Below, in pieces: positions 1-64,000 of a stretch of 64,000 nt of DNA. Position 1 is the first letter of the stretch. Each line of letters begins with the position of its first letter. Made by a program: the position numbers and the translations under genes. The DNA is taken from contig CAMBLG010000004.1 of assembly GCA_945868435.1 (NCBI GenBank), positions 124,001 through 188,000 on the forward strand. The letters run 5' to 3'. The DNA is from an uncultured Lachnospiraceae bacterium (GTDB taxonomy: Bacteria > Bacillota > Clostridia > Lachnospirales > Lachnospiraceae). The notes below the pieces were generated by a model. The model saw only the letters and a program-made list of their open reading frames with translations, was not told the origin of the DNA and did no database searches.

Positions 1-1397
1 TGCAATATCAGACAGAAGTCGACAATGAAGTAGACGGGCTCGACTCCCACTACACACCATATGATATCGTCTTCCCTGTCCCTGCACATGGGAGTATGCA
101 CTTTTCTCTGATCTGCAGTGTTGCTGACGGAACCAGGGACTTTCCCCACATCAGCTTTTATGCAGACACCGCACGGCTTTTGGCAGATACAAAGCTGCAA
201 TACCTGAACGAACTGTTGGTTCAGGCGGGCTACGGGCAGGACGAATTCGCCAATACTCTTGTCATGGCAGCTGACCAGTTTCTCGCCAATCGCGCTTCCA
301 CAGGCCTTAAAACGGTTCTTGCCGGACTTCCATGGTTTACCGACTGGGGAAGGGACACCATGATCGCCTTTTCCGGTCTGACTCTGGCAACCAGGCGCTT
401 CCAGGAGGCGCGTGAAATTCTTGTGACTTTTGCAAAATACATCCGGCACGGCCTTGTACCCAACATGTTTCCGGATGACGGACAGGAGCCCCTGTACAAC
501 ACGGTAGACGCATCCCTGTGGTATTTCTATGCTGTGGACCAGTATCTTCGCTACACCGGTGACAGCTCTGACTACCTCTTTGTAGAAAGGGAATTGTATC
601 CTGCATTGCAGGAAATTATACACGCCTACCAAAACGGAACGGATTTTTCCATTTACATGGAAGAGGACGGGCTGATTCACGCGGGAAGCGGTCTGGATCA
701 GGTAACATGGATGGATGTCCGTGTCGGCGACTGGGTAGCAACTCCACGGCACGGAAAGCCGGTTGAGATCAACGCACTCTGGTACAATGCGCTGATGGTT
801 ATGTCAGAACTTGCCGAACAGTATCACGACGATGCCACCCCGTATCGGGATCTTGCGGGCACCGTCCGCAAGTCCTTTTTGGAAGAGTTCTGGAATGAAG
901 CTGACCAATGTCTGTATGATGTGGTAGACGGAGATACGAAAGACGCATCCATTCGTCCAAATCAGATCTATGCAGTGTCTTTGCCGCATTCAATGCTGGG
1001 GGAGGAACAAGCTGCCAAGGTGGTGGAAACTGTCCAAACCAAACTCGTGGCAGGCCCTGGAATCCGTTCTCTGTCACCGGATCATAAGGACTACCACCCA
1101 ATCTACCTTGGCGCCCTGCAGAAACGCGATGAAGCATATCACCAGGGTACGGCATGGGGATTTTTGATGGGTGGCTTTATCAGCGCTTACGTGAAAGTTC
1201 ACGGTCACACTCCGGAAGCAAAGAAACAGGCTCTTGCCTTTCTCGAACCGGTGCGTGAGCATCTGTACGAAGGCTGTATCGGCTCGATCTCCGAGATTTT
1301 TGACGGTGACAGCCCTCACACCTGCCGCGGCTGCTATGCGCAGGCCTGGAGCGTCGGCGAGGTTCTGCGCTGTTATGTGGAAGACATTCTGGATTAA
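1..1397 (+). CDS. Glycogen debranching enzyme, C-terminal part (5' end outside window)
   Basis: The reading frame is already open at base 3 and runs to TAA at 1395-1397, so the gene enters from the left and about 465 C-terminal residues are visible. The segments TDWGRDTMIAFSGL, NTVDASLWYFYAVDQYL and EINALWYNALMVMSEL are typical of the alpha-helical barrel of the amylo-alpha-1,6-glucosidase (GDE_C) domain, which removes alpha-1,6 branch glucose from glycogen in the cytoplasm. The C-terminus looks complete. The stop codon is followed at once by a copy of the interspersed repeat described at 1398-1490, so the native 3' untranslated region may have been replaced. The family call is firm; exact bond specificity is inferred. 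Confidence 0.9.
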   Translation, partial: QYQTEVDNEVDGLDSHYTPYDIVFPVPAHGSMHFSLICSVADGTRDFPHISFYADTARLLADTKLQYLNELLVQAGYGQDEFANTLVMAADQFLANRASTGLKTVLAGLPWFTDWGRDTMIAFSGLTLATRRFQEAREILVTFAKYIRHGLVPNMFPDDGQEPLYNTVDASLWYFYAVDQYLRYTGDSSDYLFVERELYPALQEIIHAYQNGTDFSIYMEEDGLIHAGSGLDQVTWMDVRVGDWVATPRHGKPVEINALWYNALMVMSELAEQYHDDATPYRDLAGTVRKSFLEEFWNEADQCLYDVVDGDTKDASIRPNQIYAVSLPHSMLGEEQAAKVVETVQTKLVAGPGIRSLSPDHKDYHPIYLGALQKRDEAYHQGTAWGFLMGGFISAYVKVHGHTPEAKKQALAFLEPVREHLYEGCIGSISEIFDGDSPHTCRGCYAQAWSVGEVLRCYVEDILD

Positions 1398-1490
1398 TAC
1401 ACAGCCCTCCACCCACATGCGCACTCGTCGCCTCTTCGAGGCTCCAGTCCCGCTCCTTACGGAGCTAAGACTGCTTTTGTGAATAGTAAC
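1398..1490 (-). repeat. Interspersed repeat, copy A (internally deleted)
   Basis: Read on the minus strand, this stretch matches the element at 25108-25302 over its outer arm with only three substitutions in about 75 bases, then ends in the same terminus (GTTACTATTCACA). It lacks the roughly 100-bp middle seen in the 25-kb copy. It holds two hairpins: GCTCC-GTAA-GGAGC, inside an outer CAGTC/GACTG stem, and GCCTC-GAA-GAGGC. The first loop is a GNRA tetraloop on the minus strand. It begins directly after the stop codon of the debranching enzyme gene. No ORF or transposase is present. Confidence 0.75.
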
Positions 1491-1509
1491 AATTAATACA
1501 AAAAAGTTC

Positions 1510-1538
1510 TTGACATAACCGCGTACTTCCGCTAAAAT
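1510..1538 (+). promoter_or_regulatory. Promoter of the tRNA-Phe/tRNA-Gly unit
   Basis: TTGACA at 1510-1515 and TAAAAT at 1533-1538 are separated by exactly 17 bp, a near-consensus sigma-A promoter. It lies about 58 bp upstream of the first tRNA and points toward both tRNAs. Confidence 0.8.
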
Positions 1539-1595
1539 ATGTAATGTTCCGCGTAACGGGTAGATGCGTCATGCAGAACATACATATTTATAAGC

Positions 1596-1668
<73 letters not shown>

Positions 1669-1671
1669 TCT

Positions 1672-1742
1672 GCGGGTGTAGTTCAATGGTAGAACACCAG
1701 CCTTCCAAGCTGGATACGTGGGTTCGATTCCCATCACCCGCT
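1672..1742 (+). tRNA. tRNA-Gly (TCC)
   Basis: The acceptor stem GCGGGTG (1672-1678) pairs fully with CACCCGC (1735-1741), discriminator T. The anticodon stem CCAGC/GCTGG encloses loop CTTCCAA with anticodon TCC. It lies 3 bp after tRNA-Phe, so both come from one precursor. CCA is not encoded; a T-run (1744-1752) follows. Confidence 0.95.
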
Positions 1743-1799
1743 CTATTTTTTTGCAGTAAAGACATGAGCATCCATCGCCCGACTTTACCTGCACACAAA

Positions 1800-1834
1800 G
1801 AATCCCCCGGCTTGCGATGCAAACCGGGGGATTC
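1800..1834. terminator. Hairpin between the tRNAs and the DUF6465-type gene
   Basis: An inverted repeat pairs GAATCCCCCGG (1800-1810) with CCGGGGGATTC (1824-1834). It lies between the plus-strand tRNAs and the 3' end of the minus-strand gene at 1861, so it can serve both convergent transcripts. Neither side has a strong T-run, so efficiency is uncertain. Confidence 0.6.
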
Positions 1835-1860
1835 GTATGTATTCTTACATCATTACAAAA

Positions 1861-2313
1861 TTAGAACAGATCTACACGACCACTGAACTTCTCGTTAATC
1901 ACATAGTATGCTGAATAATCTTCAGGCTTAATATAGATATCAAGTTTCTTGATTGCACCTACTCTGTGACCTTCTGCTGCAAACTGAGCCTTAACTCTCT
2001 CTTCAACAGTTGCAAAGCTGGTGTCACGGTTCTGATACTGAACAATGACCTTTGTCTCAATAGTTTCCTTCTTAGCAGCTGTTGTCTTCCTAGCTGCGGT
2101 CTTCTTAACAGCAGTCTTAGCTGCAGTTGCCTTCTTAGCAACTGTCTTGGTAGCTTCCTTCGCCTTCTTTGTTGTTGTCTTAGCTGCGTCTGTAGCTGCT
2201 TTCTCAACTACCTTAGCGGCATCTGTCGCTGCCTTCTCAACTGCCTTAGCTGCTTCCTTAACTTCTGCCTTAACCTCTGGTGTCGTTGTCTTTGTTACCT
2301 TTTTCTCCTGCAT
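1861..2313 (-). CDS. Lysine/alanine-rich DUF6465-type protein
   Basis: The 150-residue protein has two parts. Residues about 10-85 are a low-complexity, highly basic helix of repeated AAK, KAATDAAK and KKTAA units, like the tail of histone H1 or bacterial HU/Hc1 proteins. Residues about 86-150 form a compact domain (IETKVIVQYQNRD ... DYSAYYVINEKFSGRVDLF region) that I associate with the DUF6465 family of Lachnospiraceae. There is no signal peptide. A good ribosome binding site (TAGGAGGA) precedes the ATG. It lies 25 bp after the HPr-like gene and is probably co-transcribed. Nucleic-acid binding by the tail is an inference from charge only. Confidence 0.8.
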   Translation of the reverse strand: MQEKKVTKTTTPEVKAEVKEAAKAVEKAATDAAKVVEKAATDAAKTTTKKAKEATKTVAKKATAAKTAVKKTAARKTTAAKKETIETKVIVQYQNRDTSFATVEERVKAQFAAEGHRVGAIKKLDIYIKPEDYSAYYVINEKFSGRVDLF

Positions 2314-2338
2314 AACACGTTCCTCCTATGGTTATCGT

Positions 2339-2593
2339 TTACTCACATACTAAAAACTTTTCAATTGCAACAAGTGCTTCCTGTTCATCTGTTCCTTCCG
2401 TAACGATGTCAATTGACATTCCCTCAGATGGATTAAAAGCCATGATACCCATAATGCTCTTCGCATTAATACGTCGGTTATCGCTCTCTAAGATAATATC
2501 GCTGTCAAACCTGCAAGCCACCTGAACAAGTTCAGCAATTGGATTATCATGTTCTTCAGCAACATTAGAAACGATCACACTTTTCTTACTCAT
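2339..2593 (-). CDS. HPr-like phosphocarrier domain protein
   Basis: The 84-residue length fits HPr/Crh. The equivalent of catalytic His15 is present at residue 15 (EEHDNP), but the usual HARP signature is HDNP here, so the conserved Arg17 is Asn. The regulatory serine region KSIMGIM is intact with Ser at residue 46, the position phosphorylated by HPr kinase in Firmicutes. This suggests a paralogue whose PTS transfer may be impaired while Ser46 control is possible, somewhat like Crh, although Crh lacks the His. No PTS enzyme genes are nearby. The gene is first in a two-gene operon with the DUF6465-type gene. Confidence 0.85.
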   Translation of the reverse strand: MSKKSVIVSNVAEEHDNPIAELVQVACRFDSDIILESDNRRINAKSIMGIMAFNPSEGMSIDIVTEGTDEQEALVAIEKFLVCE

Positions 2594-2631
2594 ACGCTCT
2601 CCCTTCTAATCCTGTGCAAACATACAATCAA

Positions 2632-2660
2632 AATATATACCACTTAAAAAATATTTGCAA
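2632..2660 (-). promoter_or_regulatory. Promoter of the HPr-like operon
   Basis: On the minus strand TTGCAA (2655-2660) and TATATT (2632-2637) are spaced by 17 bp, about 40 bp upstream of the HPr-like start codon. The remaining intergenic stretch to 2825 is AT-rich, and I see no other feature in it. Confidence 0.55.
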
Positions 2661-2825
2661 TATGTCAGTTCCATTTCTGTCAAACTTTCACGAAGGAAAC
2701 ATCCAAGAAGGGAAGGAATTGTTCATATTTACCACGAATATTTTCCAGGTTGTCAACAAGTATTCCAATCCTCAGCCTCAACTTCAAGTCAAGGTGTCAG
2801 TTACTTATCATTCGGTGTACTAATA

Positions 2826-2849
2826 GTTACTATTCACAGCCCTCCACCC
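2826..2849. repeat. Interspersed repeat, terminal fragment C
   Basis: The 24 bases starting GTTACTATTCACAGCC and running on into CCTCCACCC match the outer end of the repeats at 1398-1490 and 25108-25302. They stop exactly at the 3' end of the 843-residue gene. Only one terminus is present, so this is a remnant or a minimal derivative. Confidence 0.6.
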
Positions 2850-5380
2850 TAATAATCCAGGTAGGTAAAGAATATATTGCCAGCCTGTTCAAATATTTCG
2901 TCCGCCTGTTCAAAGCTCATGGATCTGGTCTGCTCCGTCACAGGATCAAAATAGTAGATCATGGATGCACTGTAGCCCGTCACAAGAACCGCACTGTCAC
3001 TTCCCGTCATGGCAAGCACCGGACTTCCCTTGCTGACATAGAATATGATTTCGTCGACTGTACAGCCGGACACATCCAGCACAACCGAATCCTTGAGCGT
3101 CATCTCAAGAGCACTCTTAGGCGTGGCGCCATTATCAACAAGCTCCTTCACGCTGACTCCCAGCTCTCTGTAATCCAGCATCGCGCTGACGGCCTGTACG
3201 ACAGAAGACGCATCCTTATCCGATGCATTGACTTCAAGTCCTGTAAAGGCATTCTGTGCAGTCTTTCTGGCGCGCATCCAGACGTACTGCTGATTGTTAT
3301 CTACCACAACGCCAAGACTTTCATTCGCCCGAATGATTGCATCGGATATACTGTCTGTTGCAAGGATCACATCGCCCTTCACATAAACATAGAAACGCTC
3401 CCTGTCATCCTCCTGCTCAAAATCAACAATCCGCGGTTCCTCCTGAACAACAATCTTAGAGGTAATGAGCTTCATCTTCGTTTTGTCCGCCGTATTCTTC
3501 ATGGTAAGCTGATACTGCCTCTGCTTTACCTGTGTGACCGTCTGTTCTACCACAATCTTCTCCTCCGTATCTGCGACACGGTTCATGATCGAGTCTGTTC
3601 CGGATGCAACATATCGTCCGGATGACTTTTTGATCAGATTGATGGTAATGGTATAATCCTCCACATCAATGGATCCTATCTTGCCACTCAACGGCTCGTA
3701 AACCTTGAGAATCTCATAGCTCTCCTCGGCAGTTCCCATGATTTTGAGATACCCCATCGGGAAAAACGTATTTCCCGCTGCATCTACTGTTACCTTATCC
3801 TTCTCTGCCACACCATAGATAAAATCCTCATCGATAAATCCCAACGGCTGCAAATACGTGTCGGAATTTTCTTTCACCTCATATACCGATCCGTCCGCCA
3901 GATCCATGAGATGAATACTTTCACTGGAATACTCTTCATCCGCATCCACCCATGCAAAAAAGCGATTGGATGGAGATGTCTTATAGCAGCTCTCCTTCAG
4001 ATTTTTAACCGGAGTGCTTACCGTAAGGGTCTTGAGATCAATGCAGCGAACCTCGTTATCCATCATCAGGTATAGTTGATTCAGATCGTTCACATACATT
4101 AACTGTCCCATTTCAGCCTTAAGGATCTCGAAAGAACGGGTAGAAGGAATGAATACTTCCTCCTCAACCGTATGCACCAGACCATCATAGTGATACACGC
4201 CGGTCCCCACTTCTCCCTCATGCTCTCCCCGGTTCATATAGCCATATACCACAAAATCCACACTGCCCGCCTCATCCACGCGGACAATCTTAATATCATG
4301 CTGATTCCATATCTCACGGGCATCTCTGCCCTCGGCGCTGCGAAAGCTGAACACCTGAACGATTCTTTCATTCAGTCTGTCGAAGCACCACAATTCCCCT
4401 TCCTGCACAAACGCAATGACATCTCCGGTCTCATTTGTTGCGTACTCAATATCACCATCACGGATTCCCAGCATAATTGTATTCCCATCCACAAGGAACG
4501 TGTTCTCTCCATGAAAAATTTGATTCATGCGCCGCTCGAAGTTCAACACATACATACGGGTACTGGTAAGGCGCAGTCGATAATATTCTTCTACATTGTA
4601 ATATTCCGTCTCGCCACCGTCACTTTGTGCAGACATCACATACTGCAGAGTGATCACGGTATAGGAATCATTGATTTCCTTGAAAGACGCCACCGGTTCC
4701 GTAAGCTTTTGCCCATCAAAATCCGCCCATGTGATCTGCTTTAAGGTACAACTCAAATCCACATAGTTCAGCGTAGTGGCATCTCCCGTTGCCGCATCCA
4801 TATATGTGGGAATGAACTTGTCCGCATCATCCCGAAATGTGTAGGAGTGAAACTTCAACGCAAAATTCAGACACTCCTGTGCATTGCTTGCCACCGTCTG
4901 CACAATGCGCGTATAATAATACACTTCCTTTTCTCCAGAGGACAGAATCAGAAGCATGGTATACTCTGTCTCTTCTTCCAGAACATTCTGAATGGTAAGC
5001 TCTGCGTTCAGCAGATGGTTCTCATCACGGTAATCCGTCACATCATTTTTGGCAACCAGCCGCTCTCCATCCATACTGCGGATTTCGTACCGTATTCCAT
5101 CTACGGGATATCCGTAGGTCTGAACCTGCAGTTTCAACTGACGATCCTTCCCGATGGGCGTGATGCTGTCTCGCATAGCAGACATATCCATCTTCTGCAC
5201 ATACCCATGCAGTTCATTCGTTGGCGTATCATTTTGATAAAAATATATAATTGGAAGACTTGCCTCCGACATCGCCTGGGTCAAGTCCTGATTGTCCTGA
5301 TTCAAGGTAATGCTAAAGGTGATGAGCGCCCCAAAAAAGAGCGCTATCATCACGATCAGCTTTATGACTTTTTTCTTCAT
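2849..5380 (-). CDS. Membrane-anchored protein, propeller-like middle and degenerate C39-like C-terminus
   Basis: The 843-residue protein starts with a short basic stretch and one membrane segment (about residues 5-26), so the bulk is predicted outside. The middle (about 300-620) has repeated short strands such as LWCFDRLN, HLMDLADGSVYEV and LYLMMDNEVRCIDL, in the style of a beta-propeller. The last 110 residues resemble a C39-like papain fold (GSPVLAMTGSDSAVLVTGYS, then YYFDP), but the usual catalytic Cys and His are not seen, so it is probably a binding domain. The upstream 152-residue gene ends 12 bp before this start, which suggests co-expression. Function is unknown. Confidence 0.75.
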   Translation of the reverse strand: MKKKVIKLIVMIALFFGALITFSITLNQDNQDLTQAMSEASLPIIYFYQNDTPTNELHGYVQKMDMSAMRDSITPIGKDRQLKLQVQTYGYPVDGIRYEIRSMDGERLVAKNDVTDYRDENHLLNAELTIQNVLEEETEYTMLLILSSGEKEVYYYTRIVQTVASNAQECLNFALKFHSYTFRDDADKFIPTYMDAATGDATTLNYVDLSCTLKQITWADFDGQKLTEPVASFKEINDSYTVITLQYVMSAQSDGGETEYYNVEEYYRLRLTSTRMYVLNFERRMNQIFHGENTFLVDGNTIMLGIRDGDIEYATNETGDVIAFVQEGELWCFDRLNERIVQVFSFRSAEGRDAREIWNQHDIKIVRVDEAGSVDFVVYGYMNRGEHEGEVGTGVYHYDGLVHTVEEEVFIPSTRSFEILKAEMGQLMYVNDLNQLYLMMDNEVRCIDLKTLTVSTPVKNLKESCYKTSPSNRFFAWVDADEEYSSESIHLMDLADGSVYEVKENSDTYLQPLGFIDEDFIYGVAEKDKVTVDAAGNTFFPMGYLKIMGTAEESYEILKVYEPLSGKIGSIDVEDYTITINLIKKSSGRYVASGTDSIMNRVADTEEKIVVEQTVTQVKQRQYQLTMKNTADKTKMKLITSKIVVQEEPRIVDFEQEDDRERFYVYVKGDVILATDSISDAIIRANESLGVVVDNNQQYVWMRARKTAQNAFTGLEVNASDKDASSVVQAVSAMLDYRELGVSVKELVDNGATPKSALEMTLKDSVVLDVSGCTVDEIIFYVSKGSPVLAMTGSDSAVLVTGYSASMIYYFDPVTEQTRSMSFEQADEIFEQAGNIFFTYLDY

Positions 5381-5392
5381 TTTTGCCTTCTG

Positions 5393-5851
5393 TTACCACC
5401 AGCGCCGGCAACGGCGATGACGGCATCTCCTTCGATACAACTCTGTGCCAAAAAGCACTCCTACCATACTGCAAAGCCAGTTATCTCCGCAATCCTGATG
5501 TCCCTGTGCCCGAAGCTCCTGTCCTGCAATCTCCATCGGGACCATGTCAAAATAGGTTTTCGCCACCGGTTGCGGATTCAAGCTGTCCATAAATTTTTGG
5601 CTCAGCTGTTCAATCTCCCGCTGAATCATCATGCGGTCCGGCTCTTCATCATAGATTCTGCTGCCCTCATATTCCAATTCATCCAGCCGCTCCTCCACAA
5701 GCTTCATTGCCGCCTGCGCCTCTGCCGGATAATAGGTTTTCATTCGTTCGATGTCCTTCTCGTATTCCATCTCCGTCAAATACATATTCTGCATCGGATA
5801 GGTCATATAAAAAGGAATCTTTGGGTAGGTTTCGTCTTTGCTATAATCCAC
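5393..5851 (-). CDS. Conserved hypothetical protein with basic Cys/Trp-rich tail
   Basis: I do not recognise a family. The 152-residue protein is acidic and helical in its first two thirds (charged runs around EYEKDIERMKTYYP and KLVEERLDELEYEG), then has NWLCSMVGVLFGTELYRR and a final tail RRRCRHRRCRRWW. It probably starts at GTG (5851), preceded by a GGAGAG site. The short hydrophobic patch near residues 125-137 could touch the membrane. It sits 12 bp upstream of the large membrane-anchored protein and the two probably work together. The Arg/Cys/Trp tail is unusual and might bind membrane or nucleic acid; that is a guess. Confidence 0.65.
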   Translation of the reverse strand: MDYSKDETYPKIPFYMTYPMQNMYLTEMEYEKDIERMKTYYPAEAQAAMKLVEERLDELEYEGSRIYDEEPDRMMIQREIEQLSQKFMDSLNPQPVAKTYFDMVPMEIAGQELRAQGHQDCGDNWLCSMVGVLFGTELYRRRCRHRRCRRWW

Positions 5852-5906
5852 GTGCCACTCTCCAAGCTGTTATCACTATAGATTATGCACGCCTATGCCT
5901 ACTGGT

Positions 5907-8165
5907 TCATTCCTTTCCGATGATCTTCAATGAGATGGCATCATACCTCGGATAATTTTCATGCTCCATCACTGTGGTGAGTGTTCCCTTCTCATCCTTG
6001 GAAAATGCATAGAGATTATATGCGCCCTCTCGATACGCATAGTCCGTCCCGTTATCCTGAAAATGCACATAGGAAGCGGCTTCCGGCGTTGCCAGAAGTG
6101 TCAGCCTGTCATATGGCTTCTCCCCTACATAGCTCACCGGCTCATACGTAGGGATCATGCTTCCTGCCTTCACATACATTGGGCACACAGAGAGTTGCGC
6201 TTCCCTGAGGATGTACTGTGCCCCCTCATAGGCCTCCCCTGTCCAGAGATCATACCAGCGTCCCTCCGGCAGATATACGAGCTTGTGCACAGCTCCCTGC
6301 TCCACCACAGGCGCCACCAGAAGATTCTCTCCCACCAGGAATTCTCCGTTGAGATTGTGAGTATTCGGATCATCCTCATAATGGAGTACCAAAGGCCGCA
6401 TGATCGGAAGACCGGTCTGTTCACCCTGATAAAACAGATCATACAGATATGGCAAAAATGCATAACGAAGCTTTACATACTTCCTGTATATGCCCATAAT
6501 CTGCTCATCGAAGCGGTACGGCTCCTGAGGCTTTGTTCCCTTTGCCGCGTGGTTTCGGAACAACGGAGAGAAACATGCAGCCTCAATCCACCTTGCCATA
6601 AGCTCCGGTGTGGCGTCCGCGCCAAACCCTCCAATGTCTGTTCCCGCAAATGCGAATCCGCTCATGCCGAGGTTGCACAACTGCGGAATTGCCATCTGCA
6701 GATGTGCCCACAGGCTCTGATTATCCCCCGTCCACACAGTGGAATATTTCTGGGTTCCCGCATAGCAGGCTCTCGTGATTATAAACGGACGCTTATCGGT
6801 ATGCTTTCGCAGTCCGTCATAGGTAGCCTTACTCATATAATGTCCATAGACATTATGCATTTCCGCATGGCTGGTCTCTCTATCCTCGTCATGGAATACC
6901 ACATCCTGCGGCAGTTCGCCACGGAAGCTAGCAGGCTCATTCATGTCGTTCCACACACCATCCACACCAATGTCCACCAGGAAACGGTGATGATCTCCCC
7001 ACCACTCTCGCACTTTGCTGCGGCCAAAGTCCGGGTAGTTGGATTCACCCGGCCACACCTCATTGACATACACAGCCCCATTCGTATCGGTGGCAAAGTA
7101 TCCGTATTCCATGCCTTCATCATGCATGAAATACCCATCCTCTTTCTTAGTTCCCGGATCAATAATCGTAACGGTCTTAAATCCCTGATCCGCCAGCTCC
7201 TGCATAAATTCCCCCGGTTTTCCGTAATTCTTATCATCCCAGGTAAACACTTTAAAATCCTGCATGTAATCAATGTCAAAATGGATAACATCGCATGGAA
7301 TATCATTCTCCCGCAGTTGTCTTGCCACCTCACGAATATCGGAAGCACTCTCATACCCCCAACGGGACTGCTGGTATCCCAGTGTCCAAAGCTGTGGAAG
7401 CGGCGTCCGCCCGGTCAGAGTAGTATAATTCTTTACCACGTCCGGCATGGTCTCTCCGCCGAGAATATACATATCCAGGTTTCCATCCGCGGCCGCATAG
7501 AAGAAGTACTCCTCTTTCTCCTTGCCGAGATTGATGTGGCTTCTGAAGGTATTGTCAAAGAAGAGGCCGTACACCCCCTGCTTTTTCTTGCAGATCAAGA
7601 ACGGAACAGACTTATACAACGCATGGAAATCCTCCGTATGGGCCTGTGGAATATCGGAATTCCAATTCTCATACTCATAATATTTCTTGTTTAAGAATCC
7701 GCTCTTGTCGCCCAGTCCGTAGAAATCATCCCCCTCATCCAGCGCACATACCATCTGAACCGGATAGTGGAAATCATCATTCGAAGATACCTCATGTCCC
7801 TCTGCTGCGAGCTGCTGCAGTGAGCGGTCGCTGAGTCGCTTAAGCGGAACACGCTCTCCCTCGTAGGTATGAAAAAGTACCTGTGTACCCGCATCTGTCA
7901 CTTCCAACTTCAGATTCGGTCCGATTCGAAGTGAAAGCTTATCCGTTCCGATACATACGGTATCGTTCTGTTGCTCTGTAGAGATCACACAGGGAACCGT
8001 CTTATCCCCTTCCACAGCCTTGGATAAATGCTCCTTTTGCCAGCAGGGTACAAACACATTCACAATCTCCGGTGTGATCACCGTAACGATTACTTCCTGC
8101 TTCTCATATTGTAAGTGTACCTCGTTGCCACTCACATAAAAGGATGTTACTTTTCCTATCTCCAT
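5907..8165 (-). CDS. Alpha-glucosidase, glycoside hydrolase family 31
   Basis: This 752-residue enzyme shows the GH31 layout: an N-terminal beta-sandwich, then a TIM barrel with the hallmark WNDMNEP at about 406-412 (Asp408 the expected nucleophile) and TVWTGDNQSLW at about 477-487 (Asp482 the expected acid/base), then C-terminal sandwiches. It has no signal peptide, so it likely acts on imported alpha-glucosides in the cytoplasm. The start is probably ATG at 8165, which overlaps the TGA of the upstream SH3 gene (TGATG) and has AGGAGG 7 bases before it; a GTG one codon earlier is too close to that site. The overlap predicts translational coupling. Exact linkage preference cannot be read from sequence. 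Confidence 0.93.
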   Translation of the reverse strand: MEIGKVTSFYVSGNEVHLQYEKQEVIVTVITPEIVNVFVPCWQKEHLSKAVEGDKTVPCVISTEQQNDTVCIGTDKLSLRIGPNLKLEVTDAGTQVLFHTYEGERVPLKRLSDRSLQQLAAEGHEVSSNDDFHYPVQMVCALDEGDDFYGLGDKSGFLNKKYYEYENWNSDIPQAHTEDFHALYKSVPFLICKKKQGVYGLFFDNTFRSHINLGKEKEEYFFYAAADGNLDMYILGGETMPDVVKNYTTLTGRTPLPQLWTLGYQQSRWGYESASDIREVARQLRENDIPCDVIHFDIDYMQDFKVFTWDDKNYGKPGEFMQELADQGFKTVTIIDPGTKKEDGYFMHDEGMEYGYFATDTNGAVYVNEVWPGESNYPDFGRSKVREWWGDHHRFLVDIGVDGVWNDMNEPASFRGELPQDVVFHDEDRETSHAEMHNVYGHYMSKATYDGLRKHTDKRPFIITRACYAGTQKYSTVWTGDNQSLWAHLQMAIPQLCNLGMSGFAFAGTDIGGFGADATPELMARWIEAACFSPLFRNHAAKGTKPQEPYRFDEQIMGIYRKYVKLRYAFLPYLYDLFYQGEQTGLPIMRPLVLHYEDDPNTHNLNGEFLVGENLLVAPVVEQGAVHKLVYLPEGRWYDLWTGEAYEGAQYILREAQLSVCPMYVKAGSMIPTYEPVSYVGEKPYDRLTLLATPEAASYVHFQDNGTDYAYREGAYNLYAFSKDEKGTLTTVMEHENYPRYDAISLKIIGKE

Positions 8166-8590
8166 CACATTACCTCCTGCAAATATTCAATCTTCACATA
8201 TCCGATCTGTCCCTGATAATCCACAACGGCCCAGCCGTCCTCCTCGCCGATCAGTTCCAGCATGGTTCCCTGATCTAAAACTGTGAGAACCTCACACTCC
8301 GTATTCGGCTCTTTGCGCAGATTTACCCCCGTCGTCGTCTGTACCACCGGATTCAGTGCCTGCGTATCCTCCGTTGTAATCTCAGGCTCCGACGTCTGCG
8401 TATCTACCACCGGCTGCTGCTCCTGTGAGTTCTCCGTCACTATCACACCCTGACTTTCCTGTGCGCTTTTCTCTGCCATATGTCCCCGGATCATTATCAC
8501 TGCTCCGACTATTAATGCGATCAGCAATAAAAGCACTACGGCAAATATTACTCTCGCAATGATAACGTCTTTTCTATGACTTTTCTTCAT
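8165..8590 (-). CDS. Membrane-anchored SH3b-domain protein
   Basis: A basic N-terminus (MKKSHRKD) and one hydrophobic segment (about residues 12-35) are followed by a Gln/Thr/Glu-rich linker and a C-terminal bacterial SH3 domain (TGVNLRKEPNTE ... GWAVVDYQGQIGYVKIEYL region). Such domains usually bind cell-wall peptides, so the protein is probably anchored with its domain outside. I chose ATG 8590 because AGGAGGGGAATCCAA precedes it; a start 13 codons earlier has a weaker site. It overlaps the GH31 gene by one base. Confidence 0.8.
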   Translation of the reverse strand: MKKSHRKDVIIARVIFAVVLLLLIALIVGAVIMIRGHMAEKSAQESQGVIVTENSQEQQPVVDTQTSEPEITTEDTQALNPVVQTTTGVNLRKEPNTECEVLTVLDQGTMLELIGEEDGWAVVDYQGQIGYVKIEYLQEVM

Positions 8591-8638
8591 TTGGATTCCC
8601 CTCCTGTTCTTTAAACTCCCTTTCTCCATTCGCTCTTC

Positions 8639-9484
8639 TTAATTCCTGCATGTAATCCGCGTAAGCTCCGGCTTGATCCGATCCTTCTCAAGAATCAGTT
8701 CCCCAATGGAATCCGCTGTTATAGTTCCGCTTGTAGGATTGATCACGCTGTCGATGTGGCTGCATATATCGGCTTCCACCGTCGAATACTCGAATGCCAG
8801 CGTCGTATTAATCAGCTTACAATTCTTCATGACCAGATTGTCAATATAGCACATACCCTGCAAACTCTCAACCGTACAATTGATCAATGTCAGATTCTTC
8901 GCATTCCATCCAAGATATTCCCCGGATATAAACGAATCATAAACCGTAACCTGATCGGTATTCCAAAAGGCATCCTTTGACAAAAGCTTCGCGTTTTTCA
9001 TGGTCATATGTTTCACTCCGTCAAAGGAATAATTGCCCACCAGTTCAAAATTCTGAATTTCAATATTCTCACAGTTCATGGCAAAATAATCACCTCTTGC
9101 CTGTACATCTGTCATCTCAATATTTTTGCAGTTCCACAGCGTTTCCTCCGCATTGACAAAATTCACATGCTTCAACTTCACTCCGTCACAGCGGCGAAAA
9201 TTCTTCGGTGCCTCGATCAATGCCCTGTCCACTTCGATATTGTCGGTGTACCACACTCCGGCTCTTGCCATGTCAAACCAGGTACAATCCTCCGCCTGGA
9301 TATTCCTGCAGTACCAGAGCGGATATTTCCACTTAAACATACTGTTGTATAAACGGATATCCCTGCTCTCCTTCAGCGGGGATTCTCCCTGATCAAAAAT
9401 GCTGTCATATATATCCATATCCTGACTGCCAAAAAGCGCGCGCTCCCCGGTCAGGAATTCCTGTCTGATCTGTTTATTACTCAT
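8639..9484 (-). CDS. DUF3737 family protein, predicted right-handed beta-helix
   Basis: The 281-residue protein consists of repeated 20-25-residue coils such as LYNSMFKWKYPLWYCRNIQ, WNCKNIEMTDVQARG and NCENIEIQNFELVG, giving the stacked-strand pattern of a beta-helix. The opening GERALFGSQDMDIYDS and overall length fit DUF3737. There is no signal peptide or membrane segment. The family has no established biochemical role that I know of. It starts 45 bp after the REC-GGDEF gene and could be the tail of the signalling operon. Confidence 0.85.
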   Translation of the reverse strand: MSNKQIRQEFLTGERALFGSQDMDIYDSIFDQGESPLKESRDIRLYNSMFKWKYPLWYCRNIQAEDCTWFDMARAGVWYTDNIEVDRALIEAPKNFRRCDGVKLKHVNFVNAEETLWNCKNIEMTDVQARGDYFAMNCENIEIQNFELVGNYSFDGVKHMTMKNAKLLSKDAFWNTDQVTVYDSFISGEYLGWNAKNLTLINCTVESLQGMCYIDNLVMKNCKLINTTLAFEYSTVEADICSHIDSVINPTSGTITADSIGELILEKDRIKPELTRITCRN

Positions 9485-9528
9485 GTCACGTCTCCCTTGT
9501 TAGCTTATACCGGATTTTCTCATTCCAC

Positions 9529-10908
9529 TCACGATTTCTCCAACTTTGCATCATCCATAGAAGCGATTCCGTAATCAATCTGTACCGTTCTGCCTGTATA
9601 GAGTTCTCGAAAGCATTTGAGAATGCGTGCTGCGACCATATCTCCATTCACTTCATTCACATCCATAAGAATGACTATAATCTGCTTGCTGGAGTATCGC
9701 GTAGACACATCGGATCTGCGGAGGGACTGGTAGATTGCTTTTTCAAGTGTTTCCAATGCCAACTCCATCTCCGCAATATCCATTTTCTGTTCGTCATTGT
9801 CGACTATGGTAAAAAGCAGCGTCTGAACTTCTCTCCTGCTGCGCTCAACAAACCTGTGAATAAAATTATACACATGATGGAAGCTCTCAAAATCGAGAGA
9901 ATACACACCTCTTCCACCGTCCGCACGATTCATGAATTCACGAAGATAATTTAAGTCAACATTTTTTTCACCGCGCTTCTTTTCTGTCTGCAGTTTGTCA
10001 CTGAAAAAGTGATAGGAATTCTTACCGTTCTGCTTCACATAATAGAGCGCTTTATCTGCGCAATTATAGAGCCTGTTAAATTCCGCTGCGTCCTCCGGTG
10101 CCTGTGCGATGCCGATGGAAACAGAAGAATTTGTTTCAAATTTACACTGCTCCAGTTTATCGCACAAATCGGAAATGATATCTGCCGCACGACTTCCAAT
10201 TTCACTTTTCGAGGTAAGATCCTTATAAAACACCACAAATTCGTCTCCTCCGATGCGGCAAAGAATATCCTCCTCCCCCGAAAAATCCCGCAGGGTATCC
10301 GCAAACATCTTCAGTACGCGGTCGCCTTCTATATGCCCATAGTTATCATTGATGGCTTTAAAATTGTCCAGATCGATCATCATCAGAGTGCCCTTCGCTT
10401 CCTGTGCGATCATCTTGTTGACTGCTGCCTCCGTATACACTCTGTTCCAAAGGCCTGTCAGCGCATCCTGACAGGATTTATTCTTTATATCGGAAACCTC
10501 GCGGGTCTTCTGCTCCAGCCGCTCCGCAAGACTGCAGCGGAGTTCTTCCAGCTCCAACGCTCTCCCGATTCGTGAGCGCATTACCTCCGGGACAAAAGGC
10601 TTCGCAATAAAATCTATGGCACCTTCCTTAAAGCAGCGTGTCTCAGTTTCAGTATCATTATCCGCCGTAAGAAAAATCACGGGAATATCTTTACAGCTTT
10701 CCATCTGCCGTATCTTTTGAAGCACTTCAAAGCCATCCATTTCCGGCATATTGATGTCAAGCAGAATGATATCGCAGTCACCATTTTGAAGATATGCGAG
10801 CGCCTGTGTTCCCTTCATAGCCGGGATCACTTTATATTCAGCACTTAAAACCCTTCTCGCCGTAGCCAGATTCAGCTTATCATCGTCAATAATCAATATA
10901 TTCTTCAT
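9529..10908 (-). CDS. Response regulator with GGDEF (diguanylate cyclase) domain
   Basis: Residues 1-120 form a receiver domain with acidic pocket IIDDD and predicted phospho-Asp51 in LLDINMPEMDG. A helical linker leads to a GGDEF domain with an intact IGGDEF at about 219-224, so c-di-GMP synthesis is expected. The product-inhibition I-site RxxD before it is not seen (GEED instead). Residues about 315-459 look like a second, degenerate cyclase-like domain that keeps the fold (YSSKQIIVILMDVNEVNGD) but has no GGDEF. It follows the solute-binding protein by 19 bp in the same operon and opposes the HD-GYP protein encoded at 17241. Confidence 0.92.
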   Translation of the reverse strand: MKNILIIDDDKLNLATARRVLSAEYKVIPAMKGTQALAYLQNGDCDIILLDINMPEMDGFEVLQKIRQMESCKDIPVIFLTADNDTETETRCFKEGAIDFIAKPFVPEVMRSRIGRALELEELRCSLAERLEQKTREVSDIKNKSCQDALTGLWNRVYTEAAVNKMIAQEAKGTLMMIDLDNFKAINDNYGHIEGDRVLKMFADTLRDFSGEEDILCRIGGDEFVVFYKDLTSKSEIGSRAADIISDLCDKLEQCKFETNSSVSIGIAQAPEDAAEFNRLYNCADKALYYVKQNGKNSYHFFSDKLQTEKKRGEKNVDLNYLREFMNRADGGRGVYSLDFESFHHVYNFIHRFVERSRREVQTLLFTIVDNDEQKMDIAEMELALETLEKAIYQSLRRSDVSTRYSSKQIIVILMDVNEVNGDMVAARILKCFRELYTGRTVQIDYGIASMDDAKLEKS

Positions 10909-10927
10909 GCAGTCTTACCTCGCCCAA

Positions 10928-11746
10928 TTATTTATCTGCCAAAACAGCGTTTCCGATTCCATACCTCTCTGCCAGAGAACCGATCGTTCCATCTTCGTAA
11001 GAAGCTTTGAGGAACTCGTTCACTTTCTCTGTCAGATCGGAGTCTTTGCGCAAACCTACACATATCTTTTCATCATTTAAGGAAATACCAAAGCCAAGGT
11101 CATCAAATTGCTGGCCATCACTTGTGTAATATGCAGCCATAACGATATCGATCACTGTTGCATCCGCTTTCTTATCGCAGACGCTCTGCAGCGCTTCGAT
11201 CTGGGTAGCGCATGCTATGTAACGGTATTTCCGCTCCTTGAGCAGGGATTCTCCGGCAGAACCCGACTCCACCGCAAACAAAAGATGCTGGCATGATTCG
11301 ATCGTATTGAATTGTTCCATTTCATCTCTGCGCAGTACAACCACCTGGGAATTGGAAAGATAGGGATTGGAGCAGGAAATCACCTCCTGCAGTTCTTCCG
11401 TCATCGTCATTCCATTCCAGATACAGTCGATAACTCCCTTATCGAGAAGCTCTGTTTTCTTATCCCAGTCGATCTCCACAAATTCCGGCGTAACACCAAG
11501 ACTTTGTGCGAACGCTTCCGCCAAGTCTGCATCAAAGCCCGTCCAGGCTTCTCCATCACGATAGTCCATCGGCGCATAATCCGTGATGCCGACCACAAGA
11601 GTTCCCTTGCTTTGCACATATTCCAAATCCGACTTCCCCTGCTCCATTCCGGGAGCCGTATCACCGGTATTCTGCCCACATCCCGCCACCGCAAGCATCA
11701 TCGTTGCCGCCAGCAGAATGCACATCTTTTTGTACTGCATCTTCAT
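10928..11746 (-). CDS. Family 3 solute-binding lipoprotein (amino-acid type), orphan
   Basis: The signal peptide ends in a lipobox (LAVAGCG), so Cys23 should be lipidated. The mature part has the type II periplasmic-binding-protein pattern: GTLVVGITDYAPMDYRDG, WTGFDADLAEAFAQSLG and the C-terminal KVNEFLKASYEDGTIGSLAERYG. Such proteins usually deliver amino acids to an ABC importer, but no permease or ATPase gene is nearby. It lies between a hybrid histidine kinase and a REC-GGDEF protein, which suggests it senses a ligand for the membrane kinases of this operon. That role is inference from position. Confidence 0.9.
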   Translation of the reverse strand: MKMQYKKMCILLAATMMLAVAGCGQNTGDTAPGMEQGKSDLEYVQSKGTLVVGITDYAPMDYRDGEAWTGFDADLAEAFAQSLGVTPEFVEIDWDKKTELLDKGVIDCIWNGMTMTEELQEVISCSNPYLSNSQVVVLRRDEMEQFNTIESCQHLLFAVESGSAGESLLKERKYRYIACATQIEALQSVCDKKADATVIDIVMAAYYTSDGQQFDDLGFGISLNDEKICVGLRKDSDLTEKVNEFLKASYEDGTIGSLAERYGIGNAVLADK

Positions 11747-11769
11747 ATCAATTCCTCACATTTCTTCTT

Positions 11770-14439
11770 TCAGTCCTTCATCATAAACAGCAATCCGAAT
11801 GTCCCCGGTCCGCAATTGGTGGCAACCGCAGGAGAAGCTTTCTGACAGATGATATGTTCAAAAGACACCTTCTGGTTCACCAGTTCTTTGATCTCGTCCA
11901 ATTCTTCTCTGGTCAAGCCCGCATAGGTAATAAAGAGCGTTTTTTTGTCAATCTGACCCAGAGTATGAAACAGGGATGAAATATATTTCTTCCATGCGTA
12001 GTCTCTCGCTCCTACTCGCAGCGCTCCGACCTGCATACTGCTGTTTTTCAGAACAATGACCGGATGTATCATGAACGATCTGCACAGAGTGTGTACGTTT
12101 TGTGATACTCTTCCGGACCGTGCCAGATATTCGGTATCCGTTACAATGAAGCTGGTTTTCACCCGTTTTCTTACGGACTTCATCTCACTTACAATCGCCT
12201 CCGCGGACATTCCGCTTTCCACTGCCTCCGCTGCACATAATGCCATAAGCCCCATTCCGCTTGACAGATGCCCGGAGTCAATCACAGTTACATTATCAAA
12301 GGTCTTTGATGCCTCCAGCGCATTCTCGTATGCTTTGCTGGCATGTTTTGCGAACGCAATATGGATAATGTATTGCGCCTTTGTCAACTGCTCCGCAAAA
12401 AATTCCTCATATTCTTCCACCTCCGGCGGCTCTGAGCGCACATTTTTCCCTTTTTCTCCCATGTAGGAAAGGATTTCATCTGTTCCGGTTTCCTCCCCGT
12501 CCAGGAACTCACCGCCTTCGGTAACTACACGATATGGAATGATAGCAATCTGGTACTTCTCGACCAGGTATTGGGGAAGATCACTGGTGCTGTCCGTAGA
12601 AACCATAACCGGCCGCTTTATTCGGTGTGCAAGAACAGGAGACTCCACCACATCTTTCAGTCGCTCCGCCTGCATCACGTTCACCAGTTCCTTCGGCAGA
12701 TGACACAACAGCTCTGCCTCCAGCTGCGCACCGCTCACCGGCTTGGACAGAAAGCCGTCAAATCCTTCTCTTCGATACAGGGCCTGATGCTCTCCGCCTG
12801 CATTTGCCGTAAGAATCACCACCGGAGTACTCTGATTCAGACCTCCTGTCTGCTTACGGATCTCATGAAAACATTCGATTCCATCCATCTCCGGCATCAA
12901 ATGGTCCATAAAGATAACATCATACCGTTGCTCAAATGTTTTCTTCAGACAATCCGCACCGCCGGAAGCCGTGTCGATGTTCACCTTGGTAGCACGCAGA
13001 AGCTTTTCCTCCACCATCAGGTTCGTCTCATCATCATCCACGATCAGCACATGTGCCTTCGGTGCCTCAAAGCTTTGCTTATAATGCTGCCTTACATTCA
13101 GGGCATGCCTCTTTTCCAGATTCAGCGCCCCGATTTCGGCATCGCTCATAATCTCCTGCGGCAATGTGATCACGAAGGTCGAGCCTTTTGTGTACACACT
13201 GTTTACCGCGATCTCTCCGTCCATAAGAGCCACCAGCTGCTTCACAATGGAAAGTCCGAGACCGGTTCCCTCAATATAGCGGTTCTTTTCTTCATCCACC
13301 CGTTTAAACGCGCCAAACAAAAAGGGAATGCTCTCCTTTTTGATACCCATACCGGTATCCGTTACGGAAAAGGATATCAATGCACGGCCATTCTCCTGCT
13401 TCTTGCACTGAATGGACAGTGTGACCGATCCCTCCGATGTATATTTTACCGCATTGTTCAGCACATTGATCAGAATCTGCTTGATCCGAACCTCGTCTCC
13501 ATACAGCTGTGAAGGCATGGACTGATCCACATCAATATGAAATTCCAGTCCCTTTTCCTTGGCGCGCACCCAGATCATATTGACAATATCGGACAGCATA
13601 TCCCCCACATCATAGGTGACGGGGACGATATCCATGTTTCCAGATTCAATCTTAGACATGTCCAGGATATCATTGATGAGGGAAAGGAGCGTTTTGCTGG
13701 CGCCCTGGATACTTTTGGCATCCGCCGCCACTTCGTCTGATACATCCTCACGCAAAATCATTTCATTTAAGCCGATAATGGTATTGATCGGCGTCCGGAT
13801 TTCATGGCTCATGCTGGAGAAGAACCGGTTCTGTGCCCGATTCAGTTCCTCGATTTCTTTTTTCTGTTTCTGCGTCATCTCGTTCTCAGAACGGTAGATC
13901 GCATTCTGGAATAAGATCATGCCGCAGGTCAGTATTGTCACAATGCTCAAGGTTGCGAAGGAATCCACATACGCCATCTGAATCGTATGGGCAGCAATGA
14001 CTTCAGGGTAAAAGTATGCAATATAATAACAGACTGCACAGATGAAAAAGCTGCTCACAATCAAAACATATTTTATTTTTTTCTCTACAACAAGGCACAC
14101 AAAGACCACTCCGAACATAAACCAGATCGGGCCGCCTCCATAGATTCCGCCACCGGTCAGAAAATTATAGGGCAACATAAAATAAATGATCAGAAACGCG
14201 ATAAGGACTGCCCCTAACTGTATCTTGCGATAACGGATGGTGAAATATGTAATACCGAAAATAACTGCCAAAGCCAGTATCATAGCAAGAAGATTATTGA
14301 TATTTTCCCCTGCCACAGCCCCGGCTGCAATTCCCGCGGCCAGTCCGACCAGTCCCAGCGTTACAAGCAGCCGATACATGCGCTCCTGACGGCTCAGGCT
14401 GCTATTTCCAATATCCTGAATCAGCTTTTTCGGATTCAT
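11770..14439 (-). CDS. Hybrid histidine kinase with C-terminal DegV domain
   Basis: In order: about five or six membrane segments (residues 24-185), a HisKA domain with MSHEIRTP (His212), a HATPase domain ending GTGLGLSIVKQL (about 391-402), a receiver (LIVDDDETN, phospho-Asp512 in FMDHLMPEMDG), and from about 609 to 889 a full-length DegV/EDD fold (STDSTSDLP, VIDSGHLSSGMG, YLARSGRVS). DegV proteins bind a fatty-acid chain, and in Gram-positives serve as FakB, so this kinase may read or be tuned by fatty acids. There is no HPt domain, so phosphate would pass to a partner; both other kinases of the operon carry one. Its start overlaps the upstream kinase gene by 4 bp (ATGA). Confidence 0.92.
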   Translation of the reverse strand: MNPKKLIQDIGNSSLSRQERMYRLLVTLGLVGLAAGIAAGAVAGENINNLLAMILALAVIFGITYFTIRYRKIQLGAVLIAFLIIYFMLPYNFLTGGGIYGGGPIWFMFGVVFVCLVVEKKIKYVLIVSSFFICAVCYYIAYFYPEVIAAHTIQMAYVDSFATLSIVTILTCGMILFQNAIYRSENEMTQKQKKEIEELNRAQNRFFSSMSHEIRTPINTIIGLNEMILREDVSDEVAADAKSIQGASKTLLSLINDILDMSKIESGNMDIVPVTYDVGDMLSDIVNMIWVRAKEKGLEFHIDVDQSMPSQLYGDEVRIKQILINVLNNAVKYTSEGSVTLSIQCKKQENGRALISFSVTDTGMGIKKESIPFLFGAFKRVDEEKNRYIEGTGLGLSIVKQLVALMDGEIAVNSVYTKGSTFVITLPQEIMSDAEIGALNLEKRHALNVRQHYKQSFEAPKAHVLIVDDDETNLMVEEKLLRATKVNIDTASGGADCLKKTFEQRYDVIFMDHLMPEMDGIECFHEIRKQTGGLNQSTPVVILTANAGGEHQALYRREGFDGFLSKPVSGAQLEAELLCHLPKELVNVMQAERLKDVVESPVLAHRIKRPVMVSTDSTSDLPQYLVEKYQIAIIPYRVVTEGGEFLDGEETGTDEILSYMGEKGKNVRSEPPEVEEYEEFFAEQLTKAQYIIHIAFAKHASKAYENALEASKTFDNVTVIDSGHLSSGMGLMALCAAEAVESGMSAEAIVSEMKSVRKRVKTSFIVTDTEYLARSGRVSQNVHTLCRSFMIHPVIVLKNSSMQVGALRVGARDYAWKKYISSLFHTLGQIDKKTLFITYAGLTREELDEIKELVNQKVSFEHIICQKASPAVATNCGPGTFGLLFMMKD

Positions 14440-17240
14440 TCTGCCTCACCGCCTTTCACTTTTGTGATCAGAGCCCCAACCTTCTCAGCCGCCGAAACAA
14501 ATTCAAAATCGTCCACATCCTGCCGTACCTTATCCAGAAGTTCTCCGACAGACGTTCCCTGATAAACAGCCCCGCTCATCTCAGAGATCAAAGACTCCGC
14601 TTTATCTGCTTCAAAGGTATCCAATCCCGCTTTTAACTCTGTCAGACTATGAAGCAGCTCATCCCGGGAAATATCGGAGGGTTCTGCCCGATTCTCCTGT
14701 ACAGAACTGTCTTCCTCCAGAGCCAATACATCCAATATAACCTGCACCACATGTCGGTACTGGGTAAGAAGTTCTTCGTGATGCGCATGAATGTAGTCTG
14801 CATCCCCCGCTTTGGCTGCTACTTCCATCTGCTTTGCATTCTCCGACAGCGAATCCGCCCCCACCATCTTTGCAGTGCTCTTCAATGCATGGGCCAGGAT
14901 TCCATAATTTTCAAAATCTTCCTGATTAAAGAAATCGCTCATTTTCGCTGCCTTTTGCTCTGCATCCTTCGCAAATTTTGTCAACAGCTCCACATAGAAG
15001 TCCCTGTCGCCTCCACAATATTGAATTCCGGAGCCGGTATTCATTCCGGCTCGTTCAAGCCGGATGATCGTATTGTCTTCCGATTTGCTTTCCGGCATCT
15101 GCCCATCAACTACTTCCTCTTTTGAATCAGCCTGCTTCTCTCCTTGTTCATCCTGCCTGCTTTTCCTGCTCCTTTCATCTACAAAAGAAATGGATGCTTT
15201 CGGCAGCACTTTCCTCAGAATGCGCTCCATCTCCAACGGTTCAACGGGCTTAGAAACAAATTCATCAAAGCCTTCCCGCAGGAACATTTCCCTTGCGCCA
15301 CTGACAGCATTGGCGGTAAACGCAATGACCGTTGACGCCCTTCCGGTATCTGCATTTACCTTACGAAGATGTTTTAGCGTTTCCACTCCGTCCATTTCCG
15401 GCATCATGTGGTCAAGAAAGATCAGATCAAACTCCTGCGTCCGGCAAAGCTCAATTGCTTCCCTTCCACTTTCCGCTGTCGTGACAATCATCTGATAGTC
15501 CCTGAAAATTCCTTCCGCAACCATGAGGTTCATGGGTTCATCGTCCACCACAAGCACCCGGACACCCGGACAGATCATATATTTTTCCTTAAACTGTTCT
15601 TCTCCTTCTGTCGCTCCCGCATTCAGAAAATTGACGATCGGCAGACTGTAAAACGGCTTTTTGAGAAGCATCATCCGGCTTTTCTGCGGCAAAATATGCT
15701 CCTCATCCGAAATCACAATCACCTTTATGTTCTGGGATAATTCTTCAAAATATGATTTGTCTGCTTCGTATTCTTCCCTTGCAATGAACACATGAGTCAG
15801 TCGATACATAGATATCAGATGTTCAAGTCCATCGATATCGACCACCCTGTGCAGCGTCAAATCCAACCCTTGCACCAGATGCCTGATCATTGCATCATAA
15901 TAATCCCGAACTTCCGGAACTTCGTATTTTTCCGGTCTCAAATAACAGGCCAGACACAGATTTTCCCGATTCTGCACCACCATACACGGGGCATCATCCG
16001 CCACTTTCTGTGGAATGCTGACAGACACTGTCGTGCCCTCTCCCTCAGTACTCTCTATCTGCATAAAGCCTTCCATTGCCGATACCATGCCGTATACGAT
16101 TGACAATCCGAGTCCCAGTCCCCCAGCTCTTCGATTTCTCCCACCGTTGGACTGATAAAATCTCTCTCTGATTTTTTCCAGTTCTTCTTCGGCAATCCCC
16201 ACACCGGTATCATTCACCCGGATACACAGATTAACCCCGTACTCCTTTTTCAGAGCGTATACTCTGACATAAATTCCGCCTTTTTTTGTAAACTTGAATG
16301 CATTGTCAATCAAATGCTCTAACACCTTTTTGATTTTCTTTTCGTCTCCGATGAGAACCGAAGGTATGTCGGCATCGACATCAAAAATCAGTTCCAGTTC
16401 ATGTTCTCTCTCCAACAGGCGGTTTCCAACGATGATATCATTTACCACCGATGAAATCATATAGGTACCTTCACTGATCCGAAGTCTTCCGGTATCAATT
16501 TCCGTATAGTCAAGGATATCTCCAATCTGGTTGAACAGTCTGTGCCCCGCAATCTGGATCGAATACAGATCCTTCTTCTTTTCCGCGTCCTCTTCGTTTT
16601 TCAGCATTACCGTCGTAATCCCCGTAACAGCATTGATGGGCGTACGAAGTTCATGAGAAACATTCGTCAGAAAATCTTCTGTTCTGCGGTTAGTCTCTTC
16701 CAGCTCCGCAATTTGGTTCTCCGTGATCCTTCTTTCTTTATTGCGGGTTTTCAGGATAGACTTCACCAGATACCCAGCCAGAAAAACCAGCAAGAAGTGC
16801 AGACCGACCCTCGTGATTGCAAGCGGAGAACCTTCCACAGCTGCTCCCGGCACAAATACAAAGTCATAACACATGGTCAGGACATAAGTTGCTACGCAGA
16901 ACCGGATCATGTTATAGTTTTCTACACTCAAATAAAGCATGATAACAACGATCATTGTCGGTGCAAGATCATACGTACTGGTTTCGTGAATCCCGTAGAA
17001 GAAAAATGCCAGCATGGACAGAATGAAGTACAGCCAAACCCGAATGGTTTCCGGGATTTTCTCTGTGATGTGGATCACCCAGCAGGCAACAAGTCCCAGC
17101 AGAAGCAGAACAACACCAACTGTTTCCCATCCAAGAAGCAAAGATTCCCCCGTTAATACAATGATCAAAATTGTACAGACAAGCAATACCAACAAATGCG
17201 TTGCCCTCTGCTTTTCCGGCTCGTATGTCAATTCTTTCAC
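14436..17240 (-). CDS. Hybrid histidine kinase, HisKA-HATPase-pseudoREC-REC-HPt
   Basis: Six or so membrane helices (residues 15-165) precede HisKA with NVSHELRTP (His196), a HATPase ending GLGLGLSIVYGM (about 374-385), a region (about 415-540) that looks like a receiver without the phospho-Asp, a true receiver (VLVVDDEPMN, Asp610 in [11 protein letters not shown]) and an HPt domain (LAHALKSTAKMVGA, His784). It can therefore run a full His-Asp-His relay. The GTG start (17240) directly follows the TAG of the HD-GYP gene in the same frame; TTG at about 17231, with AGGTGA before it, is an alternative. The sensor part has no extracellular domain of note, so it probably senses a membrane state or partner. 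Confidence 0.92.
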   Translation of the reverse strand: MKELTYEPEKQRATHLLVLLVCTILIIVLTGESLLLGWETVGVVLLLLGLVACWVIHITEKIPETIRVWLYFILSMLAFFFYGIHETSTYDLAPTMIVVIMLYLSVENYNMIRFCVATYVLTMCYDFVFVPGAAVEGSPLAITRVGLHFLLVFLAGYLVKSILKTRNKERRITENQIAELEETNRRTEDFLTNVSHELRTPINAVTGITTVMLKNEEDAEKKKDLYSIQIAGHRLFNQIGDILDYTEIDTGRLRISEGTYMISSVVNDIIVGNRLLEREHELELIFDVDADIPSVLIGDEKKIKKVLEHLIDNAFKFTKKGGIYVRVYALKKEYGVNLCIRVNDTGVGIAEEELEKIRERFYQSNGGRNRRAGGLGLGLSIVYGMVSAMEGFMQIESTEGEGTTVSVSIPQKVADDAPCMVVQNRENLCLACYLRPEKYEVPEVRDYYDAMIRHLVQGLDLTLHRVVDIDGLEHLISMYRLTHVFIAREEYEADKSYFEELSQNIKVIVISDEEHILPQKSRMMLLKKPFYSLPIVNFLNAGATEGEEQFKEKYMICPGVRVLVVDDEPMNLMVAEGIFRDYQMIVTTAESGREAIELCRTQEFDLIFLDHMMPEMDGVETLKHLRKVNADTGRASTVIAFTANAVSGAREMFLREGFDEFVSKPVEPLEMERILRKVLPKASISFVDERSRKSRQDEQGEKQADSKEEVVDGQMPESKSEDNTIIRLERAGMNTGSGIQYCGGDRDFYVELLTKFAKDAEQKAAKMSDFFNQEDFENYGILAHALKSTAKMVGADSLSENAKQMEVAAKAGDADYIHAHHEELLTQYRHVVQVILDVLALEEDSSVQENRAEPSDISRDELLHSLTELKAGLDTFEADKAESLISEMSGAVYQGTSVGELLDKVRQDVDDFEFVSAAEKVGALITKVKGGEAE

Positions 17241-18266
17241 CTACTTTTCTCTCATCTGATAATCCCTATCCTCATCGATCATGGACAGCATAATCTCTGC
17301 AAATACGGGATCAAACTGCGTTCCTTTTCCCTTTTCCACTTCTTCCCGCACCTTTGCCTGCGGAAGTACATCCCTGTAGCTTCTTCGGGAGCTCATTGCA
17401 TCGTAAGCGTCTGCAACTGCAATAATTCTCGCTTCCGTCGGGATTTCCTCACCGGCAATGCCGTCCGGATAACCCTTGCCGTCATAACGTTCATGATGCC
17501 ATCTGGCACCGGTGCTCAGCTTTGGAAATTCCGTGATATTCTTCAAAATCTTCGCCCCCGTGACCGGATGCTTTTGTATGATGGAGTATTCCTCATCCGT
17601 AAGCTTTGCCGGTTTGTTGATAATGGCATCGGGAATGCCAATCTTCCCAACATCATGAAGAAGCCCCATCATGTAGATTTCATCCTGTACTTCTTCGGAA
17701 AAACCCGCACGCCGGGAAATTTCTCTTGAATATTCCGCCACTCTGGTGGAATGACCGTTGGTGTACGTATCCTTCGCATCAATCGCACCGGACAGCGTGG
17801 TCGCAATCTGCCTGGATATCTTCTCAAGCTTTTCATGCTGCGCCGTCACTTCCTGTGTCTTCTTTTCCACTTCATAGGCCAGATTCGTCTGAAGACGAAT
17901 CAACTCAATCGTGTGCCTTACACGAAGTAAAAGCACCTCCGGCACAAAGGGCTTCTTGATAAAATCCATTGCGCCCGCCTCCAGACCTTTTTTCTCCGTG
18001 TTGCTGTCGTCATCTGCCGTAAGAAAAATGACCGGTATATCCGCAGTCTCTTTGTTCTCCCGTATTGCGGCAATTGTATCGAATCCATTCATTCCCGGCA
18101 TATGTACATCAAGAAGAATAAGATCCGGCCTGTTTTCCTGCAGGAATTTTGTTGCGTCCTCTCCCGACTTCAAACAGCTCACGCGCAAATTCTCCCCACT
18201 TAATATGCGGTTTGCCATCTTAAGATTTGACGTATCGTCATCAACCACCAAAATCCAGTCACTCAT
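17241..18266 (-). CDS. Response regulator with HD-GYP (c-di-GMP phosphodiesterase) domain
   Basis: A receiver domain (residues 1-120; [17 protein letters not shown]) is joined by a coiled-coil linker to an HD-GYP domain. The metal-binding HD pair is in [13 protein letters not shown], and the GYP motif is intact in [13 protein letters not shown], so hydrolysis of c-di-GMP is expected. The start overlaps the end of the upstream kinase gene by 4 bp, and the next kinase starts right after its stop. With the GGDEF protein at 9529 it forms an opposing pair in one transcript. Confidence 0.93.
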
Positions 18267-21025
18267 TGCTTTACCTCTTTCAATTCTGTAAGTAAACGCG
18301 CATACTCCGCCATTACCTCATCGTGATGTTCATGAATGTATTGATAGTCAGCATTCTTTGCTGCCTGCTCCAACGCTTTTGCATGTTCCGATAGTTTTTC
18401 TGCTCCAATATTCAAGGAGGTGCTTTTTAGCGCATGTGTGTGTATCTGATAATCCTTCCAGTCTTCTTTCTCATATTCCTGTTCCAATATTTCCCTTTTA
18501 TCTTCATTCACATACGATTCGATGATCTCCAAAAAGAATTCTTCATTATCCATGCAGTAACAGAGTCCCAACTGGGTGTTCAGAGTTGGAAACCGTTCTT
18601 CCAGCGTCTTTGGTTTCGCGGTATCCAAAGTCGCCTGCTCGGTATTCTCTGTGTTCTCTGCGTTTTCCACCAGCCTCTCCGGCAGATAGTCGCGAAGCAT
18701 TTCCAACAGTTCCTCTTCGCGGATCGGCTTTGACAAATAGTCTGTAAATCCATCGGCCAGGTATTGTTCTTTTGCCCCAGCAACAGCGTTTGCGGTCAAT
18801 ACAATAACCGGCGTTTGGGCATTGAGATTCTCGTTCGACTGCTTCATTGCCTTCAGGGTATCAATTCCGTCCATCTCCGGCATCATGTGGTCAAGGAAAA
18901 TGATGTCGTACTTGTCCTGACAAACCTTGCGCAGGCATTCCGCTCCGCTGTATGCGACATCAACCATTGCATGGGTTTGCTTTAAATACCCCTGGGCAAC
19001 CTTGATGTTCATCTCCACGTCATCAACCACCAGAATTTTCGCATCGGGAACCAGCAGGGTTTCATGATTTCTCTCCGCCGAATGAATAAATTGCTGATAT
19101 TTCTGTGCGAAATTTCCCAACGGTTCCGGATTCACAACCTTCTGTGGAATCGTCGCAGCAAACACAGAGCCTTTCCCATACTCACTGGTGACATGAATCT
19201 CTCCACCCATTAAATCCACCAGATTCTTGGTAAGGCTGAGTCCCAGTCCCGTACCTTCAATACTGCGGTTTTTCTGTTCATCCACTCTTGTAAAGTTTAA
19301 GAACAGCTTGTCCATATCCGACTCTTTAATGCCTATGCCGCTGTCCTCCACTTCTATTTTCAACAGAAGCTGCTCCCTCTTCGTCTGCTCATATCCCATA
19401 CGAAGAATGACTTTCCCTTCTTTCGTGTACTTCACAGCATTGGACAAAAAGTTATTGATAATCTGGCGGACATGAACCTCATCTCCGTACAGAATGGATG
19501 GCACGTCGGAGTTAATTTCCATTTCAAAATCCAGTCCCTTCGCATCCGCTCTGGCCTTGGTCATGTTGTAACAGTCATTCAGAACCGAGAACAATTCATA
19601 CTCCACCGGAATGATCTCCATCTTTCCGGACTCGATTTTCGATATATCCAATATGTCATTGACGATGGATAACAGGGTCTGACTGGCACTTTGAATATTC
19701 ATTGCATACTCACGGATCTCTTCTGTGTCACAAGTATCACAATTCTTCAAAAGCAGAGAGTCCATACCCAGAATTCCGTTGATCGGAGTGCGTATCTCAT
19801 GAGACATATTGGCAAGGAATGTGCTCTTGGCCACATTGGCCGCAATGGCATCGTTTTTGGCCTGCTCAACAAATTTCACATGCTCCTGCATCATTTTACG
19901 CATATAGATAACGAGCGTACAGATTGCAAACACACACATTCCATATCTGCTTGCCTTACCCAGGTCTCCGATCTTGATGGTATAGGTTCGCAGGATATCA
20001 ACAACAGCACCACACATCATGCAGAGAGATCCGGTCAAGTTTATCCAGGTCTCCAGGTTCTTCTCTTTTATGGCATTTTTCCCCGACGTCAGCACAATCA
20101 CCAGAATAAGCAGGACGATGATTCCATGGGAGATTGAGGACATCTCCATAAAATCCACATGCCCACTAATCTGAAGCGTCAGCTGAACGATTACATTGAC
20201 TGTGGATATGAGCATTACCACCAAAACCGTTTTCCGTGTTTCAGGCATCGACTCATAACAGTAGGCTTCGAAAAACAGCGGTGCTGTCATCAAAATGATA
20301 AAGATCAGATTGGAGTAAAGGGTCTGATTACCGTAAAACACTTCCGGAACCTTTGTCTCTATCAAATGATACATGCTCATAAACAAAAGATATACACCGA
20401 GATACTCCACTCCACCAATCTTCTTGAGCGACATCTTTTGTACGATTGCCAGCACCAGAAAAATGACAGCGACAATAAAGACGATCATAGTCAAAAGAAT
20501 ATCAAATGCTTTCTGCTCAATAAAATTCAGGATTGCCAGATCCCTTCTGGCAATGGATATTCCCGAGATATAAGTGGCATAGTTGGCATAAGGGGAACTC
20601 ATTTCGATCTGCAGCGCCCCCGCTTCACACTCCTTTGGTATATCCGCAAATACCATCACGCTTCCCGGTGTGCGTCCAAACAAACGCTCATCATTCAGCC
20701 CAAAGGTATAGATTACCTCTCCATCAACAGTGATCTTCAACGTTTTGTCCGCAGACAAAAAGGACAGAGTCTGCCCCCAATATTCCTCCGGAATCGTATT
20801 TTGTATGATCACCTTTTCATTGGGCCTGCTGGTAGAGTTGTAAGGCAATTTCTGCAGTTCTTCCTCCGAACCGTCTTCCCGGACCAGTACCCAGCCGGTA
20901 TTAAACGCCTGCATTTTGTCCTTGGTCAGCGTCATGTCATCCACCTTGGCAGTTCCAAGTACTATTGCCACCACTACCAACTGAATAAAAAAGATTGCCC
21001 AGATAAACTTATTATACTTTTTCAT
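18263..21025 (-). CDS. Hybrid histidine kinase with extracytoplasmic sensor, REC and HPt
   Basis: An N-terminal membrane segment (8-25) is followed by an extracellular beta-rich region (about 26-170) resembling 7TMR-DISM-type sensors ([18 protein letters not shown]), then about seven membrane helices (171-375). Next come HisKA with NMSHEIRTP (His409), a HATPase ([12 protein letters not shown]), a receiver (LVVDDVEMN, Asp712 in [11 protein letters not shown]) and an HPt domain ([14 protein letters not shown], His864). It is the first gene of the six-gene signalling operon and has its own promoter about 80 bp upstream and an AGAGGT ribosome site. The extracellular domain is the likeliest contact point for the orphan solute-binding protein. 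Confidence 0.93.
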
Positions 21026-21109
21026 CCTATGTTACCTCTTTATCTTCTGTTACACGAATAATCTTCCCATCTATTCCATAATCTGACTTGTTGGCATACT
21101 TTGCTTACT

Positions 21110-21138
21110 ATTATAGCATTTTTCTTCTATTCTATCAA
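21110..21138 (-). promoter_or_regulatory. Promoter of the c-di-GMP/hybrid kinase operon
   Basis: On the minus strand TTGATA (21133-21138) and TATAAT (21110-21115) are spaced by exactly 17 bp. The -35 box lies inside the last codons of the deacetylase gene, so the operon has its own start while still able to receive read-through. Confidence 0.75.
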
Positions 21139-21792
21139 CAACTCTTCTACTGTAACGAACTCATATCCCTGCTTTGTCAGCACGTCAATCACAGTCAAAG
21201 CCGCCTGTACCGATGATTCGGAGGCATCGTGAAGCAAAATGATACTCCCCTCCTCCGTGTTTTCGAGAATCCGCTGTACCACCGTGTCCGCATCTGTCGT
21301 GGCCCAGTCCAGCGGATCCACATCCCACAGCACCTCAATCATCGGCACCTTCGTGTCCAGTTCCTTTTTCCAGCACCCATAGGGCGGCCGTATGTAACCG
21401 GCATACTCCCCCGTCACCTCATAGATGGCTTCCTGTGTCTTTTCGATTTGCTCGATTGCTGCCTCGTCCCCAATCTGTCCGAAATTGACATGTTCATAGG
21501 AATGCACCCCAATCAGATGTCCGTCCTCATAAATTTCCTCCAGGATATCCGGATATTGCTCCACCTCTTCTCCCAACACAAAAAACGTGGCTTTTACACC
21601 ACGTTTCTTTAGTCCTTTTAACAATTTTCTTGTGTATTCGGGATTGGGACCATCGTCAAATGTGATGGCAATCATTTTGGGTTCTACCGGTTTCGCCGAA
21701 GCTGCAACACTTTTTGTATGCAGATGACCGACCAGTGTGCCGATCCCGTATGCCACACAAAGCACAAGAATCAGCTGCGCGATTTTATGCAT
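21127..21792 (-). CDS. Polysaccharide deacetylase (NodB family), membrane-anchored
   Basis: The NodB motifs are present: TFDDGP (catalytic base and metal Asp), HSYEH (metal His pair), RPPYG, and LLHDASES near the end. The enzyme should remove N-acetyl groups from a cell-wall or surface polysaccharide such as peptidoglycan. An N-terminal hydrophobic stretch (IAQLILVLCVAYGIGTLV) is a signal anchor. I chose ATG 21792 because TGGAG lies 6 bases before it; an upstream ATG at 21837 would add 15 residues and has a poorer site. It sits alone between the GH114-like gene and the signalling operon. Confidence 0.88.
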   Translation of the reverse strand: MHKIAQLILVLCVAYGIGTLVGHLHTKSVAASAKPVEPKMIAITFDDGPNPEYTRKLLKGLKKRGVKATFFVLGEEVEQYPDILEEIYEDGHLIGVHSYEHVNFGQIGDEAAIEQIEKTQEAIYEVTGEYAGYIRPPYGCWKKELDTKVPMIEVLWDVDPLDWATTDADTVVQRILENTEEGSIILLHDASESSVQAALTVIDVLTKQGYEFVTVEELLIE

Positions 21793-21970
21793 ACGCCACT
21801 CCACACGGATTTCCCGCTGTCTGTTTTGTCCGCTCATTGCCTGTGATATCCTTGCTCAAGCTTCCTTTTATTGTATGCGGATAAAGTCCGTCCTTATACG
21901 CTAACTTGAAAAAGCAAATTCCAGTGCAGAGGTAAATCCTACCGCCATTCCCAAATTAATTTATGACGTC

Positions 21971-22813
21971 CTAATCCAATTCAATGGAATCTGAAATGTA
22001 ATAATGAAACCCTTTTTTCTTGCAGTATTTCTTTATTTTACGCTTCAGTTTACGGTCTGTCGTGTACTCAATGAGATACACATCACACCCCTGATGGCCA
22101 CAGATCTCAGTGTAATCTTGAAAGTATTCCCGATCAGTTTTTTTCTGGGCAGAAAAACTGCCCTTTTTAAAATTGATGCGGCTAAAGACGCATTCCTGAT
22201 TCACACCTGTCATAATGCGCTGAATGGAGCCTTCACGGGTCTCATATTCCATGACGTAGGTATCACCACCGTTAATGATAACCGGCTTGCCATATTCCAT
22301 AAGGTGTTCCAAAATCGTTGTCAGGCCTTCAAACACATCGTCTGTGTGATATACGTAATACACGTCACAATTATCCACGAAAAAGCCATCGATGCTCTTG
22401 TCCAACAATTCTTCTTCCAGCGACACAAGAAAATTCTGCCAGACTGTTGACGATACATCAACCCACTTTTCTTCCTCCCAGTTTTCATAATCTCCCAACG
22501 CCAGGTTAGAGTATTCATCATAATATTCGCGAAAGTTCTCGATCGCCCCTATGTTGATATAGGAATATACCGTGCATCCCTGCTTTTTCAGATACGCAAT
22601 GTCCTTTTTTGAAAAATATTGTGCGTCGATAACGACCGTCTGATATTCAGTTATTCTATCCATATCGGATGCATCCAGGCTTAGAAACACACCGTAATCT
22701 TTCTGCCTGCTGTTGTCTTTTCCAAACACCTCGCACTCATACAGTCCTGCCAGAAGTATGGCAAGCATCAGGAATGAGCCGAGGACTATGTAATGCTTTT
22801 TTCTCATATTCAT
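21971..22813 (-). CDS. GH114-like secreted TIM-barrel protein
   Basis: A signal anchor (residues 5-24) precedes a 250-residue domain. The segments VYSYINIGAIENFREYY, DGFFVDNCDVYYVY and PVIINGGDTYVME are typical of the endo-alpha-1,4-polygalactosaminidase-like (GH114) TIM barrel, where the conserved Asp and Glu sit at strand ends. The family cleaves galactosamine-rich exopolysaccharides, but substrate cannot be told here. The ATG follows the stop of the methyltransferase gene by 3 bp, so the two are co-translated. Confidence 0.8.
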   Translation of the reverse strand: MNMRKKHYIVLGSFLMLAILLAGLYECEVFGKDNSRQKDYGVFLSLDASDMDRITEYQTVVIDAQYFSKKDIAYLKKQGCTVYSYINIGAIENFREYYDEYSNLALGDYENWEEEKWVDVSSTVWQNFLVSLEEELLDKSIDGFFVDNCDVYYVYHTDDVFEGLTTILEHLMEYGKPVIINGGDTYVMEYETREGSIQRIMTGVNQECVFSRINFKKGSFSAQKKTDREYFQDYTEICGHQGCDVYLIEYTTDRKLKRKIKKYCKKKGFHYYISDSIELD

Positions 22814-22816
22814 TCT

Positions 22817-24055
22817 TCAGTAGCTTCTATCTTTCCTTTGAAGTAATGTCACGCTCTCCACATGTTTTGTGAACGGGAAGCAGTCAAACGGCGTACACTC
22901 CTGCACCTGATAGCCGCGTTTTGTGAGGAACCGCAGATCCCGGGCTAACGCCTCCGGGCCGCAGGACACATAGACCACGCGTTTTGGCGCAAGCTTCACG
23001 ACGGAGGATAAAAATGCCTCATCACTTCCGGTTCTCGGCGGATCCATAATCACCACGTCCGCACGCTCGCCTCGCTGGGCCATATCTACCATAAATTCTC
23101 CGGCATCCGCATTATAGAAATGGATATTTCGAACACTGTTGCTCTTGGCGTTGGTTATGGCATCTCTTACCGCATCCCTGCTCAGCTCCACACCGATGAC
23201 TTCCTTCGCCTTTTTGCTGGCGATGAGGCCGATGGTCCCGGTCCCGCAATAGGCATCAATGACCCGCTCTTTTCCGGTAAGATGTGCATAAGCAATGGCC
23301 TTTTCATACAGAAGCTCCGTCTGCTTCGGATTGACTTGATAGAAAGAGCCCGGTGAGATGCGGAAAGTCAGACCGCAAAGTTGATCCTCTATGAAGCCCT
23401 TGCCATACACTACAATGTTGCGTTCGCCTAATACCATGCTTGTCCGTTTATCGTTCACATTGATCACCACAGTACTGATATTCGGATGCTTGCTGCGAAG
23501 CGCCTTCACGAAGTTGTTTTTCGAAGGAAGAATCGGACTTGCCAGAACCAGCACCACCATAATTTGTCTACTGTGATATCCCACACGCACAAGCACATGG
23601 CGTAAAAGTCCGTATTCGCTGTCCTCATCGTAGGTCTTGATCCGGAAAGACCGAAGCATCTGCTTAATGTCCCGTATAATGGCAGTGGCTTCCTCATTCT
23701 CAATCTGACAATCCTCAAAGTCCACCACTTCATGACTGTTTTTCTGATAGGCTCCGGCCACAATTTTGCCACCCTTTACGCAGTCAAATGCGGCTTGCAC
23801 TTTATGCCGATAATGGTATGGGTTCTTCATGCCAACAATCGGGCGCACCTCGCAGAAGGGCTCCATCAGAGTCCTCATATAATTCTGCTTTTTGCGAAGC
23901 TGAACCGCATACAGTGTTCCCTGATAATCGCAGCCACCGCACTTTTTCTCATACGGGCAGACATACGTGCCTGCCGGTGCGAATCTTTCGGATTTTTGCT
24001 CCTGTCCCGCTTTCGTCTTCACGTTCCTCTCTGTTTTCGGTTCCGGCTTTTTCAT
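22817..24055 (-). CDS. rlmD: 23S rRNA (uracil-5-)-methyltransferase, RlmD/RlmCD type
   Basis: The protein has the TrmA/RumA layout. CPYEKKCGGCDYQG (about 33-46) carries the cysteines of the iron-sulfur site, VIDAYCGTGTIGLIASKKA binds SAM, and VIMDPPRTGSD and VYVSCGPEALARDL hold the conserved Pro-Pro and nucleophilic Cys; FDCFPFTKHVESV closes the family signature. It methylates C5 of a uridine in 23S rRNA. In Firmicutes one enzyme may treat two sites, so the exact position (1939 and/or 747) is not assured. The basic N-terminal 25 residues are a family-specific extension. A clear AAAGGAG lies 9 bases before the ATG. Confidence 0.9.
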   Translation of the reverse strand: MKKPEPKTERNVKTKAGQEQKSERFAPAGTYVCPYEKKCGGCDYQGTLYAVQLRKKQNYMRTLMEPFCEVRPIVGMKNPYHYRHKVQAAFDCVKGGKIVAGAYQKNSHEVVDFEDCQIENEEATAIIRDIKQMLRSFRIKTYDEDSEYGLLRHVLVRVGYHSRQIMVVLVLASPILPSKNNFVKALRSKHPNISTVVINVNDKRTSMVLGERNIVVYGKGFIEDQLCGLTFRISPGSFYQVNPKQTELLYEKAIAYAHLTGKERVIDAYCGTGTIGLIASKKAKEVIGVELSRDAVRDAITNAKSNSVRNIHFYNADAGEFMVDMAQRGERADVVIMDPPRTGSDEAFLSSVVKLAPKRVVYVSCGPEALARDLRFLTKRGYQVQECTPFDCFPFTKHVESVTLLQRKDRSY

Positions 24056-24170
24056 AATCTCATACTCCTTTATGAGCGTTCGCCCATCTTGCTGTTATTT
24101 TTCGCAACTCTTCCTCTCTCCCCATACAAGTATGACGAATCTGATTATCAAATTCTAGGGGGCCGAATCG

Positions 24171-25043
24171 TTACGATAATTCAATCAATTCATACTCGCG
24201 GCTTCCAAAGCCAAGCTTTGCGGCCGCCTCAATGGTGTAAATTCCGTTTTTGGATTCGATGCGCTCCACCAGATGGTCCCTGCCGGGATCATTGGAGCGG
24301 TACACCAGATCCACACAGGCCTGATCCAATGCAATCGGGTCTAACGATGCCAGCACGCCGATATCCTTCATGCATGGATCCTCCGCCACCGCGCAACAGT
24401 CACAATCCACCGACATGTTGCACATCACATTGATATATACCATATTCCCCTTGAAATAATCCACAACCGAATATGCGGCATCCGCCATGGAAGCTAAGAA
24501 CGAATCGTGGTCCGCGGTCCAGATATCTGCCTCCACACCCGCTCCATGAATGTATGCCTTGCCATGGGAAGATGCGACACCGATGGAAATGTTCTTCAAT
24601 GCACCACCGAAGCCTCCCATAGGATGTCCTTTAAAATGCGATAAAACCAGCATGGAAGCATAATTTTCCAGATGCCCGCCAACATAATTCTTCTGAATCT
24701 GATTGCCACCCGGTGCCGGGACGCAAAGCTCCAGCTCGCCCTCTTCATCCATGATGTCCACATTCGCAATGGCTGTCCATCCATGCAGCTTCATGGTCTC
24801 CCAATGATCCACGGTGGTATTCCGCTTTCCCTCATAGGCGGTATTACACTCGACAATCGTTCCATGAACCTGATCGATCATTGGCTTCCAGAATGCCGGC
24901 CGGATAAAGTTCTGATTGCCCACCTCACCGGAATGCACCTTGACAGCCACCTTTCCGGGAAGTGTCTTTCCCAGCGCATCGTACAGCTTTATTACCGCCT
25001 CCGGTGTAATTTCTCTGCTCATATATACCTTTGAATTACTCAT
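24171..25043 (-). CDS. DUF362 family protein
   Basis: The 290-residue protein shows DUF362 marks: KVAVKVHSGEVGNQNFIRP, VVECNTAYEG-like strand, LVLSHFKGHPMGGFGGALKNISIG and the cysteine pair in NMSVDCDCCAVAEDPC, followed by LDPIALDQACVDLV. Many members carry ferredoxin cysteines; here only this Cys cluster is seen. Its biochemical role is not known to me. The start is ATG 25043, because GGAGGG lies 5 bases before it; a GTG 15 bases upstream is inside the ribosome site and is rejected. Confidence 0.88.
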   Translation of the reverse strand: MSNSKVYMSREITPEAVIKLYDALGKTLPGKVAVKVHSGEVGNQNFIRPAFWKPMIDQVHGTIVECNTAYEGKRNTTVDHWETMKLHGWTAIANVDIMDEEGELELCVPAPGGNQIQKNYVGGHLENYASMLVLSHFKGHPMGGFGGALKNISIGVASSHGKAYIHGAGVEADIWTADHDSFLASMADAAYSVVDYFKGNMVYINVMCNMSVDCDCCAVAEDPCMKDIGVLASLDPIALDQACVDLVYRSNDPGRDHLVERIESKNGIYTIEAAAKLGFGSREYELIELS

Positions 25044-25107
25044 AGTTTCCCTCCACACTATTCATTTTTCACACAACTTTGATTGCAACTACAATCTGCA
25101 ATGTTTC

Positions 25108-25302
25108 GTTACTATTCACAGCCGATATGGATTCATAGGCAGACTCATCATGCTCGCATGTAAGAGGCTGTCCGTGAATCCATATCGAGCCTGCGAAGCA
25201 GGAACTACACCCTCATAAGCAGTCTTAGCTCCGAAAGGAGTGGGACTGGAGCCTCGAAGAGGCGACGAGTGCGCATATGGGTGGAGGGCTGTGCATAGTA
25301 AC
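25108..25302 (+). repeat. Interspersed repeat, copy B (full length), with structured core
   Basis: The element is bounded by inverted ends GTTACTATTCACAGCC and GGCTGTGCATAGTAAC. Inside are a 13-bp inverted repeat (25123-25135 with 25175-25187), a CCTGC-GAA-GCAGG hairpin (25190-25202), a CAGTC/GACTG stem enclosing GCTCC-GAAA-GGAGT (25220-25248) and GCCTC-GAA-GAGGC (25251-25263). The copy at 1398-1490 shares the outer part. Between copies the tetraloop changes GTAA to GAAA, both GNRA, and a G-C pair becomes G-T, which keeps the fold on this strand. There is no coding capacity; it may be a MITE-like or RNA element. Confidence 0.75.
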
Positions 25303-25378
25303 AATTTTTCTACTGCAAACCATTTTCTTCCCTTCTAGTTTACCACACACGCCTGAAATTTTCTACCTATACAGAGAC

Positions 25379-25404
25379 ATGGCATTATGCTGACATTATG
25401 CCAT
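25379..25404. promoter_or_regulatory. 26-bp near-perfect palindrome, probable operator
   Basis: Arms ATGGCATTATG and CATTATGCCAT are separated by 4 bp and match as inverted repeats with one mismatch. The palindrome ends 8 bp upstream of the -35 box of the promoter at 25413, a typical place for an activator or a flanking repressor. Confidence 0.6.
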
Positions 25405-25412
25405 TATGGGGG

Positions 25413-25441
25413 TTGACATTCCGTCTCCGGGAGAGTATGAT
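25413..25441 (+). promoter_or_regulatory. Near-consensus promoter upstream of the hairpin array
   Basis: TTGACA (25413-25418) and TATGAT (25436-25441) are spaced by 17 bp. The expected start near 25448 would transcribe the short ORF at 25527 and the tandem array at 25730. Confidence 0.75.
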
Positions 25442-25526
25442 GGTAACAATTTGATAGACATGGAATACTTTGAGCGGATTTCAGCTTACAAGTTTTCCAA
25501 ATAACGAAGAAAGAGAGGTAATTGCG

Positions 25527-25589
25527 ATGAGAACAACAAGAGAGATTGTAATGAAAAATTGTATGATTACCTCGGCTTTATACAGATAA
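25527..25589 (+). CDS. Short ORF, possible leader peptide (20 codons)
   Basis: ATG at 25527 follows AAAGAGAGGTAATTGCG, a good ribosome binding site, and the frame stops at TAA 25587-25589, giving MRTTREIVMKNCMITSALYR. It lies about 80 bases into the transcript predicted from the 25413 promoter and before the hairpin array. I recognise no family. It could be a leader peptide or the truncated start of a lost gene. The region 25590-25701 holds no clear gene. Confidence 0.4.
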   Translation: MRTTREIVMKNCMITSALYR

Positions 25590-25729
25590 TCCACTCTGTG
25601 TTTCAATTGATTTGTATCTGTTTGTCCGTGGCATTTGTCGCGGCTTTTTCTTTTTCCGGTAATCTTACAATTATCCCAGGATACTCCGACAATTTCATGA
25701 TGTATTTTCTTGGCTACGAGTCAGTTTTG

Positions 25730-26017
25730 GGGCAGTGGACGATGAAGTGTTCTCCTACTGCCCAGTTCTCGCCGAATTTTCTTCACCACGAGCCGGATTC
25801 TGGGCAGTGGACGATGAAATGCTCTTCCACTGCCCAGTTCTCGCCGAATTTTCTTCACCATGAGACGGATTCTGGGCAGTGGACGATGAAATGCTCTTCC
25901 ACTGCCCAGTTCTCGCTATATTTTCTTCGCTGCGAGGCAGATTCTGGGCAGTGGACGATAAAATGCGCTTCTACTGCCCAGTTCCCTGTGGAACTGCTCG
26001 AACCGGAAAATGATTCG
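25730..26017 (+). repeat. Tandem hairpin array, four units of exactly 72 bp
   Basis: Units start at 25730, 25802, 25874 and 25946. Each begins GGGCAGTGGACGAT and reaches TACTGCCCAG or CACTGCCCAG about 25 bases later, forming a stem of about 10 bp, then carries a conserved linker containing ATTTTCTTC. Degenerate half-units flank both sides (about 25702-25729 and 26018-26060). In units 1 and 4 a C in the right arm is T, turning a G-C pair into G-U on the plus strand. A frame stays open through the array (25559-26146, 24-residue repeats) but starts at TTG with no ribosome site, so I do not call it a gene. The stretch 26061-26170 shows nothing recognisable. Confidence 0.8.
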
Positions 26018-26185
26018 TGGCAATTGCGTACGGAAATAGTGCAGACGGAAGTATGGCATATTGTCATAGTCTACCCGGAATCGATTCTGATACAAGTTCG
26101 ATCCCGACTTGAACAAAATATGATGCATGACTACGGAAGTAAATAACACGAAAACCAGCATAATTGAGAAAGGAGCGCATGGAAA

Positions 26186-27799
26186 ATGTTAAGGCGGAGC
26201 TTCCATGCAAATCAAACATTGAATATTATTATACGAAAAGAAACACCACAGGACTATTACAACACGGAACATATGACCATGCGTGCATTCTGGAACATTC
26301 ACGAGCCGGGATGCAACGAACACTATCTGCTGCACATGCTGCGGCAGTCTGACGATTACCTTCCGGAGCTCAGCCGGGTTGCGGAGTTGGATGGAAAAAT
26401 CGTGGGAAGCATCGCCTTTTCCAAGGCGGTCATCAAAGACGGCGACAAGGTGCACGATATCGTCACCTTCGGCCCATTAAGCGTGGAACCGATGGCCCAG
26501 CACCTGGGCGTCGGCAGGATGCTTCTAAAGGAAGGCCTTGCCCTTGCAAAAGCAGCGGGATATCCCGGCATCTGTATCTACGGAGAACCAGGCTATTACC
26601 CGCGGCACGGGTTTGTGACCTGCGACCATTTCGGCATCACGGACCCCGACGGGAAAAATTATGACGCACTGATGGGTTACGAATTGCAGGAAAACGCATT
26701 TGCAGATATCAAGGGCAAGTTGTATGAATCACCGGTATTCGAGGCCTGTAACGACGCCGCTGCTGTGGAAGAATTCAACAAGCAGTTTCCAGCCTATACC
26801 AAGCTAAAATTGAGCTGTCAGTGGGTACACGAGGAGCGCATCGGCCGTATCGAAAACATTCAGAAAAACTCCTACACGATTCAGTTCTGGGAAGCTTCTC
26901 TTCCGGCGAAGCTGAAGGGAAGCTTCTACAATGAGCATAAGGAATTTCCGGTGGTGGGCGACTATGTAACCTTCGACTACAATCCACAGGGCGACTCCAC
27001 CATCCTTACGGTCTGCGACCGAAAAGGCGCACTGAAGCGACCTTTTCCACAGGATCACAGTGTGAAAAATGCCACAGAGCAGACCATGGTGGCAAATGTC
27101 GACTATGTATTTATCGCAAGTTCCTTAAACGACAACTACAACCTGAATCGCATTGCGCGCTACATTGCAGTGGCCGTGTCCGGAAATGCTACTCCTGTAG
27201 TTGTCCTGACCAAGGCAGACCTGTGCCCGGACCCGCTTCCTTATATGGCAGAGATTTTGGAGCTGTCAGACAAGGTCTGCGTCCATGCCGTAAGCGCCAC
27301 GGAAGGAATCGGGCTGAACGAATTGGACACCTATCTGAAACCGGGAAAAACGATTGCATTCCTCGGTTCCTCCGGCGTGGGCAAATCCACTCTGGTCAAT
27401 GCCCTGTGTGGAAATGAGATCATGAAGACCGGCGGCATCCGCGAGAAAGATAAAAAAGGCCGTCACACCACAACCTCCCGACAATTGTTCATGCTCGATT
27501 CCGGTGTGACCATCATTGACACCCCGGGTATGCGGGAGCTGGGAATGAGCGATGTCGAGGAAGGAATCGAAGATACCTTCTCCGATATTGAGGAATTGAT
27601 GGGACAGTGCAAATTCCGGGACTGCGCCCACAACACGGAGCCCGGCTGTGCGATCAAGCAGGCACTCAAGGACGGTACGTTGTCAGAAAAACGTTGGAAT
27701 CTCTATCAAAGTCTGATGATGGAAAACCGGCGAAATGTAGATAAGAAAGCCATCTCCAAATGGTCGAAGCAGATAAAGAAACTGAAGAAACAATCATAA
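26186..27799 (+). CDS. GNAT acetyltransferase fused to ribosome-assembly GTPase RsgA
   Basis: Residues about 12-185 are a GNAT domain (FGPLSVEPMAQHLGVGRMLL is the acetyl-CoA loop; GYYPRHGF follows). From about 212 to the end is RsgA: an OB-fold, then a circularly permuted GTPase with G4 TKAD (342-345) before the P-loop GSSGVGKST (394-402), G3 DTPG, and a zinc site C475, C480, H482, C488. RsgA checks late 30S subunit assembly and is normally about 290-350 residues and unfused. The ATG at 26186 has AGGAG 10 bases upstream; the ATG at 26179 leads to a 57-codon frame that dies. The next gene on the right is a pseudogene, so this is a single-gene unit. Confidence 0.92.
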   Translation: MLRRSFHANQTLNIIIRKETPQDYYNTEHMTMRAFWNIHEPGCNEHYLLHMLRQSDDYLPELSRVAELDGKIVGSIAFSKAVIKDGDKVHDIVTFGPLSVEPMAQHLGVGRMLLKEGLALAKAAGYPGICIYGEPGYYPRHGFVTCDHFGITDPDGKNYDALMGYELQENAFADIKGKLYESPVFEACNDAAAVEEFNKQFPAYTKLKLSCQWVHEERIGRIENIQKNSYTIQFWEASLPAKLKGSFYNEHKEFPVVGDYVTFDYNPQGDSTILTVCDRKGALKRPFPQDHSVKNATEQTMVANVDYVFIASSLNDNYNLNRIARYIAVAVSGNATPVVVLTKADLCPDPLPYMAEILELSDKVCVHAVSATEGIGLNELDTYLKPGKTIAFLGSSGVGKSTLVNALCGNEIMKTGGIREKDKKGRHTTTSRQLFMLDSGVTIIDTPGMRELGMSDVEEGIEDTFSDIEELMGQCKFRDCAHNTEPGCAIKQALKDGTLSEKRWNLYQSLMMENRRNVDKKAISKWSKQIKKLKKQS

Positions 27800-27809
27800 T
27801 TCGGAAAGT

Positions 27810-27853
27810 GGGCTGCACACAACACTCAGTGTGTCAGCCCCTTTTCTCTTTTT
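27810..27853 (+). terminator. Terminator of the GNAT-RsgA gene
   Basis: GGGCTG and following ACAC pair with GTGT and CAGCCC (27810-27840), followed by a T-rich tail CTTTTCTCTTTTT. It begins 10 bp after the stop codon. Confidence 0.75.
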
Positions 27854-27879
27854 CGGAAATACATGTAAAAGGCAATACA

Positions 27880-28452
27880 GAATATCGCTGAAAGGAGCGA
27901 GCCGTGAGAACATGACATTGATCTCGGACTGGTAAAGAGTCCATGTATTAATGAGTGTATTCATACCTTCATTGGGTGTCTGAATCTGAAGCTTGCGGCA
28001 CTTATTCTCCCAATACTGATGCAGATCCGCAAAAGCCTTATCCACTTCTTCCAGATTGCGGAAACGTTCACGGACCTTTTGTCCCTGTGCACGATTTCCT
28101 TCTCCTAACATGAAGATGACGCGAGCCTCTTCTCCCGGAGCCAGCTGCAGATTCTTCTGCAGGCTTCCGCAGTGATTGCCGCCTTTTCCGTAGGAGCCGC
28201 TGCAAGCGCCTCCCTGTACCGCAATTGGATTGTCCTCGGTATGATACAGTCCAAGGAATGTATCCCGCATACAGTCAAATCCATCCGGCTTGAAGCTGGC
28301 GGTAAAATACTGGTATCCGTCCGGCTCGTAGAACCGATCTTCCTCAATAATGCCATCTTCATAAGAACTTCCCGCACAGTAAAGGCTCATCTGGAAATTC
28401 TGATTATCGATGTTAATGGAATGGAAAGAGAATTCCAAATAAGAAAACCGGC
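27880..28452 (-). pseudogene. Internal fragment of a GH94-type glycoside phosphorylase
   Basis: The minus-strand frame reads WSRFSYLEFSFHS, NFQMSLYCAGSSYEDG, GGNHCGSLQK, FMLGEGNR and TPNEGMNTLINTWTLYQ, all typical of one internal stretch of GH94 cellobiose/chitobiose phosphorylase-like proteins, which are about 800 residues. Only about 190 residues remain. At the upstream end it breaks inside the plus-strand nagB remnant; at the downstream end similarity stops after MFSR and unrelated codons run to 27794. It has no proper start and is non-functional. Neighbouring nagB and nagA suggest an amino-sugar phosphorylase, but this is a weak inference. Confidence 0.8.
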
Positions 28453-29079
28453 TCCACGCCGCTGGGCACCTACGCACAGTTGATCGACTGGTATCAGAAG
28501 GGTGATTTGGATTTCTCCAGAGTATCTTCCGTCAATCTCGACGAGTACCGGGGGCTTCCAAAAGAGAACGATCAGAGTTATCATTATTTTATGCAGCACA
28601 ACTTTTTTGAACATATTAATATCCGGCCGGATCACACCTTCGTTCCGGATGGAATGGAAACAGACAGCGAGAAAGCATGCCTTGCACACGAGGAGGTCAT
28701 CCGAACGCTGGGCGGTGTAGATTTACAGCTTCTGGGACTTGACAACAACGGTCACATTGGCTTCAATGAGCCAGGAGCTGCCTTTGAAAAGGAAACCCAC
28801 CTGGTGGATCTGACCGAGAGCACAATTCAGGCCAACTCCCGCTTTTTTGAGAAGCCGGAGGATGTTCCTACACAGGCTTACACCATGGGAATCAAGACCA
28901 TTATGCAGGCGAAAAAGATTCTGGTTGTGGTAAACGGAATCGGAAAAGCCGATATCGTGGCCAAGGCCTTCTGGGGTCCGGTTACCCCACAGGTACCGGC
29001 TTCCATCCTACAGATGCACCCGGATGTCACACTGGTTGCAGACGAAGAGGCGTTGTCTGCCTCTCCATATCGAGAGTAA
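28447..29079 (+). pseudogene. nagB: Glucosamine-6-phosphate deaminase, 5'-truncated
   Basis: From 28447 the frame reads TGSTPLGTY, NLDEYRGL, LLGLDNNGHIGFNEPG and ANSRFF, i.e. NagB from its phosphate-binding loop to the C-terminus, including the active-site Asp/His/Glu region. The first 35-40 residues are missing: upstream the frame runs only to a TAA at 28414 with no start codon, and the DNA belongs to the GH94 fragment on the other strand. The deaminase normally makes fructose-6-phosphate and ammonia. Internal TTG or ATG starts would give a protein lacking the first strand and loop, so it is probably inactive. nagA follows by 18 bp. Confidence 0.85.
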
Positions 29080-29097
29080 ACAAGTTGGAGGAAAATT

Positions 29098-30204
29098 ATG
29101 ATTATTGAGCACGGACTGGTTTTAGGCGACCGGTATGAATTTGCGGAAAGTCCGCTATACATAGAAGACGGGAAGATCTGCGATACGGCTTCAGGCCCTG
29201 TCATCGACGCAAGCGGATGCTATGTCATTCCCGGATTGGTAGACATACATTTTCACGGTGCCGCAGGCTATGACTTTTGCGATGCCACACCGGAGGCGTT
29301 ATCTGCCATCGCCGATTATGAACAGAGAAACGGCATTACTTCCATCTGCCCCGCCACCATGACTCTGGGAACCGGCCGCTTGATGGAGATCTGTAAAAAC
29401 GCGGCCGCTTATCAGAATCAGGGATCCCGGCTGGTGGGAATTCATCTGGAGGGTCCCTTCATTTCTCCGGAAAAAAAGGGGGCTCAAAATCCAAGCTATA
29501 TCATCCCTCCTTCCATGGAGCTTTTACACCACCTGCTTACCGCTTCCAACGGATTGGTTAAACTGATCACAGTGGCTCCGGAAGTTCCCGGCGCACTGGA
29601 TTTTATCGAGAAGGCTTCCCAGGAGGTTCATGTGTCCATCGGTCACACCTGCTGTGATTATGACACCGCATGTGCCGCCATTGCCCGCGGTGCAGATCAC
29701 CTGACCCACACCTACAATGCCATGCCACCGCTGTCTCACCGCGCACCGGGACCAATCGGTGCCGGATACATGGCACCATCCGTCATGGCGGAGATTATCT
29801 GTGACGGTATCCATATACACGAAGCCATGGTGAAGGCTCTGCTTTCCCTTTTCGGCGAAGACCGCGTGGTATTTATCAGCGACAGTATGCGAGCCACCGG
29901 AATGCCGGACGGAAGCTACGATCTCGGTGGTCTTCCCGTCAATGTCAAGGGGCACTATGCACGCCTGAGTGACGGAACCATTGCCGGCTCTGTCACCAAC
30001 CTGATGGACTGCGTAAGAAAAGCAGTCTCTATGGGAATCCCATTGGAGACCGCCGTCAAATGCGCTTCCATCAATCCCGCACGCTCCATCGGCGTGGACG
30101 ATCAGGTCGGAAGTCTCACGGTCGGAAAATGCGCAGACTGTGTATTGTTGGATCAAAAGACCTTGGAAATCCGACAGGTTATTATTAAGGGGGCTCTGCT
30201 TTAA
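29098..30204 (+). CDS. nagA: N-acetylglucosamine-6-phosphate deacetylase
   Basis: The 368-residue protein has the amidohydrolase fold of NagA: GLVDIHFHGAAGYDF (metal HxH region), GIHLEGPFISPEKKGAQ, SIGHTCCDYDTA, THTYNAMPPLSHR, ICDGIHIH and the catalytic Asp in VFISDSMRATG. It removes acetate from GlcNAc-6-phosphate in the cytoplasm. GGAGG lies close before the ATG. The gene looks intact although its partner nagB is broken, so GlcN6P would need another deaminase elsewhere or feed cell-wall synthesis. The 85 bp after it (30205-30289) show a short open frame I cannot assign. Confidence 0.95.
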   Translation: MIIEHGLVLGDRYEFAESPLYIEDGKICDTASGPVIDASGCYVIPGLVDIHFHGAAGYDFCDATPEALSAIADYEQRNGITSICPATMTLGTGRLMEICKNAAAYQNQGSRLVGIHLEGPFISPEKKGAQNPSYIIPPSMELLHHLLTASNGLVKLITVAPEVPGALDFIEKASQEVHVSIGHTCCDYDTACAAIARGADHLTHTYNAMPPLSHRAPGPIGAGYMAPSVMAEIICDGIHIHEAMVKALLSLFGEDRVVFISDSMRATGMPDGSYDLGGLPVNVKGHYARLSDGTIAGSVTNLMDCVRKAVSMGIPLETAVKCASINPARSIGVDDQVGSLTVGKCADCVLLDQKTLEIRQVIIKGALL

Positions 30205-30289
30205 TTGTTATTCCGGAGGATCTGGATGACAACGGAAAAACTAATTTCATTTGCGACGAAAATGTGTGCCGTCTGGTGCACGAAACAAA

Positions 30290-30318
30290 GAGGCTTGCGA
30301 ATATGATTCGCAAGCCTC
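30290..30318 (-). terminator. Terminator of the transglutaminase-like gene (possibly bidirectional)
   Basis: GAGGCTTGCGAA and TTCGCAAGCCTC form a perfect 12-bp stem with a 5-base loop. On the minus strand the stem is followed by TTTGTTTCG. It lies between the convergent nagA and the gene at 30333. Confidence 0.7.
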
Positions 30319-30332
30319 GTGTTCATGCAGCT

Positions 30333-31721
30333 TCAATAGCCTTTGCCTGTTAAATAATAATGTATCCAAGAATATTTTTCTTTCTGGGCAAGATCTTTAA
30401 TTTCTTCTACCTTATGATCTGGCCAGCCATTTTCTGATAAATAGTAATCATAATTTTCATAGCCGCCTCCAACAGGATCATCCCATGTACAGTCAATATA
30501 ATACCACTTATCATTGATCTTCACACGATTCCATGCGTGTCCTCCCGAAGCACTAGAATTTGTTGCCACCCCCGTTACATATTCGCATTCTACTCCTGCC
30601 GCAGTAGCCATCATATAAAAGGCGATCGCATAGCTCTGGCAGACGCCCTCTCCATGCAATAGAACTCCACATGCACCATATGCCCAGTTTTCCGCACTGG
30701 AATAATCCCCGTTATTCACATAATTGGCATGATAGATCAGATAATCATGAATTGCCTTCACCTTTTCTTCGTCACTCATGCCCTCAGTTATGATCTGATT
30801 CACTACAGCAAAAGCAGCATCAAACACTTTCTTACTTTCTGCGTCATATCCGGTAGCGTCACGGTTTACAAGCGTGTCCTTAATGCTGTATGAAACATTC
30901 ACTTCTCTTGAAATTTCTTTATCTCCGGATACAATGGATATCGTGTGCTTTCCCGGCGTATAAATCATGGTGTCCGCCATCTCTGCCCCGTCCACCAATA
31001 ATGAAATTCCCTGTTTTCTCAGCCCACTTGGGGTTATGGTTTTCCCGGAACTCACCATAGAAGTAATAGCTGCTTTATATGGAACTCCCGCATCAATATT
31101 ACAGGTATCGGAATCATCACTCCACCCGCATTCCAATACATCATTCATGATCCAGTCTGGTGAATACGCTATAAACTTTGTAGTCCTGCTAAAAGAACCG
31201 TAATAGTAATCCATGCTTCCCCACCCGGAACTTTTAATGCCTTTACACAGTCCATTACTGTTCACCTGAGAAAAACCACAGGAAAATTTCAGTTTTACCT
31301 GACTGGTGTCATATTTGTCTGACACCAGCTTCAGCTGAACCTTCTGGTTGGTAAGAACCGCCTGATGATTCAGCCACACTTCACTGGCTTTGGCCGGCTT
31401 TACCGTAATTGTATAGATTTTCTTCTTATTCCCTGCCTTAGCTGTAATCTTAGCCACGCCCAAACGCACAGCTTTCACGACACCCTTGGACGTTACGGTT
31501 GCCACCTTCTTATTTGAGGTCGAAAATTTGCATTTGGAATAACCGGATGGAAGCTTAATCTTCGCCTGCTTCCCACATACAATCGCCTTTGTGCTCCCGG
31601 AAAATGTAGGAACCGTCTGCGCATACACCATCTGGCTTTCGCCTGCCGGAATAATTGTAACCAACATGATTGCACACAAAAAAAGTGCAATTTTTCTCAG
31701 TATACTTCGCTTTTTTAACAT
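30333..31721 (-). CDS. Secreted Ig-like (Big2) and transglutaminase-like domain protein
   Basis: The 462-residue protein has a signal peptide (residues 1-35, ending near MVYAQ). A Big2-type domain follows (about 40-110; SNKKVATVTSKGVVKAV and GVAKITAKAG), then a middle beta region. The C-terminus (about 290-462) is a transglutaminase/CEP-like protease fold with Cys in GEGVCQSYAIAF, His in GGHAWNRV and Asp in YIDCTWDDP. The triad is intact, so it may crosslink or cleave surface proteins. No sorting signal is seen, so it is probably released or wall-bound through the Big2 domain. It appears to be a single-gene unit. Confidence 0.88.
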   Translation of the reverse strand: MLKKRSILRKIALFLCAIMLVTIIPAGESQMVYAQTVPTFSGSTKAIVCGKQAKIKLPSGYSKCKFSTSNKKVATVTSKGVVKAVRLGVAKITAKAGNKKKIYTITVKPAKASEVWLNHQAVLTNQKVQLKLVSDKYDTSQVKLKFSCGFSQVNSNGLCKGIKSSGWGSMDYYYGSFSRTTKFIAYSPDWIMNDVLECGWSDDSDTCNIDAGVPYKAAITSMVSSGKTITPSGLRKQGISLLVDGAEMADTMIYTPGKHTISIVSGDKEISREVNVSYSIKDTLVNRDATGYDAESKKVFDAAFAVVNQIITEGMSDEEKVKAIHDYLIYHANYVNNGDYSSAENWAYGACGVLLHGEGVCQSYAIAFYMMATAAGVECEYVTGVATNSSASGGHAWNRVKINDKWYYIDCTWDDPVGGGYENYDYYLSENGWPDHKVEEIKDLAQKEKYSWIHYYLTGKGY

Positions 31722-31958
31722 AGTGCCTCCTCTTTTGTATTGATCAGTAATTTTTCATTCACTTTCTGAACCAATTATACACCAGAACTATCCGACGTAC
31801 AATCAACCATTCTTAATGCCCCCGCAACTGTCAAAGTTTACCAGACCGGGGCGGTTATTTTTGTGTCTTATCATTGCTCCCAGACCCAAATACATTATGC
31901 CAAACATGTGTTTGTAAAACAATATGAACTGCAATAGAATTTTTCGGATTTTGTAGAG

Positions 31959-33776
31959 TTACAATTCAATATTAAACCAATGTACGTCCTGCACGACTTC
32001 CACATCTTTGGGCATATCCGGCACCGCATTGGAACCAAACAATCCAACACAAAGATATTCCAGTTTTTTGCAGTTGGAAAGAGGAGAATAATCCGTAATG
32101 TCATTGTCCTCGAAGTCACATCTTTCCAGATTTGTCAGTGCCGACACAAAAGAAATATCGGTCAAATCACTGCTTGCAAGCCACAATTCGTTCATATTCG
32201 GATAGTGGGAAAGGAAATCAAACGTTTCCTCTTCCTTCGTCACTACATCCCCTACAGACAAATCCTTCATACAAAATGTCGCAAGATTTGGATTGTCCAC
32301 CAGCAATTCCGTATCTAACCAAAGCTTTTTGCCCGGAATAACTGCCTCTATCGCAAATGTCTTTATCGTAGGCATATTCAAAATGCTCTCTACACCGCAG
32401 ACTCCACCCATATTAGAAACGCGGATTTGAAGCTGTTCCAGCTGTGGCAGTTGGGAAAACACAGAAATATCGATGGGTAAGTAGTGATACCTCTCATCCA
32501 TCTCCTCAAAAGAGGCATAAACACGAAGTGCCTTTAGATTTTTCAGCTGTGTAAGCCGCAGAAAATCTTCTTTGTTATTTACGGTAACTCTCAAGCTTTC
32601 CAGCTTTGTGAGCACCGACAGTTGGTCTATACTGACACCATCAGCATCCATGATCGTGTCAAATTTTCTTAAATTTGGCAGATACGTGAGTATTGATAAA
32701 TCCGCATCATCGCCCACCTGCATAGAAAGTTCCTCTAACTGTGGAATCTTTTTTAAAAAGTCACATTGCGACAGTGTGACGCCGTTCATATAGAGGCTTT
32801 TTAGATCCGACAATTCTGCGATCTCATCCACTCCCTCATAGGTATCTGCACAACTGAGGTACAATTCCTTTAGCTTGCTGCACTTTTTTATTCCGGAAAG
32901 ATTGGTAGTCGTATATAAATGTGTATTTTTCGCCTTCAGCACCTCTAAATTCTCGTATTGTTCTAATCCATTTAGATTGTCACTAAAAGCACCTAAGTCA
33001 AAAACCCTTACATATTCCGGATTCACTTTCGATGAGATTATTTCCAGGCTGTCATCGCTGGCGACATAGCTGATTTTGCAATCCGGCGAAAATTGTAACA
33101 GAGACATCCAGGTGCTGTCTGTCGTATCAATCCTTGTCAGCCCTGTCAGCATCGAAAAATCAGAAGGCCAGTTCGCCTTTGAATCCTCGTAGGTCCATGA
33201 ACGGACGGTATCCAAAAACTCTTCTTCGCTTTCGCAATCCTCATAATTGGTAAAGCTGTAATACACGACATGGTAGTGATCGTTGGAATCACCATCCCGT
33301 TTATAATCATATTTGATATAACGAATGCTTGCAAATTCCTCCGGTGTAATCTTTCTGTACTCTTTGTCAAAAATATCTTTGCAGAAAATTACCAGTAGAT
33401 TTCCCTGTTCCTGAATAGGAGCATCTGAATCAGAAGAGGATAACAATGATCTGTTTGCTGCGATATTGTAGCCCAGAATAAACAATGCAATAACCGCCGC
33501 AGCAATCAGAAAGCCAATCAAGAGATGCTGTGTCTTTTTTACGTTCTTTTGCACCTCTGCGCTATCGCCATAATCCACATTGACGTTTACTGCTACTCCC
33601 CTGGCCTCATCAATGACATACGTCTGTTTACAATAAGGGCATCTTGCATGGGTTTTATCCACAAGTTCTAAAGAAGCGCCGCAATCAATACATGTCATTT
33701 TGACCAGTTCAGCTGTATCATTATCAATTGATGTATGTATCGTATATTTGTCTTCTGCCTGATTCTTCATTTCCAA
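31959..33776 (-). CDS. Zinc-ribbon, single-TM, leucine-rich repeat protein
   Basis: The N-terminus carries two Cys pairs (CIDCGA, CPYCKQ; about 29-50) that form a zinc ribbon. A membrane helix at about 84-107 follows, and after a linker there are at least ten leucine-rich or leucine-rich-like repeats (LEVLKAKNTHLY, LKELYLSCADTYEG, LKSLYMNGVTL, LEELSMQVG, LERCDFEDNDITD). With no signal peptide before the ribbon, the ribbon should be cytoplasmic and the repeats outside. It follows a smaller paralogue by 15 bp. Role unknown; ligand binding by the repeats is inferred. The next 237 bases (31722-31958) hold no gene. Confidence 0.8.
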   Translation of the reverse strand: MEMKNQAEDKYTIHTSIDNDTAELVKMTCIDCGASLELVDKTHARCPYCKQTYVIDEARGVAVNVNVDYGDSAEVQKNVKKTQHLLIGFLIAAAVIALFILGYNIAANRSLLSSSDSDAPIQEQGNLLVIFCKDIFDKEYRKITPEEFASIRYIKYDYKRDGDSNDHYHVVYYSFTNYEDCESEEEFLDTVRSWTYEDSKANWPSDFSMLTGLTRIDTTDSTWMSLLQFSPDCKISYVASDDSLEIISSKVNPEYVRVFDLGAFSDNLNGLEQYENLEVLKAKNTHLYTTTNLSGIKKCSKLKELYLSCADTYEGVDEIAELSDLKSLYMNGVTLSQCDFLKKIPQLEELSMQVGDDADLSILTYLPNLRKFDTIMDADGVSIDQLSVLTKLESLRVTVNNKEDFLRLTQLKNLKALRVYASFEEMDERYHYLPIDISVFSQLPQLEQLQIRVSNMGGVCGVESILNMPTIKTFAIEAVIPGKKLWLDTELLVDNPNLATFCMKDLSVGDVVTKEEETFDFLSHYPNMNELWLASSDLTDISFVSALTNLERCDFEDNDITDYSPLSNCKKLEYLCVGLFGSNAVPDMPKDVEVVQDVHWFNIEL

Positions 33777-33791
33777 ATTCTGCCTTTCACG

Positions 33792-34757
33792 CTACTGTCT
33801 GCTTAAAGCAATCCTCTCCCCGTACTTCTCTTCCAATTCCGCCCACTGTTCCTCCGTCATGTACCATGCCGCCTTGCCCTTCATGGTAAAACCTGTCAAC
33901 GTCGGTATATTCAAAAGATTCTCTACATAACCATAGACTTCTTCCTGTTCCATCTCCACATAATCCAATTCCAAATATGTAAGGTTCGAAAGCTCCGCAA
34001 ACATATCCGTACTTTTTAAATGTGCTCCCTCCAAGGTAAATGAACGGACACTGTGCAGATTTTCCAGGAAAGAAAAATCATCCAACTCCCCTGCATCCAA
34101 AATTGTCACTTCTTCCAACGTATCCGGGTTCACATTTTCAAAAAAATCGGATGTCCCATACCTTGACATCCCATTGGTACAGCGGATACAACGAATTCCA
34201 TTTTCCTCCGGCAGCTTATAATTCTGCCAGGAACCGGTATATAGTTCCACAAACGTAAGCCCCGAAAAATACTGCAGATTCGTGGGAGAAAAATCATCCC
34301 CGGTTCCCTCTACGGAAATGCTCTGAAGCGTCTTTGCATACATCTCCTCATCTTCATAGGCAAAATAGTCTTCATAGCTATAAGTGAATTTATAGTCTCC
34401 GTCCTTCTCAATTCGCAAATATTTAATTTTTTCCAAATCCTCTTCCGTAATCTTTGCAACAGGTTTGTCATATACTTCCAGAAGAAACTCTCTGAATACC
34501 ACGGAGAAACGGCTGGCAGCTTTCCCCAATTGCGCTGTGTAGTGCTGATAAACGCCTAATATTGCCGCCACGATAACCATAGCGATCAGAGCATACATCA
34601 CAATCATCTTTCCAAATGACAGATGCACTGATACCTTGTGCGTTCTGTCCGCGGAAATATAGTATTCCTGCCCACAATGACTGCATTGATAGGTATATTG
34701 ATCTTTAAAAACAAGCTTTCCTCCGCATGAGCTGCATTTCTTTATTCCCCTGCTCAT
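33792..34757 (-). CDS. Zinc-ribbon, single-TM, leucine-rich repeat protein (shorter paralogue)
   Basis: Same layout as its downstream neighbour: zinc ribbon (CSSCGG, CSHCGQ; about 8-30), one membrane helix (about 49-67), then about 230 residues with a few leucine-rich repeats (LEEVTILDAGELDD, VRSFTLEGAHLKS, LTYLELDYVEM). Both share a region after the helix that begins ... EFLLEVYDKPVAKITEEDL here and DIFDKEYRKITPEEF in the other, so they arose by duplication. They are 15 bp apart and surely co-transcribed. This is the first gene of the pair. Function is unknown. Confidence 0.8.
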   Translation of the reverse strand: MSRGIKKCSSCGGKLVFKDQYTYQCSHCGQEYYISADRTHKVSVHLSFGKMIVMYALIAMVIVAAILGVYQHYTAQLGKAASRFSVVFREFLLEVYDKPVAKITEEDLEKIKYLRIEKDGDYKFTYSYEDYFAYEDEEMYAKTLQSISVEGTGDDFSPTNLQYFSGLTFVELYTGSWQNYKLPEENGIRCIRCTNGMSRYGTSDFFENVNPDTLEEVTILDAGELDDFSFLENLHSVRSFTLEGAHLKSTDMFAELSNLTYLELDYVEMEQEEVYGYVENLLNIPTLTGFTMKGKAAWYMTEEQWAELEEKYGERIALSRQ

Positions 34758-34835
34758 ATCCTTCCTCGCTTCAAACTATTCTTTATCGTATTAAAGCTAT
34801 TATACAATAAAAGAACCGGATAGCAAAGAAAAGTC

Positions 34836-35584
34836 TTATCCCGCTTTCCGAATGACAACCGTCACAAGAAAACCATCCTCGCTCTGCTCGGCAAACACTT
34901 CCCCGTCCATTCGATGCATCAGGCTCCGGCAGATGTACAGGCCCAGCCCACTGCCCTTCACATGATCGGCGTTACTTCCACGATAGAAAGAATCAAAGAT
35001 GTGTACCAGCTCCGCCTCCGGAATACTGCTGCCCGTGTTGACAACTGAGACAAGCCTGCAATCCTCCTCCTCGGAAAAGGCGATGGTGATTTGTCTGCCG
35101 TCCCCGTACTTGATGGCATTTTCCATGATATTCTGGAGCACCTCGATCACCCGCTCTTTATCCCCTTTGACCAGACAATCGGTCATACCCTCCATCACAA
35201 ACTCCGTGTGTTGAAGTGAAAGCTTATCCTTGTAATAGCGCTGAATATCCTGCATTGCTTCCGACAGATAGAACTCTCCGTTGTTCACCTCCAGATTCTC
35301 CCGAAGCATTTCCATACCCCAAAGGAATTTCCCAAAGAAGCGGCTTTTTTCTGCCACGAGAGGTGTGGTCAGGTTGCCCTTGGCGATCTCGTAGGGAAGC
35401 TCTGTAAATCTGGAAAAAGGCTTGATGATCTTGCTTCCGATAAACCAGAGGAGAATTACCGTGATAAAAAGCATAACTCCGAGAGATACATTCAGTACCC
35501 AAAAGCCCGTCGCTGCTTCGCGATTCCGATATGCAATACGATACAGCGTGCCATTCACATCCTCCACCACATAGTCCTCGTTGC
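34836..35584 (-). pseudogene. Sensor histidine kinase remnant lacking N-terminus and H-box region
   Basis: The frame shows one membrane helix (TGFWVLNVSLGVMLFITVIL), a HAMP-like stretch, the N-box ENAIKYGDG and the G-boxes VVNTGSSIPE and GSGLGLYICRSL. Between RFFGKFLWGMEMLRENLE and VNNGEFYLSEAM, where related kinases carry SLSHDIKTPL, nothing remains, so the phospho-accepting His is absent; the join is near 35290. The N-terminal helix and sensor are gone too, and the frame enters out of register from the response-regulator remnant at about 35580. An open frame extends to 35756 only by chance. The ATPase part alone may still be made, but signalling should be dead. Confidence 0.75.
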
Positions 35585-35674
35585 TACGCTCACCACATAA
35601 TTCTCTTTTCGCAGGAAATCGCACAGAAGGGACGCAATCTCCCGGTTGTCTTCCACAATCAGAATATCCAGCAT
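35579..35674 (-). pseudogene. Response regulator remnant, first 32 residues only
   Basis: ATG at 35674 begins MLDILIVEDNREIASLLCDF, a typical OmpR-family receiver start with its acidic pair, followed by LRKENYVVSVAT. It then runs into kinase sequence in another frame and stops after seven foreign codons. The phospho-Asp and the DNA-binding domain are missing. Both sides of the junction carry TATGTGGTG, a short repeat that could have mediated the deletion. The ABC transporter ATPase ends 22 bp upstream, so this was the regulator of that locus. Confidence 0.75.
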
Positions 35675-35695
35675 TCCAATCTTCCTTCCATCGTT

Positions 35696-36454
35696 TTACC
35701 AGCCCAAATCCATGAGCCAGTTGTTCAGGGCTCGTTCCCGCTCCTTTGGGGAACAATCATTAAGTAAATTATATTCTCCCTGAATCGTTCCGTCTACTAT
35801 ATAAAGAACTCTGGAGCATTTTGCCGCCACTTTTGCGTCATGGGTTACCATCATGATGGTAGTACCTTCCCGGTTCAGCTTCACCAGTTCCTCCATCACT
35901 TCATCGGAGGAAGTGCGGTTCAAAGCACCTGTTGGCTCATCCGCGAAAAGCAAGCGCGGTTTATTGATCATACTTTTGCAAATACATGCCCTCTGAAGCT
36001 GCCCGCCGGACACCTCATTGATGTCATTGTCTGCAATCTCAATGATTCCCAGCTTCCGCATCAGAGCCTCCCCCCTCTGCATCTTTTCCTTTTTGGTCTC
36101 TTTTGTCTTTTTGCTCTGCATGGCAGGCAACACAATATTATCCAGAATCGTGAGATTTTTCATCATATACATCTGTTGAAAAATGAATCCCATCTCATCC
36201 AAACGCAAAGCGGCCAGTTCGTTTCCATCCAGCTTCGCAATGTTTTTGTCCTCGAAAAACACGTCTCCACCGGTTGCGTCATCCATGCCGGATACGGTAT
36301 ACAATAGTGTGGATTTTCCGGAGCCGGAGGGGCCCATGATTGCCACCATCTCTCCCTCCTTCACGGAAAAATTGATATTCTTTAATACGTTGTTCTGTCT
36401 TTTATCTACGATATAGGTCTTACAAAGATCTCTGGCTTCCAAAATTGTTTTCAT
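35696..36454 (-). CDS. ABC transporter ATP-binding protein (BceA/MacB type)
   Basis: The 252-residue protein has Walker A GPSGSGKST, the Q-loop in EMGFIFQQMYM, signature VSGGQLQRA, Walker B LLFADEPTGAL and switch MVTHD. The sequence type and the large FtsX permease next to it point to the BceAB group, which in Firmicutes detoxifies or senses peptide antibiotics together with a two-component system. It follows the permease by 50 bp. The ATPase looks intact, while its regulator and kinase are remnants. Confidence 0.92.
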   Translation of the reverse strand: MKTILEARDLCKTYIVDKRQNNVLKNINFSVKEGEMVAIMGPSGSGKSTLLYTVSGMDDATGGDVFFEDKNIAKLDGNELAALRLDEMGFIFQQMYMMKNLTILDNIVLPAMQSKKTKETKKEKMQRGEALMRKLGIIEIADNDINEVSGGQLQRACICKSMINKPRLLFADEPTGALNRTSSDEVMEELVKLNREGTTIMMVTHDAKVAAKCSRVLYIVDGTIQGEYNLLNDCSPKERERALNNWLMDLGW

Positions 36455-36504
36455 TGTTTTCTCCTTTTTTATATGTGTTAGGTTTTCGTTGAAAACCTAA
36501 CACA

Positions 36505-38598
36505 TTACTCAATATTTGCGGTGTCGGAACTCTTGATTGTTCTGGTGTAAAGCGCGGTCAGCCACGCAACAACAACCGTGACGAACAGGATTGCCCCCGG
36601 ATACAGCACAAATATCTGCAGTACATCGATGTTGTACTTTATTCTGCTGGCTCCCATCATTCCAAAAATCGGGGTAATACACAGCTTCGTCATCGGTATG
36701 GACAGCACTGCCGCCAGAATCACAGCAATGAGCGCGGCCAGACCAAACCTGCACACCTGCCAGCAAACTACGGTTTCGTCCCGAAAACCGATGGCTTTCA
36801 GCATCGCGATTTGCGCCTTTTCATCCGCTATAAAGCTTCGCTCCATAAGAATGGTCACAAGCATAACCACCACAATAGTGATGGCGAGAAGCAGCCATTG
36901 TACTGCCTCCATGGTATCCACCACGCCGATGCAGTCCACACAGTAAGCGGTCTGGTCAAAGACCTTGTCGGTGTCAAACAGCACTTTGATCCGCGCAATG
37001 CGATCCGCCAGCTCTTCTTCATTCGGCTGATCTGCAAAATTAATCTGATACGAGAAGGCACTGGCAATATGGGTAAAATCCGTGGGTGCAGTCTCGTGCA
37101 AACGCACAATCTCGCCCAACTGGTTCATAGTCTGAAAATATGCAGTGACCATGCACTCACGCGTCTGATCCCCGTAATCTATGGTTACATAATCCCCTAT
37201 CTTCGCGCCGGTCAATTCCGAAATCTGCGGTGTGATTGCAATCTCATTCCCGTTTTGAGGCATCTCTCCCTCATAATATTCATAGTCCGTTGCCCGGGTG
37301 TGCAATCCCTGCTGGCAGGTCAGATTATAGACCTCACCTTCGAATGTCAGCTTATACTTATACTGAAGCTCAATACAGACCTCGGATGGCATTCCATTTT
37401 TCCCCAGCATCTCTGCCAGTTCATCCAGCCGCGCCTCCATATCCTCCTTTGTATGCCCGCTCATATATTCCATGACCTCCTGGACATCCGTGACGTAGAC
37501 ATCACTTGCGGTTCCGAAGGTTCCCACAAGGTTCGGGCTTTTCATTGTCTGTGTCGTATTCACAATCATCAGCACCAGCAGCGTACAGATGCTGAAGGAC
37601 AGAATGATAGTCAAAAAACGCCTCGGACTGCTTATGATATCATTGACTGCCATATACAGACTTGGTGAAAAATAACTTTTTCCAATGCGATAGATGGATT
37701 TTTTCTTATAGCGTTCCCCTGTCTGACCGCTTCGGATGGCATCCACAGGAGAGGCTTTTTTCACCTTTCCCGTACACAAATACGCAAACAGTACAATGAC
37801 AAATACCACAAGAAGTGCGCCCATCAGATTAATCCAGTATCCATGAGAATTTCCCAATACCATATTTTCACTGACGGACTTCAGGAGCATGGCACCGAAT
37901 GGAATACTGATGAAAAAGCCAATCCCCGCTCCCACCACCGCCAGCATGAGATATTTCCCGATGTACAGGCTGCGAATGCGGATGTTCGGAATTCCGATTG
38001 CCTTCATAACACCGATTTCCCGATACTCCTCCACAATAGTGAAGGATATGGTAAACCGCAGGACCACAAAGGATACAATGATCAGACAGACACTTAACAC
38101 CAGCGTCATATCCACCGCTCCGTGCTGTATCCGAATTGTATTTCCACGCTCCAGATGATTCTCTTCCATAAAATTGCCGGATACATAGGCATGCCCCTTG
38201 GTAATATCGGTGACCTCCCGATTATCCGTGTCAAAGAACTTAATCCGGCTACCACCGATACTCTGGATAATGACCGAGTTTTTGGTCTTAACCTTTTCTC
38301 CCTGCGCAGTGAAATTCTTTTCGGCTGCATAGATTACATTTTCCAGCCGGTAGTTCTCCACCGCAGGCTCGTCTTCCAGAATCGGGTCCAGCGCGCCGAT
38401 GGCATTGTCGCCCATGGTGATCACCACGTAATCGCCGATTCCTGCCAGGTCAAAATAATAGTCCGTCCCACTCATGACGGTCACCACGTTATTGACTCCG
38501 CTGGCCACAAACATCGTTGCCAGAATGATGAACAAGAGCAATATGATGTTCATGGTCTTTTTTCGTTTCAAATCTTTTCCTAAACTTTTTAACAGCAT
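36505..38598 (-). CDS. FtsX-like ABC transporter permease, probably with internal deletion
   Basis: The 697-residue protein has an N-terminal helix (17-36), an extracellular region, three helices (about 166-285; SVCLIIVSFVVLRFTISF), a second helix at about 335, a larger extracellular domain (about 360-560) and three C-terminal helices, i.e. two FtsX halves. At residues about 158-165 the extracellular part jumps directly from GNTIRIQHG to the next helix; I expect another 80-100 residues there in related permeases, so an in-frame deletion near 38110-38125 is likely. Transport may be lost. It is the first gene of the locus. Confidence 0.82.
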   Translation of the reverse strand: MLLKSLGKDLKRKKTMNIILLLFIILATMFVASGVNNVVTVMSGTDYYFDLAGIGDYVVITMGDNAIGALDPILEDEPAVENYRLENVIYAAEKNFTAQGEKVKTKNSVIIQSIGGSRIKFFDTDNREVTDITKGHAYVSGNFMEENHLERGNTIRIQHGAVDMTLVLSVCLIIVSFVVLRFTISFTIVEEYREIGVMKAIGIPNIRIRSLYIGKYLMLAVVGAGIGFFISIPFGAMLLKSVSENMVLGNSHGYWINLMGALLVVFVIVLFAYLCTGKVKKASPVDAIRSGQTGERYKKKSIYRIGKSYFSPSLYMAVNDIISSPRRFLTIILSFSICTLLVLMIVNTTQTMKSPNLVGTFGTASDVYVTDVQEVMEYMSGHTKEDMEARLDELAEMLGKNGMPSEVCIELQYKYKLTFEGEVYNLTCQQGLHTRATDYEYYEGEMPQNGNEIAITPQISELTGAKIGDYVTIDYGDQTRECMVTAYFQTMNQLGEIVRLHETAPTDFTHIASAFSYQINFADQPNEEELADRIARIKVLFDTDKVFDQTAYCVDCIGVVDTMEAVQWLLLAITIVVVMLVTILMERSFIADEKAQIAMLKAIGFRDETVVCWQVCRFGLAALIAVILAAVLSIPMTKLCITPIFGMMGASRIKYNIDVLQIFVLYPGAILFVTVVVAWLTALYTRTIKSSDTANIE

Positions 38599-38665
38599 CT
38601 TGTTTTCCTCCCTGTCTGTTCCGATTCTAACAGGGGAATTATTAAATAATCCTTAAATGCACAAA

Positions 38666-38699
38666 AGCCATTACAGAGATTCTCATCTCCATAATGGCT
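38666..38699 (-). terminator. Terminator after hipA
   Basis: AGCCATTA (38666-38673) pairs with TAATGGCT (38692-38699), with an inner GAGAT/ATCTC stem. On the minus strand TTTTG follows. It lies 5 bp after the hipA stop. Confidence 0.65.
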
Positions 38700-38703
38700 A
38701 TTC

Positions 38704-39966
38704 CTAAAAAATAACTTTTTTCATTGCATCTCTTACTGATAACACATCTTGAAATCCCATTTGATTCAACTCATCTGCCGCAGCATCAATACATATTTCT
38801 ATCTTATCTGATAAAAGGTCAAAATTCTTCATTGCAAACTTTTCTCCCAGTCCCACCTCGCCTGCGGCTTGAATAAAGGTATCTCGATTGATTTTTGTAA
38901 TATCAGGTTCTCCCCCAAGATAGAACGACATTTCATTTGTTGTACCATAAATCCTTGTACACACAATATCATATGCCGGCGCAAGACGAACACTTTTGAA
39001 ATCAGAACTATACAGCAAAGAATAATTCTTCACATGACAATCTGTATTTCCAATAAGATAGTTAAATACAATCCGATTCCATAATTTCTGCCTATCTTCA
39101 ACCGGATTCGAAGAATAGTCATTTAGGAGCTTAAACATTCTTTTCATATAAGAAGTATTATCTTTCTCATATTTTTCAGGAGAAGGAATTCCCATTGCCT
39201 GAGCAAAATCTTCCTGATGCAAACGAAACGGACACTCCAAATCTCCAATGAAAATATCTGAATGTAAGTCCCTGTCATACCTCCTTGTTGCATACAGAAT
39301 TTCTGTCTCCGAACCGTTCCCAAGATTGACAATAAAACTATCGGGCACATCGATTCCCATTTTTTTCGCAGTGAGCATACATAATTGCTCATTCAATACA
39401 ATTCGATTCAAACGAACATGACTCTGTTTTACAATATGCGTACTAGCCGCTCTTCCCTTTGGCAAATACCATTGATTTTTCAAACTATCATAGTATAATC
39501 CCACCTTGCCGGATGCTCCTGTAAGAGATAAATGCGTCTCCATTAATAATTCTGTAGATTTAGTTGCTCCCTCCGAGGCAAGAGCGTGAACCTGCTCATG
39601 CGTTAAGGGTTCATAGGATGACCGATTTATATTTTCTTCACTTCCTTGAACACAAATCGCGCCCAAACATTCTTGTCCAAGCTTCTCTAATATAGCCAGA
39701 TAATCACTTTCATCCACTTTCGCCCAGCTTGCAACTGCCCGTCTTGAAAATCCTTCCGGTAATAAGCCTTCGAAAAAACATTTTGTCTCTCTTGGGCTGA
39801 AGTAACCTTTCTTTAGCGGTAAACTAATAGAAATAGGTCTTATTCCTGGAATGGACAAATACTCATCTGCATATTTGAATCGTGCATCTTCACAATTTTT
39901 TCCTTCAATAACCCCAACCAAACACTGTTTTCCTTCAATTTCAATACTGACCTGTAACTCCTTCAT
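38704..39966 (-). CDS. hipA: HipA family serine/threonine kinase toxin
   Basis: The 420-residue length fits HipA. Motifs: HLSLTGASGKVGLYY (about 145-159, phosphate loop with the autophosphorylated serine region), FNYLIGNTDCHVKN (301-314, catalytic Asp309 and Asn314) and APAYDIV (Asp333, metal). The N-terminal lobe contains FFEGLLPEG, a HipA N1 mark. HipA of E. coli phosphorylates glutamyl-tRNA synthetase and causes dormancy; the target here is not known. The gene begins 3 bp after the stop of hipB, so the antitoxin is translated first. Confidence 0.92.
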   Translation of the reverse strand: MKELQVSIEIEGKQCLVGVIEGKNCEDARFKYADEYLSIPGIRPISISLPLKKGYFSPRETKCFFEGLLPEGFSRRAVASWAKVDESDYLAILEKLGQECLGAICVQGSEENINRSSYEPLTHEQVHALASEGATKSTELLMETHLSLTGASGKVGLYYDSLKNQWYLPKGRAASTHIVKQSHVRLNRIVLNEQLCMLTAKKMGIDVPDSFIVNLGNGSETEILYATRRYDRDLHSDIFIGDLECPFRLHQEDFAQAMGIPSPEKYEKDNTSYMKRMFKLLNDYSSNPVEDRQKLWNRIVFNYLIGNTDCHVKNYSLLYSSDFKSVRLAPAYDIVCTRIYGTTNEMSFYLGGEPDITKINRDTFIQAAGEVGLGEKFAMKNFDLLSDKIEICIDAAADELNQMGFQDVLSVRDAMKKVIF

Positions 39967-39969
39967 CCT

Positions 39970-40182
39970 CTATGTCCTCTCATTCATTTCAACATCAAGC
40001 CCTAAAAGATTGGCCAAAAATATAGCTTTCCCAAGCTCTGCTGTGACCTTTCCATTCTCCAGATTAGAAATAAAGCTTGTGCTAAAACCGGTTACCTCCG
40101 CCAAGTATGCCTGTGTATATCCCATACGCTTTCTTTGTTGCTGAATCGCCTTTCCAAAATCCACGACACTGGTTATTTTCAT
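39970..40182 (-). CDS. hipB: HipB-like XRE antitoxin
   Basis: A 70-residue Cro/C1-type helix-turn-helix protein: QRKRMGYTQAYLAEVTGFS and TSFISNLENGKVTAELG form the helices. AGGAGG lies 5 bases before the ATG. It directly precedes hipA, and the promoter region has three matching inverted sites, as expected for an antitoxin that represses its own operon. Confidence 0.9.
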   Translation of the reverse strand: MKITSVVDFGKAIQQQRKRMGYTQAYLAEVTGFSTSFISNLENGKVTAELGKAIFLANLLGLDVEMNERT

Positions 40183-40200
40183 ATGCGCCTCCTAAATTTT

Positions 40201-40294
40201 GCCGTACAACTAAATTTAATTGCTTTCGCAAAAATTTAGCCGTACGACAATATATAGTACACTAATTATACTTTTCGTCGTACGGCTATGTCAA
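40201..40294 (-). promoter_or_regulatory. hipBA promoter with three operators
   Basis: On the minus strand TTGACA (40289-40294) and TATAAT (40265-40270) are spaced by 18 bp. Site 1 GTCGTACGGCTA (40277-40288 on the plus strand) fills that spacer; site 2 TAGCCGTACGAC (40237-40248), its exact reverse complement, lies downstream of the -10; a third, GCCGTACAAC (40201-40210), lies next to the ribosome site. The placement fits repression by HipB. Confidence 0.8.
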
Positions 40295-40318
40295 GACTAT
40301 TACCCATTTTACAACCAT

Positions 40319-40708
40319 TCACCCTAGAAAAACCTCAGCCTTCACAATGGCAATTCCCTGCTCCTCATCTCCCAGCACAAGAAGCTGGTCTCCAGGCTGA
40401 ATGTCAAAGATTTTCCGGGCCTTGGCCGGAATGACGATCTGTCCCTTCTCTCCTACCGTCACCAGACCAAAGGCATGCTTCCCCTTGGGTGGGACGCATA
40501 AACCACAGGCATCATTCTCGTAGTTCACCAGATCATCCAGTGTCACGCCGAAGAGTTCCGCCAACACCCTGCATTTTTCAATGTCCGGCAAGGACTCTCC
40601 CGTCTCCCATTTGGACAGGGTCTGTCTGGACACATTGACTTTTTCCGCCAATTCCTCCTGAGACATGTGATTAATCTTGCGCAATTGAATCAGATTACTG
40701 TGAAACAT
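40319..40708 (-). CDS. HTH (XRE) plus AbrB/MazE-domain regulator
   Basis: Residues 1-60 are an XRE helix-turn-helix (QEELAEKVNVSRQTLSKWETG). Residues about 78-125 are a SpoVT-AbrB swapped-hairpin domain (LVTVGEKGQIVIPAKARKIFDI, then QPGDQLLVLGD). Both halves bind DNA in their families, so a single protein has two DNA-binding modules. Its start overlaps the 3' end of the acyltransferase gene by 14 bp, so it is coupled to it and may regulate that operon through the inverted repeat at 41847. Confidence 0.9.
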   Translation of the reverse strand: MFHSNLIQLRKINHMSQEELAEKVNVSRQTLSKWETGESLPDIEKCRVLAELFGVTLDDLVNYENDACGLCVPPKGKHAFGLVTVGEKGQIVIPAKARKIFDIQPGDQLLVLGDEEQGIAIVKAEVFLG

Positions 40709-41780
40709 GCTTCTCCTTCTTTTTGATACCGAGCACGCACCAGCGTATCACCGGAATTCTCGATATCAGTTCATACAATAAAAATCCACCCGCATAGGCC
40801 GCCACCCCTGCAATCAGGTAGGAAGGCAGTGCCGAAAGGCTTGTATCGTTTTTCATCCAGTAAGCCACTGCTGCCAGCGGCAGGTAATGGAACACATACA
40901 GGCCAAAGCTTTTCTTCGTCATCCACGCGGCAAAAGGCGAAGTGAAATCTCCCCACCGCTTCATTCCCGCGAATATGGCGAGAATTGCGATCCATCCGTA
41001 GGCAATGGAAAACGGACTGTTTACCACCGGCTCCGCAGCATAGTTTTCTCCAAAGTAGTAGTACACATACCCACAGCCCAAAGCTATCGCAGCAACTGCA
41101 AGAACATGCCAGTATTTGCTCAGCCGCTCCACCACCGACTCATGGGCGAACACGAAATATCCCAGGAAAAAGCTGATGCCATAAATTCCGAACCGATACA
41201 CCACAATTACCGGTGTATTCAGGATTTGGGCAAACACCCATACCACAACGCCAAGGATCACCAGCACAAGCGAATTGGCCTTCTCTCCAAGCCGATAGAG
41301 CTTTCCTTTCTCCCATTTGCGAACCACTGCCAGCACCATAGACAAAATCCACAGTACCTGTATGTACCACAGAACTCCCGTGCCGGACAGCACCATGATA
41401 AAATACATAGCAATCTTCGGAACTGTATTCGGCATGGTGTCAAACGCATGACTCATCTGCATGTTAAAGTAACCCAGGATCCACTGGAACACAAACAGAC
41501 CAATGGTGGACGGAACCAACAGTTTTCTTGTTCGTCCTGCAACGAATTCCTTCACGGTGTGGTTCTCCAGATAGTATCTGGAGCTCATGCCCGACACAAC
41601 AAACAGGATTACCATGAACCACGGATACAGGAGATACTGCAGCGCATCCTGATACTGCACTTCGTGAAACGGGCCGATGACGCCTGCATTTATCACGCCG
41701 TTGTACATATAGATGACATGGTACAACACCACCAGAAGAACCGTAATCCAGCGAATATTATCTACATAATACTTTCTCAT
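40695..41780 (-). CDS. Acyltransferase family 3 membrane protein
   Basis: The 361-residue protein begins RKYYVDNIRWITVLLVVLYH, the usual opening with the conserved His/Arg of acyltransferase-3 proteins, and has about ten membrane helices (VSGMSS ... GLYVFHYLPL). Such enzymes O-acylate surface polysaccharides or peptidoglycan. The substrate is unknown. It is the first gene of a two-gene unit with the XRE-AbrB regulator. Confidence 0.88.
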   Translation of the reverse strand: MRKYYVDNIRWITVLLVVLYHVIYMYNGVINAGVIGPFHEVQYQDALQYLLYPWFMVILFVVSGMSSRYYLENHTVKEFVAGRTRKLLVPSTIGLFVFQWILGYFNMQMSHAFDTMPNTVPKIAMYFIMVLSGTGVLWYIQVLWILSMVLAVVRKWEKGKLYRLGEKANSLVLVILGVVVWVFAQILNTPVIVVYRFGIYGISFFLGYFVFAHESVVERLSKYWHVLAVAAIALGCGYVYYYFGENYAAEPVVNSPFSIAYGWIAILAIFAGMKRWGDFTSPFAAWMTKKSFGLYVFHYLPLAAVAYWMKNDTSLSALPSYLIAGVAAYAGGFLLYELISRIPVIRWCVLGIKKKEKHVSQ

Positions 41781-41812
41781 ACATTTCCCACCTTTGCAAC
41801 TATTTTTAACAT

Positions 41813-41883
41813 ATTATACAAAATCGGGGAAACGATTACTACCAATTGATTTTAACAGGATTTGCAGAATTCTGTTAAAATCA
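41813..41883 (-). promoter_or_regulatory. Promoter with upstream inverted repeat for the acyltransferase operon
   Basis: TATAAT is at 41813-41818 on the minus strand without a good -35 box. A perfect 12-bp inverted repeat, TGATTTTAACAG (41847-41858) and CTGTTAAAATCA (41872-41883), is centred about 60 bp upstream of the expected start, a usual place for an activator. From 41884 to 42043 I see only a weak hairpin at 41985-41998 (ATACC/GGTAT), possibly the terminator of the next operon. Confidence 0.5.
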
Positions 41884-42043
41884 GTGGCAACTATACTTTA
41901 TATGCCATGTTTATTTTTCGGCAAAATAAGATATAACAAAAATCATAATCCATAAACATATGCCAGTATTTCCACAATTCAAAAATACCGTAAGGTATCT
42001 AAGTATATCAGGGGGATCTCGTTGTGCTAATCGGACAGGTCAC

Positions 42044-42439
42044 TTATGTCGGAAACCCATCCATGGAAGTTGAAGTATTATCTCCACCCTTATTCTTTCC
42101 AGAAATAATTGCTACAAGAGCAAGTATAGCATTGATCAAGCACCACCCCGACCATATTGCCAAATCTGAATAGTTGCCATAATTAGCAAATCCGATTAAT
42201 GCAGCTAAACCAAAAAGAATAATGAGTGTAATATTTCCACCCTTCTTCACAGATTTTCTTGTTGCGATTGAAACGATTCCACCTGCAAGCATCAACACGG
42301 CTACCAAGAGACCTGCTGAACCAGAGACCTCTCCATTATCCTCTAACGCATTTACAACTCCTGCCGCACATGACTGAAAGGTTACAAGAACAAACAGAAT
42401 AATAGATAGAATACCGGAAACCAACTTCCATACCTTCAT
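42044..42439 (-). CDS. Small membrane protein, about four TM segments
   Basis: The 131-residue protein is mostly hydrophobic helices (LVSGILSIILFVLVTFQS, GLLVAVLMLAGGIVSIA, ITLIILFGLAALIGFA, SGWCLINAILALVAII) with a short polar tail. I recognise no catalytic residues. It follows the duplicated-domain secreted protein by 28 bp and ends the operon with it and the VanZ-like protein. It could be a partner of the nearby kinase system. Confidence 0.75.
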   Translation of the reverse strand: MKVWKLVSGILSIILFVLVTFQSCAAGVVNALEDNGEVSGSAGLLVAVLMLAGGIVSIATRKSVKKGGNITLIILFGLAALIGFANYGNYSDLAIWSGWCLINAILALVAIISGKNKGGDNTSTSMDGFPT

Positions 42440-42467
42440 TTCAGAATCCTCCCTTATATTGTAATTT

Positions 42468-43373
42468 TTAGAATGAAATAGAAATCACATCCGAGTCAAA
42501 AATCGTATCCCATGACTCTAAGTTAAATATATGAAAATACAATTCAACATCTGTAATATCGTCTATAGAATTCTCTTCAAGGTCTGTACTGAAGAATTGA
42601 ACCGCACTCATCGCCTTCTTACCGGCGACAACATCTTCAGACATAGAGGAGTCCACCATAAATCCATTTACAGACACATCTCTTACCTGGATAGTAACAT
42701 TCTGATCTGAATTATTTTCAATATAAAGAATCACTCCTGGTCCCCAGAAAGAATCTTCATCTGACAATCCTTTTCCAACAATCTTAATTCCATCTGTATC
42801 TACTAATACTTCACCAGAGTCATCATATGTTTGTGTATAACTTTCAGCAATGGATGTCTCAACAGTAATAACATCTGTATCTACAATCTCATCCCAGGAC
42901 TCTGAATCAAAAATATGGAATAAAAATTCCATTGTTGCAATATTATCAATTCCACATTCCTTCAATCCAGAAGTTTCAAATGTCAATGAATCATTTGCTT
43001 TTTTTCCGGCAGCAACATCTGCTGACATCACCGTCGGAACCATATATCCATTTACATTCGCATTTCTCGCCTGAATAGTAATACTTTGACTCGAATTATT
43101 CTCAATTAAAACCTGAAGTTCTGTTCCAAGCCAACTATCCTCAAGTCCTGTTGCAGTGATCTTTATATCATTCTCATCATACAATACTTGCTCTCCAATC
43201 GTAATTTCAGTTGTGACATTCTCTGTTGAAGTTTCCTCTGTTGACGAAGCTCCCGAACTAACATCAGAGATCTTTTTGTCTTCACCAGAACCAGAAGAAC
43301 CACTTCCCAATGCCATGGTTGCAAAAAGCAATAGACATAACACTACAGCTAATAATTTAACCCTTTTTTTCAT
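42468..43373 (-). CDS. Secreted protein with two repeated Ig-like domains
   Basis: A signal peptide (residues 1-24, MALGSGSSG end) lacks the lipobox Cys. After a Ser/Thr/Glu-rich linker two copies of a roughly 105-residue domain follow. Matching segments are ENNSSQSITIQARNANVNGY with ENNSDQNVTIQVRDVSVNGF, and FLFHIFDSESWDEIVDTD with LYFHIFNLESWDTIFDSD. The pattern resembles DUF4352/DUF5067-like extracellular beta-sandwiches. Its start lies 17 bp inside the end of the VanZ-like gene, so both are coupled. It probably displays or binds something at the surface. Confidence 0.8.
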   Translation of the reverse strand: MKKRVKLLAVVLCLLLFATMALGSGSSGSGEDKKISDVSSGASSTEETSTENVTTEITIGEQVLYDENDIKITATGLEDSWLGTELQVLIENNSSQSITIQARNANVNGYMVPTVMSADVAAGKKANDSLTFETSGLKECGIDNIATMEFLFHIFDSESWDEIVDTDVITVETSIAESYTQTYDDSGEVLVDTDGIKIVGKGLSDEDSFWGPGVILYIENNSDQNVTIQVRDVSVNGFMVDSSMSEDVVAGKKAMSAVQFFSTDLEENSIDDITDVELYFHIFNLESWDTIFDSDVISISF

Positions 43374-43812
43374 ATCTCTTTTGTACCTCCTCTAAAAAAT
43401 ATTTTTTTATAATAAATACAGCAACTACCTCCGCAAGAAATTCAACTATAATGTCCAGTACATCAAATGTTCCCTCAACGAATGGTGTAAGCTGAAGAAT
43501 CTCCATAACTGCTGACAAAGTAAATGCAATTACAAATATCTTCAATAAATCTGCTGAATTATTACCAATAATAAAATATAGTGCAAACACTAACGCATAT
43601 CCCCACATCATATCCAGCATATAGTTGCGAATAAACTTCACAAGCCAAAAACTTGAATCTATACAGCTAATATGCATGACTTTGCCAAGAAATGTATCAA
43701 TCCATTCTACGAATAATACATCTGGCGATATGAGATAGTAAATTATAGTTCCAATAATTATTGGACCCCAAATATTGATTACTAGAAAAGCTGTTTTATT
43801 GTTTTTATTCAC
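43357..43812 (-). CDS. VanZ-like membrane protein
   Basis: The 151-residue protein has about four membrane segments and the VanZ-like ending LSAVMEILQLTPFVEGTFDVLDIIVEF, where EILQL and the F(D)xxDI pattern are typical. VanZ-like proteins often affect envelope or glycopeptide response, but function here is unknown. It is the first gene of a three-gene unit with the repeated-domain secreted protein and the small membrane protein. Confidence 0.8.
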   Translation of the reverse strand: MNKNNKTAFLVINIWGPIIIGTIIYYLISPDVLFVEWIDTFLGKVMHISCIDSSFWLVKFIRNYMLDMMWGYALVFALYFIIGNNSADLLKIFVIAFTLSAVMEILQLTPFVEGTFDVLDIIVEFLAEVVAVFIIKKYFLEEVQKRYEKKG

Positions 43813-43903
43813 TCAATCCTCTTTTTATCTGTCAGAACATGTGACTATTATACTACTTATTCGGAAAAATGTTCCCCCCGTCACGGTGGTAATCGTATGT
43901 TTT

Positions 43904-44365
43904 TTAGTCCTGAGAGCCGCTCGTTCGAAGCGGCTCCATTCCGTGTTTTTTAAGCAATTCATTAACATCAATAATACTTCCCGGTCTCTCGTTAAACATT
44001 ATCATCATGAATGCGTCTCGTGGTATCTTTGCATATAGTTCCGGCATCTCATATTTTTTCAAAGCTCGCTGTGTTTCATCAAGGCTTAGCTCCGACGCAT
44101 AACATATTCTTAAAATTATATCTCTCTGCTTCGTATGTTTTTCTCCGGAAAGCAACTTATATCCATATCGTTCAGGAATATCTGCTTTCAGAAAAACCGT
44201 TTGCTGAGTAATCCCCTTTTCACGAAGTAATGTTTTTATATAAACAGAGAACGCATCCTCTGCTATATTCATACTATCTTTGTTATCTTTGCAATACTTA
44301 TCAAATTCGGATAAATGCGTTTTACCCAAAACCTCCGCAAGCTCTTTTGTATTTTTTTCACTCAT
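43904..44365 (-). CDS. Helix-turn-helix protein paired with the Ser/Thr kinase
   Basis: The 153-residue protein (from ATG 44365, with AGGAG 6 bases upstream; an earlier ATG has no site) has an HTH-like core: LLREKGITQQTVFLKADIPERYGYKLLSGEKHTK, with the pattern of XRE proteins, followed by RICYASELSLDETQRALK. The C-terminal third (MPELYAKIPRDAFMMIMFN) contains no known domain. It is divergent from the kinase gene, with only about 57 bp between, so it likely regulates or partners the kinase. It might be a kinase substrate; that is an inference. Confidence 0.75.
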   Translation of the reverse strand: MSEKNTKELAEVLGKTHLSEFDKYCKDNKDSMNIAEDAFSVYIKTLLREKGITQQTVFLKADIPERYGYKLLSGEKHTKQRDIILRICYASELSLDETQRALKKYEMPELYAKIPRDAFMMIMFNERPGSIIDVNELLKKHGMEPLRTSGSQD

Positions 44366-44422
44366 TTCTGCTCCTATCTGATATAATAAACTCAACATCA
44401 TTAGTAGGAAAGGGATGATAAT

Positions 44423-45493
44423 GTGGATTTAACCCATCGTATAGCCATTTCATATTACAAAACAATAGCTGTTATAAATGAACCGCACAAAATTTATCTG
44501 GTTCAACACTGTGAAACAAAAAAAATTTTTATCAAGAAAATACTTGATGTTTACAATATCGACATCTATGAATATCTTTACAACAATTATATTGTCGGTA
44601 CACCCAAAATAATTGATTACTGTGAAGACGATAATCAACTCATTGTAATTGAAGAATATATCTCCGGATATTCCTTACAGGATATCATTCAGCATTCGTC
44701 ATTATCCGTCAATGATATTCTTAATTATATGTTAGATTTGTGTAATGTTCTTAATGACCTTCATTCCGCAAATCCCGCAATTATACATCGTGATATTAAA
44801 CCTTCAAACGTTATTATCACCAACTATAATCATGCCGTTTTACTCGATTTTAATGCAGCCAAGTTCTTTTCCAATCAATCGAAAGAAGATACTGTTTTAC
44901 TTGGCACACAAGGTTATGCAGCTCCAGAGCAATATGGTTTTGGGTCATCATCACCACAAACAGATATTTATTCCTTAGGAATTGTCTTAAAAGAGATGGT
45001 GGCTTCATTACCAACGCCCTGCAATTTGTTTAATCCAATCATTGATAAATGCATTCAATTCAATCCATCTGAACGATACAAAACAGTACATGAATTAATA
45101 AACTCGATTTCTTCGTTAATCAAGCCTGAACGAAAACATATTATTCCGAATAATATGTCAAAATTATTACCACCAGGTTATCGCTCTCGAACACCCTGGA
45201 AAATGTATATTTCATCTGTCTACTATCTATTCATTTCATGGCTTTGTTTGTCTCTGGAAGTTAAAAACACTTACGGCATAGCTCTATGGATAGAAAGAGT
45301 TTTCTTCCTGGCAATGATGCTTTTTATTGTTTTTGGTTGTTTCAATTACATGGATGTTCAGCGATTCATCCCATTGTGTAAACACAAAAATCGACTTGTT
45401 CGTTACATCGGAATAGCTATACTCGATATCGTAGTAGTCCTCTCTTTGTTAATTGTGCTTTGCATTATTGAAGCAGTATGTTTTCCTATATGA
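44423..45493 (+). CDS. Membrane-anchored serine/threonine protein kinase
   Basis: The N-terminal 250 residues are a Hanks-type kinase: Lys38/39 in IFIKKIL, the hinge VIEEYISG, catalytic loop HRDIKPSNV (Asp124), DFN instead of DFG at 142-144, and the activation/P+1 region GTQGYAAPEQYG. The C-terminus has three or four membrane helices (about 258-356) with no extracellular domain. The start is GTG 44423, since AGGG lies 8 bases upstream and the overlapping ATG at 44421 stops after three codons. A TATAAT at 44382-44387 could be its -10. It is divergent from the HTH gene and seems to belong with the membrane/secreted proteins to its left. Confidence 0.88.
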   Translation: MDLTHRIAISYYKTIAVINEPHKIYLVQHCETKKIFIKKILDVYNIDIYEYLYNNYIVGTPKIIDYCEDDNQLIVIEEYISGYSLQDIIQHSSLSVNDILNYMLDLCNVLNDLHSANPAIIHRDIKPSNVIITNYNHAVLLDFNAAKFFSNQSKEDTVLLGTQGYAAPEQYGFGSSSPQTDIYSLGIVLKEMVASLPTPCNLFNPIIDKCIQFNPSERYKTVHELINSISSLIKPERKHIIPNNMSKLLPPGYRSRTPWKMYISSVYYLFISWLCLSLEVKNTYGIALWIERVFFLAMMLFIVFGCFNYMDVQRFIPLCKHKNRLVRYIGIAILDIVVVLSLLIVLCIIEAVCFPI

Positions 45494-45521
45494 TTATTAT
45501 AGCACCACTTTGCCATCTTCG

Positions 45522-45550
45522 TTGCCACCTTACCGGTGGCAATTTTCAAT
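45522..45550 (+). terminator. Terminator of the Ser/Thr kinase gene
   Basis: TTGCCACC (45522-45529) pairs with GGTGGCAA (45535-45542), followed by TTTT. It lies 29 bp after the stop codon. Confidence 0.75.
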
Positions 45551-45643
45551 TGTTATGTTCTAAACGAAAGATTAGGCACCAATTTCCGTTTCAGACCTGT
45601 TATCTCACTCTTTCGACATTAAACTTGCATTATATGCACATAA

Positions 45644-45717
45644 TATAGCCTATACACTTCATTCTATATTAACATAATAGCCTATAGAATTCAAGTATCA
45701 TTAAATTGTATAGGCGG
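45644..45717 (+). promoter_or_regulatory. Three GCCTATA operator-like sites before a XRE gene
   Basis: TATAGCCTATA (45644-45654), ATAGCCTATAG (45677-45687) and, inverted, TGTATAGGCGG (45707-45717) share the core GCCTATA within 75 bp upstream of the XRE start at 45729. This suggests self-repression. I could not fix the promoter boxes. Confidence 0.6.
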
Positions 45718-45728
45718 TTGAATAAGTT

Positions 45729-46079
45729 ATGAACTACTATGAAATAGGACAGCGCATACGCAAATTTAGGAAAGCATATAATCTTTCACAAGAACAACTC
45801 GCGGAGAAAGTGCAAATATCCGTCACACATATGAGTCATATCGAAACAGGAAATACGAAATTAAGTCTGCCTGTCTTTGTCGATATTGCTAATGCACTAT
45901 CCGTACAAACAGATGAATTATTGCATGACATTCCACAGAATACAAAAACAAATATGAAAAACGAAATAAACGAAATTCTTGATTCTTGTTCTGTACGAGA
46001 CATGTATATTTTACTTGATGTTCTTCGTTCAGTAAAAGTCTCTTTAGACAAATATACTAAATCGGATTCAGAAGAGTAA
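45729..46079 (+). CDS. XRE family transcriptional regulator
   Basis: The 116-residue protein has a Cro/C1 helix-turn-helix at 1-65 (IRKFRKAYNLSQEQLAEKVQI, then SVTHMSHIETGNTKLSL) and a helical C-terminal half (EINEILDSCSVRDMYILLDVL) likely for dimerisation. It is a single-gene unit with three operator-like sites in front. Targets beyond itself are not visible. Confidence 0.88.
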   Translation: MNYYEIGQRIRKFRKAYNLSQEQLAEKVQISVTHMSHIETGNTKLSLPVFVDIANALSVQTDELLHDIPQNTKTNMKNEINEILDSCSVRDMYILLDVLRSVKVSLDKYTKSDSEE

Positions 46080-46436
46080 TAGAAAGAAAATTTTATTACA
46101 AGCATTGAATTTCAAACTAATGTTCTATATAACATATGTGAAGTTTAATCCTCGGGTGCTACCACACATTGACATGTTGATGGCGGTTCGCTTTTTACGG
46201 AGAGTTTATAGCTCCGATCACATAGAAACCTTTGATTTTACTGATATTTCAAATGGAAGTTTAGGATTTTGCACCACTTGTACACCAATTTTAATCATCA
46301 AAGCATCCCTCCCTGAAAAAAGGCGGGAAGATTTTTCCCGCCCTCGGTGATCCACTCATTCATATTTCCTTTCTTTTTCTTCTCACCACTTATACTTATC
46401 TTATCTGCTCAGTAAATGCTATTCTTTCTTAACTAT
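46080..46436. other. Intergenic region with a terminator and a doubtful small ORF
   Basis: GGCGGGAA/TTCCCGCC (46322-46342) is followed on the minus strand by a run of six T, a good terminator for the genes at 46437-47919. Just beyond it, GGGAGGG precedes an ATG (46298) for a 26-codon minus-strand frame ending at 46218 (MIKIGVQVVQNPKLPFEISV...). It could be the start of a lost gene. The rest (46080-46217, 46343-46436) shows nothing recognisable. Confidence 0.5.
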
Positions 46437-46643
46437 TCAGAACCCCTCCCATACATTCGCAAAAACAGCCCCTGTCTTTACCAGCTTTCCAAGCACGGTC
46501 TCCACAGTCGACGTGTTTTCTTTCCGTGTTCCTGAAATAGCGTTAAAAGCCGCAATCGCAGAAGTAAGATTTACAATCTCGGTTCCAATCCCTACTTTTC
46601 CTCGACGACGAGAAAAATGTAGAACTTCAAATGCAAAACACAC
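46437..46643 (-). CDS. Small hypothetical protein overlapping the DUF4143 gene
   Basis: A 68-codon frame starts 17 bp inside the end of the ATPase gene and ends TRKENTSTVETVLGKL..VFANVWEGF. Its composition (SRRRGKVGIGTEIVNLTSA) is plausible for a real protein and a terminator follows, but I know no family and see only a weak ribosome site. It may be the relic of a longer gene. Confidence 0.35.
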   Translation of the reverse strand: MCFAFEVLHFSRRRGKVGIGTEIVNLTSAIAAFNAISGTRKENTSTVETVLGKLVKTGAVFANVWEGF

Positions 46644-47919
46644 TATATAAGGGCACTGACTTTATCCCCTTTATCATTCCAAAATTTCTTGTTGAAATTC
46701 TGATTGCATAAACCGGATCATATTTTTCCATATAAACCATCATGCTTTTAGCTTTCACATGATTTCCCGCTTTACATTCAACCGGAATTACATGGCTATC
46801 TTTTTGTATCAGGAAATCTACTTCTGCAGTATTGTCTGACTCCCAATAATGAAGATCATAGCCATTCGTTTTCAATGCAATTGCAACATAGTTCTCTGTC
46901 AGTATACCACGAAAATGCTCTGTTTCCTTCCCCCGCAATGCTTCCAGAGTCATTCCCATTCTGGCAGACATAATACCCATATCACTATAATATAATTTGA
47001 ATGCACTCACATCCTGATATACTGCAACCGGATAAAATCCCTGACTACATTTCATACACTTATTCACAATTCCAGCCCGAATCAACCAGTCAATCGCATC
47101 TCCGTATTGAGATGCCCGCGCACCCGATTTTATCACCTTATACTGGAATTTTTTGGCATCTTTTGCCAACTGCGCCGGAAGGGAATCATATGCTTCAAAA
47201 ATGCGCACCGTATCTGACTGATTCGCATATTTGGTCATGTCCGCAATATAAGAATTTAATAACATCTGTCTGATTTCTGTCTGCTCTATCGGACTGTCTT
47301 TTGCAAGGTCAGCCTTCACCGCTGCTGGCATCCCACCCACAATACAATAATGATAAAATTCCTGCATAGCCTCCTCATGGAGTATCTCATCCAACGGCTG
47401 ATTGTTTTCATAGTGTTCCCGGATTGTATCTGCAAGCATCTGTTTTCCCTTTGCCCACAATACCTCTTCCAAATCCATTGGATACATGCTCAGCATCTGA
47501 ACTTTCCCCACCGGAAATGAATATTTTTCTCGGTTCACTGCCACACCAAGCAGACTTCCTGCAGCCATTACATGATATTCCGGTGCCTCTTCTGAAAAAT
47601 ATTTTAGCGAAGTTAAAGCTCTTTCACACATCTGAATTTCATCAAAAATAATGAGTGTATCTTCAGGTACAATCTTTGCCTGATAGTATTTTTCTAAAAC
47701 AGATATCACATGATCTACGTGAATATCTGTTTCAAAGTATTTTCCAATTCTTTCGTCTGTTTCAAAATTTACATAGATGGTATTCTTGTAATACAACGCT
47801 CCAAACTCACGCATCTCGAATGTTTTTCCAACCTGACGTGCACCATAAATAAGCAATGGCATCCTACCGTTTAACATATTTTTCCACTCATATAACTTAG
47901 ACGATATTTTACGCTTCAT
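46627..47919 (-). CDS. AAA ATPase with DUF4143 domain
   Basis: The 430-residue protein has an N-terminal AAA domain: Walker A IYGARQVGKTF (about 24-34), Walker B LIIFDEIQMCERAL, sensor AAGSLLGVAV and YPMDLEEVLWA. The C-terminal DUF4143 region has a PD-(D/E)xK-like core, AEVDFLIQKDSHVIPVECKAG. Such ATPases are common in gut bacteria and archaea in variable regions; function is unsettled. It is the first gene of its unit. Confidence 0.92.
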   Translation of the reverse strand: MKRKISSKLYEWKNMLNGRMPLLIYGARQVGKTFEMREFGALYYKNTIYVNFETDERIGKYFETDIHVDHVISVLEKYYQAKIVPEDTLIIFDEIQMCERALTSLKYFSEEAPEYHVMAAGSLLGVAVNREKYSFPVGKVQMLSMYPMDLEEVLWAKGKQMLADTIREHYENNQPLDEILHEEAMQEFYHYCIVGGMPAAVKADLAKDSPIEQTEIRQMLLNSYIADMTKYANQSDTVRIFEAYDSLPAQLAKDAKKFQYKVIKSGARASQYGDAIDWLIRAGIVNKCMKCSQGFYPVAVYQDVSAFKLYYSDMGIMSARMGMTLEALRGKETEHFRGILTENYVAIALKTNGYDLHYWESDNTAEVDFLIQKDSHVIPVECKAGNHVKAKSMMVYMEKYDPVYAIRISTRNFGMIKGIKSVPLYSVFCI

Positions 47920-48044
47920 GTGTATGCATTCTCCTCTAAAATATTTTAATGCATTTTAATGTATTATATCGCACTTTTTCATACGAATCAATGTGCTTTT
48001 ATACATTTTTCCCGTCCAAAATATCATAATCCTCTTTCCAGCCC

Positions 48045-49262
48045 TTACTTTTCATCAACGACCTGAAAGATGAAAAACTTCAGATAGTAGCTCTCATCCG
48101 CCGCCCAGAGAATGGGGTGATCTGCTGCCTGGGTGCGGAACTCAATCTGGCGAAGACGCTTGTGGCTCGACCTGGCGGCCTCTCGGATCGTCTTGGTAAA
48201 AAGCTCCTGTGTCATGAAATGAGAGCAGGAGCAGGTGGCAAGATATCCGCCGTCCTTTACCAGCTTCAAACCTTTCATATTTATCTCACGATATCCCTTG
48301 ATGGCATTCTTTGTCGCTTCTCTTGACTTGGTAAATGCCGGCGGATCGAGAATCACAACGTCGAACTTCTCCCCTGCCTCCGCCAGCTTCGGAAGCTCAT
48401 CCAGTACATTGGCACAGCGAAAATGCACCGTATCCTGCAGGCCGTTACGCCTTGCGTTTTCCGTCGCCTGTTCCACCGCATACTCGGAGATATCCAGCCC
48501 GGTAACATCGGTTGCCCCGGCAATTCCCGCATTCAGCGCAAAGGTTCCCATGTGCGTAAAGCAGTCCAATACCTTTCTGCCCCTGCAGATACGCTGCATG
48601 GCCAGACGGTTGTACTTCTGATCCAGGAAAAATCCGGTTTTCTGCCCGTTCACCACATCAACCATGTAATGTACGCCGTTTTCTACAATCTCTACATTCG
48701 TGTCAAAGGGTTCTCCGATGAAGTCCTTGACCTTGGCAAGACCTTCCTTCCTGCGCTCATTGGCATCGCTGCGCTCGTACACACCGCGGATAAAGAACCC
48801 GTCCGCTTCCATGACTTCCCGCAATATGGATACAATTGCAACCTTGAACTGCTCCATGCCCAGTGCCAGACACTGCACCACAAGAACATCCGCATATTTA
48901 TCCACAACAAGCCCCGGAAGGAAATCCGCCTCTCCGAAAATGATGCGGCAGGCATTCAGATCCTCTTCCTTTATCATGACTGTCTTGCGGTAATCCCATG
49001 CATTTTGCACCCGCATGCGAAGAAAGGCTTCGTCAACCTCCTGGTCCACATGCCGGGTCAACAGTCGAATACGAATCTTCGAATTCTGGTTGATAAAACC
49101 CTTTCCCATGGGATATCCGTCAAAATCGTGGACCGTCACCACCGCCCCGTTCTGAAAGGTTCCCACTATGGTGTCAATCTCGTTGTCATAGATCCACAGG
49201 CCTCCCGCCTTGATGGTTCGCCCCTCTCCCTTTTTCAATGTCACAATTGTATGGTTTTCCAT
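48045..49262 (-). CDS. Class I SAM-dependent rRNA methyltransferase, RlmI type
   Basis: The N-terminal 75 residues are a PUA domain (GEGRTIKAGGLWIYDNEI). Next comes an EEHEE-type middle (FGEADFLPGLVVDKYADVLVVQ) and a Rossmann methyltransferase (RKVLDCFTHMGTFALNAG, VTGLDISEYAV, VVILDPPAFTKS, LATCSCSHFM). The layout is that of RlmI/YwbD, which makes m5C in 23S rRNA. It has its own promoter (49326-49354) facing away from the CoA-transferase gene. Confidence 0.9.
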   Translation of the reverse strand: MENHTIVTLKKGEGRTIKAGGLWIYDNEIDTIVGTFQNGAVVTVHDFDGYPMGKGFINQNSKIRIRLLTRHVDQEVDEAFLRMRVQNAWDYRKTVMIKEEDLNACRIIFGEADFLPGLVVDKYADVLVVQCLALGMEQFKVAIVSILREVMEADGFFIRGVYERSDANERRKEGLAKVKDFIGEPFDTNVEIVENGVHYMVDVVNGQKTGFFLDQKYNRLAMQRICRGRKVLDCFTHMGTFALNAGIAGATDVTGLDISEYAVEQATENARRNGLQDTVHFRCANVLDELPKLAEAGEKFDVVILDPPAFTKSREATKNAIKGYREINMKGLKLVKDGGYLATCSCSHFMTQELFTKTIREAARSSHKRLRQIEFRTQAADHPILWAADESYYLKFFIFQVVDEK

Positions 49263-49325
49263 TTGATTATCCTCAGCACACTTCTATAATTGATGTAATT
49301 TCTTTGTGGTTTTTCTCATAATTGC

Positions 49326-49354
49326 ATTATAATTTAGATAAACCGATTCTACAA
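49326..49354 (-). promoter_or_regulatory. Promoter of the RlmI-type gene
   Basis: TTGTAG (49349-49354) and TATAAT (49326-49331) on the minus strand are spaced by 17 bp, about 65 bp before the start codon. Confidence 0.6.
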
Positions 49355-49405
49355 TAAAAACACCAAAACTTATTTGCAAAGTCATTCTCTACCAGATAGT
49401 AAGAG

Positions 49406-49434
49406 TTGTATTATCCGGCAAAAAATGATAGAAT
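49406..49434 (+). promoter_or_regulatory. Promoter of the butyryl-CoA:acetate CoA-transferase gene
   Basis: TTGTAT (49406-49411) and TAGAAT (49429-49434) are spaced by 17 bp, giving a leader of about 60 bases. A second TATAAT at 49440-49445 lacks a -35 box. Confidence 0.55.
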
Positions 49435-49499
49435 GCTACTATAATATGATATTAATTTAACAAAGTCTGCGCATAGTACACAGGCGGCAAGGAGGACAT

Positions 49500-50840
49500 A
49501 TGGATTTTTCAGAAGAATACCGGCAGAAACTCGTCTCTGCAGATGAGGCTGTAAAAGTGATCAATTCCGGAGATTGGGTAGATTACGGCTGGTGTACCGG
49601 CACACCGGATGTATTGGATAAAGCGCTTGCAAAGCGCACGGACGAGCTTAAAAATGTAAACCTGCGCGGTGGAATTCTCCTTCGCCCATTAGCAGTATTC
49701 GAGCGTGAGGATGCTGGAGAACATTTTACCTGGAACTCCTGGCATATGGGCGGATTTGAGCGCAAGCTGATAGCCAGAGGCTGCTCTTATTATGTGCCAA
49801 TCCGCTACTCTGAGCTCCCAAGATACTACCGTGATCTGGAGGTTAAGGACGATGTCGCACTTCTTCAGGTTGCACCGATGGACAAGCACGGCTTCTTCAA
49901 CTTCGGTCCCAATGCATCTCATCTCGGCGCTGTATGCGAGACTGCCAAGAAGATCATTGTCGAAGTAAACCCGAATATGCCCCGCTGCCTCGGAGGAACC
50001 GAGACCGGTGTTCATATTTCCAAGGTTACCTATGTTGTTGAAGGTAATTCTGCTCCGCTTAACCAGCTCGCCGGTGGCGGCCCTGCAACAGATGTAGACA
50101 AGAAAGTAGCGGAACTGATCGTGGACCAGATTCCAAACGGTGCCTGCCTCCAGCTTGGCATCGGCGGAATGCCGAATGCAGTCGGCTCCTTGATCGCCGA
50201 ATCCGATCTGAAGGATCTCGGTGTACATACAGAGATGTACGTGGATGCCTTCGTGGATATTGCCAAGGCCGGCAAAATCACAGGTGCCAACAAATCTATC
50301 GATCGTTACCGTCAGGTATACGCCTTCGGTGCCGGAACTCAGAAGATGTATGATTACATGGACAATAATCCGGAGCTTATGAGTGCTCCTGTGGATTACA
50401 CCAATGACATTCGTTCTATTTCTGCTTTGGATAACTTTATCTCAATTAACAATTGTGTGGATATCGACCTCTTCGGTCAGATCAGTTCTGAATCCTCTGG
50501 AATCAAACAGATCAGCGGAGCCGGTGGTCAGCTCGACTTTGTTCTTGGCGCATACCTGTCCAAGGGCGGCAAGAGCTTTATCTGCTGCTCTTCCACCTTC
50601 ACCGATAAGCAGGGGCAGATGCATTCCCGTATTCGCCCAACTCTGGCGGAGGGCTCTATCGTGACTGACACCCGTGCCAATACGCAGTATGTTGTAACCG
50701 AGTATGGTATGGTCAATCTGAAGGGACTTTCCGCATGGCAGAGAGCTGAGGCGATTATTTCCATCGCCCACCCGGACTTTAGAGATGAGCTCATCGCGGA
50801 AGCAGAAAAAATGCATATCTGGAGACGCTCAAACAAATAG
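49500..50840 (+). CDS. but: Butyryl-CoA:acetate CoA-transferase
   Basis: The 446-residue protein matches what I know of the Roseburia/Eubacterium enzymes closely: [71 protein letters not shown] and the catalytic Glu245 in [11 protein letters not shown]. It moves CoA from butyryl-CoA to acetate, the last step of butyrate formation that uses external acetate. The closely related 4-hydroxybutyrate CoA-transferase is the main alternative. AAGGAGG lies before the ATG, and a terminator follows, so it is a single-gene unit, as usual for this gene. Confidence 0.9.
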
Positions 50841-50899
50841 TCCATACACAGATCAAATGCAGTTCTAGGCAGTTAGCCTGAGCACATATAATAAGGTTA

Positions 50900-50925
50900 A
50901 AAGGGAGGGTATCCTCCCTTTTTCC
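50900..50925 (+). terminator. Terminator of the CoA-transferase gene
   Basis: GGGAGG pairs with CCTCCC around GTAT (50903-50919), followed by TTTTT. Confidence 0.8.
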
Positions 50926-51064
50926 AACCCTTCGACACACTTTGTTCACATTTTGTTCATATCCCATAAAATCTTTTCCTTATTTAGGGGTTTTTTATAA
51001 AAATTACCTCTTGTTTTTGTGCACATTTTTCGGTAAATTATTGTGAGGTAAAGGAGAGGTAAAA

Positions 51065-53233
51065 ATGAAGCACTTTTTTAGTATAATCAAGAAGAAATTG
51101 TTTACAAAGGTTGAAAAGGAGCACTCAGAAGCATACATGCGCAGGATTGCTTTTTTAAATAAATACTCGCTGGTTTTCCACGCATTGGCATCCTGCCTGA
51201 TCGTGTTTGTGGTTGAAATGATCTCCAGAAGGAATTTTCTTTCTGCCTGTTCGTTTGTGGCAGGACATTTCGGAGCATACCTGTACAACGCGTTTATCGT
51301 GTTCTCATCGCTGTGTCTGGTATACCTGTTCCGCAGACGTGCTTTTGTCCGCGTGATCATCAGTGGATTCTGGATCATCCTCGGTGTCATTAACGGATGT
51401 ATCCTTTCCAACCGTGTAACACCATTCGGCTTCACGGATCTGAAATGTATCAGTGACTTATTTGCAATGAACAACACCAATTATTTTACCGCCGAGGAAG
51501 CCACACTGGTGGTCTTCGGGCTCGGGGTATTTGCTTTGGGTTGTACCATACTTTTTATCAAGGGACCAAAATTCCAGGGTAAGATACATAAGGTTGTGGC
51601 ATCAGCCTCCATCGTCTCTGTCCTGTTTATCGGCCTTCCGGTAACGACGAGCGCCGCACAGAACGCCAATGTTGTTGCCAGCTATTTTTCCAATATTGCA
51701 CAGGGTTATGAGAATTACGGTTTCATTTACGGCTTTTCATCCAGTGTCGTTGACCGTGGTATGAGCAAGCCTGAGGATTATTCCGAGGATACCATTGATG
51801 CGATCATGACCAATGTTGACAGCGCCAGAGAGGAGACAGAAGTCACTGCAGAAAACGCGCCGAATATTATCTGTGTTCTGCTGGAGTCCTTCTGTGATCC
51901 AGATGAGATCAAATTCTTAAATTACGACAAAGACCCAATTCCTACCTTCCACTATCTGGAGGAGAATTACTCCACCGGTTACCTTACAGTTCCGGTTGTG
52001 GGAGCGGGAACTGCCAATTCAGAGTTCGAGGTATTGACCGGTATGGGAATGCAGTATTTCGGCACCGGTGAATATCCGTACAAAACAATCTTGAAGAAGA
52101 CCGACTGTGAAAGCGTTGCCGCTGATTTATCCGCAATCGGATACGGCACACACGCCGTACACAACAATGGCGGTAATTTCTACAGCCGTGTGAACGCATT
52201 TTCCATGATGGGCTTTGACACATTTACCAGCAAGGAGCTGATGAATATTCAGACCTACACGCCAAACGGAAGCTGGGCTACGGACGACATTCTTGTAGAC
52301 GAGACCATCAAGACATTAGATTCCACCCCGGATCAGCCGGACTTCACCTATACCATTACAGTGGGAACCCATGGTGACTATCCGACAACGCCGGTGATCG
52401 ACGATCCGAAATACCCCATCTCCGGTGTAGAGGATGAGGGCGAGGCAAACCAGTGGACCTATTATGTGAACCAGCTGAATGAGATTGATACCTTTATGGC
52501 AGACCTGATCAACAAGGTCAATGCGAGAGGAGAAGACACCGTTATCGTGTTCTTCGGCGATCATCTTCCAACCATGGGTCTTCAGGACTCTGATATGCTC
52601 TCCGGTGATATCTACAAGACCAACTATGTTACATGGAATAATTGTGGATTGGAAAAAGTTGATGCAGACCTGTATGCTTTCCAGCTCATGGCTGCCATTA
52701 CAGATCAGATCGGTATCCACGAGGGAACCATTCTGAATTATCATCAGACACAGATGAACAGCGAGACCTATTACACCGGACTTGAGAATCTTCAGTACGA
52801 CATTCTCTACGGAGATCGCTACTGTTATGACGGAATTGATAAATACCCTGCTACCGATATTGTTATGGGTATTGATGAGACTAGAATTGACAATGCCGTC
52901 AATTCCATCGGTGGCTCTGAAGTCATCATCTATGGCGAAAACTTCACCAAGTGGAGTAAGGTATTTGTCAATGGCGAAAAGGTGAGCACCATATTCACCG
53001 CCAGCGACTGTCTGGTCATCAACCGTGAAGACATCGAAAATGGCGATACCATTGTGGTCAACCAGATGGGTTCCGGCAACACCATCTTCCGCAGCTCCAA
53101 TGAATTTACCTATGTGGATCCGGATGCCCTGCCTCTGGACACAGAAGCGACTATGGATACGGAAGTTCCAGCAGGTACAGAAGCGACTGACAGCACAGAA
53201 GGTGCTGACAATACCGAGAATGCTGATAACTAA
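51065..53233 (+). CDS. LTA-synthase family phosphoglycerol transferase with C-terminal TIG-like domain
   Basis: Five membrane helices (about 35-210) are followed by a sulfatase/alkaline-phosphatase-superfamily domain outside the cell: NIICVLLESFCDPDE (metal site), GAGTANSEFEVLTGMG (catalytic Thr) and VIVFFGDHLPTMG. The C-terminal 110 residues add an IPT/TIG-like beta domain (SEVIIYGENFTKWSKVFVNG) and a Thr/Glu/Asp-rich tail, not part of standard LTA synthase. The substrate may be a glycerol-phosphate or other polyol-phosphate polymer. GAGAGGT lies before the ATG. Confidence 0.9.
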   Translation: MKHFFSIIKKKLFTKVEKEHSEAYMRRIAFLNKYSLVFHALASCLIVFVVEMISRRNFLSACSFVAGHFGAYLYNAFIVFSSLCLVYLFRRRAFVRVIISGFWIILGVINGCILSNRVTPFGFTDLKCISDLFAMNNTNYFTAEEATLVVFGLGVFALGCTILFIKGPKFQGKIHKVVASASIVSVLFIGLPVTTSAAQNANVVASYFSNIAQGYENYGFIYGFSSSVVDRGMSKPEDYSEDTIDAIMTNVDSAREETEVTAENAPNIICVLLESFCDPDEIKFLNYDKDPIPTFHYLEENYSTGYLTVPVVGAGTANSEFEVLTGMGMQYFGTGEYPYKTILKKTDCESVAADLSAIGYGTHAVHNNGGNFYSRVNAFSMMGFDTFTSKELMNIQTYTPNGSWATDDILVDETIKTLDSTPDQPDFTYTITVGTHGDYPTTPVIDDPKYPISGVEDEGEANQWTYYVNQLNEIDTFMADLINKVNARGEDTVIVFFGDHLPTMGLQDSDMLSGDIYKTNYVTWNNCGLEKVDADLYAFQLMAAITDQIGIHEGTILNYHQTQMNSETYYTGLENLQYDILYGDRYCYDGIDKYPATDIVMGIDETRIDNAVNSIGGSEVIIYGENFTKWSKVFVNGEKVSTIFTASDCLVINREDIENGDTIVVNQMGSGNTIFRSSNEFTYVDPDALPLDTEATMDTEVPAGTEATDSTEGADNTENADN

Positions 53234-53245
53234 GTTTATACTGCA

Positions 53246-53274
53246 AAAAAGACCGGATTTCCGGTCTTTTTTGT
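53246..53274. terminator. Bidirectional terminator
   Basis: AAAAGACCGG and CCGGTCTTTT form a stem with A-run before and T-run after, so it serves both the plus-strand LTA-synthase-like gene and the minus-strand gene at 53304. Confidence 0.85.
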
Positions 53275-53303
53275 TACGCTTATATTATAATTTCTATTCG
53301 TAG

Positions 53304-54047
53304 CTATTCAAAGTACACATTCAATTCTCCAAAACTGCACTCCAGCATGAGATCCACCACCGGTGCCCCCTCCTCAGCATCATTTCTTCCATGAATGTTG
53401 ATGGTTCCAAACGCAGACTCCTGACGTTCCCGTATGCGCCAGGTACGCGGCAGATACAGATTCGTCTCACCAAAGCTGTTCTCCGCATGAATCTGCGCAT
53501 GGTTTCCAGCAAGAATCGCATTGTTAAAATATACATTGCACTCACCAAAGCTATTCTCAATATGAGCCTTGGAAAACGCATCGGAATTCACATACTTACT
53601 CTTGGAACCAAAGGTGTTCTCAACATGAACCGTCTCCCCATCCGGGATGTCCTCCACTTTCACATCGGATTCCCACTCTATATGTCCGCCATTGTCGGAA
53701 TCCCACTCCATAAACATACCGCGGTCCTTATTTTTTCTTCTGGATCGAACGCCCTTGAACATCATATCAAAGGCAATGCCGAGAAGCAGCCCCACTAAAA
53801 GCAACGTCCACGGGGTGAGGGCTTCGATGTGAAGCAGTTCATCATGAATGCAGCCTAAGATTGCAAGGGATAAGAACGCCTCTGTAAAGTGAAGTTTTAC
53901 GAACCCTTTTATCGTGGTGTAGGCTAAGATCAGTGTGAATACAATTGTGAAAAACGGGAGCGCCGGAGCGAATCCCAGGCGGCTTACAACAAGATAGACC
54001 GCCAACAGAATCAGAACGATTCCAAGTGCTATGCTTTTCTTCTTCAT
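53304..54047 (-). CDS. LiaF-like membrane protein
   Basis: The first 105 residues hold four membrane segments (IALGIVLILLAVYLVV, PALPFFTIVFTLILAY, LLLVGLLLGIAFDMMF). The C-terminal half has repeated beta strands (HVENTFGSKSKYV, HIENSFGECNVYF, HAENSFGETNLYL, LECSFGELNVYF) typical of the LiaF/YvqF C-terminal domain, which in B. subtilis restrains the LiaRS envelope-stress system. It overlaps the LytTR gene by 4 bp (ATGA), so both are coupled; the LytTR protein is its likely partner. Confidence 0.85.
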   Translation of the reverse strand: MKKKSIALGIVLILLAVYLVVSRLGFAPALPFFTIVFTLILAYTTIKGFVKLHFTEAFLSLAILGCIHDELLHIEALTPWTLLLVGLLLGIAFDMMFKGVRSRRKNKDRGMFMEWDSDNGGHIEWESDVKVEDIPDGETVHVENTFGSKSKYVNSDAFSKAHIENSFGECNVYFNNAILAGNHAQIHAENSFGETNLYLPRTWRIRERQESAFGTINIHGRNDAEEGAPVVDLMLECSFGELNVYFE

Positions 54048-54556
54048 TTCTTCAACCTCTTTTCTTCCATTTTATTTGTCAAAAGCTTGAAATAGCTTCT
54101 GGATACAAATGCTCTCTTATTCGATCCGTTGAACTCCACCTCACTGGCTCCGGTAATATTCTTATGTATTGCCCGAATCTGTCCGGTGTTGATGATGGCC
54201 GACTTAGACACCCGAAGAAAGCTTGCCGGCAGAAGTTCTTCCAACTCATACAGCTTCATCCTCGTCTCGAAGATCTGTCCCTTCGTATGCACCGCAACGA
54301 TGGAATCTGCCGTCTCAAAAAAAAGAATCTCCGGCAGGTTAAGGTAATACTCCAGCTCTCCCTTCGTCACATTCAGCATCATCTTGGACTGGATTGCCTC
54401 ACTGATCCGCTTCTGCAACGAAATGACCTCGTCATTCAACTCCCTGCAATGGATCGTGATCTCCTCCTCTGTTAAGTTGTCATCAATTTCAACCGTAATC
54501 TTCATATGTTTGTACCCGCTTTGCTTTTGCTTCCTTACATCATTCATCATAAACAA
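54044..54556 (-). CDS. LytTR-type DNA-binding regulator
   Basis: The C-terminal 95 residues form a LytTR domain (LPEILFFETADSIVAVHTKGQ, LYELEELLPASFLRVSKSAI, INTGQIRAI, RAFVSRSYFKLL), and the N-terminal part is a short helical segment with no receiver domain. It is a stand-alone LytTR regulator of the kind found with LiaF-like membrane proteins. The start is uncertain: ATG 54556 has GGGAGG 10 bases before it, but that site lies in the stem of the upstream gene's terminator; ATG 54505 (MKITVEID) is the other choice. Confidence 0.85.
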   Translation of the reverse strand: MFMMNDVRKQKQSGYKHMKITVEIDDNLTEEEITIHCRELNDEVISLQKRISEAIQSKMMLNVTKGELEYYLNLPEILFFETADSIVAVHTKGQIFETRMKLYELEELLPASFLRVSKSAIINTGQIRAIHKNITGASEVEFNGSNKRAFVSRSYFKLLTNKMEEKRLKK

Positions 54557-54592
54557 AAAACCTCCCGGTGTAAATAGCTTTACACCAAGAGG
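54553..54592 (-). terminator. Terminator of mrp, overlapping the LytTR ribosome site
   Basis: On the minus strand CCTCTTGGTGTAAA pairs with TTTACACCGGGAGG around GCTA, followed by TTTTTTG. The 3' arm contains GGGAGG, the best ribosome site for the LytTR gene, so folding the stem would hide it. Confidence 0.75.
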
Positions 54593-54630
54593 TCAATTCT
54601 CGCAGATAAGAGGTAATATATGCAAAACTG

Positions 54631-55476
54631 TCAGATTGCTTTCAGAACCTCAACCGCCTCATTCAGATAGTCATTTTCCATCTGGTAAAAGGCACCGGCA
54701 TCCGCTCCCTTTGCATACGCCGGGTCAAGCGGCAGCTTTCCAAGAACCTTCGTTCCAAGTTCTGCTGCGGTCTCGTCAATGTGGCTTTCTCCAAACAATT
54801 TGATCTCCTTACCGCAATCCGGGCATTTGAGGTAACTGAAATTCTCTACAACCCCCAGCACCGGGATATGCATCATGTTTGCCATATTGTATGCCTTTTT
54901 CACGATCATCTGCACCAGCTCCTGCGGAGAGGTGACAATCACGATTCCATTGACCGGCAAGGACTGAAATACCGTAAGCGGTACATCACCGGTTCCCGGC
55001 GGCATATCTACAAAAAGATAGTCAACGTCACCCCACACTGTCTCATTCCAAAACTGTTTCACTGCGCCTGCAATTACCGGACCTCTCCATACAACCGGCG
55101 ACTCTTCATCGTCCATCAGAAGATTGATGGAGATGATCTTGATTCCCTCCGATGTCTCATAGGGATACATTCCCTTCTCATCCCCCACGATCTGCCCGTG
55201 AGCCCCGAACATCTTCGGAATGGACGGTCCCGTAATATCTGCATCCATAATTCCTACCTTATATCCGGCCTTTGCCATCTGAACAGCCAGTGTAGATGTG
55301 ACGAAGGACTTTCCGACACCGCCCTTACCACTGACCACACCAATGACATGCTTAACATCGGAATATGGATTCATTGCCTCCTGCATACTCTGCGGGTTCT
55401 GATTGCTATGGCTGCATCCCTCACAGCTTTCCTTGGAGCAAGTAGATGCTCCACTACAATTTGCGTTTTCCGGCAT
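54631..55476 (-). CDS. mrp: Mrp/NBP35 family iron-sulfur carrier ATPase
   Basis: The 281-residue P-loop protein has the deviant Walker A GVVSGKGGVGKS (about 46-57), DADITGPSIPKMFG, VDMPPGTGDVPLTV and the bridging CPDCGK motif for an Fe-S cluster at the dimer interface. The N-terminus has four extra cysteines (C7, C13, C18, C21), recalling NBP35. It should carry or load iron-sulfur clusters in the cytoplasm. A GAGAGGAG site precedes the ATG; lepB ends 42 bp upstream. Confidence 0.93.
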   Translation of the reverse strand: MPENANCSGASTCSKESCEGCSHSNQNPQSMQEAMNPYSDVKHVIGVVSGKGGVGKSFVTSTLAVQMAKAGYKVGIMDADITGPSIPKMFGAHGQIVGDEKGMYPYETSEGIKIISINLLMDDEESPVVWRGPVIAGAVKQFWNETVWGDVDYLFVDMPPGTGDVPLTVFQSLPVNGIVIVTSPQELVQMIVKKAYNMANMMHIPVLGVVENFSYLKCPDCGKEIKLFGESHIDETAAELGTKVLGKLPLDPAYAKGADAGAFYQMENDYLNEAVEVLKAI

Positions 55477-55518
55477 GGTAATTCTCCTCTCTCATAGATA
55501 TAATATCAGTAACAAGCT

Positions 55519-56208
55519 TTACTTATACAAGCTTCCAAGTCTGTCAAACGGATAGTAGATCATATATGCTTTACCAATGATCTCATCCTCTGTAACATAG
55601 GTGTTCTCCCAATATCGGGCATCATAAGAATCGTTGCGATTGTCACCCAGCACAAGGTAACAGCCCTCCGGCACCTCAAACTCAAATGGTCCCGTAGCAC
55701 GCACCCACTCCTCCTTCAGATAATCTTCCTCCAGCGGAGTCTCAGAGTCGTCTATATAAATCTTTCCCTCTGTGATTGTCACCTTCTCTCCCGGCAAACC
55801 AATGATGCGCTTCACATACTTCTCACTCTCATCATCAGGGAACTTAAAAATAATGATGTCTCCTCGCTTCGGCTCCGAAAACGCATAGGCGATCCGAAGA
55901 CCAAACAGATCATCTCCCGGCTCAATCGTATGCTCCATGGATCCTGTGGGCACGGTAGCATTGATGATTACAAAATTCTTGAGGATCAGCGCCACTGCAA
56001 TGGCAAACACAAAGGTGAGGCACCAGCTCACAACCTCCCTGAAAGCAGAAGGCTTCTCCTCGTTTGTCTCACCTTCCGGTTCCTCCGACAAGGTGTTCTC
56101 CACCTCCGCTTCGGTACTAGCCACTTCCGGTTCCAACGTATCTTCTGTTTCGTCTAATACCGGATCTTCCTGTAATTCATCCGCTTCGTTTATTATATCT
56201 TTGCTCAT
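55519..56208 (-). CDS. lepB: Signal peptidase I
   Basis: One membrane helix (about 60-78) follows an unusually long acidic N-terminus of about 50 residues. The catalytic Ser90 is in PTGSMEHT and the general-base Lys133 is in YVKRIIGLPGE; VLGDNRNDSYDAR and the ending region complete the S26 signature. It cleaves signal peptides of exported proteins, of which this window has many. It has its own promoter at 56244-56272. Confidence 0.95.
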   Translation of the reverse strand: MSKDIINEADELQEDPVLDETEDTLEPEVASTEAEVENTLSEEPEGETNEEKPSAFREVVSWCLTFVFAIAVALILKNFVIINATVPTGSMEHTIEPGDDLFGLRIAYAFSEPKRGDIIIFKFPDDESEKYVKRIIGLPGEKVTITEGKIYIDDSETPLEEDYLKEEWVRATGPFEFEVPEGCYLVLGDNRNDSYDARYWENTYVTEDEIIGKAYMIYYPFDRLGSLYK

Positions 56209-56243
56209 ATTCTGCCTTTCATATACATAATGGTTACCATGTT

Positions 56244-56272
56244 ATTATAATACATCCTCATCAAAGGAACAA
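56244..56272 (-). promoter_or_regulatory. Promoter of lepB
   Basis: TTGTTC (56267-56272) and TATAAT (56244-56249) on the minus strand are spaced by 17 bp, immediately after the stop of the GHKL ATPase gene. Confidence 0.7.
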
Positions 56273-56276
56273 CCGC

Positions 56277-58181
56277 TTAATTTCTCGGCATAAACCACCA
56301 GTTAATAAAATCATCCCTGCGAAATTCGAAGCCCGCCAATCCCAGTTCTGTCTGCTCCTTATGGGAAAGGCAGCTCTGAATATATGTGTTGACAGATTCC
56401 GTAAAATCATATTCCAGACACCAGATTGACTGCACTGTTGCCACATTCTGCGGATTCCAGTCATCCACAAAGGACCCTCCAAAGTCTACCAGCTTATCCC
56501 AACGGTTCTGTGAATTAATGATTCTCTGCTTGATATTCTCCAAAACAACTGCCATCATGTTATGCACCTTCGGATGATACCAGACCGGCTCCAGCTGGCG
56601 ATACAGCCGATGCTCCTTGTTCATTAATATCTCCAGCGTCCCCTGTTGATGATTGGTCACAATACAGAACAAATCCTCATATCCCAGATGCGGAGGCTGA
56701 AGACTGTAGGAATTGCGATAAGGAACCACGCTTTTTTCCATGTGAAAATCCGCCACCATGTCATCATAGATAATTCCCGGATATTCACTGATCACATACC
56801 TCTGGGACTTCATGTACGGTGCCATGAACTGACAGAAAATATCCCGATTGTTCTCAAAAACAATCAGTTTGTTCTCCTTTAAAAATCTGCGAAAATCCGC
56901 AAAATAATTCTGTTGATAGTAAGCAAAACAACCCTTGGAAATAAATGCAATACGAATGACCTTGCCCACAAATCCATGCACGATTGTCTCGATCGGTAGG
57001 GTAACCTCGCGCCCTTTTAAGAATACATCCACCATGACCGCCTTGCTTAAAAGCTGCATCTCCCCCTCATACTCTGTGAGTACCGGGCGCCTGCCTGTGC
57101 TCAGGTATTGATTCAATCCAATCGGATTGGACATAAAATGTGCAACAATCTTCTGACCCACAAGACCTCTTAAATCCCGCAGATACTCGTCATTGGCCAC
57201 ACCATCCCTGGAAGCTCGAAGCGTCAGGAACTGTTTTTTGATGTGGAGCCGATATGTCATATCCCGCACCCACTCCGGTTTGATACCAAGCTCCTGACTG
57301 CCGTCATTCACCAGAAATCCCTGCTGATAGAGACAGGAACCTCCCACCATCTCTTTGTGCTTGGAATTATACAGCCAGATATACCCTTCCATCATCTCAT
57401 CCTCGATCCGGATGGCAATGATCCCCAATGTATCCGCAAATGGATTATCCAGAATCCAATTACGATCCTGCACAACGGTACGTTTCTCGTCAAAGGAGAC
57501 CTCGATCGGAATAGGCTGATACAGCATATACTTGCGCACCAACCGCACCAGCGTGTGGAAGGAAAGACGCATGGCATATTTCGGCTTCAACACCAGTGTA
57601 ATTTTGGTTCCGGATTCCAAACGATTAGAATTAATATATTCGATTTCTCGCGCTCCCTCAAACCATTTGGCCGTAATAGCTTCCAGCGACTGCTTGTCCG
57701 CAACATTCCACGCCGTGTTCACACACCGGTCTTTCTTCGACTCGATAAGCACGGCTCTCGCCACCATAAAACAGGACAAAAGGCCAATACCAAAATGTCC
57801 GATGGGCTCATAGTGCAACTGCTGCAATTGAAATTCCTCGCTGGTGTAATAACTTCTCCCGATCTGGGACACATAGTATTCCACGTCCTCCGCATTGATT
57901 CCGATGCCGTTGTCTTCCACGGTCAGACGCTGGGTAAGTGAATTGTAGGAAATGCTGATTCTGGGCGTAAACAGCTTGCGCATGGAATTGACTGCCCGCG
58001 CCTCCTCTAATTCCAGGAACTCTGTTCCCCAGCTCCATTCCAACGCGGATCTTGTCATGCAGGCGTCCATGGCATTCTGTAACAATTCCCGCAGATAGAC
58101 ATTCTCGTCCCCGTAAAACTGCGGGCTGGAAATGGTTGATATAAGATTGGAATTGTGAATGTCAACTGTTGTAGTATTCAT
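56277..58181 (-). CDS. HSP90-type GHKL ATPase, non-canonical
   Basis: The first 200 residues are a GHKL nucleotide-binding domain: E32 and N36 in ELLQNAMDAC, D90 in VEDNGIGI and the lid GHFGIGLLSCF (128-138), as in HSP90/HtpG. The following 430 residues do not look like the standard HtpG middle and C-terminal domains, although RASRDGVANDEYLRDL resembles the HtpG catalytic loop zone. The gene starts 1 bp after the sortase stop and is thus tightly coupled to it. Its clients are unknown; a chaperone or assembly role with envelope proteins is only suggested by position. Confidence 0.85.
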   Translation of the reverse strand: MNTTTVDIHNSNLISTISSPQFYGDENVYLRELLQNAMDACMTRSALEWSWGTEFLELEEARAVNSMRKLFTPRISISYNSLTQRLTVEDNGIGINAEDVEYYVSQIGRSYYTSEEFQLQQLHYEPIGHFGIGLLSCFMVARAVLIESKKDRCVNTAWNVADKQSLEAITAKWFEGAREIEYINSNRLESGTKITLVLKPKYAMRLSFHTLVRLVRKYMLYQPIPIEVSFDEKRTVVQDRNWILDNPFADTLGIIAIRIEDEMMEGYIWLYNSKHKEMVGGSCLYQQGFLVNDGSQELGIKPEWVRDMTYRLHIKKQFLTLRASRDGVANDEYLRDLRGLVGQKIVAHFMSNPIGLNQYLSTGRRPVLTEYEGEMQLLSKAVMVDVFLKGREVTLPIETIVHGFVGKVIRIAFISKGCFAYYQQNYFADFRRFLKENKLIVFENNRDIFCQFMAPYMKSQRYVISEYPGIIYDDMVADFHMEKSVVPYRNSYSLQPPHLGYEDLFCIVTNHQQGTLEILMNKEHRLYRQLEPVWYHPKVHNMMAVVLENIKQRIINSQNRWDKLVDFGGSFVDDWNPQNVATVQSIWCLEYDFTESVNTYIQSCLSHKEQTELGLAGFEFRRDDFINWWFMPRN

Positions 58182-58182
58182 C

Positions 58183-59085
58183 TTATTCCGTCAAAGCTTC
58201 CTCATTTCGTAATACTGCCTGTACCAGATAGCGATTTTGGGCATGCCCCTGTACACAGGTGGAAAGCGTCAAAATATGGCTCTCTGTGGTCATTTCTGTA
58301 TCTCGCAGGTTTGCATTCATATAATTGCTTTTCGCAATGCCGTCGAGATAACTCTGCCGCCCTGCCTCATTTGTAAAATCATTCGCATAGAGAATATGCT
58401 CATTGCCCCCGGTATATGCAGCGAAGATTTCGTATACAAGCACCTTGTCTCCAATGTAAATATACACATATGGATTGCTGTCAAAAAAGGTTTTGTCTTC
58501 AAAATTATGGAGCGTCGCAAACATGGAATCGTTTCTCATGTTATGGCCGTACACCACGGTATCAAAATCTGTGAAATCTTTCCGATTCAGGCGTTCTGTA
58601 TAAATACATCCCGGATATCCCCGGGTTCCGTTCATATTATAGTTCAAATAGTAACTGTCATCGGTGGGATGCTGCAAGATCGGATAGTCAACTTCCGTTC
58701 CCGGAATACAGATCCAGGCGTAAATATCCGGATTAATCTCCCGGATTGCTGCCCAGTCCAGATTTTTCTGCGGCACATCAAATTCCGGCGCATCCTCTGT
58801 GATCACATCTTCACTCTCCTGTGTCTCTTCTTCTGTCCCCTCAGTGATTTCCTGTGTTTCCACAGGCTCTTCCTGAAAATAATTGTCTTGATTGGATTGA
58901 TTCTGCAGACGGTTTACCTGCTCCGCCAGATCCTCATACTGACGCTGTGCATCTCTCGCCACAAGCCAGTTGCGTCCCAATATTCCAATCACAACCAGAA
59001 GGATTGCCGCCAATAGAAAGGTCAGCAGCTTATAGATATTAAATTCTTTTTTAATCGTTGGTTGCTTTACAGATTTCTTATCCAT
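58183..59085 (-). CDS. srtB: Class B sortase
   Basis: An N-terminal signal anchor (about 18-38) and a Glu/Thr-rich linker precede a sortase B domain: GCIYTERLNRKDF, catalytic His181 in VVYGHNM, Cys277 in LTLSTCVQGH and Arg285 in NRYLVQA. The C-terminal TLSTC with H...NRY is typical of class B. It sits directly downstream of a protein with an SPKTG sorting signal, its likely substrate, and directly upstream of the GHKL ATPase. Confidence 0.93.
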   Translation of the reverse strand: MDKKSVKQPTIKKEFNIYKLLTFLLAAILLVVIGILGRNWLVARDAQRQYEDLAEQVNRLQNQSNQDNYFQEEPVETQEITEGTEEETQESEDVITEDAPEFDVPQKNLDWAAIREINPDIYAWICIPGTEVDYPILQHPTDDSYYLNYNMNGTRGYPGCIYTERLNRKDFTDFDTVVYGHNMRNDSMFATLHNFEDKTFFDSNPYVYIYIGDKVLVYEIFAAYTGGNEHILYANDFTNEAGRQSYLDGIAKSNYMNANLRDTEMTTESHILTLSTCVQGHAQNRYLVQAVLRNEEALTE

Positions 59086-59117
59086 TGTTCTTCAAATAAT
59101 AAAGTGGCTGTCCCAAG

Positions 59118-59143
59118 CCCCGGCAGACAAAGGTCTGCCGGGG
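59118..59143 (-). other. Strong hairpin between sortase substrate and sortase
   Basis: CCCCGGCAGAC and GTCTGCCGGGG form a perfect 11-bp stem around AAAG, with an outer GGCTG/CAGCC pair. There is no T-run on the minus strand, so it is more likely a partial terminator or an RNA-processing/stability stem that makes the substrate more abundant than the sortase. Confidence 0.6.
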
Positions 59144-59193
59144 GCGATGAAAGCAGCCGTTAGATTTACATGTTCGTGTGTGTATCCAGTGAG

Positions 59194-60132
59194 TTATTGA
59201 TTACTATTGCGAGCTTTCTTACCACACACTGCAATGCCTGCTGCTGCAAACATGGCAACGAATGGTAAAGCAGGTAATGATGCACCCGTCTTTGGCGATA
59301 CAACTGTAGCTGCACCACCCGCTGACGAGCCTGAGCTTCCGGAACCGGAATTACCGGAACCTGTACTGCCTTTGTTGGTACTCATGGCAGCGTTGTATCC
59401 GGCTTCATAGCCTTCGTCATACCGATCATCCATATCCGGGTATGTGACGTTTACGGTCTGGTCAACGTTAACCGGATTGTTCTGATTATTGGTCTGACTG
59501 TTGCTCTGATTGTTGTTGTTACTCTGACTTGTGCTGTCACCTGTGGTATTATTATTGTTGTTTCCGTTGGTTGGCGGTGTGGTGTTCGTACCGTTGTTGG
59601 AACCATTATTCGTGCCACCATTGTTCGTACCACCATTATTGGATCCATTGCCGTTACTAGGTGCTTCACCGACCTTTACCACAAATACCGGAGAGAACGA
59701 TTTCATTGTAACGGTTACATAGCCATTGCCCACAGCATCAGGTGTCAATCTTTCCCACATATAGGTTCCACCAACTTTATACTTATGCAACACATAAACC
59801 TTGTCTCCCTGCCGGATTCCATCTACCGCAATGGTAACCGTTGCACTCTGTCCGCTCGGAACCGAGATACCGACAATATCCGTCATTGCGACAATGCTGT
59901 CGTATGTGTTCTGCTTGTTCTGATCCGCCGCCTGATAATCAGCCTTGGCAACCTTCCCGGTACTTATGATCTGGGTAGAAGATCCATTCTTCTGTGTCAC
60001 AGAAGTTACTCCCTTATTCAATGCATCCACAACCGCATCATTAGCACTTGGAGAACCTGCTGCAAATACTGTTGTCGTTCCCATCACGAGAACCATCAGC
60101 GCAGCAAGTACTCCTGCAAATCTCTTCTTCAT
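59194..60132 (-). CDS. Cell-wall surface protein with SPKTG sorting signal
   Basis: The start is ATG 60132 (MKKRFAGVL), with AAGGAGG 9 bases upstream; an earlier ATG at 60165 would not fit the signal peptide. The signal peptide ends near TTTVFAAGS. A 120-residue folded part (SVPSGQSATVTIAVDGI, YMWERLTPDAVG, KSFSPVFVVKVGEAP) is followed by about 90 residues of Asn/Thr/Gly/Gln repeats, then the sorting signal SPKTGASLP, a hydrophobic stretch and CGKKARNSNQ. SPKTG matches the motif reported for Clostridioides difficile SrtB. It should be attached to peptidoglycan by the sortase next door. Confidence 0.85.
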   Translation of the reverse strand: MKKRFAGVLAALMVLVMGTTTVFAAGSPSANDAVVDALNKGVTSVTQKNGSSTQIISTGKVAKADYQAADQNKQNTYDSIVAMTDIVGISVPSGQSATVTIAVDGIRQGDKVYVLHKYKVGGTYMWERLTPDAVGNGYVTVTMKSFSPVFVVKVGEAPSNGNGSNNGGTNNGGTNNGSNNGTNTTPPTNGNNNNNTTGDSTSQSNNNNQSNSQTNNQNNPVNVDQTVNVTYPDMDDRYDEGYEAGYNAAMSTNKGSTGSGNSGSGSSGSSAGGAATVVSPKTGASLPALPFVAMFAAAGIAVCGKKARNSNQ

Positions 60133-60180
60133 TGGCATCATCCTCCTTTCCTTAAAACTAAACATGTAACATCTATATCA

Positions 60181-60194
60181 AGTGCGCGCGCACT
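60181..60194. promoter_or_regulatory. 14-bp perfect CG palindrome
   Basis: AGTGCGCGCGCACT lies between the LCP gene and the surface protein gene. It could be a regulator site or a small hairpin; there is no T-run. Its GC content stands out from the AT-rich surroundings. Confidence 0.4.
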
Positions 60195-60207
60195 GGATAC
60201 CATTCTC

Positions 60208-61287
60208 CTATACCGGAACATAGAACACTTCCATAATCAGATTCAAAAGTGCATCCTCATCTACGTAGTACTCTTCGTACCGATCCCCCATGACCGTCTC
60301 TCCCGGAACCGTATACATCTGATCCTCCGAAAAATCATAGTCCATCAGTTCTGTCACCAGATCTGTAAAATCAACGCTGGTCACCAGATAATCGGACACG
60401 GAATTGTACACTCCCACTACCATGGCAGAATTACCGCCGGCTACCGCCTTCAGCTTCGCCATATAGTTTACGATATATTGTTCTTCCCTGCGAAGCCGGT
60501 CCGATGCACTGTCATATTCCGTGACATCTCTTCCCCGCAGGTAACAGTAAGCTTCTTCTCCGCCTAAATTTACAATCTCACCCTCTCGCAGATCTACACC
60601 TTTGTTCGGATAAATCACATCCTGTAACACCGTAACCTCCACGCCGCCGACTGCGTCATTCATCATGGGAATCCCTCCCATATTCATGGCGACATATCCG
60701 CTGATCGGGATATTGCCAAACAGTTTGGCGACCACATCGGTTGTTCTGGAACAGCTGAGCTTGCGGCCATCCCCAAAGGCATGCTGCAGACATATCTGCG
60801 CCTGAACCTCACTGATAAAGTTACCGCTCTCATCATACATCTCGATATCCGTCATGGTATTGCGATTGATGGAAATGACAGACAGCTTCTCATTGGCCGA
60901 ATCTACCACCAGGAGGAACATTGCATCCGACTGCCCGCCACTGACAAAATCCGGTGCTTCCGACACCGGTTCATCCTTGTCAATTCCCATGATCAGATAG
61001 GAGCGTATATTGGAATTGTAGCGATATTGTCCGCCCTTGTATTCAATGACACCCTCCTGCCACTTCTCCGGCGCTTCCTCAGGCTCTTCCACCGGTGTGG
61101 TCTGCATCGGAGCATCCTGCCCCTGTCCGTCTGTCTCCGGAGCACCGGCCGCATAATCCTGCCTGGTTCCCTGCGCCATCGTCTGCACACCCACAACAAT
61201 CACGAAGACAAGAACCACCGTAAGCACTCCTGCAAGAAAGTACAGTGCATTATTCAGTTTGGGAGATGGCTCACGCAATCCTCTCAT
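60208..61287 (-). CDS. LytR-CpsA-Psr (LCP) family ligase
   Basis: A membrane helix (about 15-38) and a Pro/Glu linker precede an LCP domain: YLIMGIDKDEP, QSDAMFLLVVDSANEKLSVISINRNTM (the conserved Asp and Arg), AFGDGRKLSC and YLRGRDVTEYDSASDRLRREEQYI. LCP enzymes transfer undecaprenyl-linked polymers such as teichoic acid or capsule to peptidoglycan. Here it is the last gene of the CpsB-Wzz-CpsD-LCP operon and overlaps the kinase gene by 4 bp. Confidence 0.9.
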   Translation of the reverse strand: MRGLREPSPKLNNALYFLAGVLTVVLVFVIVVGVQTMAQGTRQDYAAGAPETDGQGQDAPMQTTPVEEPEEAPEKWQEGVIEYKGGQYRYNSNIRSYLIMGIDKDEPVSEAPDFVSGGQSDAMFLLVVDSANEKLSVISINRNTMTDIEMYDESGNFISEVQAQICLQHAFGDGRKLSCSRTTDVVAKLFGNIPISGYVAMNMGGIPMMNDAVGGVEVTVLQDVIYPNKGVDLREGEIVNLGGEEAYCYLRGRDVTEYDSASDRLRREEQYIVNYMAKLKAVAGGNSAMVVGVYNSVSDYLVTSVDFTDLVTELMDYDFSEDQMYTVPGETVMGDRYEEYYVDEDALLNLIMEVFYVPV

Positions 61288-62021
61288 GTTTCCTTCTTGT
61301 CCTCTCCATTGTTTCCATAATAACTGCCATAATAACCACCGTAATAGCCGCCATAATAGCTTCCATCATAACTGTTCTTCTTCATCTTGACCTTATTCAA
61401 CACTGCACCCAAAACACGCACGCCCGATGCCTCGAGCTGCTTTTTCACATTCTGAATCAAACGGCCGCTGGCCATTCCCTGTGCAATCACGAGAATCGCT
61501 CCATCGCAGTGCTTGGCAATCACAGCCGCATCAATGGCTGCGCCAATCGGCGCACAGTCCAGAAGCACATAATTAAAATGCTCCTTGCCGAATTTTAACA
61601 GTTCCTCAAAGTACTTCTTCTCCAAAATCTCGGTTGGGTTTGGTACCGATGGCCCCGCAAAAATCATAAACATGCCCGGAATCTCCGTTCCGTACAGTAC
61701 ATCCTCCAGCTTTTTTTGTCCTGAAAGAAAATGCGACAAACCGAAAATCTCCGATCCATCCGTAGACACCGCACGAAGCCGTCCAACATAGACGGACTTA
61801 CGCATATCCGTGTCAATCAACAGCACGCGTTTGCCGGATTCTGTCAAAGAGCGCGCCAAGTCCAATGTAACAGTACTCTTTCCCTCATTCGGCAACGCGG
61901 AGGTCACGACGATTGTCTTGATATCGTCCCCACAAAACTGGATATTGGTCTTCAACGCGCGAAGAGATTCCTTCATTGCATACTGCTGACTCTTCAGTTT
62001 TCCAAACTTTACTGATTTCAT
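61284..62021 (-). CDS. CpsD/CapB-type tyrosine kinase (polysaccharide synthesis)
   Basis: The BY-kinase fold is shown by Walker A TSALPNEGKSTV, Walker A' LLIDTDMR, and Walker B YVLLDCAPIG. The C-terminus holds a tyrosine cluster of four YY pairs (GSYYGGYYGGYYGSYYG), the autophosphorylation tail. It forms an active kinase only with its membrane partner, here the Wzz-like protein upstream (4-bp overlap). The CpsB-type phosphatase in the same operon removes the phosphates. Confidence 0.92.
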   Translation of the reverse strand: MKSVKFGKLKSQQYAMKESLRALKTNIQFCGDDIKTIVVTSALPNEGKSTVTLDLARSLTESGKRVLLIDTDMRKSVYVGRLRAVSTDGSEIFGLSHFLSGQKKLEDVLYGTEIPGMFMIFAGPSVPNPTEILEKKYFEELLKFGKEHFNYVLLDCAPIGAAIDAAVIAKHCDGAILVIAQGMASGRLIQNVKKQLEASGVRVLGAVLNKVKMKKNSYDGSYYGGYYGGYYGSYYGNNGEDKKET

Positions 62022-62782
62022 AGGCTTTTCTTCTTTGCTGACTTTCTGGTTTTCTTCTGTCCTTTTTTGGGTCCTTTATCCTCTCCGTCATCCTCCGCTT
62101 CTTCCAACGGAAGCGTTCCAAGCACATTGAGTCCAAGCTTCTTTTCTACATCCTCTGCTGTCATGATGGTATCGTTAAACAGATAGGACAGCACAACAAC
62201 TGCCATGGCCAGAAACGCTCCAACGATTCCACCCAAAGCAGTGTTCTTAAACACACTTGGGCTTACCGGCTCACCATCCGCATAACCATTCTGAATAATG
62301 GTGGGAGGATCCTGATCCATCTTCAGGGAAATAAAATTCGAACCAACCTTCGCAATCTCATCCGCAATTGCCTTCGCAGTCAACGGATTCTCATCCCGCA
62401 CGGTAATCATCAAAATGCGGGAATTGGAAGGATTCTCCAATGTAACCTTATCTTCCAGACTCTTGTATGTCTCATCCAATCCCAAGTTGGCAATGACCTG
62501 TTCCAACACCGGACGTCCCTCAACGACAACCATATAATCGTTGGTCAGACTTGTACCGGTCTGAATATCCGCAAGGCTTGTAATGGAAGTACTCTTCGAG
62601 AGCACATACAGCTCCGCGGTAGATTCATACTGCGGCACCATCAGAAATTTGCTGACCGAGTAAGCAATGACTGCCCCAAGCACCAGCGCCAGCAGAATCA
62701 GCTTCCAAAACGCCAGGAGTTCCAGAAACAGTTCCTTTAAGTCAATCTCTATTTCATTGTCAAGCTCTGCTCTGTTCTCCAT
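62018..62782 (-). CDS. Wzz/CpsC-type chain-length regulator
   Basis: Two membrane helices (about 26-46 and 182-203) flank an extracellular Wzz domain (MVPQYESTAELYVLSKS, LITVRDENPLTAKAIADEI). The cytoplasmic tail is very basic (KKGQKKTRKSAKKKS). It controls length of the exported polysaccharide and activates the CpsD-type kinase. It starts 3 bp after the phosphatase gene's stop. Confidence 0.9.
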   Translation of the reverse strand: MENRAELDNEIEIDLKELFLELLAFWKLILLALVLGAVIAYSVSKFLMVPQYESTAELYVLSKSTSITSLADIQTGTSLTNDYMVVVEGRPVLEQVIANLGLDETYKSLEDKVTLENPSNSRILMITVRDENPLTAKAIADEIAKVGSNFISLKMDQDPPTIIQNGYADGEPVSPSVFKNTALGGIVGAFLAMAVVVLSYLFNDTIMTAEDVEKKLGLNVLGTLPLEEAEDDGEDKGPKKGQKKTRKSAKKKSL

Positions 62783-62785
62783 GTA

Positions 62786-63487
62786 CTACTCCTCAAAAAT
62801 CTGCGACGGGTTCTCCCTAAAAAGTCTCTTTGCCACTCCGTCACCAAGCTTTTTCTCTACGTATGACCGACACTGCTGCATATGGCATGCCCGTCTCTTA
62901 ACTCCATGACTGTCCGAGGCAATCACATCCACATAACCTGCCTGAAGCATTTTCTTGCAATATCGCTTCGGTCCCCGCCCCTCCAGTCCAAGAACGGCAT
63001 CCGCATTCACCTGAATCCATGCCCCAAGCCTGCGCAGTTCATCTGCCCGATCAATATCCTCCGCCATGCAGGCATAGCGTTCTGCATGTGCAATCACGGG
63101 AATAAATCCATGCAACAGCAATTCCTGTGTCATCTGATACAGGTAAGAAAACTCACTGTCATGGGAATACTCACTCAGCACATAGTGTGACGCAGCAAGG
63201 GTTTTGCATCGGCCGCTGCGAAATGCCTCCACAATCCCACTATTCACATGATATTCTGTACCCAGAGCCAACCGTACCCCCAGCTTGTCCGCATAGGGTT
63301 TGAGTTTAAGAAAATGCGATTCAACCACTTCCCTCGGGTAACCAAACATTCCATGCCGATAATGGGGAGTCAAAATCATTGCGCAAATTCCCTGCTCCCT
63401 CGCCAGCTTAAGCATCTCCACGGACTCTTCTATTGTATCCGCTCCGTCATCCACTCCATACAGGAGATGACAATGAATGTCAATCAT
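62786..63487 (-). CDS. CpsB/CapC-type tyrosine phosphatase (PHP domain)
   Basis: The PHP metal sites are visible: MIDIHCHLLYGVDDGAD, LTPHYRHGMF, ALGTEYHV, IPVIAHAERY and VIASDSHGVKRR. This manganese-dependent phosphatase acts on the tyrosine tail of the CpsD kinase. It is the first gene of the polysaccharide operon; AAGGAG lies 12 bases before the ATG, a slightly long spacing. Confidence 0.92.
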   Translation of the reverse strand: MIDIHCHLLYGVDDGADTIEESVEMLKLAREQGICAMILTPHYRHGMFGYPREVVESHFLKLKPYADKLGVRLALGTEYHVNSGIVEAFRSGRCKTLAASHYVLSEYSHDSEFSYLYQMTQELLLHGFIPVIAHAERYACMAEDIDRADELRRLGAWIQVNADAVLGLEGRGPKRYCKKMLQAGYVDVIASDSHGVKRRACHMQQCRSYVEKKLGDGVAKRLFRENPSQIFEE

Positions 63488-63530
63488 CTGGGCATAATAC
63501 TCCTTATTGTATGTATATAATCCTACAATA

Positions 63531-63558
63531 TTATACTATATCGGCTAATTTTACGCAA
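63531..63558 (-). promoter_or_regulatory. Promoter of the polysaccharide operon
   Basis: TATAAT at 63531-63536 and a weak TTGCGT at 63553-63558 on the minus strand, spaced by 16 bp, lie about 45 bp before the phosphatase start. Confidence 0.5.
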
Positions 63559-63596
63559 TGTTTGATAATAAAAACCCCCAAATATAGAAAACCGCC

Positions 63597-63622
63597 CAGT
63601 CATGTGCCAATATACATGACTG
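63597..63622 (-). terminator. Terminator of the uridine kinase gene
   Basis: CAGTCATGT (63597-63605) and ACATGACTG (63614-63622) form a 9-bp stem; on the minus strand GGGCGGTTTTCT follows. Confidence 0.65.
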
Positions 63623-63655
63623 AACGATTACATAAATTTCATATTCGTTTTACTT

Positions 63656-64000
63656 CTACTTCTGCCGAAGCAGATCCTGTATCTTCGTTTTGAAAATGTC
63701 GAAAGCCACATCATTCATTCCACTGTTAATCACAATATCCGCCATGGCCTTGGTCGGCTCCACATACAAATAGTGCATCGGCTTTACTGTATTGACATAC
63801 TGTTCGAAAATTCCCTCAAGGTCCCGACCTCGTTCCCTCATATCCCGGATTGCACGTCGCATGATCCGCTCATCGGCATCCGCCTCTACGAACACTTTAA
63901 TATCCAACAGATCTCGCAGAACTTTATCCTGCAGCACAAGAATTCCTTCAATAAGAATCACCCGCCTCGGTTCAATCGTCACAAACTTGTCAGAGCGGTT
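63656..64000 (-). CDS. udk: Uridine kinase, C-terminal part (5' end outside window)
   Basis: The frame is open to the window edge and about 115 residues are visible: VTIEPRRVILIEGILVLQD, LLDIKVFVEADADERIMRRA, IRDMRERGRDLEGIFEQY, VKPMHYLYVEPTKAMADIV. These are the middle and C-terminal signatures of uridine kinase, which phosphorylates uridine and cytidine. A GTG at 63982 is internal, not the start. The gene lies upstream of, and is probably separately terminated from, the polysaccharide operon. Confidence 0.92.
   Translation of the reverse strand, partial: NRSDKFVTIEPRRVILIEGILVLQDKVLRDLLDIKVFVEADADERIMRRAIRDMRERGRDLEGIFEQYVNTVKPMHYLYVEPTKAMADIVINSGMNDVAFDIFKTKIQDLLRQK

Follow-up and report, generated by a model that had tools for sequence, protein, structure and literature searches.

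The leader and its downstream gene

The window (the whole stretch of 64,000 nucleotides that was analysed) carries a tandem array of hairpins that lies after an intrinsic terminator and before the gene at 26186 (Table 1). In Pfam, the product of this gene matches PF03193 with an E-value of 5.5e-47, PF13508 with 5.1e-6 and PF00583 with 4.7e-5. An earlier note on this DNA had proposed a near-consensus promoter upstream of the array. The promoter appears credible, as it departs from the consensus at one position only and TTGACA is found by eye at the corresponding place in 8/8 of the relatives listed, and the array is indeed downstream of it. A scan of the region gave 4 promoter-like sites compared to 2.5 in shuffled sequences. 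Immediately 5' of the -35 hexamer, at 25379-25404, an imperfect inverted repeat, ATGGCATTATG / CATTATGCCAT, can be recognized by eye; it is a possible candidate for an operator.

Table 1. Features of the leader, the array and the downstream gene (window coordinates)
Feature	Position	Strand	Basis or remark
Promoter TTGACA, 17-base spacer, TATGAT	25413..25441	+	Consensus matches 11/12
Stem P1: GAGGTAA (25515-25521) with TTACCTC (25567-25573)	25515..25573	+	Pair probabilities 0.99-1.0
Small leader ORF MRTTREIVMKNCMITSALYR, 20 codons and stop	25527..25589	+	Read from sequence
Intrinsic terminator, CCGTGGCATTTGTCGCGG then CTTTTTCTTT	25626..25653	+	Terminator scan; helix conserved over 48 leaders
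Degenerate linker L0, upstream of array	25694..25729		26/36 identity to linker 3; shuffles 0/20,000
Hairpin H1	25730..25765		Plus-strand stem with one G-U and one A-C
Linker L1	25766..25801		Differs from L2 at 2/36
Hairpin H2	25802..25837		36 bases identical to H3
Linker L2	25838..25873		Differs from L3 at 9/36
Hairpin H3	25874..25909		Fold and unit comparison
Linker L3	25910..25945		Own hairpin predicted when unit 3 is folded alone
Hairpin H4	25946..25981		Plus-strand stem with one G-U
Dispersed palindromic element, 3' half (5' half missing or decayed)	26057..26140	+	Copies elsewhere
Gene for GNAT acetyltransferase domain fused to RsgA GTPase N-terminus	26186..27799	+	Pfam

The 5' strand of stem P1 is the Shine-Dalgarno sequence of the small leader ORF, which is thus sequestered in the stem. 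Short ORFs with related ends (ITS, TSV) occupy the same place in relatives, and a scripted rule placed a leader ORF where expected in 45/48 loci; the exceptions are the window itself, where the rule picked another site and the ORF was identified by eye, G303, where another site was picked as well, and G001, which has none. The terminator scan found one terminator, compared with 1.2 expected in shuffles. Two motifs, ACCTCGG and CCGTGG, recur by eye in most of the 48 aligned leaders and could pair with one mismatch (U-U). A promoter, a small ORF with a Shine-Dalgarno sequence and an intrinsic terminator all stand in front of the gene, which is the arrangement of an attenuator.

A conserved leader family

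A search with positions 25400-26170 brought in genome G024, in which the matching bases precede an RsgA gene. The same leader stands before RsgA alone in G020 and G024, and before a GNAT-RsgA fusion in G035, G045, G029, G027, G030 and G010. It is not universal before GNAT or GNAT-RsgA genes, since it is found directly upstream in only 6 of the 14 such loci inspected (out of 28); G053 and more distant loci do not have it directly upstream. A covariance model built from nine leaders matched 34/397 genomes of the family sample at E <= 0.001 (own genome included) and 26/62 genomes of the genus at E <= 0.01 (the nine model genomes included).

The aligned set of 48 copies consists of window positions 25413-25653 and loci L095-L139 and L150-L152. 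In this alignment 93.1% of 665 cells are paired, and both sides changed in 7 of 14 pairs (3.7 in shuffles) and in 39 cells (11.6 in shuffles), although these covariation figures lean towards the model, as the alignment was fitted to it. Shuffles reached values as high in 0/500 trials on four of five measures and in 9/500 on the number of pair types, and shifting the partners by 1-3 columns lowered pairing to 31-59%. In stem P1, 46-48 leaders retain each of the outer five pairs, while the inner two lack pairing in 20 and 9 leaders and show changes on both sides in 1 and 7. The terminator helix is 96.0% paired, with both sides changed in 5 of its 7 pairs. The leader at 25413-25653 thereby has the conserved paired structure that would be expected of an attenuator.

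When the window stretch was compared with Rfam 15 at E <= 1, the only match overlapping the leader was a sub-threshold one to AniS (24.6 bits against a gathering score of 50), which we attribute to chance. At E <= 0.1, no leader match was obtained in the 20 of 48 leader loci that were searched. The only Rfam match in those 20 loci lies elsewhere: a THF riboswitch at L096:3028-3130, with 73.5 bits against a gathering score of 36. The leaders hence form a family that has a covarying structure and, within the loci searched, matches nothing in Rfam 15. Among the literature entries listed, and going by titles and abstract openings, we found no account of a leader of this kind before RsgA.

The gene behind each leader was taken to be the longest ORF after it, which is not always the first gene; 7 of the 47 other loci yielded none. 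The 40 proteins scanned comprised the window's own and 39 of the 40 ORFs behind other leaders, L120 being left out because of masked letters in its locus. RsgA_GTPase was matched by 22 proteins, all of them RsgA or GNAT-RsgA, ABC_membrane by 8, which are ABC exporters, and MatE and NFACT_N by 1 each. ABC_tran matched 28/40, but many of these matches are to the P-loop of RsgA, which is also the case for the window's own protein. RqcH is an NFACT protein of this kind. The genes behind the leader family thus encode ribosome GTPases of the RsgA type, often with a fused acetyltransferase, as well as ABC exporters, a MATE pump and an NFACT protein.

The array and its surroundings

Tandem Repeats Finder (TRF) delimits the array to 25730-25984, with a period of 72, 3.5 copies, 90% matches and a score of 391. 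The earlier note had described four 72-bp units with single-stranded linkers, flanked on both sides by degenerate half-units. Four near-identical hairpins are present at an exact spacing of 72 bp, but only three linkers are repeated. A degenerate linker is found upstream (L0), but its downstream counterpart is weak (18/36, shuffle fraction 0.00065) and a degenerate hairpin is detectable on neither side (12/36 and 13/36, shuffle fractions of about 0.1). Nor are the linkers simply single-stranded, since a fraction of 0.43-0.54 is predicted to be unpaired in linkers 1-3. The units are direct head-to-tail copies, as in a tandem minisatellite.

Folded singly, the 36-base hairpins have energies of -18.5 to -21.9 kcal/mol (z -4.2 to -7.3), and none of 200 shuffles folded equally well. 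The array gave no Rfam match at E <= 1, and among its four units no stem pair is altered on both sides; on these two grounds, membership of a known RNA family was rejected.

The segment made of linker 1 and hairpin 2 differs from that of linker 2 and hairpin 3 at only 2/72 positions, with hairpins 2 and 3 identical. The latest step in the history of the array was hence a single recent 72-bp duplication of linker 1 and hairpin 2. The older duplication steps are more diverged, with 3-5/36 differences between hairpins and 8-14/36 between linkers.

The spacer between terminator and gene differs among relatives, as judged by eye. In the window it contains, in addition to the array, the 3' half of a dispersed palindromic element, which has matches at 2 other places in the same genome, 7 in G037 and 1 in G010. 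The full form of this element is an imperfect palindrome of about 190 bases (L003, L005-L013), and ten copies are predicted by RNAalifold to form 55 pairs, 15 of which show changes on both sides. It has no Rfam match above the gathering scores; two sub-threshold matches were judged to be due to chance. In G045, the spacer before GNAT-RsgA (L062) carries by eye a palindromic insert, AATGAATTTGCATATTC ... GCAAAATTCATT, which is also seen by eye at an unrelated place in G037 (L007, about 1220-1370). Upstream of the promoter, the inverted repeat TGTTACTATTCACAGCC bounds a 195-base stretch at 25108-25302 with an inner inverted repeat at 25123-25187. Its end motif recurs at 2825-2841, and the stretch is probably another dispersed element.

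Distribution of the array

The DNA of the array occurs at one place in its own draft genome (83.7% complete), where no second array was found, and a repeat of the REP, ERIC or MITE type was rejected on this ground. Among the 61 other genomes of the genus no second array was found; a longer query matched 4/62 genomes (own included), with the matches outside its own array falling in the flanks. In the family sample 58/397 genomes (own included) matched the array at E <= 0.1, the best match outside its own genome being 29 bases long with an E-value of 6.7e-4. When the fetched family loci were re-examined at E <= 0.01, the alignments spanned 17-43 bases. The matches in G109 and G265 start at the same query base, yet the two loci do not match each other. 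We consider these short family matches to be chance ones. As only up to 8 candidates per genome were scored in the genus search and up to 2 in the family search, a diverged array could be missed.

The hairpin pattern matched two Ktedonobacter records in genome_contigs, at sites that match on both strands, and these were also taken as chance; viral contigs, plasmids and phages gave no match to the array or hairpin pattern. Among the 48 leader loci, TRF reports a 72-bp array in the window only. Some of the others contain short repeats of 11-36 bases, the strongest of which (score 96) is a 12-base tandem in G100, at 854-952 of the oriented locus L110; it follows the leader and, judged by eye, falls within the beginning of a reading frame. 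In the G029 spacer, a GGGC...CCCAG-like stretch was considered as a relative of the array and dropped: it occurs at one place in G029 and nowhere in G000, and only matches of about 30 bases were found in G053 and G045. The literature entries listed, going by titles and abstract openings, yielded no account of the array.

Origin and possible roles of the array

The most likely explanation is that the array is a local tandem duplication, a minisatellite, lying in the spacer that separates the GNAT-RsgA gene from the terminator of a ribosome-sensing attenuator. We give this reading, which is based on one draft genome, a probability of roughly 0.7. Judged from its sequence, the leader would be a ribosome-mediated transcription attenuator. 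The earlier note had placed the array in the transcript of the promoter. It is downstream of that promoter, but the conserved terminator lies in between, so that transcription should by default stop ahead of the array, near 25650. Stalling of a ribosome in the small ORF would release ACCUCGG, which could then pair with CCGUGG in the 5' arm of the terminator. This candidate antiterminator pairing would let the polymerase pass. As the leader fits ribosome-mediated attenuation, the array should be transcribed from the promoter at 25413-25441 only on read-through, and it would then lie within the 5' leader of the GNAT-RsgA mRNA.

Structure prediction for the read-through RNA leaves the Shine-Dalgarno region of the gene 67% unpaired and places its best pairing partners outside the array. 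The hairpins would thus fold among themselves and leave the ribosome-binding site of the gene mostly open; in the simplest interpretation they would be passive. Their own palindromy may have helped the array to multiply.

Alternatively, the hairpins might have a function in the read-through mRNA, such as stabilizing it, slowing the polymerase or binding a protein, with their copy number tuning the expression of GNAT-RsgA. The single hairpins are strong, the array sits within a leader with predicted regulation, and the pil1 leader of Streptococcus gallolyticus, where repeat number and an attenuator work together, provides a precedent (PMC3894217). Across four copies, 6/36 hairpin columns are variable versus 16/36 linker columns (Fisher p 0.02), which mildly suggests constraint on the hairpins and is the strongest point, albeit mild evidence, against a purely passive array. 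If hairpin 1 and linker 0 are omitted, the comparison becomes 3 versus 9 (p 0.11). Within the hairpin, 2/20 stem columns and 4/16 other columns vary. Against a function speak the absence of the array from the 47 other leader loci, the lack of compensatory changes and the prediction that the ribosome-binding site of the gene does not pair with the array. We regard such a role as unlikely. A more specific form of it, in which the array is a variable-number element whose gains and losses by slippage shift the amount of GNAT-RsgA after read-through and so tune the output of a ribosome-stalling attenuator, seems quite doubtful to us; if true, it would mean heritable variation in the response that protects ribosomes.

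An array of DNA operators, each palindrome binding a dimeric protein, is improbable: the stems are palindromic in DNA too and evenly spaced, but the genome has no other place with such an array and none was found in relatives.

The suggestion of the earlier note that the array is a binding or decoy RNA, that is, a stand-alone structured RNA, is very improbable. The plus strand of the whole array does fold well (-130.5, z -6.5), but the minus strand folds equally well (-130.2, z -7.5), Rfam has no match in the array, the transcript of the promoter should stop before it, and no second copy was found in the collections searched. Nothing demonstrates binding or a decoy, as there is neither a compensatory change among the units nor a second array in those collections. 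A preference for the plus strand had been argued from a T in place of C in units 1 and 4. The change is present, but unit 1 has a second oddity in its stem, an A-C on the plus strand (25739/25754) that becomes a G-U on the minus strand. With both strands folding equally well, the two cancel, and the argument was dropped.

Finally, the frame at 25559-26146 could be read as a repeat-protein gene with 195 residues and a 24-residue repeat. It is open for 213 codons, the period is divisible by three, and mismatches between successive units fall on 9 third, 6 first and 3 second codon positions (n 18; not significant). Its codon score of -0.05 exceeds three quarters of the off-frame segments, being between their 75th (-0.18) and 95th (0.015) percentiles, but it is also between the 5th (-0.09) and 25th (0.11) percentiles of long ORFs; these percentiles are rough, as the codon table came from 29 ORFs of at least 900 bases, some of which overlap one another in antisense and might not be real genes. 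The frame starts at a TTG that lies within the leader ORF but is read in a different frame; it then spans the conserved terminator and extends into the dispersed element, other copies of which have stop codons in this frame. Its start inside the small ORF and its passage through the terminator mean that it is probably not a gene. Searches of viral contigs and of genome_contigs, with six short peptide patterns each, and a search of phages revealed no close relative of the frame. A protein search of the genus gave matches in 13/62 genomes (own included) at E <= 0.1, the best outside its own genome having an E-value of 0.0057, and these weak matches were judged to be chance. The repeat-protein gene put forward in the earlier note has neither a plausible start site nor convincing homologues, and we consider it highly unlikely.

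Comparison with known systems

Bacterial minisatellites (VNTRs) occur in intergenic leaders. The array resembles them in its head-to-tail copies, its recent in-register duplication, its degenerate edge copy and its presence in one genome only; it differs in that half of its unit is a strong palindrome. CRISPR arrays consist of a palindromic repeat of about 36 bases and unique spacers of equal length. The present array also has a palindromic repeat of about 36 bases and equal-length spacing, but linkers L1-L3 are themselves repeats, with 2-9 differences in 36, and a CRISPR array was rejected.

In the pil1 leader of S. gallolyticus, repeats alter the length of the leader peptide (PMC3894217). 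Repeats and an attenuator are likewise combined in one leader in the window, but here the repeats sit behind the terminator.

The array alone is probably a local duplication, and its surroundings, above all the leader, matter more. We liken this leader to two ribosome-mediated transcription attenuators of genes for ribosome rescue and resistance: hflXr/rli80 of Listeria monocytogenes (PMC6310831) and the uORFC-6-1 motif, which stands before hflX (PMC8632094). Both share with it a small ORF, an intrinsic terminator and a downstream gene that acts on the ribosome, and their alternative RNA structures would have a counterpart in the candidate antiterminator pairing. In contrast to them, the Shine-Dalgarno sequence of the small ORF in the window pairs with the 3' end of the ORF itself, the genes behind the leader code mostly for RsgA, GNAT-RsgA or ABC exporters, and the peptide of the window lacks an Arg-Leu-Arg motif, as does the NLRLH of G020 and G024. 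These comparisons establish a likeness to both systems and not membership of either. The arrangement of the leader family before RsgA genes suggests that stalled ribosomes would switch RsgA on, in the manner of hflXr in Listeria.
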